Below are positions 1 through 64,000 of a stretch of DNA of 64,000 bases, one piece after another; position 1 is the first letter of the stretch, and the number at the start of each line of letters is the position of its first letter. Below the pieces are notes generated by a model. It did no database searches. It was not told the DNA's origin and saw only the letters and a program-made list of their open reading frames with translations. Source of the stretch: Rhizobium etli CFN 42. Its GTDB lineage: Bacteria; Pseudomonadota; Alphaproteobacteria; Rhizobiales; Rhizobiaceae. The stretch lies in the NCBI RefSeq assembly GCF_000092045.1, contig NC_007762.1, positions 124,001 through 188,000 of the forward strand, read 5' to 3'. A program made the translations under genes and the position numbers.

Positions 1-529
1 CCTTGGGATCTGCTATACCTTGTACTTGCTCCTTGTTCTGCAAGCTCCTTCTTTGGTTTCGCAGGATCCGCGCCACCTGAGATTGCGGCGCGCGGGGAAG
101 GACGCACAGTGGGTGAGTTAACCGCTACATCGCGCGCAGTCGGTGTCTTGGTGGCCGGCCCCGGCCTTTCAACGATCCGTAGTGGCGAAAAGCGTGGAAG
201 TTGCTTAATCCCAATTCGCATCTCACTGCTCCTTAAAAGTTAAAATTGGAACTGTAACATTAACGACGCATCGATCAAAAGTTGGGATGTGACGGCTTGA
301 CCAGAGTTGGCCGGATGCTGGCTTGGCGACTAAGACGCATGTGAAACTCCCCGCGCCACTATTTCTCAAAGCAGAGGCATTTCTGTGGAGGATGTGGTTA
401 TATACCACAATGCTTGGGATGAGCGTCAACGCATGCGCGTTACAGTTGTAATGTAGCTGCTGCGGTCCGTTCACGCGTCGAGCTAGCACCTCTTCAACCA
501 CAGGAGATTGACTTCCTCTCGGTTTCAAC
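1..529. other. Left flank without a recognisable gene
   Basis: I see no supportable gene here. It lies downstream of the degraded IS5 transposase. An open frame continues across part of it on the - strand, but that is only read-through past the frameshift in the transposase remnant. Confidence 0.5.
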
Positions 530-1146
530 AATATCCGCACCTTGCCAAGCGTCGTGTCAGGAGCCGAATGTGGGCGATAGTGATCCAGGCCTCGGCTGAT
601 GCGACGGACTTTTCCCAATCCTTCGCCAATCGTCGGCATCTGCCAAGCCATGCGAAGGTGCGCTCCACGACCCAGCGACGCGGCAGAACCTCGAGGCCCC
701 TTGGCCTTATCGGTCCGCTTGACGATCTTGAGCGTGAACGCAGCGATCTTTTGCAGTGCGCCCTTCAGCTTCGGTCCGGCATAAACACCATCGGCGAAGA
801 TATGCCTCAGCCACGGCCAGCGCCTGATGGTTTTGAGGACGGCAGGCGCGCCGTCGCGATCCTGAATATCGGCGCTGTGAACCATGAGGCCGACCATCAG
901 TCCGAGCGTGTCGACGACGATATGACGCTTGCGTCCCTTGATCTTCTTGCCCGCGTCATAGCCCGAAATTCCCCCACGTTCCGTGATTTTCACGCTTTGA
1001 CTGTCGATCACGCCCGCAGACGGCGAGGCCTCCCGACATTCCAAGTCACGCGCCTCCATCACAAGATGATGGTTGATCCGGCCCCATAACCCTGTCGCTC
1101 GCCATTGTAGAAATAGGACTGCAGGCGGAACATCCCTGGGCATCAT
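530..1146 (-). pseudogene. IS5-family transposase remnant, 5'-truncated and frameshifted
   Basis: The - strand encodes the core of an IS5-family DDE transposase. It shows INHHLVM, then VIDSQSVK with the first Asp, GYDAGKKIKGRKRH, and IFADGVYAG with the second Asp. One frameshift near position 700 moves the rest ([13 protein letters not shown] with the catalytic Glu, then [13 protein letters not shown]) into another frame. About 60 N-terminal residues of the family are missing upstream of 1146. The copy cannot make an active transposase. It abuts an IS256-family remnant, so this edge is a patchwork of dead IS copies. Confidence 0.85.
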
Positions 1147-1271
1147 GGATCGCTAGACCTTGCCCATTCCTTTTCCCAAAGATCGAAGAGGCTGGCGACG
1201 ATGGCCATAGACTTCTTCTGACGCAGCGTGGAGCGGCTGTCGGCATCCCGACCGCGGGCCTCAGCCCCCGG

Positions 1272-1798
1272 ATTCATTTCATGAGGAACGTGCTCGCGCA
1301 TGCTGGAAAGAGCGGTAGGCGGGTGGTCTCCGCTTTCATTGCAACGGCCTTTGCCCAGGAGACGCCGGAGGCAGCAAGCGCTCAATGGCGCAGCGTCGCC
1401 GATCAGATCAGACCAAAAGTGCCGGAGCTCGCCACCATCATGGACGATGCGGAAGAGGACGTGCTTGCCTACATGACTTTTCCGAAAGAGCATCGGGCAA
1501 AGTTGCATTCGACGAATCCAATCGAGCGTCTCAACGGCGAAATCAAGCGACGTACCGAGGTCGTCGGTATCTTTCCGAACGATGATGCTATCGTCCGTCT
1601 CGTCGGCGCATTGCTGCTCGAACAGAATGATGAATGGGCCGTCCAACGCGCCAGATACATGACCCTTGAGACCATGGCGCAAATGAGCGATGATCCGCAA
1701 ATCAGTCTGCCCGCTGTGGCTCGCTGATATCCCTCCGACCCAATGTCGGAAAGCACGGCCATCAGCCGCGACCTACACCACTTCCATGGACACGATCC
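1272..1798 (+). pseudogene. IS256-family transposase C-terminal remnant plus right end of the IS
   Basis: The frame from 1272 to 1727 encodes the last 150 or so residues of an IS256 (Mutator-type) transposase. It includes HFMRNVLAHAGKSGRR, the FPKEHRAKLHSTNPIERLN block with the catalytic Glu region, and a natural C-terminus ending in LPAVAR. The first two-thirds of the gene are missing. The bases after the stop run to about 1798 and match the region after a second copy at 19462-19928, ending in a terminal sequence of the type ACACCAC..GGACACGATC. This is a deleted, non-autonomous copy. Confidence 0.85.
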
Positions 1799-2661
1799 CA
1801 CGGGCGTTTTAGACTGGATCGAGCTGGGAGGTTTGCTATTAGAAGATATGAAAAGTCGTCATCAAACCGCCCGAGCTTGGGTTCGGCGCGGCTTTTACCT
1901 TTTCTGGTCCTTGAAGTTCTCCATCGCAAATGCTGGAACTGTTGCACGGATTCGAATTGCCCCGGCTTAATTTGCTCAACGATAACCAAATGAGCGTTTT
2001 AGCGCAACGATGTGCTGGGTGACTGCGAAGTAGTTTGCACATTTCTGCATTTGAAGATCGTGACGACTTTTGCGGACGGTATCCCCACAAGTCGCCAATG
2101 AAGCGGTCCGCTCTTGAGCGTATAACAAAACCTGCTTCACGTAAGGTCGGTGAAGGCCGCAGGTTAGGCTGCTTTAATCAATCCGTGCGACAGCCACTCC
2201 GCGGGCGCGGCTTGCCGACCTTCTCAACCGCATCGCCGCGCGTCATCTTCGCAAGAAGGATTGGCTTGCATAGCTAACGAGCGACAAATGCAACACGATT
2301 TTGGTTCAGCTAGTCGGTTCTGGGTGTTAGACGTACGACTTGGAAACACCGGAGTTACACGACGATGGATTGCGAGACCAAGCGTCCTCTAGCACAGAGC
2401 GCGCGCGGCCGACCGAGATTGCGAAACGCTTGAAAGCGAAAACTCCGGTCGAAAACGCAAACCCACACGGTCTTTCCAACTCACCGCCAAACATGAGGTT
2501 TGGCCGAAGACGCTTCCTTCAAACATTTTAGGGGCGGCTCAAACGGGGGCCGATTCAACCAGCGCTTTGCGTAGCATAGCAGCAGACCGCGACGCCTTTA
2601 AGATTGCAGGCCGTTTAACACTACTCCCCGTCGACTCAGCAAACAAAGAGACGAGTTGAAA
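1799..2661. other. Gene-free stretch upstream of effector candidate 1
   Basis: About 860 bases with only short open frames in both directions and no family I recognise. It probably holds the promoter of the gene at 2662. I looked for a nod box, a vir box and a tts box and found no convincing match. A ribosome-binding sequence rich in purines (AGAGACGAG) sits just before the start codon of the next gene. Confidence 0.4.
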
Positions 2662-3819
2662 ATGAACAACGAGTTTTCCATGAAAGACAGCTTGGATACC
2701 TTCGTTGCACTGGCGAACCTATCAAGGTTAAAGAAACGCTGGGCCAACCGCACTAATGAGTTGTGGGATATGGCTGAAGCTACAATAGCACGCGAACGGG
2801 CGGTAGGCTATATCGGGGAGTGCATCGCTGAAGGAATCCATAGGCGTGAGCCGGCGGTCTTTTGTCCGGAGATTCAGACTCGCTTCCACGCTGTGGGCCT
2901 TATGATTGATGAGCATATTGACCCAGGCCGCCCAACACTCAATCGGCGGCGCTTGCTGATTGAACGAGTTGGGAAGTTTACCGACTTCGCTCCCTACCAG
3001 CAAGGGCTCGGCTGGACTGCTACCGGTGAAACAATCGCTGAGAGCTTAAATGCTATTGACAAATCCGAGGAGCTTTTTCGGTTCCTTCGAGCGCGGGAGA
3101 GGGGCCTGCCCAGACAGGTGCGACCCACCATCCCGTTCACGTCTGAGCAGGCAATAGAGCTGGTTGATGAGGTGAGCCATTTGTATGAGGATATTAGAGA
3201 GCGCCTGTACACGATAGACCATTTATTCCAAGATCGGTCGAGGGACGACGTCGCGTTGATCCATGATATCGAGCCCAGTATCGGCTTGCTTTCCCATCAG
3301 TTGGAAAGGGAAAAGCGAGATCCAACGCTGGTACGCCTTGATGGTGAGGCCGAGGCGAGGCGAGCGGATGTCGATCATGACCCGTTCTTCGAGGCGCAAT
3401 CTGCACCCTCGCCCGCATCAGGGACAGAGGGCTTAAGCAGCCGAACGGCCTCGCCTGGTAGCAACGAATTGTTTCGGGACGAAAATGTCTCTCCTGAAAG
3501 GTCACAGCGATCGAACGAGGACAGCCACTCTTCGGGGGCGTTCGATGACGACCGGTCGGCGTGGAGAGCGTATGTGACTGGAGAAGGGAGCCATACCAAA
3601 GCTGCAACTGGTCGTATGGAAGATGGTGTAGATGACGCGGAGAGGCTAGCTTTTGACCCCGCTACCATTAGCTTTCGCAAGTCAAAAGGCACTTCGTTGC
3701 AAGAACCGGCCGCCGCGCTGGGATCGAAGGCGGCGCATGATGAGATCAATGGATCGGAAGGCAATCGACGCGAATTAAACGAGCGTAAGCGGACTCGCAG
3801 CCCCGGGTTAGATTATTAA
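2662..3819 (+). CDS. Candidate type IV secretion effector 1, unknown family
   Basis: Encodes 385 aa from ATG 2662; a TTG two codons upstream could also serve. I do not recognise the family. The first 250 residues are mixed alpha-helical in character with no signal peptide or membrane segment. Residues from about 235 to the end are hydrophilic, Ser/Glu/Asp-rich and look disordered. The last 16 residues are strongly basic and contain RELNERKRTRS. The neighbouring 525-aa protein ends in the similar RELEERERANS. Such C-terminal Arg-patterned tails are known as VirB/VirD4 translocation signals (VirF, VirE2 and rhizobial effectors). The function is inferred, not shown. virB gene remnants 11 kb away make the idea plausible. 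The coding sequence is visibly less GC-rich than the tra genes. Confidence 0.55.
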   Translation: MNNEFSMKDSLDTFVALANLSRLKKRWANRTNELWDMAEATIARERAVGYIGECIAEGIHRREPAVFCPEIQTRFHAVGLMIDEHIDPGRPTLNRRRLLIERVGKFTDFAPYQQGLGWTATGETIAESLNAIDKSEELFRFLRARERGLPRQVRPTIPFTSEQAIELVDEVSHLYEDIRERLYTIDHLFQDRSRDDVALIHDIEPSIGLLSHQLEREKRDPTLVRLDGEAEARRADVDHDPFFEAQSAPSPASGTEGLSSRTASPGSNELFRDENVSPERSQRSNEDSHSSGAFDDDRSAWRAYVTGEGSHTKAATGRMEDGVDDAERLAFDPATISFRKSKGTSLQEPAAALGSKAAHDEINGSEGNRRELNERKRTRSPGLDY

Positions 3820-4133
3820 ACTCACGATTCGCGCGTTCGAGCGGCCGTTTGTTGCAAGAGAGAAAATCTCTGATGCCGCTCTGGTGCGTGCAAGCCATGC
3901 GCCCGCCTTCGCGCAGCGGCGCATAAGGCCGCGGCCCGTGATGAAGTCCCCGGATCCCCGGATCGGGTTTCAATCAAATTAACGCGCTCGGAGCGTCTTG
4001 AGAATCTCGGATTAATCCAATCCCCGGTTCGTCCGGTTCCCATCATCTCATCACCCTCACTACCTGCCGTCCAGCTTGCTACTCCGTGTTGCCGAACGGC
4101 AGATCCTGTTATGCCGCGCAAGCACTAAGCGGC

Positions 4134-4178
4134 AAGCAGACCCCATCTGGCGTCGACACCCTTGGTCCCGGCAATGCA
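4134..4178. repeat. 45-bp direct repeat, copy 1
   Basis: Core with GACCCCATCTGGCGTCGA, then CCTTGG, CCCGG and AATGCA. It recurs in the same orientation at 6227-6270 with only a few substitutions. The two copies bracket the 525-aa gene. The nature of the repeat is unknown. Confidence 0.75.
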
Positions 4179-4362
4179 GGTAGTCATCCTCCAGGGGCAT
4201 GCCGGAAGGGGATCGCGCCGCGATTACCTCTCCATGTATTGATCCGGTATCGACAATCAAAATTGTCCGCGAGCGCTCCCGCAACGAGCGAGAGGATCAT
4301 TTAAAAAACAACGTGGTCGACCCTTGACAGGTGGCCAGTTGCCACGAAAAGTTACCTATCTC

Positions 4363-5940
4363 TCAGAGGCTGATCGAGTTGGCCCTCTCACGTTCCTCCA
4401 GTTCGCGTGGCCGCTTACTCCCATTAGGCGATTTGCCTATTTCAATATCTCCATTGACGTTATGGCTGGAAGAGCCGGAAGTCCCTTGTAAGGGGTGCGG
4501 CGCTTTTATTTTTGGTGATATAGATCGTGCCAGATTTTCAGCCGGCGCCACCACCTTTGACTCATTGCGATGCGGCAGTTTTAGTTTCTGTTGACCAGGC
4601 ATATTGGCTGCCTTGGCAAGTTCAAGCATGACTTGGGAATGTTCTAAATCGATTTTGCTCGACCGTACGGGTACTGTTGATCTCTTTAGATGATCATTCT
4701 CTGGCAGTTCGCGCAGACGACCTTGCCAGGCTCGGTGGTAACCCTCTATGGTTCGCACAAGCCTTTCCATCTCCAAAGTCCTTGATTTCAAGACGCGCGA
4801 ATAGCTGCGGAGCAACGAGAAAAGGGTCGGGGAATCTGCTGCCGTACTGTTCCGCTCCAGCCAGTATTCCCGGTGTTCCGACGCCGCTTTGAGGAACCAC
4901 GCGCGGCTCGCGAAGTTTCCGCGACGAGGGCCAACGACCGCGTCCATGGCATCAAGAACACGCGTTGCCATTTCCTTGGCGACTCTGTTACGCCCTCGTT
5001 GAGGAGGCGCTCGACGTATTGAGTCCCTAATCCCTTTTGGCAGTTGCTTGGGCAGGAAAAAACGATTACCACCACGCTGCCAGGTTAGGTCGCAATGCCG
5101 TTGTATCAACCTTGCGATGTCTACAGCAGTTTCTGGAGTTAACCTTTGTTGCGGTAGTAACTCCGATCTCCGAGGAACGATTTTCTCTTCAATGGCTCTG
5201 ATCACCGTCACTTTGCCATAGTGAAAGGAGTTCGGGATGAAGCCTATTTCGCCAGTGGTGGCCCTCGTTTCCACAATTTCCGCCTCCCGCTTAGCCCAGC
5301 GTGACAAGATTTCGCCACTTTCCCAAACCTCATCTACTACCGCCTGGCGCAGACCATTGAAAAAAGCGCCGTCCGGCACGATCTTGTCCAACAAAGTATT
5401 GAGCTCCTTCAGAGTGGCCTTCTGTAAAGCTGGATTACGGGGCGTACCGCTTGAAAAGTTTTCATCGAATTGATGAAGCTGCAGTTCATCGCGTCTGTGA
5501 CCCAGAATTTCAATGTGTGGGAATTCTCGCGGGTCGCCTTCTTTGGTTTTGGCGTATTGCTGCAGTTTCTCATAAAGTGCAGCAGCTACATTAGGAGAAA
5601 GAGCTATCGGGAACTGCGGGCGCCTTGCATAGATTTTATCAATGACGCGATGGAGTTCGTTAGGATCCGGGTTCGCGGTAAGCTCACCAATATTAGCTCG
5701 ATGTATTGCATTCAATGCATAGAGCCGTTGTTTATTATATGCAGGCGTATCGGGAATAGTTCGACTTAGAAGCCGGTCTATTCGAATTTCAAGTGCGTCC
5801 TTCAAGGAGCGGCCGGGGACTGGTCGCGGCCACTCTAATTCATTTCTAATGCTGCCGTCTGGAACATAGGCTGGAGTTCGGCTTCGCATGACATCCGTTA
5901 GATACTTGACCGCCATAATTTCTCTCGTGCGATTGGCCAT
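4363..5940 (-). CDS. Candidate type IV secretion effector 2, unknown family
   Basis: Encodes 525 aa from ATG 5940. A good ribosome-binding site (AGAAGGA) lies 9 bases upstream. I do not recognise the family. The body (residues 1-430) is basic, helical and soluble, with no signal peptide or membrane helix. The last 90 residues are low in hydrophobic content (Ser, Asn, Lys, Pro). The C-terminus contains KRPRELEERERANS, resembling the tail of the protein at 2662-3819 and the Arg-rich C-terminal signal described for VirD4-dependent substrates. The gene stands alone, bracketed by two copies of a 45-bp direct repeat. A sequence resembling the first half of a tts box lies about 490 bases upstream (6429-6449), so a type III effector is the alternative. 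The ORF is intact despite the decay around it, which suggests selection or recent arrival. Confidence 0.6.
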   Translation of the reverse strand: MANRTREIMAVKYLTDVMRSRTPAYVPDGSIRNELEWPRPVPGRSLKDALEIRIDRLLSRTIPDTPAYNKQRLYALNAIHRANIGELTANPDPNELHRVIDKIYARRPQFPIALSPNVAAALYEKLQQYAKTKEGDPREFPHIEILGHRRDELQLHQFDENFSSGTPRNPALQKATLKELNTLLDKIVPDGAFFNGLRQAVVDEVWESGEILSRWAKREAEIVETRATTGEIGFIPNSFHYGKVTVIRAIEEKIVPRRSELLPQQRLTPETAVDIARLIQRHCDLTWQRGGNRFFLPKQLPKGIRDSIRRAPPQRGRNRVAKEMATRVLDAMDAVVGPRRGNFASRAWFLKAASEHREYWLERNSTAADSPTLFSLLRSYSRVLKSRTLEMERLVRTIEGYHRAWQGRLRELPENDHLKRSTVPVRSSKIDLEHSQVMLELAKAANMPGQQKLKLPHRNESKVVAPAENLARSISPKIKAPHPLQGTSGSSSHNVNGDIEIGKSPNGSKRPRELEERERANSISL

Positions 5941-6226
5941 AGTGCGTGGTCCTTCTCACTTTCCGAAGCGCAAGCTTCATCGCCAGCGTTCACACTAAAT
6001 CGCGTCTTTGATGACGCATTGTCGCGTTGAAGCAAAACTTGTTCTAACAGCGATACTTTAACCCTGGGACGCCAGCAGCTCTAAGAAAACCAGGCCTCCT
6101 GAGCGGCGTCCGATTCTGCTTTTGAATTCGCCGATGTCGTTCACTGTCCTGATATGAACTATACCATGGAGGGCGAGTTGCTGGGGTGTGATTGCGTTAC
6201 ATCCGAAGCTAAAGTGAACCGTAAGA

Positions 6227-6270
6227 GCAAGACCCCATCTGGCGTCGATAACCTTGGCCCCGGTAATGCA
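6227..6270. repeat. 45-bp direct repeat, copy 2
   Basis: Second copy of the repeat at 4134-4178, same orientation, sharing GACCCCATCTGGCGTCGA and CCTTGG-CCCGG-AATGCA. It lies upstream of the 525-aa gene on the - strand. Confidence 0.75.
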
Positions 6271-6428
6271 ATATTCGATGGCGACCTGTCGTTGATGCGC
6301 CGGATCGACCGGCTATCATCTCGAATACGCCCATAGTACGTATCCGTCCGGCGAAGGCCGTCTATCCTGAATTGCCGATTGGCTTTAAGTCCATGGCCAT
6401 GCGCTACAATCATTTCCCCCATTGAGGT

Positions 6429-6449
6429 CTTGTCCGTCGACAATCTGAC
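6429..6449 (-). promoter_or_regulatory. Weak tts-box-like sequence
   Basis: Read on the - strand it begins GTCAGATTGTCGA, which fits the left half of the rhizobial TtsI-binding tts box (GTCAGnTTnTCGA). The right half (consensus AAGCT) does not match. It points toward the 525-aa gene 490 bases away. This may be chance. Confidence 0.2.
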
Positions 6450-6461
6450 CTTGACCAGGGA

Positions 6462-6640
6462 ATGAAGCGCAACGTTTCACAGACGAACAGATCATCACCG
6501 TTCTGAGGGAGCACGAGGCTGGCACGCCGGTCTCGGAGCTTTGCCGCAAGCACGGCGTCAGTAATGCCAGCATCTATAAATGGAAGACCAAATTCGGCGG
6601 CATGGACGTATCGGAAGCCAACCGGCTGAAGACTATGGGA
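6462..6640 (+). pseudogene. IS3-family OrfA remnant
   Basis: Encodes the N-terminal helix-turn-helix part of an IS3-family OrfA: RFTDEQIITVLREHEAG, then ELCRKHGVSNASIYKWK and FGGMDVSEANRLK. A one-base loss just after the ATG at 6462 breaks the frame, and the leucine-zipper end is missing. It is on the strand opposite to the nested IS3 element that starts at 7296 and differs from it in sequence, so it is an independent remnant. Confidence 0.75.
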
Positions 6641-6734
6641 CGCGCTTCACCTACCATGACACGGTCGATCATCTTCGAGGAGGCGACCGCCAATCGAGGT
6701 TCTCGCCGATCATGCTGGCGACTTCTTTCAGCGT

Positions 6735-7085
6735 TTAGATGAACCTTGAACGTGCCATCACGCAGCCTCGCATCGCCGGCGTCCAAAGCCACGGCAGTAA
6801 TTCCTGGAGGTGGTCCTTGGGGTGATCCTGTATCCTGGTCAGGACGTCTGTCAAATAGATCTCCGGTGGATTGTGGCCATGGAGTTTGGCAGTCTCAATG
6901 ATGGTCAGGATATTTGCGATGCGCTCGCCGCCCTTGTCTGGCCCGATGGCACGAAGGGTCTGACCGAAAATGGAATCGACGACCTTCAAAGTCTCCTCGC
7001 CGACATCCGGACGTGGGATGGTGGAATCCGCCAGTTCCTCGTCGATGAACAATGCGATCCTGTTCTTCAGTGCCATCGCGCGCAC
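6735..7085 (-). pseudogene. IS66-family TnpC C-terminal remnant
   Basis: The - strand shows IANILTIIETAKLHG, then YLTDVLTRIQDHP and LQELLPW, which are the conserved C-terminal signatures of IS66 TnpC transposases. The segment before them is rearranged relative to the family, and no catalytic core is present. It is a dead fragment. Confidence 0.65.
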
Positions 7086-7313
7086 AAAAACTGGCTATTT
7101 GCCGAGCAAATCACTCATCGCAGGGGATATCGTAGAGCGCACTCGAGGATCTCATCCGCGGCATGCACCCGATACGACCGCTGCGCACACACCTATTTCT
7201 CAAGCATATGCATCGCTGCAGCCGTCATCTTCTGGATGTGATTTAACGAGTCCTGAGCCTAGTGATTAAGGCCGCGACGCTCCGACGAAGCGAGATGACC
7301 TGCCACTGAATTT

Positions 7314-7487
7314 TCATCCGACTGCGATTGGAGCCTCGGCGGTTTTGAATATGCCAAGTGGCGCGGTGTGAGCAACCGGCGGAAACGCGAAGCTTTCATC
7401 TTGCGCAGCGTTGGAGCCGGTTGCGGCGATGGTCCCGGCATAGTCTGCCGGGGTCTGATATCCGAGCGATGAGTGCGGCCGGAAATT
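7314..7487 (-). pseudogene. IS3 orfB, 3' segment
   Basis: Encodes NFRPHSSLGYQTP, the well-known C-terminal motif of IS3 OrfB, and the natural end, with its stop at 7314-7316 just inside the IS end. It is the last of three pieces of one gene. The preceding codons (EWADDYN) are at 10116 onward, and the shared ATTGTA makes the join exact. Confidence 0.85.
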
Positions 7488-8026
7488 ATTGTACAACACG
7501 ACGACAGAACACCCACGGGACCGAGGTTCGCGAGCTTCTGTATCCGTGGCATCCCTGGTCCGGACGGCTTGTTCACGTGCATGAGGCGGTGTCTAAAGGG
7601 ACGCATATTTTCCGCTGCAGCCTTTCTGGTTCTTCTTCTGGTCGACTTCTTGAGGTCCCGTCGTGGATGTTCGACCGATCAGTGAGTGGTTGTTGGCGCA
7701 GCCTGGCGGTCCCGCACGTCGATCTCGCAAGCCTGCATTCTTTGGCAAGATTGCTGAAGGACGCTGATGCCTCATCGCAATCTTCGGTAATGGGCGCAGC
7801 ATTGGTCTTTCACGAAACGAGTCGGAGAGATGTTCATGCCTCGCCAGCCCATGACATGCCAGTTCGATCTGTTCTCGGCCCCGCAGCGGGGGAAGACGGC
7901 AGGGACGCCGCAATGGCCGGAGTTGCCGGAGGAGACCCGCCAAGCGTTGACGGTGCTCATCGTGCGGCTGTTCGTCGATCACGCAAAGTGCGGACATGCC
8001 TGCCAACAGAAGGAGGCCGGTCATGA
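7469..8026 (+). CDS. Hypothetical ORF upstream of the serine recombinase
   Basis: Open frame whose TGA stop overlaps the recombinase ATG as ATGA (8023-8026), a sign of translational coupling. The recognisable part begins inside the mobile element and contains LLYPWHPWSGR, VFRCSLSG-like and VPSWMFDR stretches. These resemble a small family (possibly DUF5372) often found beside rhizobial serine recombinases. The first in-frame ATG at 7469 lies in the IS3 target, so the true start is unsettled. The second half overlaps the 67-aa gene at 7830 in another frame and may not be coding in this one. Its role in recombination is unknown. Confidence 0.4.
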   Translation: MSAAGNYCTTRRQNTHGTEVRELLYPWHPWSGRLVHVHEAVSKGTHIFRCSLSGSSSGRLLEVPSWMFDRSVSGCWRSLAVPHVDLASLHSLARLLKDADASSQSSVMGAALVFHETSRRDVHASPAHDMPVRSVLGPAAGEDGRDAAMAGVAGGDPPSVDGAHRAAVRRSRKVRTCLPTEGGRS

Positions 8027-8033
8027 TGCATGA
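7830..8033 (+). CDS. Small conserved protein preceding the recombinase
   Basis: 67 aa (alternative start at 7836). It carries FDLFSAPQR, WPELPEETRQALT and LIVRLFVDHA. I know this pattern from short proteins encoded directly before large serine recombinases and some transposases in Rhizobiales; their function has not been defined as far as I know. It overlaps the recombinase start by 11 bases, suggesting coupled translation. It shares DNA with the hypothetical ORF ending at 8026 in a different frame; this frame is the better candidate here. Confidence 0.55.
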   Translation: MFMPRQPMTCQFDLFSAPQRGKTAGTPQWPELPEETRQALTVLIVRLFVDHAKCGHACQQKEAGHDA

Positions 8034-10086
8034 GAAGATCGCGCCGCATCATCTGGAGCGGAAGGCCATCCTCTATGTTCGGCAGTCCTCGGCTCACCAG
8101 GTTCTGCACAATCGAGAGAGCAGCGCCCTCCAGTACGCCATGCGCGACCGTCTGGCAGCGCTTGGATGGTCACATATAGAGACGGTGGATGACGACCTTG
8201 GTCGTTCGGCCGCCGGCGGCGTGACCCGCGCTGGATTTGATCGGATGGTGGCGGAAGTCTGCCTTGGCAAGGTAGGCGCCGTGGCCGCGCGTGAGGTATC
8301 GCGCTTCGCCCGAAACAGCCGCGATTGGCAGCAACTCATCGAGATGTGCCGCGTTGTCGATACCGTCCTGGTCGACCAGGAAGCAGTTTATGCGCCCCGC
8401 CAGGGCAACGACCGCCTGCTCTTGGGTTTGAAGGGCAGCCTCAACGAGTATGAACTCGATCTCTTGCGTCAGCGTTCCCTTTCCGCCCGCTATGAGAAGG
8501 CTCGCCGCGGTGAACTCGTCGTCACTGTTCCGGCCGGCTTCGTAAAGGCCGGTGACAGGATCGAGAAGGATCCCAATCGGCGCATCCAGGAAGCCATCGC
8601 ACTCGTCTTCGACAAGGTCACCGAACTCGGGAGTGCCCGGCAGGCCTTGCTATGGTTCCTTGAGCAGGGATTGGACCTGCCCGTCAGGTGCGCCAACGGT
8701 GACGTCATCTGGCGCAGGCCAAATTATGCCACCATCCACCGGATGATTGCGAACCCGATCTACGGCGGCGCTTATGCTTATGGTAAGAGTCGTTCCGTAC
8801 CAGGATACGATGGCCGATCTGGAATTCGCCGCAAGGCGCGTGATGAATGGCTGGCGCTGATCCCGGATGCGCACGAAGGTTACATCAGTTGGGAACGGGC
8901 GGAGGAGATCCGCAAGATGGTCAGCGACAATGTACCGGCCAGTCGCCATCATGGAGCGCCGAAGCATGGCGACGCTCTGCTTGCCGGCCTGTTCCGCTGC
9001 AAAAGGTGCGGCCGGAAGCTGACGGTTCGTTACACAGGAGCCAACCATAACATCCCGCGCTATTCCTGTTGGCGAGGGTTGCTCGACAACGGCGAACCAC
9101 GTTGCATCGCCTTCGGCGGTCTGCGGGTCGATGACGCGATCGAAGAGGCACTTCTCGGCGTGGTCGAGCCAGGAGCCATTGCCGCCGCCGTCGAGGCGGA
9201 ACGCAATATGGCCAACCAACGCGATCAGGTTCAGGATGCCCTGATGCGCGACCTCGAGGCAGCACGCTATGTAGCCGACCGGGCATTCCGGCAATATGAC
9301 GCGGCCGATCCAGAGAATAGGCTGGTGACGTCGGAGCTGGAAGCACGCTGGAACAAGGCGCTGACTGGCGTCGGTGAGATCGAGGCCAAGATTGCCAAAC
9401 ATCGGACAGTTACGCCGCATCCGTTCCCCATGTCCGCATCACAGGTAACCGCACTTGCGGGAAACCTTCGCGCCGTCTGGACGGCGCCGACAACCGATGC
9501 AAGGCTGAAGAAGCGCATCGTGCGCACGCTCATCAATGAAGTGGTCGCCGATCTCGATGATGGAACCTCTGAGATCGTCCTCGTCATTCATTGGGTTGGA
9601 GGCGTCCACACCGAACTGCGCCTGCCGAAGCGACACCGTAGCCAAAGAAATGCGACCCCTGACGACATTGTCGACGCTGTGAAACAGCTCGTCTTGATCG
9701 CCAATGATGATGTGATTGCCGGTGTCCTCAATCGCAACGGACTGACGACCGGCAATGGCAATCGCTGGACACGGGAGCGGGTCACCGCGCTGAGGTCATA
9801 TCGCAAGATTCCGGTCTTCCGTCCGCAGATCGACGGGGTTGAGCCATGGCTTAATCTGGGCGGTGCGGCAAAGTTACTCGGGATATCGCCAAAGACGCTG
9901 CGTCTGGCGGCCGAGGCTGGCGATATTAAGGGGGCTCATCCGCTACCCGATGGCCCATGGATCTTCAGCCGTTCCAAACTCGCGACCCCGCAAGCACGTC
10001 AGATTCTCGATCGTGTACGGAAGAACCCTCGCCACCCCGCGGGATCGCCTCCAGATCAGGAAAATCTATTTCTTTCAATGACATAG
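8023..10086 (+). CDS. Large serine recombinase
   Basis: 687 aa from ATG 8023, chosen because AGAAGGAGG lies 6 bases upstream; an upstream ATG at 7996 lacks such a site. Residues 12-150 form the resolvase/invertase catalytic domain: YVRQSSAHQV holds the nucleophilic Ser, and SRFARNSRDW and GLKGSLNEYE follow. A recombinase domain comes next (about 165-280, with NPIYGGAYAYG), then a zinc-ribbon (CKRCGRK and, after a gap, CW..C) from about residue 325, a coiled-coil stretch, and a C-terminal helix-turn-helix (LGGAAKLLGISPKTLR). It should integrate and excise the element that carries it. It is intact. Confidence 0.92.
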   Translation: MMHEKIAPHHLERKAILYVRQSSAHQVLHNRESSALQYAMRDRLAALGWSHIETVDDDLGRSAAGGVTRAGFDRMVAEVCLGKVGAVAAREVSRFARNSRDWQQLIEMCRVVDTVLVDQEAVYAPRQGNDRLLLGLKGSLNEYELDLLRQRSLSARYEKARRGELVVTVPAGFVKAGDRIEKDPNRRIQEAIALVFDKVTELGSARQALLWFLEQGLDLPVRCANGDVIWRRPNYATIHRMIANPIYGGAYAYGKSRSVPGYDGRSGIRRKARDEWLALIPDAHEGYISWERAEEIRKMVSDNVPASRHHGAPKHGDALLAGLFRCKRCGRKLTVRYTGANHNIPRYSCWRGLLDNGEPRCIAFGGLRVDDAIEEALLGVVEPGAIAAAVEAERNMANQRDQVQDALMRDLEAARYVADRAFRQYDAADPENRLVTSELEARWNKALTGVGEIEAKIAKHRTVTPHPFPMSASQVTALAGNLRAVWTAPTTDARLKKRIVRTLINEVVADLDDGTSEIVLVIHWVGGVHTELRLPKRHRSQRNATPDDIVDAVKQLVLIANDDVIAGVLNRNGLTTGNGNRWTRERVTALRSYRKIPVFRPQIDGVEPWLNLGGAAKLLGISPKTLRLAAEAGDIKGAHPLPDGPWIFSRSKLATPQARQILDRVRKNPRHPAGSPPDQENLFLSMT

Positions 10087-10115
10087 AAAGATGGGTGTTA
10101 TGAAACAGGATTGTA

Positions 10116-10317
10116 GTCGTCCGCCCATTCGGCAATGGCGCTTCGGGCATGATCGAGACCGAAGAACAGGCTTTCGTTGAGCAGTTCGTCGCGCATCCGG
10201 CCGTTGAAGCTCTCGACATAGCCGTTCTGCATCGGCTTCCCCGGCGCGATGTAGTGCCAGTCAACCTTGTGATCCTTCGACCAAGCAAGGATAGCATTCG
10301 AGGTGAGTTCGGTGCCG
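10116..10317 (-). pseudogene. IS3 orfB, middle segment
   Basis: Encodes [27 protein letters not shown] and [15 protein letters not shown], the second half of the IS3 integrase (rve) core including the catalytic Glu. It joins the 5' piece (IVSDN at 11956) on one side and the NFRPHSSLGY piece on the other. Separated by insertions, it cannot be expressed as transposase. Confidence 0.85.
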
Positions 10318-11955
10318 TAACACCTTCGGAAGTCTGCGTTGAATGAGGCTTTGACCAGCTGCGTAGCCCCCATCAGGCGAAGCAGGTGGTCATAGCCAGG
10401 CCTCAGGTCTCACAGTGGTTTTGCGAAGCCACACTGTAAAGGAGACAGGCTATGACCGATTGTGACATTACCGCATTTACCCCCGTTCTGGCAGCTATCG
10501 ATGTTTCCAAAGAACGCCACGAGGTGCTGATCGAAGCACCGGACAAAAAGCGTCGACGTCGAGTGATCGTGCTCAACAATCTCGATGAGTTCGATCGCCT
10601 CATCGGCCTGCTGCGTAGCTATCAGCGTCCTGTCCGTGTCGCCTTTGAGGCAACGGGAAACTATCATCGCGCATTGGCATATCGGCTCGGCTTAGCGGGC
10701 TTCGAGATCAAATTGATCTCGTCCATCGCACTGGCTCGGACCAGGGAGGCACTGCATAATTCCTGGGATAAAAATGATCCAAAGGATGCCCAGGTTATCC
10801 TCCATATGATGACCATTGGTGCCGAGCAGTTCTACCATGACCCGTTGATGCGCGGCACCAACGACATTCAGGAGTTGTCGAAGACCCACGATATGATCTC
10901 AAGGTCGAAGACCGAACTGTGGCATCGGATTCTGACGCATTACCTGCCGTTGTATTTCCCTGAAGCGGATCGCTTCCACCGCAGTTCGCGCAGCGACTGG
11001 TTCTTTGCTTTCCTTGAACTGTTTCCGTCTCCGCACTTCATCGCAGCCATGAACAAGGACGCTTTCATCAAAGCTGCCTGGGAGGTGGTTGGTCGCAAAG
11101 TTGGCAAAGAGCGTTTGTTGGCAGATATTTACGCAACGTCCGCCCGTTCGATAGGCCTTCCAGTTGCACCGGACTCTGACGCTATCTGCATGTTTCGTAT
11201 GATCCTGGCCGAGGGCAGAAGCCTAATCGCCCAACGTAATGAGATCGAGGCGCGTGCGGTTGCGATGCTGAAGGACAACGCAGATTACCAGCTCTTATGC
11301 ACAATCCCCGGCATTGGCCCAATCAATGCTCTGACAATCATGGCAGAAGCTGGGGACCTGCGCCGGTTTCAACACCATCGCCAGTTCCTGAAGTTCTGCG
11401 GCATGGATCTTGCGACAATCCAGTCAGGAATGTTTCGAGGCCAGACCAAACTCTCCAAATATGGAAATGCACGGCTGAGGCGGACCTTATGGATGGCAGC
11501 TCAAGTCGCGATATTGCAGCGCGCCAACAGCTTCCGCGACAAGTTCGAGCGATACATCACCAAGGACCGTCACAACACCCATTTACGTCGCAAGGCGTCA
11601 ACAGCAATCGCCGCCAAGATGGCCCGCACCGTACATGCGGTTATCAAAAGCGGTGAACCTTATCGCCCCTTCTTTGAAGGGACGATCCACAGCGGAAGGA
11701 CCCTTCTCTGACAGTGCCGTGGAGGCGTTGAGCTGCTCAGCGACCTCGTAGATAATGTTCAGGCCTTCCGCTCGACGGCAAAAAGGATCTCGTCTTAAGG
11801 ACGGTGAGAGCCGCGATCATGCGTACTCTGTGTTTGTTATGGGAGAGACCGTTCGTTGACGATTGGCCGGGCCTACATCATAATTCAAACGCATCGGGAG
11901 ACCGACGCGATAACGACCTGCTGCCAAAACGGCGTTTCATTCCGATTATAGGACG
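10318..11955 (+). mobile_element. IS110-family element inserted in IS3 orfB
   Basis: The limits come from the interrupted IS3 frame: host DNA reads IVSDN up to 11956 and GTELTS from 10317, with a 3-base ambiguity (CGT) at the joints. It contains one transposase (10452-11711), 134 bases before it and 244 bases after it. Just before the gene is an inverted repeat (AGTGG..CCACACT near 10410-10435). IS110 elements encode a bridge RNA in a non-coding end. The 244-base 3' flank (11712-11955) is the longer candidate, as in the IS1111 subgroup. No terminal repeats or duplication are expected. Confidence 0.75.
10452..11711 (+). CDS. IS110-family transposase
   Basis: 419 aa, starting at ATG 10452 with AAAGGAGAC upstream. 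The N-terminal RuvC-like domain shows the DEDD acidic set: AAIDVSKE, FEATGNYH and NDPKDAQ. The C-terminal Tnp domain has PGIGPINALTI, FCGMDLATIQSG with the expected catalytic Ser, and GNARLRRTLWMAA. The length fits the family. It is intact and is therefore one of the few IS genes here that could still be active. Confidence 0.92.
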   Translation: MTDCDITAFTPVLAAIDVSKERHEVLIEAPDKKRRRRVIVLNNLDEFDRLIGLLRSYQRPVRVAFEATGNYHRALAYRLGLAGFEIKLISSIALARTREALHNSWDKNDPKDAQVILHMMTIGAEQFYHDPLMRGTNDIQELSKTHDMISRSKTELWHRILTHYLPLYFPEADRFHRSSRSDWFFAFLELFPSPHFIAAMNKDAFIKAAWEVVGRKVGKERLLADIYATSARSIGLPVAPDSDAICMFRMILAEGRSLIAQRNEIEARAVAMLKDNADYQLLCTIPGIGPINALTIMAEAGDLRRFQHHRQFLKFCGMDLATIQSGMFRGQTKLSKYGNARLRRTLWMAAQVAILQRANSFRDKFERYITKDRHNTHLRRKASTAIAAKMARTVHAVIKSGEPYRPFFEGTIHSGRTLL

Positions 11956-12503
11956 TTGTCGGAGACGATCATTCCGGGCTTGCCACGTCGTTCGATCAGC
12001 GTCGTCAGCTCCCGTGCGACGCGGCGGCCGGAGATCGAGGTGTCCGGGATTGCTGCCAGGCATTCGCGCGTCACGTCATCGACAATGTTGAGCACGCGGA
12101 ATCGTCTGCCGCAGGCAAACTGGTCGTGCACGAAGTCCAGCGACCAGCGGGCATTGGCCTTCGCTTCGACCAGGATCGGTGCACGCGTGCCGACAGCACG
12201 GCGTCTGGCTTTACGCTTGCGAACGGAAAGACCCTCCTCGCGATAGAGCCGGTAGATGCGGTTTACCCCGGACAGCTCTCCCTCCCGCCGAAGCAGCACG
12301 AACAGCCGCCGGTAGCCGAAACGCCGACGCTCGTTGGCAAGGTCACGCAGCTTTGCTCGCAACTCCGTCTCCGGCGGTCGGTTCGCCTGGTAGCGGATCG
12401 TCTTGCGGTCGGCGGATATGATCTGGCAGGCCCGCCGCTCCGAAAGACCCATCACGGCCTTCAGATGCGTGACGGCTTCGCGCTTGGCGGCAGGCCCTAC
12501 CAT
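11956..12503 (-). pseudogene. IS3 orfB, 5' segment
   Basis: Encodes the first 182 residues of IS3 OrfB: the HTH_21 region (SERRACQIISADRKTIRY, FGYRRLFVLLRREG, NRIYRLYREEGL) and the start of the rve core (RWSLDFVHDQF, VDDVTRECLA, GMIVSDN) with the first two acidic residues. It overlaps the end of orfA by 7 bases in another frame, consistent with the programmed frameshift used by this family. It is cut at IVSDN by the IS110-family element. Confidence 0.88.
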
Positions 12504-12763
12504 TTTTTTGCAAGAAGCTCGCGGAGCGCGGCCGCATCCAGCAACTGCTCGGCCAGCAGCTTCTTCAGTCTCGCGTTCTCGTCTTCAAGCGCCTTTAGCC
12601 GTTTCGCCTCGGAGACTTCCATACCGCCGTATTTGGCCTTCCAGTTGTAAAACGTCGCTTCTGAAATCCCGTGCTTGCGGCAGAGGTCGGCTGCCTTCGC
12701 ACCAGCCTCCTGCTCCTTCAGCACCGCAATAATCTGCTCTTCGGTAAATCTCTGCTTCTTCAT
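12497..12763 (-). CDS. IS3-family OrfA
   Basis: 88 aa. Helix-turn-helix protein with RFTEEQIIAVLKEQEAG, LCRKHGISEATFYNWK, YGGMEVSEAKRLK and a leucine-zipper-like DENARLKKLLAEQLLD. It binds IS ends and, fused by ribosomal frameshift to OrfB, forms the transposase. It is intact, but its partner is disrupted, so it can at most act as a regulator or in trans. Confidence 0.9.
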   Translation of the reverse strand: MKKQRFTEEQIIAVLKEQEAGAKAADLCRKHGISEATFYNWKAKYGGMEVSEAKRLKALEDENARLKKLLAEQLLDAAALRELLAKKW

Positions 12764-12894
12764 TCGTCCGTCCTTTGATGGGCCGGACTCTAATCAATTC
12801 TGGAGGAAATTCGCAGTGGCAGGTCAGAGATGATCAAATTCTTCACGACTGCAAGACCATGCCTTGTTGGTGTGGAAGCTTGCGCCACGGCGCA

Positions 12895-13225
12895 TTATTG
12901 GGCCCGTGAACTGATTGTCAATGCCGCGTGGGCGGCGTGTTCCTGGCGCATCGTCGGCGAAAGCCGTTGCTCGAAGCTTCTAAAGAGCTCACAAAAGCGG
13001 CTGTAGCCGTAACCGTCGGGATGCGACCCACGATACTCCTCCCACAGGATGAGCAGAGTCACGCCGGGCTTCTTGAGTTCGACGGCAAGATCGGCCCAAT
13101 TGGGTTCGACACGGCGTCTCGTGCCCTGTTTGATGCCGTTGCGAGCGAAGAGCTTGTTCTCGAGCGCATCGTCAGTGAGTTCGCCCGGCAACGGCCAGCT
13201 CAATCCAATTGCTGCCGCGCGCTGC
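12895..13225 (-). pseudogene. IS21-family IstA remnant
   Basis: The - strand reads GLSWPLPGELTDDALE, then QGTRRRVEPNWADL and GYGYSRFCELFRSFEQRL, the conserved N-terminal part of IstA transposases after the helix-turn-helix. The DNA-binding N-terminus and the integrase core are missing. A dead fragment next to the nested IS3. Confidence 0.8.
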
Positions 13226-13454
13226 TGTTATGCGGGTTCGTGACGAAAGTTCACGATCCGTTCGAGCTTAGCGTGTCGCCAGGAACAAATCTTGTTCCGA
13301 CCCCAAATACCCCGCTCATTCGAACCGTGCAGCGCCGAATGAAAATCTGGCGCAGTACACAGGCCAATGCGCTGGTGTTCGGGCCATTCGCCGATGCGGC
13401 GCGGCAGACGGAAAGTATAGAGGTCGGGCAGTGAGATCATTACCGAACAATACA

Positions 13455-13622
13455 GGATCGTCATCCGCGCTCTTACCGCCAGGTTGGCCTTCGACAACCG
13501 ACCCCACCGGAAAACATGATGACCGCCCGCGAAGCCGCCCGCTCGCTACAGCGCTATTGAGAGGCGCGCTCGCGAGCGGCTTCGCTACCTCCGTCACCTG
13601 CACCAGGTGCGGGGATACGATC
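13455..13622 (-). repeat. IS256-family left-end remnant, copy 1
   Basis: About 165 bases homologous to 20903-21057, both ending in a sequence of the type CACC..GGGA(T/C)ACGATC that resembles the ends of the IS256 remnants at 1798 and 19928. No coding sequence is left in this copy. Confidence 0.6.
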
Positions 13623-13879
13623 GGAACAACCCGTGAGGCATTCGAGAACATCCGAGTGAGGCAACGGCATTATTTTCTGGGAACACTCTTGGGTGAGGCA
13701 ATACGAGTCTCAACTAGATTGCGCTACGCACCGGTGCTGTTCAATTTTCGCTTCAAATGAGATTGAAATGTAGAAATCGAAAACTCTAGTGTAACCGAGC
13801 CTCCCGATAATCGTGAACATCAGATGACGGCATCTCTTCCGACCGAAGGGGCTGTGTTAGCTATGAGCACGCGGAGATA

Positions 13880-14265
13880 GGAATGTTGAAGGCAACGGGG
13901 CCGCTGTCGATCGTCTTGTTGGCCTCCACGCGCCCGTTCAACGACGCGCCGCCGTGTGCTGGCGGCGAGACGGCTGACGAGGAGCAATTGGCGCTTCGTC
14001 GGCCAATCTCCGCCTACAACACAGATTCTTCCACGCACGGCTTTGCGAACGCTACGTGCGAAAAGTTGAAATGGCCGCTCAACAGCTAGTTCCCCCGTCA
14101 ACCGAGCAGCCGAAGCATGACCGGGAAAAGTCGGCATCCGAAGAATGGGATGTTTGGAGTTCATATACGCGTCGTTCTCCGAAGGGCGGCGCGATCCATC
14201 CGGTCCGCCACCGTCGCCGGACCAGGACGAGCGTAAATCCGGAGACCAACTCTTGTTCGATCTAA
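13880..14265 (+). pseudogene. virB1: virB1 remnant (lytic transglycosylase), 3' part
   Basis: Two overlapping frames together give the C-terminal half of a VirB1-type transglycosylase. ISAYNTDSSTHGFAN in one frame continues as YVRKVEMAAQQLVPP in the next, a pattern seen after the catalytic domain of VirB1. A frameshift near 14050 breaks it, and the catalytic part is missing. It ends just upstream of virB2, in the canonical gene order. The assignment rests on these short motifs and on synteny. Confidence 0.5.
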
Positions 14266-14281
14266 ACAAAGGAGATTCGCA

Positions 14282-14650
14282 ATGATGCGATGCTTTGAGA
14301 GATACCGCGTACATCTGAATCGCCTCTCCCTGTCGAACGCGGTGATGCGCCTGGTATCTGGCTATGCTCCTAGCGTGGGCGGCGCGATGGGTTGGAGCAT
14401 GTTCTCCTTTGGGCCAGCTGCGGCCCAATCCGCAGGTGGCGGCACCGACCCGGCCACAATGGTTAGCAACATTTGCACGTTTATCCTTGGTCCGTTCGGC
14501 CAGTCACTCGCCGTTCTTGGAATCGTGGCGATCGGACTCTCCTGGATGTTCGGTCGCGCTTCACTGGGTCTTATCGCCGGCGTTGTCGGCGGCGTTGTCA
14601 TCATGTTTGGAGCGAGTTTCCTCGGCAAGACGCTGACTGGAGGTGGTTGA
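14282..14650 (+). CDS. virB2: VirB2-type pilin
   Basis: 122 aa; ATG 14282 with AAGGAG upstream. A long leader and a membrane-targeting segment end near FGPAAAQS, a likely signal peptidase site. The mature part has the two hydrophobic helices of VirB2/TrbC pilins (NICTFILGPFGQSLAVLGIV; SLGLIAGVVGGVVIMFG) and a short Gly-rich tail. In a complete system it forms the T-pilus. Here only virB1 and virB3 fragments flank it, so it is probably a surviving relic without a secretion machine in this window. Confidence 0.8.
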   Translation: MMRCFERYRVHLNRLSLSNAVMRLVSGYAPSVGGAMGWSMFSFGPAAAQSAGGGTDPATMVSNICTFILGPFGQSLAVLGIVAIGLSWMFGRASLGLIAGVVGGVVIMFGASFLGKTLTGGG

Positions 14651-14844
14651 TTAGTAACCGTCTGGGAGAAGCCCTTTACCTGGCGGCGACACGGCCCGCA
14701 TTGTTTCTTGGGGTGCCGCTAACGTTGGCCGGGCTATTTATGATGTCTGCCGGCTTTATCATCGTTATCGTTCAGAACCCGCTGTACGAAGTCGTACTCG
14801 TTCTCTTATGGTTCGGAGCGCGTCTTGTTGTGTACGAGACTTAA
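14647..14844 (+). pseudogene. virB3: virB3, truncated after 60 codons
   Basis: Starts at a TTG overlapping the virB2 stop. The first 62 or so residues match VirB3 (NRLGEALYLAATRPALFLGV, then a hydrophobic stretch and NPLYEVVLVLLWFGARLVV). Homology stops at about 14838, where the sequence switches to a sulfatase-modifying-enzyme fragment. VirB3 is normally about 105 residues. The break marks the deletion that removed virB4-virB11 from this place. Confidence 0.75.
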
Positions 14845-14864
14845 TGCTGCCAGTGTGGTCCTGC

Positions 14865-15334
14865 TGGCGGCTCGTGGTGGATTGGACGACGCAGAATATG
14901 CCTGGGGTAACGAGTTGGAGCCCGAGGCCATGCCGATGGCAAGCATCTGGCAGGGGATTTCCGTGAGATCGTCGAAGCTTAAGGGTGCCGAACGCACCAG
15001 CGCCGTCGGGTCGTTCCCGGCAAACGGCCACGGCCTCTATGACATGATCGGCGACGTATGGGAGTGGACGACAGACTACTGGTCGACGAGTCACCCCGAG
15101 CTCGCACGACATTCCTGCTGCATCCCGAGCAACCCGCGCGGCGGCGATCCGGAGGCGAGCTACGATCCTCGGCAACCGGAAATTCGCATCCGCCGCCGGG
15201 TCCTGAAGGGCGGTTCGCATCTTTGCGCGCCGAACTATTGCCGGCGTTACCGCCCGGCCGCCCGACATGCCGAGCCGGAAGGCACCTCGACCAGCCATGT
15301 CGGCTTTCGCTGCATCAAAACATTGACGGGCTGA
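14865..15334 (+). pseudogene. Formylglycine-generating enzyme family protein, 5'-truncated
   Basis: Encodes the C-terminal half of an FGE/SUMF1-like protein: AARGGLDDAEYAWG, GSFPANGHGLYDMIGDVWEW, the GGSHLCAPNYCRRYR motif with the two active-site Cys, and HVGFRC. FGE converts a sulfatase Cys to formylglycine. The N-terminal half is missing and the 5' end is joined to virB3, so the product is unlikely to fold. No sulfatase gene is visible nearby. An ATG at 14825 would give a read-through ORF but lies in the junction. Confidence 0.75.
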
Positions 15335-15439
15335 GGAGTGACGCGGGCGGGGGCATGAGTTCGCTTGGACTGTCGACAGTATGGATAGGGAGGAGCAGAC
15401 TGCGGCTGAGCGCGACGCGATCCAGCTACGGACTGGCGT

Positions 15440-17046
15440 TCGCCAACTCGGGAGTGATCCGGCGCCCGCTTTCCGCAAGCCCGCTTCAAGGGCGTCGGCG
15501 ACGTCGGTCTTGAAGCGTCTCTCCCGGATCTTCCGGCTGAACGTCTGCTCGAATCCGGGGTGGAAGCGCCTGAGATCGGCGAGGCCCGCGGGGGCCTGCG
15601 GAGATCCAAGCTGAGCGAGGGACGCGGCCCGCAACGCCCTGACGAGAAGGTCTCCGAATTCACCTGTTCTGCAAGGAGGGAGGCCGTCGACCATTCTTGC
15701 GATATGCGTTGAGCGCAAGAACCATCGTTGCTTCCCGCGGCGGCGGTTCGACGGCGCCCGAGCTTCTCCCGCCAGAGCGACACCTTCCTCGACCAGGCCG
15801 GCGGCGAACATGACGGTGGCAAGCTTGGCCGCTACCTTCGGACTGCCGGGATTGAGCGCCTGAGCGCGCCTGCCAGCTTCGATCGCAGCCTCGGGGCGCC
15901 CGCTCAGAAACTGCGCCACCATGAGGGCGGTGTTCGCCCGTGCAGAGAGGGGGGCCATCGCGACCGCCTGGTTAGCGAGGCCGAGCGGCCCATCCGTATC
16001 CGATGGATCGAGGGCGAGCTGCGTCCGTGCGAGCGTCGCCAGCACTTCCGCACCAGGTCGATCCCAGTCGACGGTGCGCCGCAGGCAGCGCTGCGCGGCA
16101 CGGATGCTCGTCTCGCCCTGGGAGATCGAGGGGATGCCGGCCTTCAGGACGCAGACGTTGCCTGCGGCTCGGCCCGGCGCTCGTTCGATCTCGAATTGCC
16201 CGATCCCACCGAGCTCTCCGGCAAGCTTCAGTGAAAGCGACTGGACAAGCACCTCCCTCGCGGATACCGCCGATCGATCGTCGGCGTCGATTCCACGCCG
16301 TTCTTGACGACATGTCCGTCGGCGTCGTCGGTGACTTGCCACCAGATCGTCCGCACCGCTGATCGGCATAATATTTGAGTTCCGCCGAATAGAGATTTCT
16401 CCGGCCGTCGGTGGTCATGGGCTGCCCGGTCGACGTGGCAACCGTCAGCGTATCGAACCCCGTCAGCGCCGAAAGCAGAAAGTCCCTGGTAACGCTCGCC
16501 TCGCCCTCGAGCCGCTTCTCGGACGCCGACATGGTCACCGCAAGCAGAGGCTTTTCGATCACGACCGGCCGCGTACTCAACCGCGCCGCCCGCCCCGTAA
16601 CGGATGTCAAACAGAGGATTGCGACAGCCGCGAAGCGCGGATACGGGAGAATGATTTTCCTTGCCCCTTGCTCTGAAGACTGCAACTCCTGCTCTCAGCC
16701 CGTCGCCTCGTCTTCCAGCTCTTCGGTCGGACCAATGTCCTCCTCCCCGAACGCCAGCCGATAGCGCCCTTTCGGCACGCTCAGCATGATCCGATGATCG
16801 CCGGACATAGTATTGCTTCAGGAAAGTCCGCACCCGACCGACTTCGATGCGAACAATGGGGTCGGCGGGATCGAAGCTATGGGGTCTCGCCAGCACGTCA
16901 ATCGCAATGTCGTAGGCCTTGACGGGATCGTGGTGCCCTTCAAACCGTCTTTGCACCAGATACGACGGGATCGTGCGGCTGCGCTCCGTCGCCTGGAACT
17001 TCGGATCTTCCAGAAGGCGGCGAAACTCCACGCGCGCCGCATCCAT
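15440..17046 (-). pseudogene. TPR-containing adenylate-cyclase-like protein, multiply frameshifted
   Basis: Reading from 17046 leftward and switching frames recovers one protein. The N-terminal region is FRRLLEDPKFQATERSR, YDIAIDVLARPHSFDP and VGRVRTFLKQYY. A transmembrane segment follows (FAAVAILCLTSVTG), then a periplasmic part with LLSALTGFDTLTV, and finally TPR-like helices (LGLANQAVAMAPLSARAN, GRRAQALNPGSPKVAAKLA). This architecture occurs in rhizobial TPR proteins annotated as adenylate-cyclase-like. At least three frame breaks (about 16770, 16350 and 16280) show it is dead. Confidence 0.6.
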
Positions 17047-17185
17047 GCTGGCTTCGCAAGCCCTGCCGTGCGTTCCCCAGCGTTCATAGCCGCCCCCCGC
17101 TAAGCCGTGGTTCAAGTCGAAACAGACCAGACGGTCTTATCGCTCAAATGACGAGAGGTTTGCAATCGGAGTTGCTGATATACCG

Positions 17186-17506
17186 TTGCATGATCGCGCC
17201 CAGGTAGCTCGGTGGCCCTCACTCCTGCCGTGTTTTAACATTCGCGACGCGGTCTTGCTGACCGCCGCGGGAGATGATCCAGGGGCCGGCGGCAAGGCGC
17301 GGCTATTGGCGGTAGCGCCGAAGGTCCGGACCAAGGGCGCCGATCCGGTCATTCGCCGATTGCTGACCGAAGACGCGGTACCGGCGTCCGCTCCGGGCAG
17401 CGCTCTGTCACGCTGGGCGGCAAACCGCCTGTTCGAGCGGCTCGAAAGTTTTGAGGCGGTGCGCGCACTGTCCGGCCGGTCCTCCTTCCGGATTTTTGGG
17501 CTGTGA
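17186..17506 (+). pseudogene. DUF1403-like fragment
   Basis: The open frame shows [19 protein letters not shown] residues and a C-terminal block [16 protein letters not shown], then [17 protein letters not shown] associate both with DUF1403 plasmid proteins of Rhizobiales. The middle is missing. It directly precedes the ScpB-like remnant, the usual neighbour. A piece that looks like the N-terminal part lies inverted at 17900-18110. The family assignment is from memory and tentative. Confidence 0.4.
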
Positions 17507-17509
17507 CGA

Positions 17510-17830
17510 TGGCGGGATCGAGCACAGCCAAGACCAGTCGGCGACAGGCGAAAGGGCGACAGCAAGAAGTCCTGTACGATCGCGAGCTCGAGGACCTGCC
17601 GCCGGAGCTGCGCTGGCGGGAATAGATGCTGCGGGTCGAGGCGGTGTGATTTTTGCCTCGGCCGAGCCGATCAGGCGAGAGACCCTGGCGCGGGTGGTCG
17701 GCAAAGACTGTAGCATTGACCTGTTGATCGACGATCTCATCGAGGAGCTGTGGGATCGACCGTACGAATTGGTGTCGGTCGCGGGCGGCTGGCCGCACCA
17801 AACACGATCGCGGTTCGCCGAGACCATCCG
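17510..17830 (+). pseudogene. ScpB-like segregation/condensation protein remnant
   Basis: Starts at ATG 17510 and has the ScpB winged-helix core: VIFASAEPIRRETLARVVG, then LLIDDLIEELWDRPYELVSV and AGGW. A stop at about 17624 and a frameshift just after it separate the N-terminal 38 codons from the core, and the second winged helix is missing. Plasmid-borne ScpB homologues follow DUF1403 genes in several rhizobia. Confidence 0.6.
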
Positions 17831-17899
17831 AACTTCGGCAGCGCCAACAAGGGGAGGGGGCGGCGGCACTGTTCGAGTTCAAGGCGATGGTTGTTTTCC

Positions 17900-18110
17900 T
17901 CCCCGTTGCGGCCGTGCATCCTGGCGGCGACGGCGGCCGATTTGAGGGCGAGGCGATCGCGCCAACAGCCCAGCCATGGCGGGTCTGCACGGATTAGATC
18001 ATCGAGCGATTTCAAAGCGATAGCTGCGGCAAAGGCAGCATCGGATTCGCTGACGTCGCGGCCGCGTGCCAATCCCCAACCTGGTAGACGGTGAGGCCAT
18101 GGCGACGTCG
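17900..18110 (-). pseudogene. DUF1403 N-terminal-like fragment, inverted
   Basis: On the - strand: LPGWGLARGRDVSES, AAFAAAIALKSLDDL, RADPPWLGCWRDRLALKSAA. This resembles the N-terminal region of DUF1403 proteins, where a single Trp-rich RADPPW block is typical. It is opposite in orientation to the C-terminal piece at 17186, implying an inversion within the remains of one gene. Confidence 0.4.
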
Positions 18111-18214
18111 TTGGAGCGGCGGCAATGAGCGAATCCGTGCGGAAGAGCATAAACATGAGCGCGGTTTTTGCCACCAATAAAGGATCAAACCGCACACCTT
18201 GCCGGCACGGTGAT

Positions 18215-19269
18215 ATGAACGATAAACTTCCATTGTCGTTCATTAGAGAAATGACGCAAATCACCGAGCAAAACAGCGAAATTCACGTCGAGGCGGGCTC
18301 TTCTCCGCCCCTCAGCACGGCGGCCGCCGGTGACATTTCCGCGCCGCAGTGGTCGGCCGCCATCTCGTTCCGTGTGGTGCCGCCGGCAAGGGTTGGGTGC
18401 TTCCGCCCGACCCACAGACGGTCGGCCTCTACATCACCGCTTGTGCCGCCGGGAGTGACGGGATCACCGCCTCGCGCGACAATCGCCGGTCGCAAGTCGA
18501 ATTCGGTCAAACGATCGAGCGGCGACTTTCGGCGCTGACCTGGAATTATGCCCGGCGTGGCACAACGCTCGACCGAAAGGACCGCCATGTCGCTACTGTG
18601 CTCGCCGCGATCCGCAACACCCACGCCACGCAACCCCGCCAGAAGGAAGCGGCGCTGCCCGAACACCTGATCGCCATGCTGGAGACGTTGCCCTGCGGCA
18701 CCTTCTGGGGACTGCGCGACCGGGCGATGCTGCTGATCGGTTTTGCCGGCGGGCTGCGGCGTTCCGAGATCGTCGGGCTCGACGTCGGCCGCGACCAAAC
18801 GAAGGAAAGCCGCGGCTGGGTCGAGATTCTTGACAAGGGCATGGTCGTCACGGTGCGGGGAAAGCGCGGCTGGCGAAGTGGAAATCGGCCGCGGCTCGTC
18901 GGACGCCACCTGCCCGATCGTGACGCTGCAGACCTGGCTCAACCTTGCGAGGATCGCGCACGGCCCCCTGTTCCGGCGGGTGACCGGTCAAGGCAAGGAT
19001 GTTGGCCCCGAACGGCTGCTGGATCAGGAAGTGGCGCGCCTCGTCAAGAAGGCGGCACTGGCTGCCGGCGTGCGACCCGACCTTACCGAAACCGAGCGTG
19101 CGGAAAAGTTCTCCGGCCACTCGCTGCGCGCAGGCCTGGCCTCCTCGGCCGAGGTCGAGGAGCGCTAAGTGCAGAAGCAACTCGGTCACGCATCCGCCGA
19201 GATGGCCGCAAGTACCAGCGCCGGCGCGACCGCTTCCGGGTCAACCTTACCAAGGCATCCGGGCTTTGA
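18215..19269 (+). pseudogene. Tyrosine recombinase (phage-type integrase), frameshifted with a stop
   Basis: Starts at ATG 18215 (MNDKLPLSF). Three frames together give a full integrase: PDPQTVGLYITACAAG, ERRLSALTWNYARRGT, GLRDRAMLLIGFAGGLRRSE (first catalytic Arg), FSGHSLRAGLAS (His-x-x-Arg), QKQLGHAS and KYQRRRDRFR with the nucleophilic Tyr. It has frameshifts near 18390, 18867 (one-base loss) and 19205, and CGC TAA in place of Arg-Tyr at 19162-19167. It is inactive. No matching attachment site was found. Confidence 0.82.
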
Positions 19270-19461
19270 CACGCCCCCTCCTCTGCCACCGTGCGGCGGC
19301 AAAGAAAACTCGAGGGTTTTCAGATTGGCATTCAGCCGACCGCGGAGGGCTGAAGCGGCGGCTGCCAACGCCGCGTTACAGCATCGCATGCCGACGGCCC
19401 GGGCCAGGCGTCGTAGGAGCAGATCCCATCAGCCGCAGCAGCCTTTGGTCTGCGATTATCC

Positions 19462-19928
19462 GCCTTCATCGCGACGGCCTTTGCCCAGGAGACCCCGGAG
19501 GCAGCAAGCGCTCAATGGCGCAGTGTCGCCGATCAAATCAGACCGAAAGTGCCGAAGCTTGCCACCATCATGGACGACGCTGAAGAGGACGTGCTCGCCT
19601 ACATGGCCTTCCCGAAAGAGCACCGGGCAAAGCTGCACTCGATGAATCCAATTGAGCGTCTCAACGGCGAAATCAAGCGACGCACCGAGGTCGTCGGCAT
19701 CTTTCCGAACGACGAAGCCATCGTCCGTCTCGTCGGTGCATTGCTGCTCGAACAGAATGATGAATGGGCCGTTCAACGCGCCAGGTATATGACGCTTGAG
19801 ACCATGGCCCAAATGAGCGATGATCCCCAAATCAGCCTGCCCGCTGTGGCACGCTGATATCCCCTTCCGACCCATGTCGGGAAAGCACGGCCATCAGCCG
19901 CGACCTACACCACCTCCCGGGACACGAT
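19462..19928 (+). pseudogene. IS256-family transposase C-terminal remnant, copy 2
   Basis: Nearly identical over most of its length to 1330-1798: IRPKVPKLATIMDDAEEDV, FPKEHRAKLHSMNPIERLN, ending LPAVAR at 19857, then the IS right end to about 19928. The 5' two-thirds are missing at nearly the same point as in copy 1. Both copies may come from one deletion derivative that was then duplicated or transposed. Confidence 0.82.
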
Positions 19929-20049
19929 CATAGTACGATTTGGCACATACCTTGCTCAGACCACGGTGAAGGCTCACACACCCGATTGTGTCACACCGTC
20001 GGGCGGAGACCTGCCTTCACGAAGCCAACAAATCAACAGGAGGCAAGAA

Positions 20050-20502
20050 ATGGGACAGTACGTAATCGAGTTTAAACAGAATCCAGACTTCGTGCTCGGG
20101 GTTGACGACCAGAAGGAGGGCGCTAAGGTTGTACTCCGCAAAAAAGACTCGACGGTTTATCGCCACGCTCTCTGGGATCTGAACTCAGATAGTGGCGCCA
20201 TCACGTTGAACTCGAGCGCTGGCAATCTGGCGATTGGATCCGATCGCCTTGATCCACAAGCTCAGCTCTCGCTCAAGGTTTACAACCCCACCGACGAGAA
20301 GCAGCGATGGGAGTTGCTCAAGAAACCAGGCTTCATCCTTAGCAACGGCGACAACCGGCTGTGCATTGACAACGACGCTCGTGGAACGAGTACCGGCAAT
20401 CGGATCTGGCTATTCCAGTTTAACGGTTCGCCTGCTCAACAATGGAATTTCGTCTCTCTTTCGAATAGGCTCATGTCGACCTTTCAAGAGGCTGCCGAGT
20501 AA
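20050..20502 (+). CDS. Ricin-type beta-trefoil lectin
   Basis: 150 aa. ATG 20050 is chosen because AGGAGG lies 7 bases before it; the frame is open further upstream without such a site. The sequence has three repeats of about 45 residues with the beta-trefoil signature, ending in HALWDL, QRWELL and QQWNFV (the Q-x-W positions). The third carries the best sugar-site look (LCIDNDARGTSTGNRIWLF). No signal peptide is obvious, so it may be cytosolic or leave by another route. It stands alone between dead IS copies, intact. Ligand unknown; a glycan-binding role in plant contact is only a guess. Confidence 0.75.
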   Translation: MGQYVIEFKQNPDFVLGVDDQKEGAKVVLRKKDSTVYRHALWDLNSDSGAITLNSSAGNLAIGSDRLDPQAQLSLKVYNPTDEKQRWELLKKPGFILSNGDNRLCIDNDARGTSTGNRIWLFQFNGSPAQQWNFVSLSNRLMSTFQEAAE

Positions 20503-20689
20503 TCCTCGAGCATCGGATTGGCCGAATCTTCGATAGCTCCCCTGCGGCCGCCAAAAATTCCAATCGCGCAAGACCTGCAACGAGATGCAGGGGCTCCTTC
20601 GGGGGCCTCTGTTTCAACGGCTCTGCGGCGGCTCGGCCATCCCCCTGATCAAGGAAGCTATGGCGGCTGGCGAAATCATCTGGGCACAT

Positions 20690-20870
20690 GCCCCATGCGG
20701 CGCGGTTCAAGGAAGCTCGGAAAGTAGCTGCCTTTGCGCAGCTTCGGGATGCGAAGCTCGACCTCTGCACCCGTGGCCGAGCCTACTTCCAGCTCCATCC
20801 GCCGCTCGGCGGCAAAGCCAATCATCTCACGCAATAATCTGCATCCGCGCTCTTCTCAACGAGGGAGCGC
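20690..20870 (-). pseudogene. IS256-family transposase N-terminal remnant
   Basis: The - strand reads LREMIGFAAERRMELEV, then after an internal deletion VELRIPKLRKGSYFPSFLEP, both typical of the N-terminal third of IS256 transposases. It lies just inside the IS left end at 20903-21057. Confidence 0.7.
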
Positions 20871-20902
20871 ACGTCATCATGTCATTGGTCATTGGTCATT
20901 GG

Positions 20903-21057
20903 TGGTCTTTCCGTCAGGTTGGTCTTAAACACCCGACCCTAGCGGAAAACACCGATGGCCGCCCGCAAAGCCGATCACCCGCTACAGCGCAACGAGAAGC
21001 GCGCGGGCACTCGGCTTTGCTACCTCCCGCCACCTACACCACGTACTGGGACACGAT
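20903..21057 (-). repeat. IS256-family left-end remnant, copy 2
   Basis: About 155 bases homologous to 13455-13622, ending in CACCACGTACTGGGACACG, similar to the other IS256 ends at 1798 and 19928. With the N-terminal fragment next to it this is the left part of a dead IS copy. Confidence 0.6.
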
Positions 21058-22135
21058 CCGTACTCTATTTCCTTCGAAAGGAATCCATGCGCGCCGCAAG
21101 GCAAGTGTTGCGGTGTTCGCGAAAGCTTTCTGTGTTCCTGCGTGCCATGTGTACATCAGGCGAAGCGGTCAGATGGCCGGCGCTAAGGCAAAGGGGACAC
21201 ACGTGACCGATATACCCCTCAGGGCCTGCTTACACCAAGAAATCGCCCGAACAGGTCGGTGGCGCAGTTAAAACTAATCCTCACAGCGCGAGTGCCTGAT
21301 CATCAAGGTAGCCGGAAATCCCACTTTGGTCGAGACATCCTATTCAACGCCATGAAGAGGCAGCCACAAAGCTGGCTTCCAAGAGAACTTTTAGCCTAAC
21401 CATCAATTCTAAAAAGCTAAAAAGCCAGGTTGCCAGCAACGCGATCACAACTCTCGCAACGTTGTCACCCGAATTCCCAGGGGCCATCTTCGGCGTCAAC
21501 GCCGGAGGCCCTATCTGACTTTCAAAGCATAGAACTACGTCAGGTATTGGACATATGTGTGAAGAATCCGACACGGCACTAGGCTGTGCGATCATGATAT
21601 GGAGGCCGCAGCCCAACGACAATTATCAATCGGCTTCGCTGATCGATTAAGCTGGCGAAGCCTGCCGTCATAGCCGCATTTGGCACGCTCGTGCAGATGC
21701 GCGCCAGCAATGACGAAATTGCCAAGCGGCGGGAAATCGCCACAGGACCTGAGTCTGTCGTCAAAAAATCCATACATGGTAGAAGTTACCCCTCACTTCC
21801 GGCGAACACGGTATCGGCATCTCGCGGATACCAACTCTCGAACCTTTGGGGTGGGAGGGGAGCGCGAGGGGAAGCGGCCACGGGGCTCACCTCGCCCTGC
21901 TGTGGTCGGGTCCCACCCGCCGGGACAGATAAGTCCAGCAAAAGGCCCGATGATGTGAACTGACCCCCGAAGGTCGATGTCCAGCTTTCGGGGGTCAATC
22001 CAGATGGTCCGGGGCCTAGGGTCGGGGCGTCACGCCGATGCTTCGTGCAAGGCTCCCTGCCCTTCACTCCGGTTTGCAGGTACTTGCCGTCAGATTTTTT
22101 CGGTTCCATAAATTAGATTATGCGATATGTTATTG
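21058..22135. other. Gene-free stretch with one transposon-like inverted repeat
   Basis: About 1.1 kb without a family I recognise; open frames are short in all directions. It contains a clean inverted repeat at 21961-21997 and ends at the left end of the ISNCY-type element. Confidence 0.4.
21961..21997. repeat. Inverted repeat (11-bp arms)
   Basis: Arms TGACCCCCGAA (21961-21971) and TTCGGGGGTCA (21987-21997) around 15 bases. Such G/C-rich TGACCCCC ends are common at insertion-sequence termini, so it may be the scar of two abutting IS ends. No run of T follows on either side, so it is not a typical terminator. Confidence 0.5.
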
Positions 22136-22217
22136 TAGCCGCAAAGTTAAAGTGTCCTGTTTCTGCAAAGTTAGAATGTCACTCTCTTCCCGTTTTTGAT
22201 GACGGTGGAGATTGCGG

Positions 22218-23591
22218 ATGGGATTGATAGCGATGAGCGAGCGCCATCTGCAGCGGATCGAGATTTTGTCGAAGGTGGTCGACGGCCGCATGACGTTGGT
22301 GTCGGCGGCACATGTGCTTGATCTGAGCGAGCGCCAGGTGCGTCGGCTGCTGGATCGGATCCGCACTGACGGCGCGGCATCGATAAGGCACAAGGCGATC
22401 GGTCGGCCATCGAACAACCGGATCAGCGACGGCGTTCGCGATTATGCGATGACGTTGGTTGGCGAACGCTATGCGGATTTCGGTCCGACGCTGGCGGCCG
22501 AGAAGCTGGCCGAACGCGATGGATTGCGTGTGTCGCGCGAGACGTTGCGCAGCTGGATGGTGGAGGCTGGCCTGTGGCTATCTGCCAAGCAGCGGCGGAC
22601 GTTTCATCAGCCGCGGCTGCGGCGCGAGGCCTATGGCGAGCTGGTGCAGATCGACGGGTCGGAACACCGCTGGTTCGAGGATCGCGGGCCGCCGTGCTCG
22701 CTGCTGGTGTTTGTCGACGATGCGACTGGCAGATTGATGCAGTTGCGGTTTGTGCGCTCGGAAAGCGCCTTCAGCTATTTCGAGGCACTGGCGCTATACC
22801 TCAGGCGTCACGGCGCGCCTGTGGCCTTCTACTCCGACAAGCATTCGGTATTCCGGGTGGCGAAGAAGGACGCCAAGGGTGGCCAGGGGATGACCCAGTT
22901 CGGGCGGGCGCTTTGCGAGCTAAACATCGAGATTCTTTGCGCAAATTCGAGCCAGGCCAAAGGTCGCGTCGAGCGCATGAACCGGACGCTGCAGGATCGG
23001 CTGGTCAAGGAATTACGGCTGGCGGGAATCTGCGACATGGAGACTGGCAATGCGTTTTTGCCTGGCTTCATGGAGCACTACAATGCGCGGTTTGCGATCA
23101 TCCCTGCCCGGTCCGAGGATTTGCACCGGCCGCTGAATCTGGCCCCGGGTCGGTTAACTGAGGTCCTTTGCAAGCGCGAGCAGCGTTACGTCGGGGCGCA
23201 GTTGACGTTTTCGTTTGAACGCAAGCGGATCATGCTGGAGGAGACCGAGGTGACGCGCGGTCTGGTGGGCCGCTATGTCGAGACCTATGCCTATGCTGAC
23301 GGCCGCCTGGATGTGCGCTGGAAGGGACATTCCCTGCCCTACACGGTGTTCGACAAGGACCAGCGGGTGACGCATGCGGCAATTACCGAGAACAAGCGGC
23401 TCGGTGATGTTCTGGCCTATATCAAGGAGCGTCAGGACCAGCAGGAAAAGCCGGTCGTGAAGAGCAACAGCGACAAAAATGGCTATAAGCCGAGAGGTCG
23501 CAAGCCCGGAAGGCGCACGGACTACATGAATGATCCGGCGGTGATTGCGCGGCGAGAGAAAGCGCTGTTGAGGCAGCAGGCTGCCGAGTGA
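22218..23591 (+). CDS. ISNCY-family transposase
   Basis: 457 aa from ATG 22218 (GGTGGAG 7 bases upstream); ATG 22233 is an alternative. An N-terminal helix-turn-helix (AHVLDLSERQVRRLLDRIR) precedes an rve-type DDE core: GELVQIDGSEHRWFE (Asp), FVDDATGRLMQLRFV (Asp), FYSDKHSVFR and KGRVERMNRTLQDRLV (Glu). The C-terminal part contains a basic tail (PRGRKPGRRTDYM). Full length and intact. Confidence 0.88.
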   Translation: MGLIAMSERHLQRIEILSKVVDGRMTLVSAAHVLDLSERQVRRLLDRIRTDGAASIRHKAIGRPSNNRISDGVRDYAMTLVGERYADFGPTLAAEKLAERDGLRVSRETLRSWMVEAGLWLSAKQRRTFHQPRLRREAYGELVQIDGSEHRWFEDRGPPCSLLVFVDDATGRLMQLRFVRSESAFSYFEALALYLRRHGAPVAFYSDKHSVFRVAKKDAKGGQGMTQFGRALCELNIEILCANSSQAKGRVERMNRTLQDRLVKELRLAGICDMETGNAFLPGFMEHYNARFAIIPARSEDLHRPLNLAPGRLTEVLCKREQRYVGAQLTFSFERKRIMLEETEVTRGLVGRYVETYAYADGRLDVRWKGHSLPYTVFDKDQRVTHAAITENKRLGDVLAYIKERQDQQEKPVVKSNSDKNGYKPRGRKPGRRTDYMNDPAVIARREKALLRQQAAE

Positions 23592-23616
23592 ACCGTCGAT
23601 CGGATAGTCTCAAAGC

Positions 23617-23775
23617 TCACATGAGGATTTTGCCGTCAAGATCAATCATAGTTTCATAGCTTGTTCCCTTCAATTTCGTTTCGAACCCATGGTCTGAGCC
23701 ACTTTGCTTGACGCGGCACGTTTCCGTCACCGGTTCAAACTCACATACGGTCGCCGTTTTGTCCGGCAGCACCAT
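23617..23775 (-). CDS. Small ORF between transposases, possibly a gene fragment
   Basis: 52 codons from ATG 23775; the frame stays open for about 35 codons further upstream without a start. It reads MVLPDKTATVCEFEP, then CRVKQSGSDHGFETKLKG and IDLDGKILM. Not a family I know. It may be the 3' end of a gene cut by the IS110-type insertion. Confidence 0.25.
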   Translation of the reverse strand: MVLPDKTATVCEFEPVTETCRVKQSGSDHGFETKLKGTSYETMIDLDGKILM

Positions 23776-23926
23776 TATCCCGCTTGCGTAGCGGCAAGGC
23801 TCAGGAGAACGGGACCAATCTAAAGCGCGGCATTTAAAGCCCGACTTTGAGGCGGTTCGCTCACCTGGATCCGCCAGGAGTGATCAGTCCTGGAAGATTT
23901 GTGTATTCGGCAATCTTTTGGGGTCG

Positions 23927-25093
23927 TCAGGCGGTCTTCATGACAGCCCCCTCGATGACAACACCCGCGGTGACAAACTTCCACAGTGCGATAAGGAGTT
24001 TGCGCGCCAGGGCCACTATCGCGGCTTTTTTTAAGCGTCCACCATTCGACTGAACCCGATCCACAAACCAACGGCTAAGCGCTGATGCTGGCTGATTGCG
24101 TAGCCACAACCAAGACAGTTGGATCATCGTGGTGCGCAGCCGAGGGTTTCCTGCCTTTGAGACACCCTGTTCGTGGTCGATGGTCCCGCTCATCCATGGG
24201 GTTGGTGTCAAACCTGCATAGGCGGCAATCTGCCGCCGATTATCAAAATGCCGGGACAGGGCTTCGGTCCAAAGAACGGCGGCAAATTCAGCGCCAACAC
24301 CCTTCAAGGACAGCAGCATCGCTGCGGGCGAGGTTGCCTCAACCGCTGGCTGCTCGTCCATCGATAGGAGAGAATTACGCTCGCTCTCCACTGCAGCGAT
24401 CTGTTCTAGCAGCAACTCGAGACGGTCGAGTTCGCGATTGATTTGAGCCTTCAGGTGTTTCGGTAACTCGCGCCCATCTCCGGTCTGGAGTTCCTCCAGC
24501 CGCTGACGGCGATCCTTACGGAGCGGTTGATAGCCGCTGACGCCTTGAGCGAAGAGTAGCCCCTTCACGCGATTGACATGCCTGACCCGCTCAGCAATCA
24601 AAACTTTGCGTTCCCGGCAAATCCGACGTCGATCTTCGTCCTTCGGATCTGGCGCTCTGACCATCGCACATACGCGAGGCTCGCCGCGCTTGAATGCAAG
24701 CAATGTGCGCGTCAGAGCCTCTCCATCGATCTTGTCGGTCTTGGCACGCCGACGTCGACGGGAAGTCGCGATCGAAGCTGCGTCGACGACGTAACTTTCG
24801 ATGCCGTGAGTCTCCAGCACGCGGTGTATCCAGAAGCCGTCCAATCCTGCCTCCTGGATCGTCACGATGGGAAATAACTTCCCTGTTCTCAACCGCGCCT
24901 TCTGTTGTAGCTGCTCAAATCGATCCAGCAGCTCGGCTACATTGCCACCGGCCACTACGTGCTTCGACATCTTCTCGCCACTGCCAGGCGACAGCGAAGT
25001 GATCAACCAGGTCGATCGGCTCAGTTCCAATGATACAAAAATTGCGCCAAGATCAATGCGGACAGCGGTCGGATGAATGGATGCAGGTTCCAT
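23927..25093 (-). CDS. IS110-family transposase, second type
   Basis: 388 aa, ATG 25093 preceded by AGGAGGAG. The N-terminal motif FVSLELSRSTWLIT (in place of the more usual D-S-K form), TIQEAGLDGFWIHR, and TDKIDGEALTR give the RuvC-like acidic set. The C-terminal part has LLSLKGVGAEFAAVL, YAGLTPTPWMSG and GNPRLRTTMIQLSW. It is clearly different from the IS110 copy at 10452. The upstream non-coding end (25094 to about 25270) contains a perfect 11-bp stem (GCCCCGATCTG 25200-25210 with CAGATCGGGGC 25235-25245), as expected of a bridge-RNA region. Confidence 0.9.
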   Translation of the reverse strand: MEPASIHPTAVRIDLGAIFVSLELSRSTWLITSLSPGSGEKMSKHVVAGGNVAELLDRFEQLQQKARLRTGKLFPIVTIQEAGLDGFWIHRVLETHGIESYVVDAASIATSRRRRRAKTDKIDGEALTRTLLAFKRGEPRVCAMVRAPDPKDEDRRRICRERKVLIAERVRHVNRVKGLLFAQGVSGYQPLRKDRRQRLEELQTGDGRELPKHLKAQINRELDRLELLLEQIAAVESERNSLLSMDEQPAVEATSPAAMLLSLKGVGAEFAAVLWTEALSRHFDNRRQIAAYAGLTPTPWMSGTIDHEQGVSKAGNPRLRTTMIQLSWLWLRNQPASALSRWFVDRVQSNGGRLKKAAIVALARKLLIALWKFVTAGVVIEGAVMKTA

Positions 25094-25340
25094 AAACTGC
25101 TCCTCCTGAGCGAGTGTTTTGATGCAACCTCACTCTGCCAGAGCGGCGGCCGCTGTTCACTCCTCATGGGATCTAAAGCCGAAGGGGTGTCTCTCACCCG
25201 CCCCGATCTGCTCTTGCAACCGGTATCAGCCGCTCAGATCGGGGCTGATCGGTGTGCCGCGTAGCAACCTCGCGGACATTTCTACTTTGCACAACGGCGG
25301 ACATTCCAACTTCCCCGCCACAGTTATGACGTAATAACAT

Positions 25341-25547
25341 ATGAAGACACGGATGCTGCCACCGTTGGAAATGACGTGCCTGCGCTGGGTTGCTCGAGGC
25401 AAAACCGTCGCCTAAATCGCCCTACTGCAGGGTAAGAGCGTCACCGAAATCGAGCTTTGCCTGGAACATGCGCTTGTCTTACTCGAAGCAAAGTCGGTTG
25501 AGGAAGCCATTGCAAAGACCAATGGGTCTCACTCCGATCGACATTGA
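25341..25547 (+). pseudogene. Small LuxR-type helix-turn-helix protein with an internal stop
   Basis: From ATG 25341 the frame reads MLPPLEMTCLRWVARGKTVA, then TAA, then IALLQGKSVTEIELCLEHAL and LEAKSVEEAIAKT to TGA 25547. This is the four-helix GerE/LuxR DNA-binding domain in a stand-alone form of 68 codons. The stop at 25413 lies between the two recognition-motif helices, so the product would be non-functional. It marks the transition from IS debris to the plasmid backbone. Confidence 0.6.
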
Positions 25548-25856
25548 GCAGTCACCTGTAGCCAACAACGTGCCCCGCTAAATCGAAGACACGAGTAATC
25601 GGCCGCGGGGAACGCGACGACCTGACACCAAGCTCGAGGATCGTGCGGCAAATGGTGCTCAAACGGAAGCAAGCCAATCCCGCTTGTCTGTGATGGCGTC
25701 CTGGCCCGGTTCCGGATCTTCCACGATCAACCCGCGAGGGGTCCGCTAGCAAGCTGCGGCCGCTTCCGCTTCGCGTCGCGGTGATCGCGCCCGGACCCCG
25801 TGCCTTTTGAGGAGCCATCGAGCGGGAATTGGCCCGCTCCCGAAGGAGCCTCTTAA

Positions 25857-26033
25857 ATGTCGCACGATCTCTCTCTCGCTCAGTCCCACGCCTTCCAGCT
25901 CTCCCGTGACCTGATGGTCCCGGTCACCCTGTTCGAGGTCGACGGCGAATACGGCGTCCTTCCTTCCGACGAGATCGATGCCGACGATGATCTGGCGATC
26001 GTGCATGAGTACATGCCCTGGCCGGCTCATTGA
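25857..26033 (+). CDS. Small acidic hypothetical protein
   Basis: 58 aa from ATG 25857, with GAAGGAG upstream. It reads MSHDLSLAQSHAFQLSRDL, then VTLFEVDGEYGVLPSDEID and EYMPWPAH. It is acidic and soluble. First gene of the long + strand block, in good codon-usage style with its neighbours. Family and role unknown to me. Confidence 0.6.
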   Translation: MSHDLSLAQSHAFQLSRDLMVPVTLFEVDGEYGVLPSDEIDADDDLAIVHEYMPWPAH

Positions 26034-26229
26034 GCCGGCGCCTCAGGGGTGTGCCCCTTGCGAGCGGCAGGCCGCAAGGGAAGCTTCGCCGCGGCCAATT
26101 CACCCTGCATGATCCGACAATTGCGCGCCGCGCCCTTGCGGTCTTTGCTCTTCGGGGCCTGCCGAAAGGCGTCGGTGAACCGACGGGCAAGGACTATGGA
26201 GGCCGATCGCCGGGCGATCGGAAGGAAAA

Positions 26230-27261
26230 ATGAAGAGAAGAGAGATAGAAGCGTTGCGCGAGCTGGTCAGCTGTGCGGCGGTGCTTGAGCATGCCGGGTT
26301 TGCAATAGACGCGAAGGAAAGCACACGGCGGGCAGTCAAATTCCGCCGCGGCGGCGAGATCGTCATCGTCACCTATGAAGGACGCGGATGGTTCGATCCT
26401 TTGTCCGACGCGAAAGGCGATGTGTTCCGGCTCGTCGAGCATCTCGATCGGGTCGGCTTTCTCGAAGGCGCCGAGCGGGTCGCGGCTCTCGTCGGGTTTC
26501 GGATCACGGAGCCGGAGTGGCAGCCCGCGAAAGATGGCGAGAGATGCGACCTATCCCTTTCCGATCGTTGGCAGACCCGCCGTCGTCTGTGGCCAGGTTC
26601 CGCGTCATGGCGATACCTCAATGGCGAGCGCCACGTGCCAACTTACGTGCTGCAAGCGGCGATTAAAGCTGACCTTCTGCGAGAGGGTCCGCAAGGCAGC
26701 ATGTGGGCGGCGCACCGAGACCAGGCGGGGGTCTTGACCGGCTGGGAAGCGCGGGGTCCGCAATACCGGGGTTTTGCATCCGGAGGAACCAAGGTTCTTT
26801 TCCGTTTCGGTTCGGACAGCGCTTCGCGCCTGGCCGTCACGGAAGCCGCGATCGATGCCATGAGCCTCGCGGCGATCGAGGGTTTGCGGGAGGGCACGCT
26901 TTATTTCAGCACCGGCGGGGGATGGTCGCCGGCCACGGAGGCAGCGTTGCGGGAGCTGGCCGCGAAAACTGGCGTCCAGATGGTAGCGGCGACGGACGCC
27001 AATCCGCAGGGCGACATGTTTGCCGAACGGCTGCGGACGCTTGCCGACGATGCCGGCTGCGACTGGACACGGCTTCGGCCGCCGGAAGATGACTGGAACG
27101 AAACCCTGAAGATCAGGGATAAGGAAAAGAGGGAAAGGATGGAAGGAGGAGGCGTGCCGCATGCGCGCCGCCTGCGTCAAGGGAGGCTTCGCCCGGCGGA
27201 ACCGGCCCTTGACGCTGACGGTCGCGATGCCGGCGGCAGCGAAGGGGTCATGAAGGGCTGA
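26230..27261 (+). CDS. DUF3991 and TOPRIM domain protein
   Basis: 343 aa with GGAAGGA just before the ATG. Residues 1-110 carry the zinc-less primase-like N-terminal region and DUF3991 (RRGGEIVIVTYEGRGWFDP, KGDVFRLVEHLDRVG). Residues 195-290 form a TOPRIM domain: LAVTEAAIDAMSLAAIE with the conserved Glu, STGGGWSP, and ATDANPQGD with the Asp pair. Such plasmid and phage proteins are presumed primase or DNA-processing factors. The basic C-terminus is unusually Gly/Arg-rich. Probably acts on plasmid DNA during replication or establishment; the exact reaction is not known. Confidence 0.82.
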   Translation: MKRREIEALRELVSCAAVLEHAGFAIDAKESTRRAVKFRRGGEIVIVTYEGRGWFDPLSDAKGDVFRLVEHLDRVGFLEGAERVAALVGFRITEPEWQPAKDGERCDLSLSDRWQTRRRLWPGSASWRYLNGERHVPTYVLQAAIKADLLREGPQGSMWAAHRDQAGVLTGWEARGPQYRGFASGGTKVLFRFGSDSASRLAVTEAAIDAMSLAAIEGLREGTLYFSTGGGWSPATEAALRELAAKTGVQMVAATDANPQGDMFAERLRTLADDAGCDWTRLRPPEDDWNETLKIRDKEKRERMEGGGVPHARRLRQGRLRPAEPALDADGRDAGGSEGVMKG

Positions 27262-27325
27262 AGAGGAAGGCAAGGTCGAGAGGACAGTGCCGCGCTTCGG
27301 TCCGAAACCTCCGAAGGAGCTGCAG

Positions 27326-27931
27326 ATGAACCCCTCTCCCGCAATCCGAAAAGTTTTCCAGGGCGTCGCAAGCCGACCACAGATGTTCCGCATGTTTGAC
27401 CGTCATCTCCAGCGGCCGAACCGTTGGGAGGACGACGCAATGCCGCTCTATGCCGGCGAATGGTTCGAGATCGGCGAGGCCGAGCACGACTACATGTTCG
27501 AAATCCTGCCGCCGCTCTGGATCCGCGGTTCGATGTTCGCGATGCGCGAGTTCCTGACCGGCTCGGTGACGTCAGTGTTCTTCGCACTCCGGATCGACGA
27601 GGCGATCCGCTATTTTCACGGCTATTGCGACCTTGCCGATCAATCGTCCGTCGAGACCATGCGCCTAGCGATTATCGAGCGCGAGAGCCCCCCGGTCCGG
27701 GCCATGACGCGCGCGGAACGCCTCGAGCACATCTGGAGCACTACGGCGGACGACTATCGCGGCTATGCGGGCGAGCGCTGGCCGGAGGCCTCGCGCGGCA
27801 AGCGCACCCTGATGATCTACGGCGGTAAAGGCGGCGCCGTCCTAAAGCTGCTGGAAGACCTCAGCGACGACGAGATCGCCGCCAAGCTGCCGGTACAACT
27901 GCGCCACCTCCCCTCGCCTATCGCGGCTTGA
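27326..27931 (+). CDS. DUF1419 domain protein
   Basis: 201 aa from ATG 27326, chosen for GAAGGAG 6 bases upstream. It contains VFQGVASRPQMFRMFDRHL, LYAGEWFEIGEAEHDYMFEI, PPLWIRGSMFAMREFLTGSV and SVFFALRI, the DUF1419 pattern seen on rhizobial plasmids. Soluble, no signal peptide. Lies between the TOPRIM and helicase genes on the same strand, so probably co-transcribed. Function unknown. Confidence 0.75.
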   Translation: MNPSPAIRKVFQGVASRPQMFRMFDRHLQRPNRWEDDAMPLYAGEWFEIGEAEHDYMFEILPPLWIRGSMFAMREFLTGSVTSVFFALRIDEAIRYFHGYCDLADQSSVETMRLAIIERESPPVRAMTRAERLEHIWSTTADDYRGYAGERWPEASRGKRTLMIYGGKGGAVLKLLEDLSDDEIAAKLPVQLRHLPSPIAA

Positions 27932-28077
27932 GAGTTTCCGATTGCATCCGGGCGCGAAGCAATGGCGCTCGGCCAGCAATAGCCGCGCAGCCCATGCCGG
28001 CGGCCCCTTCCCCCCCTTCGCGTTCCTCGACTGCCCCTTGCGGCAGATCGATGACGCTCGCTTACAAGGAGCTTTCG

Positions 28078-31000
28078 ATGAGCAACGATCCCTTCACCCT
28101 CGATATGTTTGGTAGCAGCGCTTTGTCATCAGGACTTGGTCTTGGCGTCACCGCGTTCGGCGGTTTCGCCGCCAACGACGACGAGCCCAACCCGACCCCG
28201 CCCTCTCCTGCGCCGGCGCGGGCTCTGCCGGCGACCAACCGGCCGGTCCCGCGAAAGCAAGGGCAGCGCACCAACTTCTATTTCGACGATGGCGACCGCG
28301 AGCTCGCCGCGACGTGGAAGGAGCGGGCACGCATCAATGTCGCGGCCATCCTCACCGCAAACGAAATCGAGAAGATGAACCTGCCGGCGACCCCGGCCGC
28401 GCAGGCGAGGCTGATCCGCTTCACTGGTTTCGGCGCCGGTGAGCTTGCGAATGGCATGTTCCGGCGGCCGGGAGAACCCGACTTCCGCGCAGGCTGGGAC
28501 GATCTCGGCAACTCGCTGGAGACAGCGGTCAGCGAGGGCGAGTACGCGTCGCTCGCCCGTTGCACCCAATATGCCCACTTCACCCCCGAATTCGTCATTC
28601 GGGCAATCTGGATGGGCATTCAACGTCTCGGCTGGCGCGGCGGCCGCGTGCTGGAGCCGGGTATCGGCACCGGGCTCTTTCCTGCGCTGATGCCGAAACA
28701 ATATCGCCAACTGAGCTACGTCACCGGGATCGAGCTCGATCCCGTCACGGCCCGTATCGTGAAACAGCTCCAGCCGAAGGCGCGCATCATCAATGGAGAC
28801 TTCGCGCGCACCGACCTCAATGCGATCTACGATCTTGCCATCGGCAACCCGCCCTTCTCCGACCGGACCGTTCGCTCCGACCGGCAATATCGTTCGCTGG
28901 GCCTTCGGCTGCACGATTACTTCATCGCCCGGTCGATCGATCTCCTGAAACCGGGCGCCCTGGCCTCCTTTGTCACCAGCGCCGGCACCATGGACAAGGT
29001 GGATGGCACTGCCCGCGAGCATATCGCCCAGTCCGCCGACCTAATCGCCGCGATCCGACTGCCCGAAGGCAGTTTTCGGCGCGACGCCGGAACCGACGTC
29101 GTGGTCGACGTCCTCTTCTTCCGTAAGCGCAAAGCAGGCGAGCCGGAAGGCGACGTTTCGTGGCTCGACTTGGAGGAAGTCCGACCGGCTGCCGAGGACG
29201 AGGGGGCGATCCGCGTGAACCGGTGGTTCGCGCAGCATCCGGACTTTGTTCTCGGCGATCATGCCCTGACCTCCGGCCCGTTCGGGGAGACCTATACGTG
29301 CCGGCCACGCGCCGACGAGGAGCTCGACGCGGCACTGACTGGAGCCATCGCGCTTCTTCCAGAAGGCCTTTATGACGGCGAACCGACGGCCATCGACATC
29401 GATCTGGAGGATGAGCTTGCCGAGATCGTCGATCTCCGGCCCGACAACGCCATGGTGCGCGAGGGCAGCTATTTTGTCGATGTTGGGCATGATCTCATGC
29501 AGGTCGTCGATGGCGAGCCTATTCCTGTTCAGGTGCGCAAGGCCCGCAGCGGCGAGGGAGTTTCGGAAAAGCATGTCCGGATCATTCGCAAACTGATCCC
29601 GATCCGCGATGCCGTGCGCGACGTCCTGAAAGCCCAGGAACTGGACCGGCCGTGGCGCGAGCTGCAGGTGCGGCTGCGCATCGCCTGGTCGAGCTTCGTC
29701 CGCGATTTTGGCCCGATCAACCACACCACTGTTTCGATCATGGAGGATGAGACGACCGGCGAGGTTCGTGAAACCCATCGCCAGCCGAACCTTATGCCCT
29801 TCCGCGATGACCCCGATTGCTGGCTGGTCGCCTCCATCGAGGACTATGACCTCGAAACCGATACCGCCAGGCCCGGGCCGATTTTCTCCGAGCGCGTCAT
29901 CGCGCCCCCTTCCCCGCCCGTCATCACCTCCGCCGCCGATGCCTTGGCCGTCGTCCTCAACGAGCGCGGTCGGCTCGATCTCGATCATATCGCCGAGCTT
30001 CTGCATTGCGACACGGATGCGGTTCTCGATGCGCTCGGTGACGCAATCTTTCGCGATCCGGCCGATGGCTCCTGGCAAACTTCGGACGCCTATCTCTCCG
30101 GCGCCGTGCGCACCAAGCTTGAGATTGCGGAAGCCGCCGCCGGCCTCGATGCTGCCTATGATCGAAACGTCCGTGCGCTTCAGGCGGTGCAGCCCGTCGA
30201 CCTTCGCCCCTCGGACATCACTGCTCGGCTGGGTGCGCCCTGGATTCCAGCTGCCGATATCGTCGAGTTCGTGCAAGAGACGATGGGTGCGGAGATCAGG
30301 ATCCACCACATGCCGGAACTGGGCTCCTGGACCGTCGAGGCGCGGCAGCTCGGATGGACGGCGGCAGGCACGTCCGAATGGGGCACCGATCGCCGGCACG
30401 CCGGCGAACTGCTTGCCGATGCGCTGAACAGCCGCGTGCCGCAGATCTTCGACGTGTTCAAAGACGCCGATGGTGAGCGGCGCGTTCTGAACGTCGTCGA
30501 TACCGAGGCCGCCCGCGACAAGCTCCAGAAGATCAAGCAGGCGTTTCAGAATTGGGTCTGGACCGATCCTGATCGCACCGACCGACTGGCGCGGGTCTAC
30601 AACGACCGCTTCAACAACATCGCCCCACGAAAATTCGACGGCTCGCACCTGAAACTTCCCGGCGCCTCTGGCGCCTTTGTTCTTTATGGGCACCAGAAAC
30701 GCGGCATCTGGCGGATCATCTCATCGGGTTCTACCTATCTCGCGCACGCTGTCGGCGCCGGCAAGACGATGACCATGGCGGCCGCGATCATGGAACAGCG
30801 CCGGCTCGGTCTGATCGCCAAGGCGATGGTGGTCGTGCCGAGCCATTGCCTGGCGCAGGCGGCCCGCGAGTTCTTGGCGCTCTATCCCAATGCACGAATC
30901 CTCGTCGCCGACGAAACGAACTTCACGAAGGAGAAGCGGGCTCGCTTCCTCAGCCGCGCGGCGACCGCCACGTGGGACGCGATCATCATCACCCATTCGG

Positions 31001-33177
31001 CGTTCCGGTTCATCGCCGTGCCGCCGGCGTTCGAACAGCAGATGATCCAGGACGAGCTCGAGCTCTACGAGGAGTTGCTGACCAAGGTCGACAGCGAGGA
31101 CCGTGTCTCCCGCAAGCGTCTGGAGCGGCTCAAGGAGGGACTGAAGGAACGACTGGAGGCGCTGTCCACGCGCAAGGACGGCCTGTTGACCATTTCCGAG
31201 ATCGGCGTCGACCAGATTATCGTCGATGAGGCGCAGGAATTCAGAAAACTTTCCTTCGCCACCAACATGTCGACCTTAAAAGGCGTCGATCCGAACGGAT
31301 CGCAGCGTGCCTGGGACCTCTACGTCAAGTCCCGCTTCATCGAGACGAAGAATCCTGGCCGCGCTCTGGTTCTTGCGTCCGGCACGCCAATCACCAATAC
31401 GCTTGGCGAGATGTTCTCGGTTCAACGTCTGCTCGGCCACGCGGCGCTGGCCGAACGGGGCCTGCATGAATTCGACGCCTGGGCCTCGACCTTCGGTGAC
31501 ACGACGACGGAACTGGAGATCCAACCATCCGGCAAATACAAGCCCGTCAGCCGCTTCGCCTCCTTCGTCAACGTCCCTGAGCTAATCGCCATGTTCCGGT
31601 CTTTCGCCGATGTGGTGATGCCCGCGGATCTCCGCGACTACGTCAAGGTGCCTGATATCTCGACCGGTCGGCGGCAGATCCTGACAGCGAAACCGACGCA
31701 GGCCTTCAAGAATTATCAGGTGATCCTCGACGCCCGTATCAAGGCGATCGAGATGCGCGAGGGGCCGGCACAGCCCGGCGACGATATCCTGCTCTCCGTC
31801 ATCACCGACGGTCGCCATGCCGCTATCGACTTGCGCCTGGTCGACGCGGACAATGACAACGAGCCGGACAACAAGCTCAACCTGCTCGTCCAGAACGCCT
31901 TCCGCATTTGGCAGGAGACGTCGCAAAGCACGTTTGTGCGACCCGACGGCAAGCCCTACGATCTCTCAGGTGCGGCGCAGATGATCTTTTCGGATCTCGG
32001 CACAATAAATGTCGAGAAGAGCCGCGGTTTTTCCGCTTACCGTTGGATCAGGGATGAGCTCGTGCGCCTGGGTGTTCCGGCATCCGAAATCGCCTTCATG
32101 CAGGACTACAAGAAGACTGAGGCGAAGCAGCGTCTATTCGCCGACGTCCGCGCCGGCAAAATCCGCTTCTTGATCGGCTCGTCGGACACCATGGGTACCG
32201 GCGTCAATGCCCAGCTCCGTCTCAAGGCGCTGCATCATCTCGACGTCCCCTGGCTGCCTTCGCAGATCGAACAGCGGGAGGGCCGGATCGTGCGCCAGGG
32301 CAATCAGCACGACGAGGTCGATATCTTCGCTTATGCCACACAAGGCTCGCTGGACGCCAGCATGTGGCAGAACAACGAACGCAAGGCCCGCTTTATCGCC
32401 GCGGCCTTGTCCGGCGACACATCGATCCGCCGGCTGGAAGATCTCGGCGAAGGGGCGGCCAACCAGTTCGCCATGGCAAAGGCGATTGCCAGCGGCGACG
32501 AGCGATTGATGCAGAAGGCGGGACTCGAGGCGGACATTGCCCGTCTTGAACGGCTGCGCGCAGCGCATGACGACGATCAGTATGCGGTGCGCCGGCAGAT
32601 CCGCGACGCCGAACGCGATATCGAGATCTCGGAGCGGCGTATCATGGAAATCGGCAAGGACATCGACCGCCTCGTTCCGACCGCGGCCGACGCCTTTGCC
32701 ATGACCATCGTCGGCAAGGCTCACCACGAGCGGAAGCTCGCCGGCCGTGCGCTGATGAAGGAAATTCTCACCCTCGTCCAGCTCCAGCAGGAGCAGGAAG
32801 TCGTCATCGCCTCGATTGGCGGATTCGATCTCGTCTATTCCGGTGAGCGGTTCGGCAAGGGTGACGATTATCGCTATTCGACCCTGCTTCAGCGCACCGG
32901 CGCGGACTACGAGATCGAGTTGCCGGTGACCGTGACGCCGCTCGGCGCCGTCTCCCGCCTCGAGCACGCGCTCGAGGGTTTTGGCGAGGAGCAGGAACGC
33001 TATCGCCATCGACTGTATGACGCCCACCGGCGCCTTGCCTCCTACCGCTCGCGCAAGGGCGGCCTGTTTGCGTTTTCGGAAGAACTCGCCGAGAAGCGCC
33101 GGCAGCTATGGGACGTCGACGAGGCGCTTGCAGCCGTGGCTCGCGAGGAGGGCTTATCCGCCTCGGAAGCGGCCTGA
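28078..33177 (+). CDS. DNA methyltransferase-helicase fusion protein
   Basis: 1699 aa from ATG 28078 (AAGGAG 6 bases upstream); the frame is open for 50 more codons without a site. An N-terminal Pro-rich linker comes first. Residues about 185-400 form an N6-adenine methyltransferase: VLEPGIGTGLFPALM (SAM binding, about 192) and AIGNPPFSDR (catalytic NPPF, about 257). Residues 880-1450 form an SF2 helicase: LAHAVGAGKTMTMA (Walker A), IIVDEAQEFRK (DEAQ), LASGTPITN, and QIEQREGRIVRQGNQ (motif VI). A coiled-coil C-terminus follows. The fusion recalls phage P1 DarB and large plasmid methylase-helicases. Next to ArdC in the leading region, an antirestriction role is inferred. Confidence 0.85.
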   Translation: MSNDPFTLDMFGSSALSSGLGLGVTAFGGFAANDDEPNPTPPSPAPARALPATNRPVPRKQGQRTNFYFDDGDRELAATWKERARINVAAILTANEIEKMNLPATPAAQARLIRFTGFGAGELANGMFRRPGEPDFRAGWDDLGNSLETAVSEGEYASLARCTQYAHFTPEFVIRAIWMGIQRLGWRGGRVLEPGIGTGLFPALMPKQYRQLSYVTGIELDPVTARIVKQLQPKARIINGDFARTDLNAIYDLAIGNPPFSDRTVRSDRQYRSLGLRLHDYFIARSIDLLKPGALASFVTSAGTMDKVDGTAREHIAQSADLIAAIRLPEGSFRRDAGTDVVVDVLFFRKRKAGEPEGDVSWLDLEEVRPAAEDEGAIRVNRWFAQHPDFVLGDHALTSGPFGETYTCRPRADEELDAALTGAIALLPEGLYDGEPTAIDIDLEDELAEIVDLRPDNAMVREGSYFVDVGHDLMQVVDGEPIPVQVRKARSGEGVSEKHVRIIRKLIPIRDAVRDVLKAQELDRPWRELQVRLRIAWSSFVRDFGPINHTTVSIMEDETTGEVRETHRQPNLMPFRDDPDCWLVASIEDYDLETDTARPGPIFSERVIAPPSPPVITSAADALAVVLNERGRLDLDHIAELLHCDTDAVLDALGDAIFRDPADGSWQTSDAYLSGAVRTKLEIAEAAAGLDAAYDRNVRALQAVQPVDLRPSDITARLGAPWIPAADIVEFVQETMGAEIRIHHMPELGSWTVEARQLGWTAAGTSEWGTDRRHAGELLADALNSRVPQIFDVFKDADGERRVLNVVDTEAARDKLQKIKQAFQNWVWTDPDRTDRLARVYNDRFNNIAPRKFDGSHLKLPGASGAFVLYGHQKRGIWRIISSGSTYLAHAVGAGKTMTMAAAIMEQRRLGLIAKAMVVVPSHCLAQAAREFLALYPNARILVADETNFTKEKRARFLSRAATATWDAIIITHSAFRFIAVPPAFEQQMIQDELELYEELLTKVDSEDRVSRKRLERLKEGLKERLEALSTRKDGLLTISEIGVDQIIVDEAQEFRKLSFATNMSTLKGVDPNGSQRAWDLYVKSRFIETKNPGRALVLASGTPITNTLGEMFSVQRLLGHAALAERGLHEFDAWASTFGDTTTELEIQPSGKYKPVSRFASFVNVPELIAMFRSFADVVMPADLRDYVKVPDISTGRRQILTAKPTQAFKNYQVILDARIKAIEMREGPAQPGDDILLSVITDGRHAAIDLRLVDADNDNEPDNKLNLLVQNAFRIWQETSQSTFVRPDGKPYDLSGAAQMIFSDLGTINVEKSRGFSAYRWIRDELVRLGVPASEIAFMQDYKKTEAKQRLFADVRAGKIRFLIGSSDTMGTGVNAQLRLKALHHLDVPWLPSQIEQREGRIVRQGNQHDEVDIFAYATQGSLDASMWQNNERKARFIAAALSGDTSIRRLEDLGEGAANQFAMAKAIASGDERLMQKAGLEADIARLERLRAAHDDDQYAVRRQIRDAERDIEISERRIMEIGKDIDRLVPTAADAFAMTIVGKAHHERKLAGRALMKEILTLVQLQQEQEVVIASIGGFDLVYSGERFGKGDDYRYSTLLQRTGADYEIELPVTVTPLGAVSRLEHALEGFGEEQERYRHRLYDAHRRLASYRSRKGGLFAFSEELAEKRRQLWDVDEALAAVAREEGLSASEAA

Positions 33178-33743
33178 GGTCCGACGCCATGCCGGACCTC
33201 CGTCCGCTCTGGTTTTGGAAGCGCTGCAGCATTCACATAGCTGCAGTGCACAAAAAGTGTTTTCCAAGTGGTCAAAAATCAAGCATAACGCACACAGCTG
33301 ATGCACATGGCGGCTTTCCTCCCAGTTCCGCCGCAGCAGCTGTTCCCCTCTGGAGGTTTATTGACCTTCACACTTCATGGGCCGCGGTTTCCGCTGGCCC
33401 ATTTTTTTATCTCCCATCTTATCCCGATCGATATCCAGTCGCGTGCAAGCCGACGCTTCAGCCGCCGAAATGAGAGGCAAGCAGGGGAGAGAAGAAGGAA
33501 GAGGGAGATGAACCGGTCGCAGAGCAGTCCGCCGGTCGCCGCTGACGCTCAACCGCCGCCTCCGCATCCCGGCCACTCGTCCTTCGCAGGGCTGTCAGAC
33601 CCGCTCGTCCTTCGTGGCAGCAATGCTCGGCCGCAGTTGCACCCGACCGCCCGCTCCGCGGTCCGGGAATTGTCTTCGAAAAGAATGAAGACGCGAGAAG
33701 GGCCGGCAGAGGGCCGTGTCCAATCCCCGAGAAGGAGTATCCC
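33178..33743. other. Gap with a terminator, before the parB-like gene
   Basis: 566 bases with no supportable gene. It contains the hairpin at 33377-33408. A smaller inverted repeat (GTCTTC..GAAGAC) lies about 70 bases before the parB-like start. Confidence 0.5.
33377..33408 (+). terminator. Rho-independent terminator
   Basis: ATGGGCC (33377-33383) pairs with GGCCCAT (33396-33402), with an inner GCGG/CCGC extension, followed by a run of seven T. It ends transcription about 200 bases after the helicase gene. Confidence 0.8.
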
Positions 33744-35486
33744 ATGCAATTGATGAAGGTCGATCCGCGTGCGCTGAAGGACAACCCAGATAACACGCGC
33801 CAGTCGAAGTCGACGCCGCAGGCCGACGCCCTGCTTCTGGCGACGATCAAGGCCGTCGGCGTGATCCAGCCGCCAGTCATTTTCCCGGAAGCAGGCGGCA
33901 ACGGCTACGTCATCGAAGCCGGCCACCGGCGCACCCGCATGGCGATCGCCGCCGGGATCGAGGAAATCGACGTGATCGTCGTCGAGGCGGCCAACGACAA
34001 CGGCGCCATGCGCTCGATGGTCGAGAACATCGCGCGCGAGCCGCTCAATCCGGTCGATCAATGGCGGGGCATCGAGCGGCTGGTCACGCTCGGCTGGACA
34101 GAGGAGGCGATCGCCGTGGCGCTTGCCCTCCCCGTCCGCCAGATCCGCAAGCTCCGTCTGCTCGCCAACGTGCTGCCTTCCATGCTCGACCAGATGGCGA
34201 AGGGGGACATGCCCAACGAGCAGCAACTGAGGACGATCGCGGCCGCATCGTCCGAGGAGCAGAAGGAGGTCTGGAAAGCCCACAAGCCGAAGAAGGGCGA
34301 CACGGCAGCCTGGTGGCAGATCGCCAACGGCCTCTCGAAAACCCGCATGTATGCTCGCGATGCAAGCTTCGGCGACGATCTTCGCCTCGCTTACGGTATC
34401 GAGTGGGCCGAGGACCTGTTCGGCCCGGCCGATCAGGACAATCGCTACACCACCAATGTTGAGGCTTTCCTCGGCGCCCAGCAGGAGTGGATGGCGAGTA
34501 GCCTTCCGAAGAAGGGCGCAATCGTCGAGGTCAACAACTGGGGACAGCCCGACCTGCCCAAGAAGGCCGAACGCATCTACGGCAAGCCGGCCAAGGGCGA
34601 TTGCACCGCGATGTATCTCGATCGCGACGGCAAGGTGCAGAGCGTCCACTACCGGATGCCGGAGCCAAGGAAAACCGATGGGCGACCCGGCCCCGCCGGT
34701 GACGCTTCGACGGAGCCCGACGACGACATTAATGTCGTCGGCAAGACCAGGCCCGAGGTCACGCAGAAGGGCCAGGACATGATCGGTGATTTCCGTACCG
34801 ATGCGCTGCATGAGGCGCTCGCCCGGGCGCCGATCGAGGATGACATGCTGATGGCGCTCCTGGTCATGGCCTTCGCCGGCACCAATGTTCGGGTCGATTC
34901 CGGCGCCAACGACACCGTGTTCGGGCCGAAGCGTTTCCAGCGTCATGTCGCGCGCCTCTATTCCGCGGATGGAAGCTTGTCGTTCGACATGGACAGCGTG
35001 CGTGTCGCCGCCCGCTCCGTTCTCATAGATGTACTCTCATGCCGGCGCGGCATGTCGAACAGTGGCGTCGTCTCGCGCATTGCCGGTGACGCGATCGGCG
35101 CGGACGGTTTCCTTCCGAACATGGGAACAGAGGATTTCCTCTTGTGCCTGTCGCGTCAGGCGCTGGAAGCCGCAGCCAAGTCGGTCAATCTCGTCCCGCG
35201 GGCGCGAGTCCGCGAAACCCGCGCGGCACTCGTCGACCACTTCGCGGCCGATGCTGCCTTCGTCCTTCGGGCGGCGCTGTTTGCGCCTGACCCGAAGGAC
35301 ATCGCAGATCTCATGAAACACACCGATGATGTCGCGGGCGACGATAGCGACGGTGCTGAAGGCGAGAGCATCGGTGTCGACGGGCTCGATCCGATGGAGA
35401 CGGGACATGACGATCCCGTCGCCGACCTGGTGAGTAATGCGGCCTCCGACGAGGAGGAAACTGCCTACGGCATCGCGGCGGAATAG
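33744..35486 (+). CDS. ParB/RepB/Spo0J family protein, large form
   Basis: 580 aa; GAGAAGGAG upstream of ATG. Residues 1-100 are the ParB N-terminal domain: LKDNPDNTRQSKS, VIQPPVIF, GHRRTRMAIAAG (box II, about residue 58) and MVENIAREPLNPVDQW. A helix-turn-helix region follows (GWTEEAIAVALALPVRQIRKL). The long C-terminal half (about 300 residues) is unlike chromosomal ParB and ends in an acidic tail. No parA lies next to it, so plasmid partition is less likely than a DNA-binding or nuclease-like accessory role. Such large ParB-like proteins are usual on rhizobial plasmids beside ArdC and DUF genes. Confidence 0.85.
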   Translation: MQLMKVDPRALKDNPDNTRQSKSTPQADALLLATIKAVGVIQPPVIFPEAGGNGYVIEAGHRRTRMAIAAGIEEIDVIVVEAANDNGAMRSMVENIAREPLNPVDQWRGIERLVTLGWTEEAIAVALALPVRQIRKLRLLANVLPSMLDQMAKGDMPNEQQLRTIAAASSEEQKEVWKAHKPKKGDTAAWWQIANGLSKTRMYARDASFGDDLRLAYGIEWAEDLFGPADQDNRYTTNVEAFLGAQQEWMASSLPKKGAIVEVNNWGQPDLPKKAERIYGKPAKGDCTAMYLDRDGKVQSVHYRMPEPRKTDGRPGPAGDASTEPDDDINVVGKTRPEVTQKGQDMIGDFRTDALHEALARAPIEDDMLMALLVMAFAGTNVRVDSGANDTVFGPKRFQRHVARLYSADGSLSFDMDSVRVAARSVLIDVLSCRRGMSNSGVVSRIAGDAIGADGFLPNMGTEDFLLCLSRQALEAAAKSVNLVPRARVRETRAALVDHFAADAAFVLRAALFAPDPKDIADLMKHTDDVAGDDSDGAEGESIGVDGLDPMETGHDDPVADLVSNAASDEEETAYGIAAE

Positions 35487-35516
35487 CCGCCGCCCCGTCC
35501 TTCTCCGCTTGACCTT

Positions 35517-35545
35517 CCGCCGCCGGTCCTCCCGGCGGCGGTTTC
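35517..35545 (+). terminator. Hairpin after the parB-like gene
   Basis: CCGCCGCCGG (35517-35526) pairs with CCGGCGGCGG (35532-35541), a 10-bp stem with a 5-base loop, followed by TTTCGTTT. Terminator-like, or a processing point before the next gene, 36 bases on. Confidence 0.65.
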
Positions 35546-35580
35546 GTTTCCACCACCCGCAAAATTTGAAGGAGGATGCG

Positions 35581-36057
35581 ATGTCCGCGTCTCTGATTTA
35601 TGATCTCGCCCCGATCGGCTCCACCGTTGCCTGGTCGGATGGTACCCCACGGCCGCCCGAGCGCCACAAGAAGAAGCTGTCAGCTTGGCAAACGCGCAAT
35701 AGCCAAGGCCGGCTGATCCGCAAGGAAGGCAAGCGCGGCGTCGGCGCCACCAGCCTGACACCGTGTTTCACGCTGCATGAAGGCAATCTCGGCGCAAATG
35801 GCATCATTACCGTCCGGATCCACCGGACCTTTTCGCTCGACAGCGGCCTGACGTTCAAAGTCGTCGAGCGTCCCACCCTTGGATCTGTTCGCATCTTCGA
35901 TCGCCCCGGCGCCAATGCCGAACTCGTTCACCTGGCAACGCATCGGCAGGCGGCTGCGGAATGGCTCAGCCGGCATGGATATCCCCACGCCATTCTCGAG
36001 GAGGTGACTGCCGACGAGGTCGCCGCCGATCATATCGAAGGGAGGGCTGCAGCATGA
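35581..36057 (+). CDS. Conserved hypothetical protein
   Basis: 158 aa; GAAGGAGG upstream of ATG 35581. It reads MSASLIYDLAPIGSTVAWS, then PPERHKKKLSAWQTRNSQG, TSLTPCFTLHEG and ADEVAADHIEG. No membrane segment. It overlaps the next gene by 4 bases (ATGA), starting a chain of four tightly coupled genes (35581-37698). I do not know its function. Confidence 0.65.
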   Translation: MSASLIYDLAPIGSTVAWSDGTPRPPERHKKKLSAWQTRNSQGRLIRKEGKRGVGATSLTPCFTLHEGNLGANGIITVRIHRTFSLDSGLTFKVVERPTLGSVRIFDRPGANAELVHLATHRQAAAEWLSRHGYPHAILEEVTADEVAADHIEGRAAA

Positions 36058-36938
36058 CTATGCTTCCTTCGCAATCCTTCGAAGTCTCCGCCCCTGACGC
36101 ATCAGGGGCGGAGTTCGGCAGAAGCGCCGACGGCATGGCTGTCGCGCGTGTCGGCGATCACGTCTTTGCTTTGGTTCCCGCCCGGGATGGCCGGTATTTT
36201 CTTGCCAGCGCCTGGCGCGTGTCACGGCCGCTTTCCGAACTGAAGCGCGATGATTTCTATTCGCACCACGGCTCTGTCGAGGGCGAAGCCGCTTTCCGCA
36301 ACCGCATGATCGAACAGGCCGGACACAGCCGGGAACTGCGGCTGCTATCCCGCCAGACCGTCCGGGTGACCTGCAGCACGCCATGGGGGCCGTCGCAGGG
36401 CGCCACCGTCTACGCGGACGGAATTGTCTGTCATACGACGGCAGGTCATGGCGGCTTCAGGCTCTCCGACGCCCGCAATGCCAAGGTCCACCCGATGCTC
36501 AGGACAGATGGTGGCTGGTATGAAGAGGACGCCGCCTGGGCAATCGTCGCCCTCACGTATCCCGACCTGTTCACGACCTATGAGCGCAAGTGCGCCGACA
36601 AGACGATCCGCGACAGCTGGCCGGATGCCTGGGAAACGATCTTCGGTCGGTCGCTCGCACCCGGCGAATCGTACGAGAAGGACGCCCAGGCGTTCGCACG
36701 GGAACATCTCGGCGACTGGATCGTCATCGCGGCACTTCGTTCGGACCATCATCCTGGTATGACCGAGGTGATCGCCACCATCGGCGGCACGCGCGGCGAG
36801 CGAGTGGAAGAGCGCCGGTTTCTGGTGCCGAGCGACGAGTATGTGGTCGGCCGCTTCGGATTCATCATCGATGAGACACGGCATGCCATCTATGAGGGTT
36901 CCTCCAGCTTCGCCGCATGGCGCGGGAGGGCGGCATGA
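36054..36938 (+). CDS. DUF7007-like hypothetical protein
   Basis: 294 aa from ATG 36054, which overlaps the previous stop (ATGA). Central block CSTPWGPSQGATVYADGIV, HTTAGHGGFRLSDARN, then WYEEDAAWAIVALTYPDLF. I recall the TPWGPSQ..HGG arrangement from DUF7007 proteins of Rhizobiales plasmids. Soluble. Its C-terminal part (FLVPSDEYVVGRFGFIID) follows a variable region. Function unknown. Confidence 0.65.
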   Translation: MTMLPSQSFEVSAPDASGAEFGRSADGMAVARVGDHVFALVPARDGRYFLASAWRVSRPLSELKRDDFYSHHGSVEGEAAFRNRMIEQAGHSRELRLLSRQTVRVTCSTPWGPSQGATVYADGIVCHTTAGHGGFRLSDARNAKVHPMLRTDGGWYEEDAAWAIVALTYPDLFTTYERKCADKTIRDSWPDAWETIFGRSLAPGESYEKDAQAFAREHLGDWIVIAALRSDHHPGMTEVIATIGGTRGERVEERRFLVPSDEYVVGRFGFIIDETRHAIYEGSSSFAAWRGRAA

Positions 36939-37294
36939 TGTCCAATCCCGAGCAACGCGCCGCGCAGTTTACCAGAATGGAATCGGCGCGACGGCAGACC
37001 CAGCACCAGCTCGATCTGATCGACCGGCAGATCACGCGACGCATGACGACGATCATTCCCCAGCTTGGTCGCCGTCACTTCGGATATCGTCGCGGCAAGG
37101 CGCCCGAGCCGGGCGTCTTTCTCGAACGCTACCGGGCCAATCTGGCAGCGATTACCGCCGAGCGTCAGCCGGAAATCGACGCGCTTTCGAGAAAACTCGC
37201 CCGACAGGATGCGGCAATCGCGGCGCTGCGGGCGAGAGCCGGTTCCGACGGCACAGTCGTGACCGCTACCGGCCCGGGAGGTAGGAAGCCATGA
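36935..37294 (+). CDS. Small helical hypothetical protein
   Basis: 119 aa from ATG 36935 (ATGA overlap with the gene before; ATG 36938 possible). Basic, with long helices (ARRQTQHQLDLIDRQITRR, ALSRKLARQDAAIAALRAR) likely to form coiled coils. It overlaps the next gene in the same way, so it belongs to the coupled set. Family not recognised. Confidence 0.6.
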   Translation: MMSNPEQRAAQFTRMESARRQTQHQLDLIDRQITRRMTTIIPQLGRRHFGYRRGKAPEPGVFLERYRANLAAITAERQPEIDALSRKLARQDAAIAALRARAGSDGTVVTATGPGGRKP

Positions 37295-37698
37295 GCACGA
37301 TCGGAGACCTGGAGCGAAGAGCAGGTATCGGCGCATCACCGGCGGAGCGAACCGCTTTCTGGCGGCAGTTCCATCACCTCGAAGGCGAAGCCTGCCTCAA
37401 GGCAGGTGTCGCGGAACTCAGGCGGCTGATCGCTCTAAGGGAAGCACGGGTGGATCCTAGGCCAAAAACGCGCGCCCTTCGTCGCACACGCGAAACCCTG
37501 CCGCCTTTGACGCTGGAACAGGAAGCAGCACTTCATGCCTATGCCGCCAGGCACGGACGGCGCTGGAAATCGATCCTCAACAACGCCTGGATGGGCGGGC
37601 CGCCGCATGATGACGGTGGTCTGCTTCGCGGTATTCGTAACTCGCACGGTCCGACCTGGCTGCAATCCTACCGGTTGCCGAAGCCGGTCAAGCGATAG
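37291..37698 (+). CDS. Small basic hypothetical protein
   Basis: 135 aa from ATG 37291, overlapping the previous stop. It shows LERRAGIGASPAERTAFWR, LRRLIALREARVDPRPKTR and GRRWKSILNNAWMGGP, ending in LQSYRLPKPVKR. Basic and soluble, perhaps nucleic-acid binding. Last member of the coupled set. Confidence 0.6.
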   Translation: MSTIGDLERRAGIGASPAERTAFWRQFHHLEGEACLKAGVAELRRLIALREARVDPRPKTRALRRTRETLPPLTLEQEAALHAYAARHGRRWKSILNNAWMGGPPHDDGGLLRGIRNSHGPTWLQSYRLPKPVKR

Positions 37699-37772
37699 GC
37701 CGAGCGCTTGACGTCAGCGAGCCGGAAAGGCGGAGAGAGGCGGCGGCGCCTGTCATTTCGTTCGAGGACGTC

Positions 37773-38027
37773 ATGATCCCTACCCTGCCGGATCGCCCTT
37801 CGGTTTTGCTGCGGTCTGAACCGGCGGCCGTGCGCTTCAAGGCCGCTGTCGCGCCGCGGGGCGGCCGGACCCCGCCGTCCTTCGCGGAGCAGGCTCGCGT
37901 GCTCTATCGAGGGCAGTGTGCCCTCTTCGCCCGCAAACCGGCTCCGCTCGTCCAGGCAGGGCCGGACCCTGAAACGCCCGTCTTCCGCCGGAGCGGGGCG
38001 ACCGCACCGAAGGGCAAGCCGGCATGA
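37773..38027 (+). CDS. Doubtful small ORF
   Basis: 84 codons, Pro/Arg/Ala-rich (VLLRSEPAAVRFKAAVAP, FRRSGATAPKGKPA), with only a weak ribosome-binding sequence (GAGGACGTC). Its stop overlaps an in-frame ATG of the next ORF as ATGA, which is the main argument for it. Otherwise it could be a chance frame in high-GC DNA. Confidence 0.3.
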   Translation: MIPTLPDRPSVLLRSEPAAVRFKAAVAPRGGRTPPSFAEQARVLYRGQCALFARKPAPLVQAGPDPETPVFRRSGATAPKGKPA

Positions 38028-38065
38028 GCCGGAGCCCGTTCGGACGACCTCGAAAGGAAACGATC

Positions 38066-38653
38066 ATGGCCAAGCCCGCACCCTCCTCTCGCCAATCCGC
38101 CCGCGTCGTGCAACTGCGCAAGGGCGCCACCATCGAGATGGTCCGGCTGACGTGCCCGGACGCCAGCCAGGCGCTGAAGATCGCCGAGAGTTTCGGCACC
38201 GCGGTCATTGACAGCGACGGCATCCGCGAACTGCACGAACGGCTCGTCATCGAGACCGCCGATGCGCTCGGTGATGGCCTGGGCGACAAGGCGATGCAGA
38301 TCCACCTGCAGCGGATCGTCGGCGCTTTCGTCGGCTCTGCCCACGGCGCCGGGCAGTTCTACAGCCGCGCTGTCACCGAGGCGCGCGATGCTACCGCCAA
38401 GGCCGCCAACGATGCCCGCGACGAGGACCTCGACGGCCCCGTCGGCTTTGACAGCGCCGCCCAGCGCAAGCGCGAATTCGCCGCCGACATGGGCATACAG
38501 GCCCATTCGCTCAGAATGGCGGCTGAGGGCGCAGTTGCCGCGTATGCCCAGGTGATCGGCGAGACCTGGAAGCCGTTCGACCGGCCCGTCGAGCAGCCGG
38601 GCCACTCGCTGAACCGCAAGGCCGCCGAAGCGCAGATCTCGGCCTTCGACTAG
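38066..38653 (+). CDS. Conserved hypothetical protein
   Basis: 195 aa from ATG 38066 (GAAAGGAAACGATC upstream; an ATG at 38024 is less likely). It reads VVQLRKGATIEMVRLTCPD, ASQALKIAESFGTAVIDSDG, then FVGSAHGAGQFYSRAVTEARD and ending LNRKAAEAQISAFD. Helical, soluble, Ala-rich. Followed by a strong hairpin. Not a family whose role I know. Confidence 0.6.
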   Translation: MAKPAPSSRQSARVVQLRKGATIEMVRLTCPDASQALKIAESFGTAVIDSDGIRELHERLVIETADALGDGLGDKAMQIHLQRIVGAFVGSAHGAGQFYSRAVTEARDATAKAANDARDEDLDGPVGFDSAAQRKREFAADMGIQAHSLRMAAEGAVAAYAQVIGETWKPFDRPVEQPGHSLNRKAAEAQISAFD

Positions 38654-38694
38654 GCCCTGCCGGCGGGGCTCCGGCCCCCGCCCTCCGATAAACG

Positions 38695-38733
38695 CGAGAA
38701 CGGCCGGTTCCCGGGCGGAGCCGGCTGTTCTCG
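38695..38733. other. Strong hairpin between the hypothetical gene and the ardC leader
   Basis: CGAGAAC-g-GCCGG (38695-38707) pairs with CCGGC-t-GTTCTCG (38721-38733). There is no T-run. A second GC hairpin (GGCGGGG..CCCCGCC, about 38662-38682) lies just before it. Confidence 0.6.
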
Positions 38734-38837
38734 TGTCGCTGACACGGTCAATCGGGAACGGAAATCAGGCAATCGCCCGTAGCGGCCCGTTCCGCTTGTC
38801 GGGTCTGCAGGAGCCACCGGCAGATGCAACGGCTTCG

Positions 38838-38931
38838 CCGTCCTCCACTTCGTTACGGCCGTTCCGGTGCATCCGCCGGCTGACTTGCTTCTGCTTTCGC
38901 CCCTCCGTAACGGGCCGCGATGGGCGCGGCC
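38838..38931 (+). promoter_or_regulatory. Structured leader of ardC
   Basis: Begins with CGTCCTCCACTTCGTTACGG, a block shared with the leaders at 40391 and 42400. CGTTACGG pairs with CCGTAACG (about 60 bases on). The leader ends with the hairpin GGCCGCG-ATGGG-CGCGGCC (38913-38931), which recurs exactly at 40495-40513. The ardC ATG is 20 bases further. Either an RNA leader or a DNA-hairpin promoter. Confidence 0.55.
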
Positions 38932-38951
38932 TCAAAACCGGAGGCTTGAAG

Positions 38952-39875
38952 ATGAGCAATACTGAGAAACAACGGGGCGATCTCTATACCCGCATCACTG
39001 ACAGAATCGTTGAGGATCTGGCGAAGGGCGTGCGGCCGTGGATGAAGCCATGGAACGCCGAGAACACGACCGGCCGTATTACCCGGCCGCTGCGTCATAA
39101 CGGGCAGCCATATTCGGGCGTCAACGTGCTGCTTCTCTGGTCGGAGGGCAACGCCCGGGGATATGAGTCATCTACGTGGATGACGTTCAAGCAGGCCCTC
39201 GAACTGGGTGCTGCCGTCCGCAAGGGCGAGACGGGTGCCATGGTCGTCTTCGCCAGCCGGTTCACCAAGTCCGAAACCGATGGAAATGGCGGCGAGGTCG
39301 AGCGGGAGATTCCTTTCCTGAAAGCCTACAGTGTCTTCAACGTCGAACAGATCGATGGCCTCCCCGACCAATATTATCACCGGCCGGCACTTGGTCCGGA
39401 TCCGATCAAGCGCATCGAGGATGCCGACCGGTTCTTTCGCAACACTGGTGCCGTGATCCGCCACGGTGGCAACCAGGCCTTCTACGCGCCGGCCGCCGAC
39501 ATCATCCAGATGCCGCCGTTTGAGAGCTTCAAGGATGCGGCAAGCTATTACGCGACCTTGAGTCATGAAGTCACCCATTGGACGGCGCCGGCGCATCGCC
39601 TCGGCCGCGATCTCAGCCGCTATGCCAAGGACAAATCCGAGCGGGCGCGAGAGGAACTGATTGCTGAACTCGGCAGCTGCTTCCTGTGCGCCGATCTCGG
39701 CATTGTTCCCGAGGTCGAGCCCCGCCCCGATCACGCCTCGTACGTCGGCTCCTGGCTCAAGGTCCTCAGCGACGACAGGCGGGCTCTCTTTCAGGCGGCG
39801 GCGCATGCGCAGCGGGCCGTAAGTTTCCTGCATGGCCTACAGCCCGAACGTGCTGACGACCGGCTCGCTGCCTGA
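38952..39875 (+). CDS. ardC: ArdC antirestriction protein
   Basis: 307 aa from ATG 38952 (GGAGG upstream). An N-terminal ssDNA-binding domain (DLYTRITDRIVEDLAKGVR, PWNAENTTGRITRPLRHNG, LLLWSEGNARGYESSTWMT) precedes a metallopeptidase-like domain with YATLSHEVTHWTAPAHRLG (HExxH, about residue 205) and ELIAELGSCFL (third ligand). ArdC proteins protect incoming conjugative DNA against restriction by binding single strands. It has a structured leader and lies on the inferred leading side of oriT, where such genes are expected. Confidence 0.92.
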   Translation: MSNTEKQRGDLYTRITDRIVEDLAKGVRPWMKPWNAENTTGRITRPLRHNGQPYSGVNVLLLWSEGNARGYESSTWMTFKQALELGAAVRKGETGAMVVFASRFTKSETDGNGGEVEREIPFLKAYSVFNVEQIDGLPDQYYHRPALGPDPIKRIEDADRFFRNTGAVIRHGGNQAFYAPAADIIQMPPFESFKDAASYYATLSHEVTHWTAPAHRLGRDLSRYAKDKSERAREELIAELGSCFLCADLGIVPEVEPRPDHASYVGSWLKVLSDDRRALFQAAAHAQRAVSFLHGLQPERADDRLAA

Positions 39876-39880
39876 GGACT

Positions 39881-40057
39881 TTAGCGTCGGTCGCTGGTCT
39901 CGTCAGCGGCCGGCACCTGTTCGGGCTTCAACGCGGAGAGCGTGTCAGGATCAGCCGTAAGGTCCAGCTTGCCCCAGATCGAGGTTTTCCGGTCGGTCGG
40001 CTTGAGCTTCCGGGACGGCTTGATTTCGACGACAAACGGCTTTGGCTGCTGACGCAT
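39881..40057 (-). CDS. Small conserved hypothetical protein
   Basis: 58 aa on the opposite strand, ATG 40057 with TGGAGGAT 4 bases before. It reads MRQQPKPFVVEIKPSRKLK, then KTSIWGKLDLTADPDTL and ends EQVPAADETSDRR. Conserved in style with other rhizobial plasmid small proteins. Convergent with ardC, 5 bases apart. Function unknown. Confidence 0.6.
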   Translation of the reverse strand: MRQQPKPFVVEIKPSRKLKPTDRKTSIWGKLDLTADPDTLSALKPEQVPAADETSDRR

Positions 40058-40326
40058 AGATCCTCCAGGCGACGATTCGCGAGCACGACGATAGCCCGAA
40101 GAGCGGCCAACGCAACGCCCTTGTTCGGCGATGCCCGGACGTTTGATTTTGACATGTGGACAGGGCGGCGGATCCCCCGTCGCAGGGATCCGGCAGGCAG
40201 TCGGGGAGTGGCTGCCATCGACATATTCCCTTGGCGGCTCAGCCAGGCCCGTCCTTCGCGGGCTCGATGAGGCATGTCTGACCGGAGAACGGCTTCGCCT
40301 CGATCGTCCTCCCGCAACGGCCATGC

Positions 40327-40513
40327 GAAACTTTCTTCCCCTGGCGGCGGCGCCGCCATTCCTCGCGCGGCAACAAAGTTTCTCTTGGCCGCCCTCCATT
40401 TCATTCCGGCCCTACGAGCCACCCCATTGCGCAGGCGCAACGGGGACCCCGGGGGTGCGGGCCGATCGTCCCCGATCCTTGCGACAGCCATCGAGGCCGC
40501 GATGGGCGCGGCC
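40327..40513 (+). promoter_or_regulatory. Structured leader of the DUF736 gene
   Basis: An 8-bp stem GAAACTTT (40327-40334) / AAAGTTTC (40375-40382) encloses a CCCC-GGCGGCG-CGCC region. It is followed by the shared block CCCTCCATTTCATTCCGGCC (40391-40411) and the hairpin GGCCGCG-ATGGG-CGCGGCC (40495-40513) 24 bases before the ATG. The same layout with a different but still complementary stem occurs at 42342-42386. Confidence 0.55.
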
Positions 40514-40537
40514 CGAAACGGCAAAAGGAATACGACA

Positions 40538-40846
40538 ATGGCAACCATCGGCACCTTCACCTCCACCGAAACCGGCTTCAACGGCTCGATCCGCACGCTC
40601 GCCCTCAACGTCAAGGCCCGCATCGCCCGCATCGAGAACCCCTCCGACAAGGGTCCGCACTACCGCATCTACGCCGGCAATGTCGAGCTGGGCGCGGCCT
40701 GGCAGAAGCGCTCCGAGCAGGATCGCGACTATCTCTCGGTCAAGCTCGACGACCCGAGCTTCCCCGCTCCGATCTACGCGACGCTCACCGAGGTCGAGGG
40801 CGAGGACGGCTACCAGCTGATCTGGTCCCGCCCCAACCGGGACTGA
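40538..40846 (+). CDS. DUF736 domain protein
   Basis: 102 aa from ATG 40538 (AAAGGAA upstream). It reads [19 protein letters not shown], then [38 protein letters not shown] and [15 protein letters not shown]736 proteins are very common on alpha-proteobacterial plasmids, often near transfer genes, and their function is not known. Followed by a strong terminator. Confidence 0.9.
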
Positions 40847-40896
40847 GGCCCCGGACGGCCCCGCCACCGAGGCGGGGCCAACCGGCCACAAAGACA

Positions 40897-40933
40897 AGCA
40901 GGCGGCAGGCATCGAGCCTGCCGCCTGCTTTTT
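40897..40933 (+). terminator. Rho-independent terminator after DUF736
   Basis: AGCAGGCGGCAGGC (40897-40910) pairs with GCCTGCCGCCTGCT (40916-40929), a perfect 14-bp stem with a 5-base loop, followed by TTTTTC. Confidence 0.9.
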
Positions 40934-41000
40934 CGGTGCGATGCGGAACCGGAATATGTCTGCTCAGTGGATGCTATCGTGCCGGGAGGAAATGCCGGCC

Positions 41001-41113
41001 TCAAGGACGAGCGGTTCCCCCAATTTAGCCTCCGCTCCGGTTCCCTCCGCTCCAACAAAATCGGCTCCCCCCACTCGCCGGCTCCGCCGGTCGCTTGTGC
41101 GCTCCTTGACCCC
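41001..41113 (+). promoter_or_regulatory. Leader repeat A (structured)
   Basis: About 110 bases closed by TCAAGG-(Acg)-AGCG at the 5' side and CGCTCCTTGA at the 3' side. Inside are CCCCCAATTT and AAAATCGGCTCCCCC. A second copy sits at 41512-41620. Each ends 55-60 bases before the ATG of a small gene. Confidence 0.6.
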
Positions 41114-41168
41114 GCCACCTCTTCCCGCCCCGCCGTCTCGTCTTTCACGAACTCAAGGAGATGAGACG

Positions 41169-41333
41169 ATGACCATCGAACAGCACATCGAGGAACTGCG
41201 GGCCGAGTTGAGGAACGCCTGCGACGCCGCCGAGCGGCGCCAGATCGAAGCGGAGCTTCAGCTCGCCCAGGCCGACCTGACCGTGGCGCTTGCCGAACAG
41301 GACGGCACCATCGAAGCCGAGCCGCCTTTCTGA
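41169..41333 (+). CDS. Small acidic helical protein
   Basis: 54 aa from ATG 41169 (AAGGAG 8 bases upstream). MTIEQHIEELRAELRNACD, AAERRQIEAELQLAQADL, ending EAEPPF. One long coiled-coil-like helix. The strong ribosome site and structured leader argue that it is real. Role unknown. Confidence 0.65.
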   Translation: MTIEQHIEELRAELRNACDAAERRQIEAELQLAQADLTVALAEQDGTIEAEPPF

Positions 41334-41511
41334 GGCGGCTCTCATTCTGCTGGATCATGAGCCGGTCCGCCGGATCGACCGGCCTCCCGGCTGTCAGGGG
41401 TTTCACCCCCTCGACAATCTTGCCGGCTCGCGCCGGATACGGTCACGTCCCCTCCAGGGCCGTGGGTCTCTTCTCTCTCTGACGTCCCATGGTACTCCAG
41501 CAAATCCGGCG

Positions 41512-41620
41512 TCAAGGACGGCGCGGTCTCCCCCAATTTTTCCGCCGCTGCGTTGCACTTCGCTTCCCGAAAAAATCGGTTCCCCCGCTTGCGAGCCGCG
41601 TTCCGCGCTCCTTGACCCCT
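41512..41620 (+). promoter_or_regulatory. Leader repeat B (structured)
   Basis: Second copy of the element at 41001. The closing stem is TCAAGGA-(cg)-GCGCGG with CCGCGCTCCTTGA, different in its inner pairs from copy A but still complementary. Inside, CCCCCAATTTTT faces AAAAAATCGG. It ends 55 bases before the ATG at 41670. Confidence 0.6.
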
Positions 41621-41669
41621 CTTTGCCACGGAGTGGCCGATCTCCGTCATCAACGAAGGAGATCACATC

Positions 41670-42161
41670 ATGACAACCAATCAGAACCTCATGCTTTACA
41701 CCAAGCTTGCCGGCTTCCGGCTCGTCGTCCTCGCAAACCGCTTCGGCTGCGACAGCGAATTCTCGCGAGCCCTCCACGATCGCCTGCTCGAAGGACTGGA
41801 GGCAGCAATTGGGCGCGCGCGGATTATCATGGCGCTGGAGCGCAGCGTTCTCATCGGAGACGACGAGTTCGCGGAGTATCGGCTTGAGGGTGAGGCTGAG
41901 ATCTTCGGGCGCTTCACCATCAACCTGATGGATGAGCTCGACATCGATTTCGACACGCACGAATTCCGCATCAACGGCGGCGATTGGTCCAGCGCTTTGA
42001 CGGCGGACTATACCGGCGTCGACATCGACTATCCGGAGCTGATTGCGCTCACCGACGCCGAACTCGGCTCACTTGCGCCGATCGTCAAGGATATCACACG
42101 CGAAACCGGTATCGCGGTAAGGGCCTCCAGTGTCAGCTACATCAGGTGCACAGGATCGTAA
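41670..42161 (+). CDS. Conserved hypothetical protein
   Basis: 163 aa from ATG 41670 (GAAGGAG upstream). It reads LAGFRLVVLANRFGCDSEF, RALHDRLLEGLEAAIGRAR, then GRFTINLMDELDIDFDTHE and a C-terminal region VSYIRCTGS. Acidic, soluble. Preceded by leader repeat B. Family unknown to me. Confidence 0.65.
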   Translation: MTTNQNLMLYTKLAGFRLVVLANRFGCDSEFSRALHDRLLEGLEAAIGRARIIMALERSVLIGDDEFAEYRLEGEAEIFGRFTINLMDELDIDFDTHEFRINGGDWSSALTADYTGVDIDYPELIALTDAELGSLAPIVKDITRETGIAVRASSVSYIRCTGS

Positions 42162-42341
42162 TCAATCCTGCGGCGGGCTCGACCATCCGGAGGGCGGCGA
42201 CAGCGGCCCTTCGTTGAGATGCCTGCGAGACCATCGCAATGATGGCGAGAACGGCCAGTTGAGCCTCTTCCTTTCGACCTGCTGTCATCTGTTATCGGGG
42301 ATGTTGCAGCCCGTTCGTCGGGACGCAACCTGCCGGCAACA

Positions 42342-42436
42342 GAATTTTCCCCGCCGCCTTCTGCGGCTCCTCGCCGATCAAAATTCAGCCGCCGCCAGGT
42401 CCTCCACATTCGTTTCGGCCTTGTCAGGTGCATCCC
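42342..42436 (+). promoter_or_regulatory. Structured leader of the 57-aa gene
   Basis: Stem GAATTTT (42342-42348) / AAAATTC (42380-42386) enclosing CCCCGCCGCC..TGCGGC. It is followed by GTCCTCCACATTCGTTTCGG and GGTGCATCC, both shared with the ardC leader (38840-38872). Confidence 0.5.
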
Positions 42437-42493
42437 TCCTTTCCGGTCTGCGCTCTCACCCCGCGATGACCGCAATTCGAAAGGAGATCCATC

Positions 42494-42667
42494 ATGCAAC
42501 AACTCGCTCAATTCCTCGCATCTACCGGCCGCCGGCTCCGCACTCTCGGCAAGGTGATCAGCCACTTCTTCCGCAAGGGAAAGCTCGGCCTGAAACTCGC
42601 GATCAAGATCCCGTTCTTCGTCGAGATCGAAGTGTCCTTCGAGACCGATTGGAACCGGCGCCGATGA
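42494..42667 (+). CDS. Small basic protein with a hydrophobic stretch
   Basis: 57 aa from ATG 42494 (AAAGGAG 7 bases upstream). MQQLAQFLASTGRRLRTLG, ISHFFRKGKLGLKLAIKIP, then FFVEIEVSFETDWNRRR. Basic and amphipathic, possibly membrane- or nucleic-acid-associated. Last + strand gene before the convergent WGR gene. Confidence 0.6.
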   Translation: MQQLAQFLASTGRRLRTLGKVISHFFRKGKLGLKLAIKIPFFVEIEVSFETDWNRRR

Positions 42668-42700
42668 CGTGCTGGCACGGCCCGCTTCGGCGGGCCTTGC

Positions 42701-42958
42701 TCAACTCGCCACGCAGGCACGCGGGCGATAACCGCGTTTTCGCTTTTGTCGGAGCAGATCGAGAAACAGTTCGACGGCTTCTTCTTCCCGTCCGAAATGA
42801 TGGACCAACATCTGGCCTTTGGCGCCAATGCGGCCCCACTTCCTGAGCAGGCAGACATCGCCAAACAGGTTCGGCTCGATCGACATGGCATAATAGCGCG
42901 CCATGTTCTTCGCCGCATCGGTGCGTTCGACATAAAGATGGTAGGGTTGCGCGATCAT
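42701..42958 (-). CDS. WGR domain protein
   Basis: 85 aa from ATG 42958 (a GTG at 43000 in the same frame is possible; neither has a strong ribosome site). IAQPYHLYVERTDAAKNMAR, YYAMSIEPNLFGDVCLLRK, then WGRIGAKGQMLVHHF, the WGR signature, and EEAVELFLDLLRQK. WGR domains bind nucleic acids (known from PARPs and MolR). Stand-alone WGR proteins are frequent next to Ti-type tra genes. Confidence 0.85.
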   Translation of the reverse strand: MIAQPYHLYVERTDAAKNMARYYAMSIEPNLFGDVCLLRKWGRIGAKGQMLVHHFGREEEAVELFLDLLRQKRKRGYRPRACVAS

Positions 42959-43154
42959 GAGGTCAGAATCTCTGATCGCGGGAATCCCGTCCAACGACAC
43001 TTATGAATCGGTGGGCATGGATTGATTCAGATCTGTGATGAAACACAAGTGGTGGCCTTGGGCGAGACGCCGTCGGCGTACAGCTCTACTCGCTTACGCT
43101 CCCCGAACCCGCTGGGCGGTTTCGGCCATCCGGCAACGATCCTCTCGCGGGTCC

Positions 43155-43733
43155 TCAGCCGCACCATCCGTGTCTGGCCCCGTCCCAACGCCTGGCAAGG
43201 CCCTCGTTAACGAGACTGTCTCCGACCGAGTGTCCCGATCGCAATACTGTCCGGAGCTTGCGGCCATACTTGTCTTCGTCGCGCCAGCCGGACGCGAGTG
43301 AGAAGTTGCCGGCATTGAGCAGCGCCAGCAGGCGTGCTTTCGCGGCCTCGCCCTTGATGCGTTCCGCTTCGCAGCGAGGCGGGCTGAGTTCCGGCGTGTC
43401 GATATCTGCGATGCGGATTTTCTCGCCCTCGAACCAGAACGTGTCCCCATCGACGACGCAGTTCATGCGCGCGCTCTCGCGGCAATACGCAAACGCAGCC
43501 GCCAATCTATCCGCCGTCGGCGTTGTGGCAAAAGCGAGCACACCAGAGAGATCGCCGCCGCCGATGGCAAACCAGCCTCCAGCAGCAATCATGATGGCTG
43601 AGATCAATGCCATCAGCGATGTGCGCGGACCTTTCTGTCCGGACTGGGGTGACTTTCCCCGCAGGCGATATCGATCATTCCTACTGCCGGACTTCCGCGG
43701 CCTTCTGAACGGAACCACATTCGATTTCGCCAC
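43155..43733 (-). CDS. Thermonuclease family protein (SNase-like)
   Basis: 192 aa from GTG 43733 (GAGGAG 7 bases upstream). Basic N-terminus, one membrane segment (LMALISAIMIAAGGWFAIG), then an OB-fold SNase region: CVVDGDTFWFEGEKIRIADID, TPELSPPRCEAE, LASGWRDEDKYGRKLRTV. The expected Asp and Arg of the staphylococcal-nuclease fold are visible. Membrane-anchored, probably facing the periplasm. Such nucleases stand just downstream of traG on many Rhizobiaceae plasmids; their part in transfer is unclear. Confidence 0.85.
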   Translation of the reverse strand: MAKSNVVPFRRPRKSGSRNDRYRLRGKSPQSGQKGPRTSLMALISAIMIAAGGWFAIGGGDLSGVLAFATTPTADRLAAAFAYCRESARMNCVVDGDTFWFEGEKIRIADIDTPELSPPRCEAERIKGEAAKARLLALLNAGNFSLASGWRDEDKYGRKLRTVLRSGHSVGDSLVNEGLARRWDGARHGWCG

Positions 43734-43976
43734 TTGCCCGCTCCTCTCCTGCTTTCCTCAACCTATCTCGGACTCGGTTTCATCTGCGTTTACGACCGAC
43801 CTGAAGTCGGGCCGGTAAAGCGGTGTGCGAGGCGCGGGGCGCAGTCGGTCCCGTCTCCCCTGCGGGCCACTATATTGAGGCTCCTGCGGCTGCGCTGTTT
43901 CCCGCCCCTCGCACGGCGAGAATTCCCGAAATCCCGCCCTGTCGTGCGGCCGCTATGCTGATTTCTCCGATATTCT

Positions 43977-45953
43977 TCATCTCTCTGGATCGGCCTTGCT
44001 CGTTGTACTGCGCGCCGGCTCGATCCGAGCGCCTTCCGGCGTGTTTCTGACTTTGTGAAACCTATTCATCCCAACGCAGGATTTCATGTCTTCGCGCCGA
44101 AACCAGATCGAGCGCCCGCATCGAAGCGGCGCGTTCCCCGCCGTAAAGACGATCTGCTCATCTGCGCGCATGCGAAGCACTTCATGCGGCTGGATCAGCG
44201 GCCGCGCGGCCAGCTGCTTCGATCTCGTGCGCGACGATCCCTTCGCCTGGAAACTGCGGCTGACCTGGTCGATCTCGACCGTCGTCATGCCACATCGACG
44301 TGAGATGTAATCTGCGGTTTCCGGATCGTTGATCGCGGCAAAGGAAATCCAGCTCGCGCTCTCGAACCATTTGCTTGCCGCGTCGCGGCCGCCATAGGTT
44401 TCGCGCATCTGGCCGATCGACTGATAGATCATGATGAGCGTGATGCCGTACTTTCGGCCGGCGTCTCGAGCGGTTTCCAGGATCCGCATGTAGCCGAGCC
44501 GCGCCACCTCGTCGAGAAGGAACAGCGCTCTGCCCTTCATCGAGCCATCGCGATTGTAGATCGCGTTGAGGAACGAGCCGATGATGACGCGCGCCAGTCC
44601 CGCATGCGTCTCCAGCGTCTTGAGGTCGATGTTGATGAACGCGTCCGTATTCCCCTGGGCAAGGTCCCCCGTTGAAAACGTCTTGCCCGAAACCAGCGCG
44701 GCATAGTTCGGGTAAGATAGCCAATGGGTTTCCTTGATCGCATTGGCGTAGACGCCAGAGAAGGTTTCGGGTGTCATATTCACGAAAGCCGCGACATTTT
44801 CCTTCACGAAATCCGACTCCGAATTGTCGTAGATCTCCTGCAGGCGTTGGCGCAGTTGCGGCTCCGGCTCGGAGAGATTGGCGCGAACCTGGCGCAGTGT
44901 CTGGTTTTCTTTCTCCGTATGGCCGGACAGGCAAACATCGGCGATCATCGCCGTCAACAATTGCAATGCCGAAGCCCGGAAGAAATCATCGCGCACACCG
45001 CGCGTGCCGCCGCTATCGCTCATGATCCATGAGGCGACGGAAGCGATATCCTCCTCCTTGGTGCCGCCGAACTGCCCGATCCAGTCCAGCGCATTGAAGC
45101 CTGTCTCCGGGTTTTTGGGATCGAGGACAAACAGGTCCCGGTTGGCGCTCGTCCGGTGGGTCGCGACCATCGGCGCCACCTCGTTCGACGGATCGAGAAC
45201 GATCAGCGATCCACCCCACTTGAGCGCCGTCGGTATCGTCACCGACGTCGTCTTGAAACCGCCGGAGCCGGCGAAGACGATGCCGTGCGACGAACCGAAG
45301 GACCCGTCGAAGCAGAGCAGCGGTGACTTGCCGCCGGCGCCCCATGTTTCCGGCTCGTCGGCCCGAAACGCGCGCGCCGCGGTGCTGTCCTTGTCGACGC
45401 GATACCGTTCGCCGATGACAATGCCGCCGGTATCCGAAAACAGGGTTGCCGCTTCCGGCAGCTTCATCCACTCGGCCTCGCCATGCAGCGCTCGCTTGCC
45501 GCGAATGCGCCTTGGCTCCGCATTGGCGATTGCCGCGTTGCCAACAAATGCGACGCGCAGAGCGAAGCATAAGGCCATCGCCGCCGCCCCAGCTCCGACC
45601 AGAGTCGCCGGATCGAGATAGGAGAGGATGGACTTGCCGGCCGGAATCTGTTCCGCGAAGGCCGAGAGCCTAATTACTTCGCGAATGGCGGCGATCAGGA
45701 TCGTCGCCACACCGCCGGCGACCACTCCCCAACCTGCCGTCTTGATCCTGATCGCGCCGGCGCTGGCAAACAGGAAGACGATGCCGATGGCGGCTGCAGC
45801 GACATACGGCAGCGCGATCCCGGCTCGGCCGAGCATCTGCCGTGCGGCATCCGTCTTTCCGAATTGGGACAGCCAGTGCTCGATCCCGGTCAAACCAACG
45901 GCGATCACGATCATCAGAGCGATGGGCGCGATGAAGAGTATGATCCTATTCAT
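43977..45953 (-). CDS. traG: TraG coupling protein (VirD4-type)
   Basis: 658 aa from ATG 45953, which overlaps the end of traD by 8 bases. Several N-terminal membrane helices ([36 protein letters not shown]; a third near residue 90). Walker A in [18 protein letters not shown] (about residue 215), Walker B in [12 protein letters not shown]. Hexameric ATPase of the inner membrane that passes the relaxase-DNA complex to the Trb channel. Full length for the Ti family (about 640-660). Operon traC-traD-traG. Confidence 0.95.
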
Positions 45954-46161
45954 CGGCTTTCCCGAAGGCCTCCGCACCGATCGCCATCAGTCGCGAACGT
46001 TCCATCTCGTCGGCTTTGAGGCGCTGGCGCAAATCGATCAGCGCCCCCAGCAGAAGCGCCCGTTTCTCGTAGCGAAGACCGGCTTTGACGATCAGACCGC
46101 CAAGCTCGATCTTCTCCCGTGTGTCCTTCTTGCGGGCATCGGACGTGGTCGTGCGTGCCAT
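45946..46161 (-). CDS. traD: TraD conjugation protein
   Basis: 71 aa from ATG 46161. It reads [58 protein letters not shown]. This is the short TraD of Ti-type systems (unrelated to F TraD), a relaxosome accessory protein. Starts 4 bases after traC ends and overlaps traG. Confidence 0.9.
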
Positions 46162-46165
46162 CCGT

Positions 46166-46462
46166 TCAAGCCTCAGCAGTCCCACCCGCAGCCGCGCCAG
46201 ACGCGTCCTGCGTGGACGATGCGCTGCTTTCGCCAGCGCTGCTTCCCCTTTTCCCTCCGTTCGCAGTGACCTTTCCTCCGCGAAACCGCTTCGCCAGGTC
46301 CTCGAAGGCCGCTTGCAATTCGGACTCGTCGATCTCGATCTCGCCAAGACCGGCCTTGAGGGCAATCCGGCCGATGCGCTCGGCCTCACGGGTCTCGGCG
46401 GCCTTGAGCTGCTCCTGGAGTTTGGCGATTTCGTCGCGGATTTTCGAGGAGGGTTTCTTCAT
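46166..46462 (-). CDS. traC: TraC relaxosome protein
   Basis: 98 aa. [38 protein letters not shown], then [15 protein letters not shown] and an Ala/Ser/Gly-rich tail. Ti-type TraC, an oriT-associated helper of TraA. First gene of traCDG, divergent from traA across oriT. Confidence 0.9.
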
Positions 46463-46522
46463 GTCCGTTCGTCTCCCTTTGGGTGAGAAAGCTTGTCTTT
46501 CGAACCCATTTTTTCGGAGGTG

Positions 46523-46537
46523 AGTGCGGCACGCACT
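46523..46537. promoter_or_regulatory. Dyad between traC and traA
   Basis: AGTGCG-GCA-CGCACT, a perfect 6-bp inverted repeat. TraR boxes lie between the divergent tra operons in Ti plasmids and contain TGCA-type dyads; this one is shorter and differs from the known box, so it is only a candidate operator. Confidence 0.3.
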
Positions 46538-46610
46538 ACTGTGAATCCTTCAATCGCCAAAGCGCAAGCTTTGGTGAATGATCCCGGCCGTTCCGAAGGA
46601 GCGGATCCGA

Positions 46611-46650
46611 AGGGCGCAATTATACGTCGCTGGCGCGACGCCCTGCTTTT
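46611..46650. other. oriT: oriT, Ti/RSF1010 (MOBQ) type
   Basis: AGGGCGCAATTATACG followed by the perfect inverted repeat CGTCGC-TGGC-GCGACG (46625-46640). Read on the - strand this gives the repeat, then TATAATTGCGCCCT, which matches the RSF1010/pTi nick region. By analogy the nick falls near GCGCC/CT on the - strand at about 46612. The 5' end then leads toward lower coordinates (traC, traD, traG, then the ardC block). Confidence 0.88.
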
Positions 46651-46720
46651 TGGCCCCGGCGGGGCCTGCCGCTCCCGACGAACCCGTTGATTTCGTTCGC
46701 AACCGGGAGAGAATTCCGCC

Positions 46721-49700
46721 GTGGCCGTCCCCCATTTCTCCGTCAGCGTCGTCGCTCGTGGCTCCGGCCGCAGCGCCGTGCTGTCGGCGGCCTACCGCCA
46801 CTGCGCCAAGATGGAGTTCGAGCGTGAGGCCCGCACGATCGACTACACCCGCAAGCAGGGATTGCTCCACGAAGAGTTCGTAATCCCCGCCGATGCCCCG
46901 GACTGGCTGCGCTCGATGATCGCAGATCGTTCGGTTTCCGGTGCCTCCGAGGCTTTCTGGAACAAGGTCGAAGGTTTCGAGAAGCGCTCCGACGCGCAGC
47001 TCGCCAAGGATGTGACGATCGCCCTGCCGATCGAGCTGACCGCCGAGCAGAACATTGCGCTGGTGCGGGATTTCGTCGAGCAGCACATCACGGCGAACGG
47101 CATGGTAGCGGACTGGGTCTATCACGACGCGCCCGGCAACCCGCATGTTCATCTGATGACGACCTTGCGGCCGCTGACTGCGGACGGATTTGGTGCCAAG
47201 AAGGTAGCGGTAACAGGACCGGACGGCAATCCGATCCGCAACGACGCCGGCAAGATCGTCTATGAACTCTGGGCCGGAAGCATCGATGATTTCAATGCGT
47301 TCCGCGACGGATGGTTTGCCTGTCAGAACCGGCACCTGGCGCTTGCGGGTCTCGACATTCGCGTCGATGGCCGATCCTTTGAGAAGCAAGGGATCGATCT
47401 CGAGCCGACCATCCATCTCGGCGTTGGCACGAAGGCGATCGAGCGGAAATCCGATGGTGCGCCCAAGCCCATTGAGCTCGAACGCCTCGAATTGCAGAAC
47501 GCCAGGCGGAGCGAAAACGTCAGGCGCATCGACAGGAATCCTGAACTCGTCCTCGACCTGATCATGCGTGAGAAGAGCGTCTTTGATGAACGGGACGTGG
47601 CTAAGATCCTGCACCGCTACGTCGACGACGCAGTGCTGTTCCAAAGCCTCATGGTTCGGATCCTGCTCTGCCCCGAAACCTTCCGCATCGAGCGCGAACG
47701 GGTCGACCTTGCCAGCGGTACCCGCGAGCCGGCCAAGTACACGACCCGCGACATGATCCGGCTCGAAGCGGAGATGGCCAATCGTGCCGTCTGGCTGTCG
47801 CAGCGATCGTCGCATGGCGTGCGTGACACAGTGCTTGCCGCGACTTTCGAGCGTCATGAGCGTCTGTCGGACGAGCAGAAAACCGCGATCGAGCATGTGG
47901 CGGGAACTGAGCGGATCGCGGCCGTGATCGGCCGCGCCGGCGCCGGCAAAACGACGATGATGAAGGCGGCGCGTGAGGCCTGGGAAGCGGCCGGCTATCG
48001 GGTCGTCGGCGCAGCACTTGCCGGCAAGGCGGCCGAGGGACTGGAGAAGGAAGCGGGCATCATCTCTCGCACACTTGCGTCGTGGGAGCTCCGCTGGAAC
48101 CAAGGCCGTGATCAGCTCGATAGCAAGACGGTGTTCGTTCTCGACGAGGCGGGCATGGTGTCGTCGCGGCAGATGGCGCTGTTCGTCGAAGCAGTGACGA
48201 AAGCCGGCGCCAAGCTCGTCCTCGTCGGCGATCCCGAACAGCTTCAACCGATCGAAGCGGGTGCCGCCTTCCGCGCCATCGCCGATCGCATCGGCTATGC
48301 CGAACTCGAAACCATCTATCGCCAGCGCCAGCAATGGATGCGCGATGCCTCACTTGATCTGGCGCGCGGCAAGGTCGGCAAGGCGATCGATGCTTACCGC
48401 GCCAATGGCAGGGTCATCGGGTCGGATCTCAAAGCCGAGGCCGTCGACAACCTGATCGCGGCCTGGGACCGCGATTACGATCCGACGAAGACGTCGCTGA
48501 TCCTTGCTCATCTGCGCCGCGACGTGCGCATGCTAAACCAGATGGCGCGCATCAAACTGATCGAACGCGGGATCCTTGGTGAGGGATCCATGTTCAAGAC
48601 GGCCGATGGCAGCCGCAATTTTGCCGTCGGCGACCAGATCGTGTTCCTGAAGAACGAGGGATCACTGGGCGTCAAAAACGGCATGCTGGCCAAGGTCGTC
48701 GAGGCGGGACCGGGACGGATCATCGCGCTGATCGGCGATGGCGAGAATGCCCGAAAAGTGCTGGTCGAACAGCGCTTCTACGACAACCTCGATCACGGCT
48801 ATGCCACGACCATCCACAAGAGCCAGGGCGCCACCGTCGACCAGGTCAAAGTGCTCGCCTCCCTTTCGCTGGACCGTCATCTCACCTATGTCGCCATGAC
48901 GCGTCATCGTGAGGACCTGGCTGTTTATTACGGCCGCAGATCCTTCGCCAAGAACGGTGGGTTGATCCCGATCCTGTCGCGAAGGAATGCGAAGGAAACG
49001 ACGCTCGATTACGAAAAGAGCGCCTTCTATCGCGCAGCGCTTCGTTTTGCCGAAACCCGCGGTCTGCATCTTGTGAATGTCGCCCGAACCCTGGTTCGCG
49101 ACCGGCTGGAATGGGTCGTCAGTCAGAAGCAAAAGCTTGCCAATCTAGGCGCCCGCCTTGCGGCCGTTGCCGACAGGCTCCGGCTCGTCCGCGGCGTTGC
49201 GCAGTCCCCAATCCAAAACAGCAACAAGGAGGCAAAGCCGATGGTCTCGGGCATCACAACCTTCGCCAAATCGGTCGACCAGGCGATCGAGGACAAGGTC
49301 GCCGCCGATCCGGGTTTGAAGAAGCAATGGGAGGAGGTCTCGGCCCGCTTCCATCTCGTTTACGCACAGGCGGAAAGCGCATTCAAGGCCGTCAATGTCG
49401 ACGCCATGCTGAAGAACGAGACCGTTGCGAAATCCACGTTGACCAAGCTCGGGTCGGAGCCCGAAAGCTTCGGCGCGCTCAAGGGCAAGACCGGGATCCT
49501 CGCCAGCCGCTCTGACAAGCAGGAGCGAGAAAAGGCACAAACGAATGCGCCGGCGCTGGCCCGAAATTTGGAGCGCTATCTGCGCCAGCGGGCGGAGGCG
49601 GAACGTAAGTTCGAGGTCGAAGAACGCGCTGTCCGTCTGAAGGTCTCGATCGATATTCCCGCGCTGTCGCCAAACGCAAAACAGACATTGGAACGCGTTC

Positions 49701-50032
49701 GCGATGCGATCGACCGAAACGACCTGCCCGCCGGCCTCGAATATGCGCTCGCCGACAAAATGGTGAAGGCTGAACTGGAGGGTTTCGCCAAGGCTGTCTC
49801 CGAGCGTTTCGGCGAGCGGACTTTCCTGTCGCTTGCCGCGAAGGACCCCAATGGACAGACGTTCAATGCCGTCACGTCGGGAATGACGGCCGGACAAAAG
49901 GCCGAGGTGCAATCGGCGTGGAATATGATACGGACGGTGCAGCAGCTCGCCGCGCATGAGCGCACGACCGAGGCGCTGAAGCAAGCCGAGGCCCTGCGTC
50001 AGACGAAGAGCCAGGGGCTGTCGCTCAAATGA
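46721..50032 (+). CDS. traA: TraA relaxase-helicase
   Basis: 1103 aa starting at GTG 46721, the usual TraA beginning [17 protein letters not shown]. The MobA/MobL relaxase domain covers residues 1-250, with [12 protein letters not shown] (active Tyr region) and [14 protein letters not shown] (metal-binding His, about 138). A RecD-like helicase covers 380-830, with [14 protein letters not shown] (Walker A, about 403) and [15 protein letters not shown] coiled-coil tail follows. It nicks oriT, stays bound to the 5' end and unwinds the strand. Slightly overlapped by traF. Confidence 0.97.
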
Positions 50033-50595
50033 AGATAACCGTGTTTGCGTTCGGGACGCGACGCGCTCAGAGGACGAATGCAGTCGTGCTCTTGGCCCTG
50101 GCGGCATCCATCGTTGGCGGCGGTGTTGCTGCCGCGACCGTCGGCGGCTTTCGCATCAACATGACACCCAGTGAACCTCTCGGTCTCTGGCGCATCGTCG
50201 CGCTCGATCGCCCGGCGGTTGCCGGCGATCTCATCTTCATTTGCCCCCCGCAAACGACAGAAATGCGGGAGGCGAGAGAGCGTGGTTATCTCCGCTCCGG
50301 AACGTGCCAAGGCGGCATCGCGCCGCTCATCAAGACGGTCATAGCCATTGCCGGGCAGCATATCGAAATCGGCGCCGGCGTGACGATCGATGGACGCCCA
50401 ATTGCATTTTCCGAACTGGCTGAACGGGACGGCAAGGGCCGGCCGATGAAGCCATTTCCCGGCGGCGTCGTGCCTGATGAAAGCGTCTTTCTCCTTTCAC
50501 CCTTCAGGAGCTCCTATGACTCCCGCTATTTCGGCCCCCTGCCCGCCTCCGGAATCCTCGGCCTGGCGAAACCGGTGCTCACCTATGCGCCGTGA
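50029..50595 (+). CDS. traF: TraF protease, pilin processing
   Basis: 188 aa; ATGA overlap with the traA stop. Signal-anchor ([20 protein letters not shown]), then [13 protein letters not shown] with the catalytic Ser of S26 peptidases and [13 protein letters not shown] with the Lys region, ending [17 protein letters not shown]. TraF matures and cyclises the TrbC pilin in Ti and RP4 systems. Overlaps traB by 11 bases. Confidence 0.93.
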
Positions 50596-51748
50596 GTATC
50601 TCCAGCCAACCGCATTGATTGCCGTCGCAACCGTCGCCGGGACGGTGGGATGGAGTGGCCACGTCCTGCTTCTTCCGGTCGCCCTCGCGTTTCCGGTTCT
50701 CTGGGCGCTTGCGCGAGCACGGTGGACGGCCGCGGTCATCTCGGCCGTCTATTTCCTGACCGCATCCCGGGGACTGCCGCAGGGCGCCGCGACCTTCTAT
50801 TCCTCGGACCTTTGGCCTGGATTATTGCTGTGGCTCTGTGCGTCCGCCGGCTTCGTCATCGTGCATACCGTCCTCTGGACGAAGAGGACGGGTGCTCGTC
50901 CGCGTCGCTATCTCCTGGCAGCGGTTCTGATGGCCGTTCCGCCATTCGGCATTGCCGGCTGGGCTCATCCGATCACCGCTGCAGGCGTACTATTTCCAGG
51001 ATGGGGATGGTGGGGACTGGCTGCCGCGACAGCCGGCCTCATGGGCCTCGTAACCCGCATGTGGCCAGCTGTCGCGTTTGTCCTGGCAAGCTTTTGGATC
51101 TGGTCCGCCGCAACCTGGGACGAACCGAACCCACCGGAATCCTGGCAGGGGATCGACCTCGAAATGGGTGCGTCGCTGGGGCGGGATGCCAGCATTGAGC
51201 GTCACCGTGATCTGATTGCCACGGTGACGGATCGGGCATCCGGTGGCGCCCGGTCCATTGTTCTTCCCGAAAGCTCTCTTGGCTTCTGGACGCCGACCGT
51301 CAAGCGGCTATGGGTGCGAGCTTTGCAGGCAACTGACGCCACCGTTATCGCCGGCGCGGCAGTTGTCGATGCGGGCGGATACGACAATGTTCTGATCGCC
51401 ATCTCTGGCGACGCCGCTCGGCTCCTTTATCGCGAACGTATGCCGGTGCCAGGCTCGATGTGGCAACCTTGGCGTCCCTTGCTTGGGGCAAGTGGCGGCG
51501 CGCGGGCGCACTTCTTTTCGAACCCCGTCGTGACCGTTGCCGGCGGACGCATCGCACCGCTGATCTGCTACGAGCAGCTGATCGTCTGGCCCGTTCTGCA
51601 GTCTATGCTGCAGGAGCCGGATATCCTCGTCGCTGTCGGCAACGGCTGGTGGACCAAGGGGACATCCATCGTCGCCATCCAGCGCGCCAGCACGCAAGCC
51701 TGGGCGCGCCTGTTCGACAAGTCCGTCGTTTTTTCCTTTAACATCTGA
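50585..51748 (+). CDS. traB: TraB conjugation protein (CN-hydrolase type)
   Basis: 387 aa from ATG 50585, overlapping traF. About six N-terminal membrane helices, then a nitrilase-like domain: [14 protein letters not shown] (Glu), a Lys further on and [14 protein letters not shown] (Cys), as in Lnt-type enzymes. TraB improves Ti plasmid transfer; its chemistry is not known. Ends KSVVFSFNI. Confidence 0.92.
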
Positions 51749-51765
51749 TTTCCCAGGAGCCCAAG

Positions 51766-52380
51766 ATGCTCGATGCCGCCCTGATTCAACAATGCGCCGA
51801 CCCTTCACTGAAGCCCGCGATCGTCGAGCAGTTCGTGACCGCGGCGGGCGCAAATGATCCCTTTGCCGTCACCGTCAAATCAGGTGGCAGATTGATCCTC
51901 GTTCCGAAGGCGACAACGCAGGACGAGGCAATGGCGATCATCCGGCAGTATGTCGGCCAGACCGTGGTGCGCGTCGGCCTGACGCAGTTTCCGGCGGGCG
52001 TTGGCGTGAAGGACGCCGCCGATCTGAACTCCGATCTCGTCGATCCTTGCGAAAACCTCCGCAAGGGAACGGCGATGTTCGCCAAGGTCTTGCGGATCGT
52101 TGCCAAGTGGTACGGCAATCCGAAGAGCGACGACGTCTTCCCCCAGATCTTCGACGATGCCGTCTATGCCTGGAAGAGTGGAGAGTTCGAGGGCGTGAGT
52201 GTCTTCCAGGCGGACGATCCCGGAAAAAGCGTCACGATCGACAATACGTTGCCTGCCAACCTGGACAAGGCCAGCGCGGACATACCGCCCGCGGATGCAA
52301 ACACTGAAAGCGTCGAGAAAGGCGAGAGCGTTGGATCGGCAGAAATGCGGATCGACCTATCAAGGATTGGAGGACAATGA
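51766..52380 (+). CDS. traH: TraH conjugation protein
   Basis: 204 aa; CAGGAG upstream of ATG 51766. MLDAALIQQCADPSLKPAI, VEQFVTAAGANDPFAVTV, IIRQYVGQTVVRVGLTQFP, ending MRIDLSRIGGQ. The Ti-type TraH, last gene of traAFBH, not needed for transfer in Ti plasmids and without a known activity. 17 bases before a convergent toxin gene. Confidence 0.9.
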   Translation: MLDAALIQQCADPSLKPAIVEQFVTAAGANDPFAVTVKSGGRLILVPKATTQDEAMAIIRQYVGQTVVRVGLTQFPAGVGVKDAADLNSDLVDPCENLRKGTAMFAKVLRIVAKWYGNPKSDDVFPQIFDDAVYAWKSGEFEGVSVFQADDPGKSVTIDNTLPANLDKASADIPPADANTESVEKGESVGSAEMRIDLSRIGGQ

Positions 52381-52397
52381 TCTCCTTGGGAAGGCCG

Positions 52398-52775
52398 CTA
52401 TGCCTCCGGAAGCGAATAGCGCGTGAGAACAGCGTCCTCGCCATCGAGGATCACTTCGATGACTTCGTTGACCATAGCCTGCTCTCCCGCCAAATCCTGT
52501 AGTATGAGGGCAAACAATTCTCGTTGCTGCGCGGGAAGCACCTGCGGGACAATGATCACCAGGCCCGTATGCAATTCTTCTTTCGCGTACAGCTTCCGGA
52601 AGTCGCGAGCATTGTTCGTGACGAAGGTAAAATCCTCCTCGATGATCCGAGGCATCAGATCCCAGTCGGCTTCGCCGCTCAGTCCCAGCCAATTCACATG
52701 GAAGCAATCGTGGCCGTGCGCTTGAGCGACGGCCACGAGAGACGTGTGAAGGCATTCATCGATAAGAAACTTCAC
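52398..52775 (-). CDS. DUF5615 PIN-like toxin
   Basis: 125 aa. MKFLIDECLHTSLVAVAQA, HDCFHVNWLGLSGEADWDL, DFTFVTNNARDFRKLY. The Asp at DEC and the NARDF Asp fit the PIN-like nuclease core of DUF5615 proteins. It starts 4 bases inside the end of the antitoxin gene, as toxins do. Probably an RNase stabilising the plasmid. Confidence 0.85.
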   Translation of the reverse strand: MKFLIDECLHTSLVAVAQAHGHDCFHVNWLGLSGEADWDLMPRIIEEDFTFVTNNARDFRKLYAKEELHTGLVIIVPQVLPAQQRELFALILQDLAGEQAMVNEVIEVILDGEDAVLTRYSLPEA

Positions 52776-53404
52776 GAGGTCGAGCCAGACGGTTTGGAGA
52801 CGTTTTCGTTCCGAAGGCTCAGGCGCTTCACGGATTTCACCTTCAGGCCCTGCTCAGAAAGCTTCCTCGGACGCCCCCTGGCGGGATGGGCCGCAACCCA
52901 GATCTCGGCAAGTTCCACCATGCGCTCGGTGAGCGACGGATAACCCTCGACGATTTCCGCTGTACTTGCGCCTTGGGTCTTCATCGCGGCAATTACTCGC
53001 ACGGGAACACGGGTTCGCTTGAACACCGGCTCGCCGCCCGCGACACCCTTCACACTTTCGATCAGTCGTTCGGCTTCTCGAAGCGCCTCGGCCCGCGCGG
53101 CCAGTTGCTCCCGTGCCCGAGCGACGTCGATAATGAGATAGTCGTCTGCTCTCACGGTTTCGGCATCGGGGTTCTGGTCGATCGTATCGAACAAGCGTTT
53201 GCGGCGCTCGGCAGACAAGATCGATCCGACGCCATACCAGAGCTTCAACCGAAGCAGATCCTCATCGGTGAGCGCTCGACCCCGGCTGTCAACGAGATGA
53301 GTCTCGATGATCCGCTTGTCGATCGCATTGTGCACCGACTTAACAGCGACCTCACTGACAGCCGCCGCCTCGGCGGGCGTGTATGCGTGTGACGTGGTGG
53401 TCAT
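52772..53404 (-). CDS. DUF433 antitoxin
   Basis: 210 aa from ATG 53404, chosen because AAGGAG lies 7 bases upstream; an ATG at 53410 is too close to it. N-terminal MerR-like region (YTPAEAAAVSEVAVKSVHNA), middle coiled part, and DUF433 core: PVFKRTRVPVRVIAAMK, GASTAEIVEGYPSLTERMV. Pairs with the DUF5615 gene that follows. Autoregulation through the helix-turn-helix is likely. Confidence 0.85.
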   Translation of the reverse strand: MTTTSHAYTPAEAAAVSEVAVKSVHNAIDKRIIETHLVDSRGRALTDEDLLRLKLWYGVGSILSAERRKRLFDTIDQNPDAETVRADDYLIIDVARAREQLAARAEALREAERLIESVKGVAGGEPVFKRTRVPVRVIAAMKTQGASTAEIVEGYPSLTERMVELAEIWVAAHPARGRPRKLSEQGLKVKSVKRLSLRNENVSKPSGSTS

Positions 53405-53507
53405 AATCATTCTCCTTGTGGAGAATATATAATACAGCTCACGTACCCCGTAAAGACTGTGACCGAGCTTCTCGATACCGGGGTCCCGTCAGACCGGTAA
53501 GGAAGAT

Positions 53508-53729
53508 TCACTTCTTTTCCGGCGGCCGCTTCAGCAGATCAGATGCTTCCATTTCCAAAATCGCGGCCAGGCGGTCTACCACATCGATGCTCGCATTGTA
53601 GACGCTGCGCTCCAGAGAACTGATGTAAGTGCGATCGATATCTGCCCTGAAAGCAAGCTCTTCTTGCGACAGGCCTTTGGCCAGCCGCGCGGCTTTCAAA
53701 TTTCGTGCAAATACCTCTCGAATCTCCAT
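53508..53729 (-). CDS. XRE-family regulator
   Basis: 73 aa. MEIREVFARNLKAARLAKG, LSQEELAFRADIDRTYISS, LERSVYNASIDVVDRLAA: a complete Cro/CI helix-turn-helix in a minimal protein. Lies between the toxin-antitoxin pair and traM. Target unknown; it could control its own promoter or the neighbouring traM. Confidence 0.88.
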   Translation of the reverse strand: MEIREVFARNLKAARLAKGLSQEELAFRADIDRTYISSLERSVYNASIDVVDRLAAILEMEASDLLKRPPEKK

Positions 53730-53957
53730 GATCGAGAGAGCATCGGCTTGTAGAGTATTTCACCACGGAGTATTCTCTACAAAGACATTCCGTTGACGAA
53801 TCAAGATGATGCAGCAGCGTCAGAAAGTTAGTTTCGCGCGCGTGCTGAGCCGCTCAAAATATGAACTCCCTCCCATTCTGTGACGATCTGGTATTTAATC
53901 GCGAGCGTATGCAGCCTCGGCTCTTGACGTCACAAAATGCAATTTGAGGAGACGGGG

Positions 53958-54278
53958 ATGAAGGACGCCAGCTTATCCGGCGCAGACGAAACAAACGGAA
54001 GACAATCTCGTTACAGTTCGATGCTAAAATCGGACTTGAAGGCGCTGGCTATTTCGGCAATCCGGGAACACCGTCGGCTCCTCGCAGCCGACCAAGCCGT
54101 ATATGACGAGTGGGCGCACGCGAGCGACGATCCGTCGATCTCCGGGTCGGTCCTTCAAGCTCTTCAAAACGAATACATCTCGCGCCAGAAGAAGTCTGAG
54201 AACCAGCAGGAGGAACTCTCGGAAATCCTGGACGCGCTCGGCTACGTTCCGGACGTGCTGCTTGAGAATAACGAGTAA
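53958..54278 (+). CDS. traM: TraM, TraR antiactivator
   Basis: 106 aa from ATG 53958 (GAGGAG upstream; ATG 53937 possible). SRYSSMLKSDLKALAISAI, REHRRLLAADQAVYDEWA, NEYISRQKKSENQQEELS, ILDALGYVPDVL. TraM binds TraR and blocks it until the quorum signal accumulates. Convergent with traR, 3 bases between the stops. Confidence 0.92.
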   Translation: MKDASLSGADETNGRQSRYSSMLKSDLKALAISAIREHRRLLAADQAVYDEWAHASDDPSISGSVLQALQNEYISRQKKSENQQEELSEILDALGYVPDVLLENNE

Positions 54279-54281
54279 TCG

Positions 54282-55001
54282 TCAGAGCAGGCCACGATCC
54301 TTGGCAATGGCGACGAGCTGCGGCACGGACTGGGCGTCAAACTTTTCACGCGCCTTGTCGAGATAGTGTTGCACGGTTCTAGCATTGATTCCGGTAAGCA
54401 TCGCCGTTTCAGGTGCCGTTTTTCCCTTCGTCGCCCAAAGCAAGCACGTCATTTCCCGCGGTGATAGCGTTCGCTTCGGCGCCAGCTGTGTCCTCGCGGC
54501 TATGAAGCGCAGCCGGTAATGAACGACCAGCAACGCCTGCAAAGCTTGGAACGTCTGCTGCATCTCAACTAAGTCGGTCCTCGCTTCGGAAGTCGCAAAC
54601 GTTAGCATCAGATGCGAGCCGAAACTGCCATCGGTCCCTATCGTGACGCCGCTTCTTAGCCCATGATCCACGGCTTGTTCTCGGAATTTTCGAAGGTCGG
54701 ACGTCCCGCGAGCTGGCCAATTATCTGCAGTCCACCCAAAGGCCTCCTGTCGACGCTTCGCCTCAGTGACTACGGGGTCTATCCGTGTATAGTGACCGGA
54801 TAAATATGCTTCCTGCCAGTCTTTAGGATAGTTGTTGAATGTACGGACTTCCGCACCTGACGCTTCGAGGTAAGCGTATCGCTCGAGCCCGAATGCAGCT
54901 CCATAGTTACGCAAAGCCACTTTGACCGATACCTCGTCCTGTGACGCCTCAACGGTATCGATCAAATTCCTCAGTGCGTCATTCAATCTCACTCTCCCCA
55001 T
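54282..55001 (-). CDS. traR: TraR quorum-sensing activator
   Basis: 239 aa from ATG 55001. The start is uncertain: the dyad at 54999-55024 covers this ATG, and GGGGAGA lies before an in-frame TTG at 54986. The acyl-HSL pocket has WQEAYLSGHYTRIDPVV (Trp, Tyr, Asp) and FGWTADNW. The LuxR DNA-binding domain reads LSPREMTCLLWATKGKTAPE, then INARTVQHYLDKAR. It should activate traA, traC and trb operons with 3-oxo-C8-type signals. Downstream of the BisR-like gene. Confidence 0.92.
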   Translation of the reverse strand: MGRVRLNDALRNLIDTVEASQDEVSVKVALRNYGAAFGLERYAYLEASGAEVRTFNNYPKDWQEAYLSGHYTRIDPVVTEAKRRQEAFGWTADNWPARGTSDLRKFREQAVDHGLRSGVTIGTDGSFGSHLMLTFATSEARTDLVEMQQTFQALQALLVVHYRLRFIAARTQLAPKRTLSPREMTCLLWATKGKTAPETAMLTGINARTVQHYLDKAREKFDAQSVPQLVAIAKDRGLL

Positions 55002-55024
55002 GTTCGTGCCACTGTTCGAACATG
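54999..55024. promoter_or_regulatory. Inverted repeat at the traR start, candidate operator
   Basis: CATGTTCG (54999-55006) and CGAACATG (55017-55024), perfect 8-bp arms 10 bases apart. Size and symmetry fit a LuxR-type regulator site. It lies between the BisR-like gene and traR. Confidence 0.55.
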
Positions 55025-55065
55025 CGACGGGAATGCGAGGAGATAAATCCCCCGAACCGATGCCC

Positions 55066-55806
55066 CTAACTTGGGGTACCCACGTGAGGCGTGATGAGGT
55101 TCAGGTGTACTGCATGAGCTATTGCGGCCGACAGCGTGGGGCAACCGAGCTTATAGCGTGCTGATTTGAGGTAGCCGCGTGTTGTATGCTCGGATAGTCC
55201 CAGGATCTTGCCAATGTCCTTGCTATCTTTGCCGCGCGAGGCCCAATGAAGGCACTCGATTTCCCGTGATCCGAGCGCAGGTACGGGATCATTCTCACCG
55301 TGGAGTTCGAACACTGCTTTGCGATGCAGAAGAAATCCAAGCTCAAGCCACTCTGGCAAAAACTGGCGCTCGATCAACGTCCATTCTTCATCACTCTTCT
55401 GGGAGTTGATCGAGAGGAGCGAACGCCTCGATTTGTCGACAATCGGGACAGAGACTCCGTTGGTGCCGATCCCATGCAGCTCGGCATCGACCATGAACTC
55501 TTGCGCAGTCTCGGTAATATCGATCTCGCGCCAATCGAAAGGCAACTGTCGAGAAAAGCCCTCCCGAATGATTGGATCGACGTTTATGTAATCGTTGAGC
55601 AAATAGCGTGAAACCCAGCTATCGGGATAGGTCGTTCGTACAAACGGAGCGTCAACGTTATCGACGATTGTTCTCGCAAGATGAAACGTGACGAAATCAA
55701 TGGGATAGTGCGATTGGAATTCATCCAAAGCGGCCGCCACTGTCGCCGCATTTTTCATCGCGCTGAAAGCGTCGGGATAGGTGGTCGAATGCTCATTTTC
55801 CTGCAT
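55066..55806 (-). CDS. bisR: BisR-like LuxR family regulator
   Basis: 246 aa from ATG 55806 (GGAAAGAAG upstream); the frame extends 15 codons further. Acyl-HSL domain: DSWVSRYLLNDYINVDPII, FDWREIDI, GIGTNGVSVPIVDK. LuxR domain: LGSREIECLHWASRGKDSKD, then LGLSEHTTRGYLKSARYKLG. In the Rhizobium Sym plasmid pRL1JI, bisR lies between trbI and traR and induces traR with long-chain signals. The identical position here supports the name; the signal is inferred. Confidence 0.7.
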   Translation of the reverse strand: MQENEHSTTYPDAFSAMKNAATVAAALDEFQSHYPIDFVTFHLARTIVDNVDAPFVRTTYPDSWVSRYLLNDYINVDPIIREGFSRQLPFDWREIDITETAQEFMVDAELHGIGTNGVSVPIVDKSRRSLLSINSQKSDEEWTLIERQFLPEWLELGFLLHRKAVFELHGENDPVPALGSREIECLHWASRGKDSKDIGKILGLSEHTTRGYLKSARYKLGCPTLSAAIAHAVHLNLITPHVGTPS

Positions 55807-55969
55807 GCTTCTTTCCGTAACAGTGATTATCGTTTGCGGGTTAGCGACCATAGAATCGCCGAGCTAGTCGCTAAATGCAACCCCTGAGAGCGGGAAAAGA
55901 CCGACATGCTGCGGCCTCCGCTATCGACGCGAGTATCTTTTGGAGCATTTGCAATGATAAGAGAACTCA

Positions 55970-57277
55970 TTACAGTTGCGACGGTCGATAAGCTTGCGGA
56001 AAAATAATATCCTGATCGACGAGCACATTGAATTTGTAGCCTGGTCGGATTTGGATCGTCGGCTGGACATTGAGGTTCTTCGAGATCGTCTGCTCGGCGA
56101 CGCGACCGAAGCTTTCCGCGAAATTCCGCCTGGCCGCGTCGGACGCCGTGTCCTGCGTCGCAAGCGTTGAACTCTCCGGCATCGACATGTCGATCCCGGT
56201 TCCGATCAACGCGACGAGTGCTGCCGAACTCCAGGTGCGCCAGAGATGCCGATCGACCTTGTCCTTGAAGCCACCATATCCTTCGGCATCCGTGCCGGCC
56301 ATGCCGCCGATCTGCAGCGTCGATCCATTCGGAAAGATGAGGTCGGTCCAGACCACGAGGACACGCTCCTGGCCGAACGAAACTTTGGAATCGTAACGGC
56401 CAAAGAGCTTTGCCCCCTGCGGGATGAGAAGCCGGTAACCGGTGGCGCTGTCATAGACGTTCTGACTGACCTGCGCGCTGATGCGCCCCGGCAGGTCGGA
56501 GTTGAGGCCGGTGATCAACGTGGCGGGAATGACGGAGCCGCGCTTTAGTTCGTAGGGCGACATTTGAGGCACGACCTGGTTCGGCAGATAGCCGAGATCC
56601 TTGATGTCCTGATTGAAAAAGTCCTCCTTGGAACCCTGGGCATTCTGGTCGACGTTCTGGCCCATGAGCCCGGATTTCATGGCGGCGGCGTAGAGGTCCG
56701 AGGCATTGTTGGCTGTCGCAGTCGTCGTCTGCCGGCTTGCGTCCGTGGAGTTGTTGGCGGCTTTCTCGACATCGGAGATATCCACCTTCAACGGCGAGTC
56801 CAGCGCCGTTGCCCGCGCCTGCAGCCGGGCCATCCTTTGGCGCTGAGCCTCGCGGAAATATTGCTCGTCCTGCTCCCGCTTCAGGCGCGCCTTCCATTCC
56901 TCTTCGGATTCAAGCCTCGGCCGCCGTTCTTCCCTCTCCGTCGGCCGGCGGTCTACAATGGGTGTTTCCTTCTCAGCCTTCTGTTCGACGGCGGGCGTTG
57001 GCTGAAACGCCTCACGTTCCACCGGCTCGCCGATGATGCCGTCCGTGACGCCGCGTTTGAGTTGGTCTCCGAAGTTCGTTGCGGGAGCATTCGAGGCGCT
57101 GTCGAGTTCGATGTTCCGATTGAAGGGGAGCCCGCGCCATGAAAGTCCGATCACCACCACGCCGACGAACAGCGCGATGATGACGATGGCGATGATGACC
57201 GGCAGCCGATTGAGACGGCGCATGCCTTTCTGATCGTCAGCCTGATTGGATGCGCCCAGCTGGAGCGATTGGACCAT
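55970..57277 (-). CDS. trbI: TrbI, VirB10-type channel protein
   Basis: 435 aa. One N-terminal membrane helix (LPVIIAIVIIALFVGVVVIG), a Pro/Glu-rich linker (residues 75-200), then the VirB10 beta domain: KRGSVIPATLITGLNSDLPG, LIPQGAKLFGRYDSKVSFG, RVLVVWTDLIFPNG, ending NVLVDQDIIFP. Spans both membranes in the mating channel. Last gene of the trb operon. Confidence 0.95.
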   Translation of the reverse strand: MVQSLQLGASNQADDQKGMRRLNRLPVIIAIVIIALFVGVVVIGLSWRGLPFNRNIELDSASNAPATNFGDQLKRGVTDGIIGEPVEREAFQPTPAVEQKAEKETPIVDRRPTEREERRPRLESEEEWKARLKREQDEQYFREAQRQRMARLQARATALDSPLKVDISDVEKAANNSTDASRQTTTATANNASDLYAAAMKSGLMGQNVDQNAQGSKEDFFNQDIKDLGYLPNQVVPQMSPYELKRGSVIPATLITGLNSDLPGRISAQVSQNVYDSATGYRLLIPQGAKLFGRYDSKVSFGQERVLVVWTDLIFPNGSTLQIGGMAGTDAEGYGGFKDKVDRHLWRTWSSAALVALIGTGIDMSMPESSTLATQDTASDAARRNFAESFGRVAEQTISKNLNVQPTIQIRPGYKFNVLVDQDIIFPQAYRPSQL

Positions 57278-57289
57278 GTCCGCCTCCCC

Positions 57290-57727
57290 TCAATTCCGCT
57301 GGATGATTGAGAGCGGGCTTGCCGGCGTGGCGCCGGCTGCCGTTGTCGTGTAGGCCCGGCCGAGGACGATCGACTGCGTTGAAAGCTGTGCGAGCACCTG
57401 ACCGTCGACGCCATCGAGCGAATAGGCGAGCTCGACCGGTTTCACGTCCTTTCCGACCTTGCCGTCCTTGACGACCGTGTAGCCCCATCCTTTCAGCGCC
57501 GCCTCCAGTGCCGTTGCGAAGTCCGAGGAGTCCTTTTGAATTTTAAGCGTCGTCGCACCTGCCGGACCGATCTGTTCGGCGAGCCGACTCGCCATGTCGC
57601 CGGCAATCGCACTTGCAGCGGGGCCAGTGACCGCGACGGGCGTGGAACTGGTCGTCAATCCGTCTTCGGCTGTCTGGCACCCTGAAAGCAGGGTGCCGGC
57701 GACGATGATGACGAGAAGCTTGCGCAT
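57290..57727 (-). CDS. trbH: TrbH lipoprotein
   Basis: 145 aa. Lipoprotein signal MRKLLVIIVAGTLLSGCQT (LSGC lipobox, Cys 17). Then a region with SRLAEQIGPAGATTLKIQK and ALKGWGYTVV, ending SPLSIIQRN. Ti-type TrbH, an outer-membrane-associated pilus-assembly factor. 12 bases before trbI. Confidence 0.93.
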   Translation of the reverse strand: MRKLLVIIVAGTLLSGCQTAEDGLTTSSTPVAVTGPAASAIAGDMASRLAEQIGPAGATTLKIQKDSSDFATALEAALKGWGYTVVKDGKVGKDVKPVELAYSLDGVDGQVLAQLSTQSIVLGRAYTTTAAGATPASPLSIIQRN

Positions 57728-57730
57728 GGT

Positions 57731-58543
57731 TCAGCCTCCCCGCCGGATGGTGATTTTTTGCTGACGCCAGCCGACGCCGGAGACGAGGATCGCTTTGTCG
57801 ATCGCGTAGTCGACGATCATCATGTCGTTCTTCATCCTGTAGTTGACGATGCGGTTCTGACCGCCGCTGACGACGAAGAGCACCGGTGCATCCTGGCTCG
57901 AGACTGATTTCGAGAATTGAATGTATGTTTTCATACCATCCGAATAGACACGCTTCGGCTTCCAGGACGCGCTGCCGTTCACCGAGTAGGAGAAGTTCAG
58001 TTTGTCAGGTGCCGTCCCGGAGATGCCGCCGGTCTCGAGCCGGGAATTGATATCGGCGAGCTTGGTCGAGACGTCCTCCGGGTACTCGAAGCCGACGCGG
58101 GCCATATATTGGCTCGGATGAGACTTGAGTTGAATATGATAGGTGCGGCGCGATGTCGTGACCACCATCGAGGTGACGAGCCCCGGTTCCGATGGTTTGA
58201 CGATCAGGTGGATCGCCTGCCCGCCGGTGGCGCCCGAGGTCGCCGGTTCCACCTTCCACCGCACGGTGTCTCCAACCAAGACATCGCGGACGATTTCGCC
58301 ACCTTGCAATTCGATATCACAGACCTGCAGCGGCGAGCAGACGACCGACGGCTGCGTTTCGCCAAAGAGGAAGATGACCTTGCCATCGGGGCCGGTCGTC
58401 ACCAGCCCTGACGTCCCACGCCACTTCCTGGAGATGTTCGTCCCCTTCACCTCGTTGTTCGTCATGCTCTGCGCCTCAGCGCCCCCGACAAAGACGAGCC
58501 CGGCCAGGCAGCCGGCGGCTGCGATCAATCCTGTTCTGTGCAT
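57731..58543 (-). CDS. trbG: TrbG, VirB9-type channel protein
   Basis: 270 aa from ATG 58543 (GGGGAT upstream). Signal peptide ending GGAEAQS. VirB9 features: [33 protein letters not shown], then the C-terminal [28 protein letters not shown] and [15 protein letters not shown]. Periplasmic/outer-membrane partner of TrbI and TrbH. Confidence 0.95.
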
Positions 58544-58560
58544 TGAGAAATCCCCTGCCC

Positions 58561-59223
58561 TTAAAGCTGCGCTGTCCAATCGAAATCCCGGACGTAGAGA
58601 CCGATCGGATTGAGGCGGATCGTCGCCTCATCCTGCGGCGCGGTGAGCGTAACCGTCGCGATCCCGCGGAATCTGCGTGTGCCGATTTCCTTGCCCTTCC
58701 GGTCCCGTTCGTATTCAGTCCAGTCGATCTGATAGGTCTGGTTCGACAGCGCCACGATGTTGTTGACCTCGATCGCCACCGTCGACGATTTCGCCTTCTC
58801 GAATGGGGAATTGCCGCGGAACCAGGCGTTGATCTTCTCGGTCGATGGATCAGATGTTCGAAGGAGTGCGTAGGTCCGGTCGATATATTTTTTCTGCACC
58901 ACGGCATCGGGTGTGATCGAACGGAAGCTGGTGACGAAATTGCCGAGTGTGGCACGCACCACCCGGACATCCGCATATTCGATTTGTTCAGGGAAGCCCG
59001 CGGTCACCGCCGTGCCCAGTTTATCGACCCGGACGATATAGGGAACCAGCTTGACCTGAGTGCTGAGATACATCGAATAGCCAAAGCCTATGACGGCCAT
59101 GGTCAGACCGAGAATGCCGACAATGCGCCATGCGGCGGCTGCCTGGACATAGGAGCCGTATCGCTCGCTCCATTCCTGGCGCGCAGCGAGATACGGGTTT
59201 TCGGGGGCGCGGTTCGCTGCCAT
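58561..59223 (-). CDS. trbF: TrbF, VirB8-type protein
   Basis: 220 aa. [19 protein letters not shown], membrane helix [20 protein letters not shown], then the NTF2-like periplasmic domain ([51 protein letters not shown]). Assembly factor of the inner-membrane complex. Between trbL and trbG. Confidence 0.95.
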
Positions 59224-59247
59224 CGATCGATCACTTTCTGATTGCTG

Positions 59248-60423
59248 TTAGTCTTTGCGTTCGGGAGGTGATTTTGGTCCGCTTTGCCCGCTGCGCGCCT
59301 GATCGAGCTTGGAATTGGCGAGCCCCAGGATAGACCCGGCATAGGCGCCGGGAGAGCCGATGGCCTTCTCCTTGGCAGCCGAGCCCGCTGCTTTTCCTGC
59401 CGAGCCGATCCCTGCGCCGAAACCTCGGAGCATCGCTCCTGCAACGGAGGACCCTGCGGCCCGCGCGCTTTGACCAGCCGCGAACCCTGCGCCCGTCGCG
59501 CCGGCCGCGAGGAAACCCGCGCCGGTCGCGAAGGATGCCGCCTGCCCACCGTGCCGGATTGCTTCCATGCCGCCCGAGACGGAGGCGCCCTGAACGACAC
59601 CCTGAATGATGTTCGGCACATACATGGCGATGATGAAGACCACGACCGAGATCCCGGCGATGGCGAGCGTCGTCACGAACTGGTCCGAGGAGGCAGTTGG
59701 CGCGTTTGCCAGACCCATGAGGACTTCGGACCCGATCTTCGCGATCATGACTAACGCCATCAGCTTCATGCCGACGCCGAAGGCGTAGACGAGATAGCGG
59801 ACAGCAAAGTCCTTGGTAAAGGAGGATCCCCCCAGCCCGAGCATGATCATGCCGGCAAGCAGACCGACATACATCTCGACCATGACCGACACGAAAATTG
59901 CTGCGACCAGCGAGAAGCAGATGACGACGACACCCATCGCCAGCACGGCCGCGATCGCCAAAGCATTGTCCTCGAACACGCCGAATTGTGCCTGCTGCGA
60001 CATTTGCGAGGCAACCCGGATGCCTGCGTCGAACACTTCGGCGGGCGACGCGGATCCGCCGCCGGCGCCAATCTGGAAGAGGCTGTCGACGACCGCTCGG
60101 GCAAAAGTCGGCCCTTGCGTGAGAACAAAGGCGAAAAAGCCAATGAACATGATGCGCCGGACAAGCTCAGCAAACCAGCTGTCGAGGGAGGCCGCCTGGA
60201 GCGCCAGCCAGACCGCGGCAATGCCCACCTCGATAGTTGCCAGGATCCAGAACAGAGATTTCGCCGCATCCATGATGGTGGTCTCCCACCCTTTAGCGGC
60301 GGTGGAAACCTGATTTTCTAGTTCTGTCAGGACTTGTCCCTGTTGCGCGAAGGCAGGAGCTGCAAAGACGAGGCAAAGGAGGCCAGCGATCAGGAACGAT
60401 TGTTCAAGGGTGCGTTTCACCAT
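59248..60423 (-). CDS. trbL: TrbL, VirB6-type membrane protein
   Basis: 391 aa from ATG 60423, which overlaps the end of trbK. Signal sequence ending APAFAQQ, then five or six membrane helices (FFAFVLTQGPTFARAVV; ALAIAAVLAMGVVVICFSL; VEMYVGLLAGMIMLGLGGSS; ISVVVFIIAMYVPNIIQGV), and an Ala/Gly-rich tail. Polytopic inner-membrane channel subunit. Confidence 0.95.
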   Translation of the reverse strand: MVKRTLEQSFLIAGLLCLVFAAPAFAQQGQVLTELENQVSTAAKGWETTIMDAAKSLFWILATIEVGIAAVWLALQAASLDSWFAELVRRIMFIGFFAFVLTQGPTFARAVVDSLFQIGAGGGSASPAEVFDAGIRVASQMSQQAQFGVFEDNALAIAAVLAMGVVVICFSLVAAIFVSVMVEMYVGLLAGMIMLGLGGSSFTKDFAVRYLVYAFGVGMKLMALVMIAKIGSEVLMGLANAPTASSDQFVTTLAIAGISVVVFIIAMYVPNIIQGVVQGASVSGGMEAIRHGGQAASFATGAGFLAAGATGAGFAAGQSARAAGSSVAGAMLRGFGAGIGSAGKAAGSAAKEKAIGSPGAYAGSILGLANSKLDQARSGQSGPKSPPERKD

Positions 60424-60617
60424 CTTGGGCGCATCTCCTGGCCGTCCTTGATCGGCGGCGGCTCCATGTTCGAGCCGAAGAACTTCTCCCTGACGGTGCG
60501 TTGTTCTTCGGCGAGCGCAGGCTTGTTGGATTCCTTGGAATTGACGATCAGCACGGTCGCCGCTGAGGAGAAAGCTGCCACAAGCGCGAGCACGGCAATG
60601 ACAACGGCGCGGCTCAC
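60417..60617 (-). CDS. trbK: TrbK, entry-exclusion-type protein
   Basis: 66 aa from GTG 60617, whose GTGA overlaps the trbJ stop. Starts SRAVVIAVLALVAAFSSAA, a membrane segment, followed by a short charged part ending GQEMRPRW. Ti TrbK corresponds in position to the entry-exclusion lipoprotein of RP4, but no lipobox Cys is visible. Overlaps trbL by 7 bases. Confidence 0.88.
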   Translation of the reverse strand: MSRAVVIAVLALVAAFSSAATVLIVNSKESNKPALAEEQRTVREKFFGSNMEPPPIKDGQEMRPRW

Positions 60618-61417
60618 CAGCGGGGCTCCATCTTCTGACCTTCGGGAATGCTCTTGATCTCGGCATTGAAGAATTTCTCGCGCCGCGCCTGGGCAAGGTC
60701 TTTGTCGGTCTGTTCCGTCTGAAGCCAAGTCCCCATCATTGTCATCTGTTGGGAGACGAGACCGCGAAGCTTCTGCATTTGCGCGACTTGCTGAGCAGCA
60801 ATCTCGTGGCCGACCTGCAAAGCCTTCATCTGCCCGTCGGCCGTCTCGGACATCGACCGCAGCGAGGACATCGTGCCTTCCTCGCTATCGAACTGGTCCG
60901 CCGTCAGACTCGCCGCCTTCAGTGTGCTGGCGATCGTGTCCCGGTTCGTATCGGACCAAGTTTGGTAGCTCGACGAAAAACTTGTCGCGTCCGGCAAATT
61001 GGTCTTGAGACTCGAGTAGCTTTGGAAGCGCTGCTGCAGCACGTCATCCGCATTGCCCATCGAAAACGAGATGCTTTGACCCTGATCGACGATGCTGCGC
61101 AACTGATTGAGGTCGCTTTCGACCTGCCCCCACATATGCGACGGGAGAGTTGCCGTGTTCTGAAGCAGATTTTGATAGATGTTCAGCTGCGTTTCGATCT
61201 GTTGGGCGAGTTGGCTGATCTGGGTGAGCTGGTTCTGGATCTGCTCACCGGACTTCCCGACCAAAGCGACCAGCTCGCCGTTGTTGAGGACCTGCGTCCA
61301 CTCGGTGGCGGCACCAGTTGCGGTGCCGGCATCTGCGGGATTTGCGGCGGCGATCGTCAATGCGACCGCCGCAAGGCCGGCGAACAGCCTATTCGAAGTT
61401 GAGCAGCGATGCGGCAT
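60614..61417 (-). CDS. trbJ: TrbJ, VirB5-type pilus protein
   Basis: 267 aa. Signal peptide (LFAGLAAVALTIAAANPADA), then a helical protein: ATEWTQVLNNGELVALVGK, ISQLAQQIETQLNIYQNLL, VGHEIAAQQVAQMQKLRGL, MMGTWLQTEQTDKDLAQAR. Minor pilin of the mating pair formation complex. Overlaps trbE by 29 bases. Confidence 0.95.
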   Translation of the reverse strand: MPHRCSTSNRLFAGLAAVALTIAAANPADAGTATGAATEWTQVLNNGELVALVGKSGEQIQNQLTQISQLAQQIETQLNIYQNLLQNTATLPSHMWGQVESDLNQLRSIVDQGQSISFSMGNADDVLQQRFQSYSSLKTNLPDATSFSSSYQTWSDTNRDTIASTLKAASLTADQFDSEEGTMSSLRSMSETADGQMKALQVGHEIAAQQVAQMQKLRGLVSQQMTMMGTWLQTEQTDKDLAQARREKFFNAEIKSIPEGQKMEPRW

Positions 61418-63845
61418 CGTGAACTCCTCTCGTTTGAAGCCAGTGGATCGGCCAGTCGCGGCCGTGTTCGGAATTGAGCGCGCGGATGCGCTTCAAGTCT
61501 TCCTTGCCCGATGCGCCGACGAAGCTGAGCGCCACGGGACCGAGCGCCATATCGAATAGGCGCCGGCCATCAAGGGTGACCACGTAATATTCGCGCTTGG
61601 GGATTGCGTTCGAAACGATCTCGATCTGTCGCTCATTGAACCCGATCCTCTCATAGAACTCGCGGGTCCCCGCCTCCCTGGCTGCGCCGTTGGGCAGGCA
61701 GATTTTCGTTGGGCAGGATTCCTTCAGCACGTCGATGATCCCGGAACGCTCGGCATCCGAAATCGACTGCGTGGCGAGCACAACGGCGCAGTTGGCCTTG
61801 CGTAGCACTTTAAGCCATTCGCGGATCTTGCTACGGAATACCGGATGGCCGAGCATCAACCAGGCCTCGTCCAGGACGATCAGGCTCGGTGAGCCGTCGA
61901 GACGCTTCTCGATACGTCGGAACAGATAGGTGAGCACGGGCACGAGATTGCGCTCGCCCATGTTCATCAGTTGCTCGATTTCGAAAGTCTGGAAGGCACC
62001 CAGCGAGAGACCATCCTGTTCCGCATCGAGAAGCTGGCCCATCGGTCCGTCGACCGTGTAGTGGTGGAGCGCGTCCTTGATCTCGCGCATCTGCACGCCG
62101 CTGACGAAGTCCGAAAGCGATCGACCGGCTGCGCTGGCCATCAACCCAATCTGGCGCGAAATGGCGTTGCGATGATCAGGGGTGATGGCAACACCCTGCA
62201 GCGTCACCAGCATTTCGATCCATCCCGTGGCCCATGCGCGATCTGCATCATTGGAGAGCTCCGATAGCGGACAAAAGGCCAGTGCCCTCTCCGTTTCGTT
62301 GTGATCTCCACCAATCTCATAGTGATCGCCACCGGCGGCGAGCGTCAGCGGTAGCAGCGAGCTCCCCTTGTCGAAGGCGAAGATCTGGGCCCGTTCATAC
62401 CGGCGGAACTGTGCGGCAATCAGTGCCAGCAGCGTCGACTTCCCCGAACCGGTCGGCCCGAAAATCAGCGTGTGGCCGACATCGTCGACATGCAGGTTCA
62501 GCCGGAACGGCGTCGACCCACTCGCCACCTGCATCAACGGCGGCGAGTTCGGCGGATAGAATGGGCACGGCGCGATCGGATTGCCTGACCAGACAGAGTT
62601 AAGCGGAACCAGATCGGCGAGATTGCTCGTGTTGATCAGCGGTTCGCGGATATTGCAGTACCAGTTGCCGGGCAGGCTGCCGAGAAAGGCGTCGGTGGCG
62701 TTGAGCGTCTCGATCCGCGCGCCGAATCCCTCCGCCTGGATCAGCCGGCGGATTGCTTCTGCTTTTTCCTGCAGGGCCTCCCGGTCGTGATCAAAGAGAA
62801 CGATCACCGGCGTATAGTAGCCATAGGCCACCAGCTGCGAGGAGGCTTGGGCGATGGCGTCTTCCGTCTCGGCCACCATGGTCATCGCGTCCTGGTCTAC
62901 CGACCGGCTCTGCGTCTGGAAGAGCTGATCGAAGAACGGCCGCACCTTCTGCTGCCACTTCTTACGGGTGCGTTCGAGTTTTTGCCGCGCCTCTTCCGCA
63001 TCGAGGAAGATGAAGCGCGATGACCAGCGATAAGTGAGCGGCATCAGATCCAGGCTGTTGAGAATTCCCGGCCAGCTCTCGGCCGGCAGTCCGTCGATCG
63101 CCACGACGCCGAGGAAACGGTTTTCGACCTTCGGCGTCAGGCCATGCTCGAGCTCGGCAGTTGCAAGCCAATCGAGATACATCGGGGCATCCGGCAGCCG
63201 GATCGGATGGTTCTCGCCTGTGACGCAAAAGCGAACGAATTGTAGCAGCTCGTCATAGCGGGCGACCCGCTCCCCTCCCCTCTCGACGGTTTCCCGGGTT
63301 TCCATGCGACGGATTGAAAGGGTGTTGGCGAAATACTGCTCGATCTCCCGGACAGCGTTCTTGAAAATGAACAGCACCGTATCCGCATAGGTCTTCTTTC
63401 GGCTTTCCTCGTCCGAGTAGATGTATTTGCTGAGCGCCGTCTTTTTTGATTCAAGCGGCCGATAGGTGAGGACGAGCGCGTGCTTGCTCTCGAAATGCCC
63501 CTGCTCGCGCGCGAAGTGTGCCCGCCGCTCGGCGTCGATCGCGCGCGTGACGGGATCGGGAAAGTGGCAACGATCATCCGACGGATAGTCGAATGTCGGG
63601 ATGCGCACGGCTTCAACCTGGATCATCCAGCCGCTTCCAAGACGCGACAGGATCGTATTGATCTGCCGCGAGAGCTCGTTGCGCTCGAGGTCCGTGGCGC
63701 TTTCGGAATCCGGCCCGGCAAAATACCAGCCGGCAATCAGGCTTCCGTCTTTCAACAGGAGCACGCCATTGTCGACCAGGCCGGCATAGGGAACGAGATC
63801 CGCAAAGGAGGGGCCGGTGGCCCGGAAACGTTTGAGAGCAACCAT
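61389..63845 (-). CDS. trbE: TrbE, VirB4-type ATPase
   Basis: 818 aa. The N-terminal CagE/VirB4 domain (LLKDGSLIAGWYFAGPDSE, FLDAEEARQKLERTRKKW) is followed by the ATPase: TLIFGPTGSGKSTLLALIA (Walker A, about residue 460), SLIVLDEAWLMLGHPVF (Walker B), LATQSISDAE. Powers pilus assembly and substrate transfer. Full length. Confidence 0.97.
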   Translation of the reverse strand: MVALKRFRATGPSFADLVPYAGLVDNGVLLLKDGSLIAGWYFAGPDSESATDLERNELSRQINTILSRLGSGWMIQVEAVRIPTFDYPSDDRCHFPDPVTRAIDAERRAHFAREQGHFESKHALVLTYRPLESKKTALSKYIYSDEESRKKTYADTVLFIFKNAVREIEQYFANTLSIRRMETRETVERGGERVARYDELLQFVRFCVTGENHPIRLPDAPMYLDWLATAELEHGLTPKVENRFLGVVAIDGLPAESWPGILNSLDLMPLTYRWSSRFIFLDAEEARQKLERTRKKWQQKVRPFFDQLFQTQSRSVDQDAMTMVAETEDAIAQASSQLVAYGYYTPVIVLFDHDREALQEKAEAIRRLIQAEGFGARIETLNATDAFLGSLPGNWYCNIREPLINTSNLADLVPLNSVWSGNPIAPCPFYPPNSPPLMQVASGSTPFRLNLHVDDVGHTLIFGPTGSGKSTLLALIAAQFRRYERAQIFAFDKGSSLLPLTLAAGGDHYEIGGDHNETERALAFCPLSELSNDADRAWATGWIEMLVTLQGVAITPDHRNAISRQIGLMASAAGRSLSDFVSGVQMREIKDALHHYTVDGPMGQLLDAEQDGLSLGAFQTFEIEQLMNMGERNLVPVLTYLFRRIEKRLDGSPSLIVLDEAWLMLGHPVFRSKIREWLKVLRKANCAVVLATQSISDAERSGIIDVLKESCPTKICLPNGAAREAGTREFYERIGFNERQIEIVSNAIPKREYYVVTLDGRRLFDMALGPVALSFVGASGKEDLKRIRALNSEHGRDWPIHWLQTRGVHDAASLLNFE

Positions 63846-63854
63846 GCCTGCCCC

Positions 63855-64000
63855 TCAATACCGGCGCCACGGCGAGGAGGTCGCCTTGTAGTAATGCTTG
63901 TAGGAGATATGGCGGACATAAACCTGTCGCATCAGCGGATCGGCCTTGGCCATCATCCTCAAAAGCCCGACGATGACGATCCAGACGGCAACGCCGAAGA
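63855..64000 (-). CDS. trbD: TrbD, C-terminal part (cut by window end)
   Basis: The - strand at the edge encodes the last 48 or so residues: FGVAVWIVIVGLLRMMAK, ADPLMRQVYVRHISYKHYY, ending SSPWRRY. VirB3-type inner-membrane protein, immediately before trbE. The start lies outside the window. Confidence 0.88.
   Translation of the reverse strand, partial: FGVAVWIVIVGLLRMMAKADPLMRQVYVRHISYKHYYKATSSPWRRY

Follow-up and report, generated by a model that had tools for sequence, protein, structure and literature searches.

Candidate single-strand promoters that fold on the presumed transferred strand upstream of leading-region genes of a Rhizobium etli plasmid

Background

Plasmid F and its relatives carry single-strand promoters, according to excerpts of two reports (PMC9849209, PMC11541004). 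A further excerpt describes the promoter of the N4 virion RNA polymerase as a DNA hairpin of the template strand that has a sheared G:A pair in its 3-nt loop and is unperturbed by SSB (PMC4496689). Mini-hairpins with GNA or GNNA loops are stable in DNA (PMC4686876, in part), as are GNAB tetraloops (PMC8373063, in part). Among the matches listed, no report of such elements in rhizobial plasmids was found, which does not prove their absence.

The elements described here resemble Frpo/ssi of F-like leading regions, as portrayed in the excerpts (PMC9849209, PMC11541004), in lying upstream of presumed leading-region genes and in their apparent folding on the template strand. Unlike Frpo, they form two compact families unrelated in sequence, with one element per gene at the five genes concerned. 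They share with phage N4 promoters a predicted template-strand DNA hairpin with a GNA-type loop (PMC4496689, in part), but the phage uses its own T7-like polymerase and the rhizobial elements are much longer. Most type B cores, and seven of the eight shortest type A copies, have loops that match the GNA/GNNA and GNAB motifs (excerpts of PMC4686876 and PMC8373063). Unlike those in vitro motifs, the elements are a genetic family, and some type B stems hold A-T pairs.

Results

The window, i.e. the whole stretch of 64,000 nucleotides analysed, contains five plus-strand genes with recurrent structured leaders, as an earlier note had proposed. The leaders divide into two element families, A and B. 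Type A elements lie on the folding (minus) strand at 41001..41109, before a 54-aa gene without confident family (41169..41333), and at 41512..41615, before a 163-aa gene without Pfam family (41670..42161). The two repeats seen earlier were confirmed, with closing arms TCAAGGA/TCCTTGA spanning exactly these intervals and with ATGs at 41169 and 41670, 59 and 54 nt from the element base. Type B is the leader type common to the 57-aa, DUF736 and ardC genes and includes a 2-bp mini-hairpin. The element before the 57-aa gene (42494..42667, no Pfam family) occupies 42320..42436 on the minus strand and consists of a closing stem, the long stem GAATTTT/AAAATTC and a minus-strand mini-hairpin at 42406..42413 with the GNAB-type loop GAAT. 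The element before the DUF736 gene (40541..40846, Pfam) carries the stem GAAACTTT/AAAGTTTC and an inserted hairpin within limits set by eye (40298..40469, minus), and its mini-hairpin (40398..40404, minus) has the loop GAA. The ardC-like gene (38952..39875, Pfam ArdcN and MPTase-PolyVal) follows an element with an enclosing long stem (38774..38926), left without strand since its long stems favour plus, and a mini-hairpin at 38847..38853 whose minus-strand loop is again GAA. The shared block CCTCCA..TTCGTT.CGGCC was found as claimed at 38842-38860 (ardC), 40393-40412 (DUF736) and 42401-42420 (57-aa). Within the window, the sequence model R1 recovered the two type A copies only, and the type B pattern these three blocks only.

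Covariation in homologues, a check set beforehand, is present in type A. The alignment (45 rows, 3 dropped later as false) holds 803 Watson-Crick cells compared with 705.9 +/- 6.0 in column shuffles, and none of 1000 shuffles reached 803. The type A finder requires pairable arms and a stem, so that high pairing is partly built in, and it accepts A.C and G.T alike. An A.C cell on the gene strand equals G.T on the opposite strand, and G.T on the gene strand marks the opposite lean. Across 21 pairs in 42 copies less than 90% alike, 758 cells were Watson-Crick, 78 A.C, 7 G.T and 37 other. One near-constant pair accounts for 39 of the 78 A.C cells, and without it A.C stands at 39 versus 7 G.T. Given this large excess of A.C over G.T on the gene strand, it is the opposite strand that the pairing suits. 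The consensus fold points the same way, with -15.5 on minus and -1.9 on plus (50 rows, of which 6 false and 2 truncated ones were dropped later). The minus-strand fold was better in all 32 representatives, with a mean z of strand difference against shuffles of -1.3. By a like statistic, a control pair of repeats from plasmid F, presumably Frpo, gave -2.9 and -2.9 and shares the lean of type A. The sRNA ar15, a second control, showed the opposite lean (G.T 40, A.C 16), with columns split 5 to 6 though cells favour G.T, and its copies were gathered with a structure model that possibly favours G.U.

Fold energy alone was rejected as evidence, since other hairpins of 30-47 kb also pass z < -3.8. 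In the scan of this region, three of the five leaders fell below that value (windows at 38781, 41501 and 42301); the leader of DUF736 did not reach it, nor did the first of the two type A copies. With DNA parameters, the type A copies have modest minus-strand values (z -1.9 and -1.5), and the 57-aa leader at 42315-42447 reaches -4.1 on minus. Whole 260-nt upstream windows dilute the strand signal, with z of strand difference at -0.08 for DUF736, -0.28 for ardC, -0.75 for the 163-aa, -0.78 for the 54-aa and -0.93 for the 57-aa gene. A hairpin at 37841, minus-biased in appearance, was dropped because it overlaps an open reading frame.

Type B elements were compared through their long stems and their mini-hairpins. 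The stems from 40327 (GAAACTTT/AAAGTTTC) and from 42342 (GAATTTT/AAAATTC) are both real, each stem varying with pairing kept among homologues of its own gene. In the 57-aa set this concerns the long stem; for DUF736, pairing is kept across the listed leaders and the consensus fold scores no helix there. The 57-aa leaders (24 of 34 aligned) have 32 A.C versus 13 G.T and an alifold of -25.3 on minus versus -8.9 on plus. The DUF736 leaders (43 of 53 aligned) have 74 A.C versus 37 G.T, and their consensus fold favours minus by a small margin (-18.7 vs -14.7). By the same counts ardC appears as the exception, with long stems favouring the gene strand (A.C 12, G.T 28; plus -59.7 vs minus -53.7; 11 of 13 leaders aligned). 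The ardC set is what would be expected of plus-strand mRNA leaders acting through RNA regulation, but the excess of A.C over G.T in type A, 57-aa and DUF736 leaders argues against such leaders, and we regard them as very improbable. Rfam likewise has no match at the leaders, which speaks against both plus-strand leaders and minus-strand antisense RNAs; no described family fits, ar15 and Atu_Ti1 match elsewhere only, and two further matches are weak, inside genes and below gathering scores.

Both pairs of the mini-stem are kept in 74 of 81 distinct type B blocks, as AC/GT (36), AT/AT (22) or GC/GC (16). The block itself was not found in 13 of the 100 leaders searched. Minus-strand loops in the 74 are GNA in 38, GNNA in 8, GNAB in 10 and other in 18, so that 56 fit the DNA motifs (23 of 25 for 57-aa, 29 of 40 for DUF736 and 4 of 9 for ardC). 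Over all 81 blocks, 3 of them misregistered, 61 minus loops fit, including 2 of the misregistered. On the gene strand, none of the 81 has a GNA, GNNA or GNAB loop. Clean type A copies of at most 87 nt present a GNA/GNNA apical loop on minus in seven of eight cases (GCAA, GACA, GATA, GTCA, GCCA, GAA, GCCA; the exception is L056). Antisense small RNAs from the minus strand would form G.U pairs with the same bias as minus-strand DNA. Most mini-hairpin loops are however of the DNA-stable GNA or GNAB type rather than GNRA, and the spacing tracks the sense start codon, leaving such RNAs with hardly any probability in our estimate.

The spacing was assessed in 78 type A copies, kept from 87 distinct matches (86 usable; 6 false and 2 truncated dropped), and the distance from element end to start codon is 50-61 nt in 76 of them. 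Type A matches occur in 385 and 161 plasmid records for two queries and extend to plasmids typed MOBP and MOBF, giving three relaxase classes in all. A genome search with the sequence-only model R1, insensitive owing to the 9 candidates scored per genome, was positive in 16 of 397 genomes. The 54-aa protein occurs in 2 of 289 genomes of a class sample, one being the source genome. A leader resembling type A is present in the other as well (L189, by eye).

Hairpins on the incoming strand could be start sites for the complementary strand (ssi/primosome or primase) rather than promoters. Priming sites would need the T-strand fold likewise, and Frpo is described as serving transcription and primer synthesis in the title of a work by Masai and Arai. 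Priming, however, needs neither the 50-61 nt spacing nor an own element at each of five genes, and we hold it to be unlikely, if the strongest of the alternatives. The left and right loop runs of type A mostly co-vary as a direct repeat, with third bases C/C in 32, T/T in 9 and C/G in 4 of 45 rows (3 false). This is expected of one recognised sequence, so that the T-strand hairpins might be binding sites of a protein, from plasmid or host, with a role in protecting, regulating or packaging the leading strand. The near-fixed spacing to the start codon is at odds with such sites, and three relaxase classes of carrier plasmids make one plasmid-specific protein less likely; we rate protein sites as improbable, somewhat behind priming. 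One mixed T/C type A copy was seen (L036). The spacing to the start codon makes single-strand promoters the most likely among single-stranded DNA structures.

No -35/-10 pair rose above shuffles in the elements or double-stranded leaders of 42 type A copies. The best scores out of 12 were 5-8 for the hairpin arm (without its own shuffle), 6-9 for the double-stranded leader and 6-9 for the shuffled leader. Sigma70 boxes rebuilt in the elements were accordingly rejected as promoters, and the lack of a pair above chance, unlike in Frpo, means that the elements are not Frpo members. An ordinary promoter-like site lies above the 57-aa element at 42214-42243 (1 in 40850-42500 vs 0.3 in shuffles), so that this gene may have a double-stranded promoter.

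An RSF1010-like nick motif found by pattern match at 46612..46626, without assigned strand, marks an inferred oriT between the traG/traC side and traA. The relaxase gene enters last in transfer, and this rule, together with what we take to be the nick strand at the motif, makes minus the presumed T-strand. The folding strand should then be the transferred strand, and the small genes after the elements probably enter the new cell first. The orientation to traG/traA was the same in 28 of 28 loci, several of them overlapping, with the transferred strand deduced from the nick motif.

Discussion

The earlier note had left a choice between single-stranded DNA and a co-regulated RNA leader family. 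Covariation, presumed T-strand pairing, DNA-type loops and the one orientation to traG/traA favour single-stranded DNA. The RNA leader reading is disfavoured for type A, 57-aa and, by a small margin, DUF736, and in ardC the long stems point to the gene strand. Folding on the presumed T-strand is supported comparatively, with modest energies in type A and with the ardC long stems outside the pattern. Judged from sequence comparison, the elements are probably, though with considerable reserve, T-strand (minus) hairpins marking an RNA polymerase start in the leading region, hence candidate single-strand promoters. The transferred strand, RNA polymerase as the binder and the start of transcription are all three what we infer.

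We suggest that the plasmid would enter the recipient as single-stranded DNA and that leading-region genes would arrive with their own template strand. Each element might fold on the minus strand just upstream of its own gene and form a local duplex in which stable DNA loops close the small hairpins. The fold would mark the start for host RNA polymerase, and the gene could be transcribed ahead of second-strand synthesis. More tentatively, and with more doubt than confidence, conjugative alphaproteobacterial plasmids with unrelated relaxases might share a class of single-strand promoters free of -35/-10 boxes. Host RNA polymerase or another factor would read the shape of the T-strand fold, with its mini-hairpins ending in GNA loops and an internal loop of purines (G.G or A.A), and the elements, one per early gene, would be silent once double-stranded.

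Comparing A.C with G.T at covarying pairs, in combination with the DNA loop type, would provide a general sequence test for functional single-stranded DNA versus RNA. If true, the finding would represent a sequence-unrelated class of single-strand promoters in rhizobial and other alphaproteobacterial plasmids, and would reveal how the first genes of symbiosis and Ti-type plasmids come to be expressed at entry.

Genomic context of the leaders

The window is part of a Rhizobium plasmid (G000 contig 3); in NZ_CP092434 (Rhizobium sp. K102) the query stretch is matched in two pieces, each with 100% identity. An ardC-like gene, a DUF736 gene and three small genes without a confident family (54, 163 and 57 aa) occupy 38952-42667 on the plus strand. 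A traG frame lies above this block on the minus strand and a traA frame begins at 46721 on the plus strand, both named from annotated relatives such as locus L090. The motif AAGGGCGCAATTATACG is found between a traC-like frame and traA. If this motif is nicked as in RSF1010, the minus strand would be the one transferred, its 5' end lying at 46.6 kb. The five genes would then lie in the leading region and the transferred strand (T-strand) would be their template. Minus-strand transfer agrees with the rule, as given in the available text of PMC11541004, that the relaxase usually enters last.

Type A elements

The two 110-base repeats described in the earlier note are present, and the corresponding type A elements lie at 41001-41109 (before the 54-aa gene) and 41512-41615 (before the 163-aa gene). 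A pattern search over the fetched loci yielded 65 distinct stretches; after refinement of the search, 78 distinct copies were kept as clean. BLAST with one copy matched 385 plasmid records and with another 161, sets that may overlap, mostly from Rhizobium, Agrobacterium and Sinorhizobium, with one Novosphingobium plasmid (pLA4). On the gene strand, outer arms TCAAGGA/TCCTTGA enclose a middle stem (e.g. CGAGTGG/CCACTCG), pyrimidine runs and an inner stem CCAATTTT/AAAATCGG whose apical part varies; the right arm bears a small hairpin. Whole stems are swapped in some copies (AAATTC/GAATTT; TCCATGA/TCATGGA). The element ends 50-61 nt before the start codon in 76 of the 78 copies, with a ribosome-site-like stretch between; one outlier stands at 81 nt, and the copy in locus L006 has no start codon. 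The latter (1508-1610 of L006, G000:C3:40003 region) is an orphan that precedes a very short frame; reading by eye shows recombinase- and transposase-like sequence close by. Outside the window, the same contig carries a second DUF736/54-aa/163-aa block (G000:C3:118785-123175), 89% identical over the matched stretch and with its own type A elements.

Of the loci listed, 28 hold an element together with traG or traA (several overlap), and in every one the element is on the traA strand, opposite traG. The nick-like motif has the same orientation in all 14 loci where it was found between traG and traA; in L056 a fifteenth match falls within the traA match. Type A copies on the MOBP-typed Aminobacter pUSP2 and the MOBF-typed Novosphingobium pLA4 run, like the adjoining genes, on the same strand as the mobC or mobF annotated there. 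A separate conserved repeat, beginning TCCGTGAGCGGCGC (TCGGGGAGCGGCGG in L030) and containing GGCCGCAGGCCGGCTCGCCC or a close variant, occurs in L020, L021, L023, L030 and L094; in the first three it lies on the other strand from the type A element of the locus.

Pairing in type A elements is well supported as a single-stranded structure of the presumed T-strand. Across 21 defined pairs in 42 copies less than 90% alike, 758 cells were Watson-Crick, 78 A.C (G.T on the minus strand), 7 G.T and 37 other. Of the 78, 39 come from the third stem pair, where A.C is nearly constant; without this pair, 39 A.C stand against 7 G.T. One further pair alternates between A-T and A.C and another among C-G, C.A and T-A, neither with a G.T cell; minus-strand wobble intermediates would be expected to give this pattern. 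One outer pair holds three G.T and no A.C. The minus strand folded better in 32/32 representatives, and its z was lower in 27 or 29 of 32 (RNA or DNA parameters). On average the strand difference was larger than in shuffles (mean z -1.3). Consensus folding gave -15.0 on minus versus -4.0 on plus, and -15.5 versus -1.9 in another run.

As controls, we used the sRNA ar15 and two plasmid F repeats, 88% identical to each other, one of which precedes ssb; the repeats are presumed to be Frpo by the description given in the available part of PMC9849209. The F repeats gave z of -2.9 and -2.9 for the strand difference, although folding is strong on their plus strands too (z -4.1, -4.3). In ar15, G.T exceeded A.C by cells (40 to 16) but the columns split 5 to 6, and the sense strand folded better in 23/30. 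Rfam matches in the window include ar15 at 33296-33406 (+) and Atu_Ti1 at 51029-51121 (-).

The two pyrimidine runs (in one example copy 41017-41021 and, on the right, from about 41065) covary, but in most copies they change as direct repeats of each other, CCCCC/CCCCC or CCTCC/CCTCC, rather than as complements. Their third base was C/C in 32, T/T in 9 and C/G in 4 of 45 rows, three of them false, with L036 the single mixed T/C copy. Such joint changes may reflect either homopurine pairing (G.G/A.A) on the minus strand or recognition of a single sequence.

Type B elements

The block said to be shared by the 57-aa, DUF736 and ardC leaders was recovered as CCTCC-[7 or 8 nt]-TNCGGCC, in 87/100 leaders, the spacer forming a 2-bp stem and loop. 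A hairpin block common to ardC and DUF736, GGCCGCGATGGGCGCGGCC, sits shortly upstream of their start codons (38913-38931 and 40495-40513). Both mini-stem pairs are kept in 74 of 81 distinct blocks (AC/GT 36, AT/AT 22, GC/GC 16). Minus-strand loops of these 74 are GNA (38), GNAB (10), GNNA (8) or other (18), and fit these kinds in 23/25 57-aa, 29/40 DUF736 and 4/9 ardC blocks, versus 0/81 plus-strand loops. The available text of PMC4686876 credits GNA/GNNA mini-hairpins that have G-C stems with extraordinary stability in DNA, and that of PMC8373063 describes GNNA and GNAB tetraloops as stable in DNA. The same loop kinds cap 7/8 clean type A copies of up to 87 nt, L056 being the exception.

Strand preference differs among these leaders. 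Consensus folding gave -25.3 (minus) versus -8.9 (plus) for the 57-aa leader (24 sequences; A.C 32, G.T 13), and -18.7 versus -14.7 for DUF736 (43 sequences; A.C 74, G.T 37). For ardC the preference was reversed (11 sequences; -53.7 versus -59.7; A.C 12, G.T 28). The structured leaders of the earlier note are confirmed. Support for single-strand folding of the presumed T-strand is good for type A and for the 57-aa leader and moderate for DUF736, and does not extend to the ardC stems; the long ardC stem is possibly an RNA or mixed structure.

Predicted promoter function

Precedents exist for promoters on single strands. Frpo activity was shown in vivo, according to the available text of PMC9849209, and the N4 virion polymerase reads a small template-strand DNA hairpin, according to that of PMC4496689. 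The elements here contain no -35/-10 pair above chance and, by that test, are not Frpo members; one promoter-like site lies outside them at 42214-42243, above the 57-aa element. The near-fixed distance to the start codon, the presence of one element per gene and the fold on the template strand suit a single-strand promoter. Judged from sequence, the elements are likely to act as promoters.
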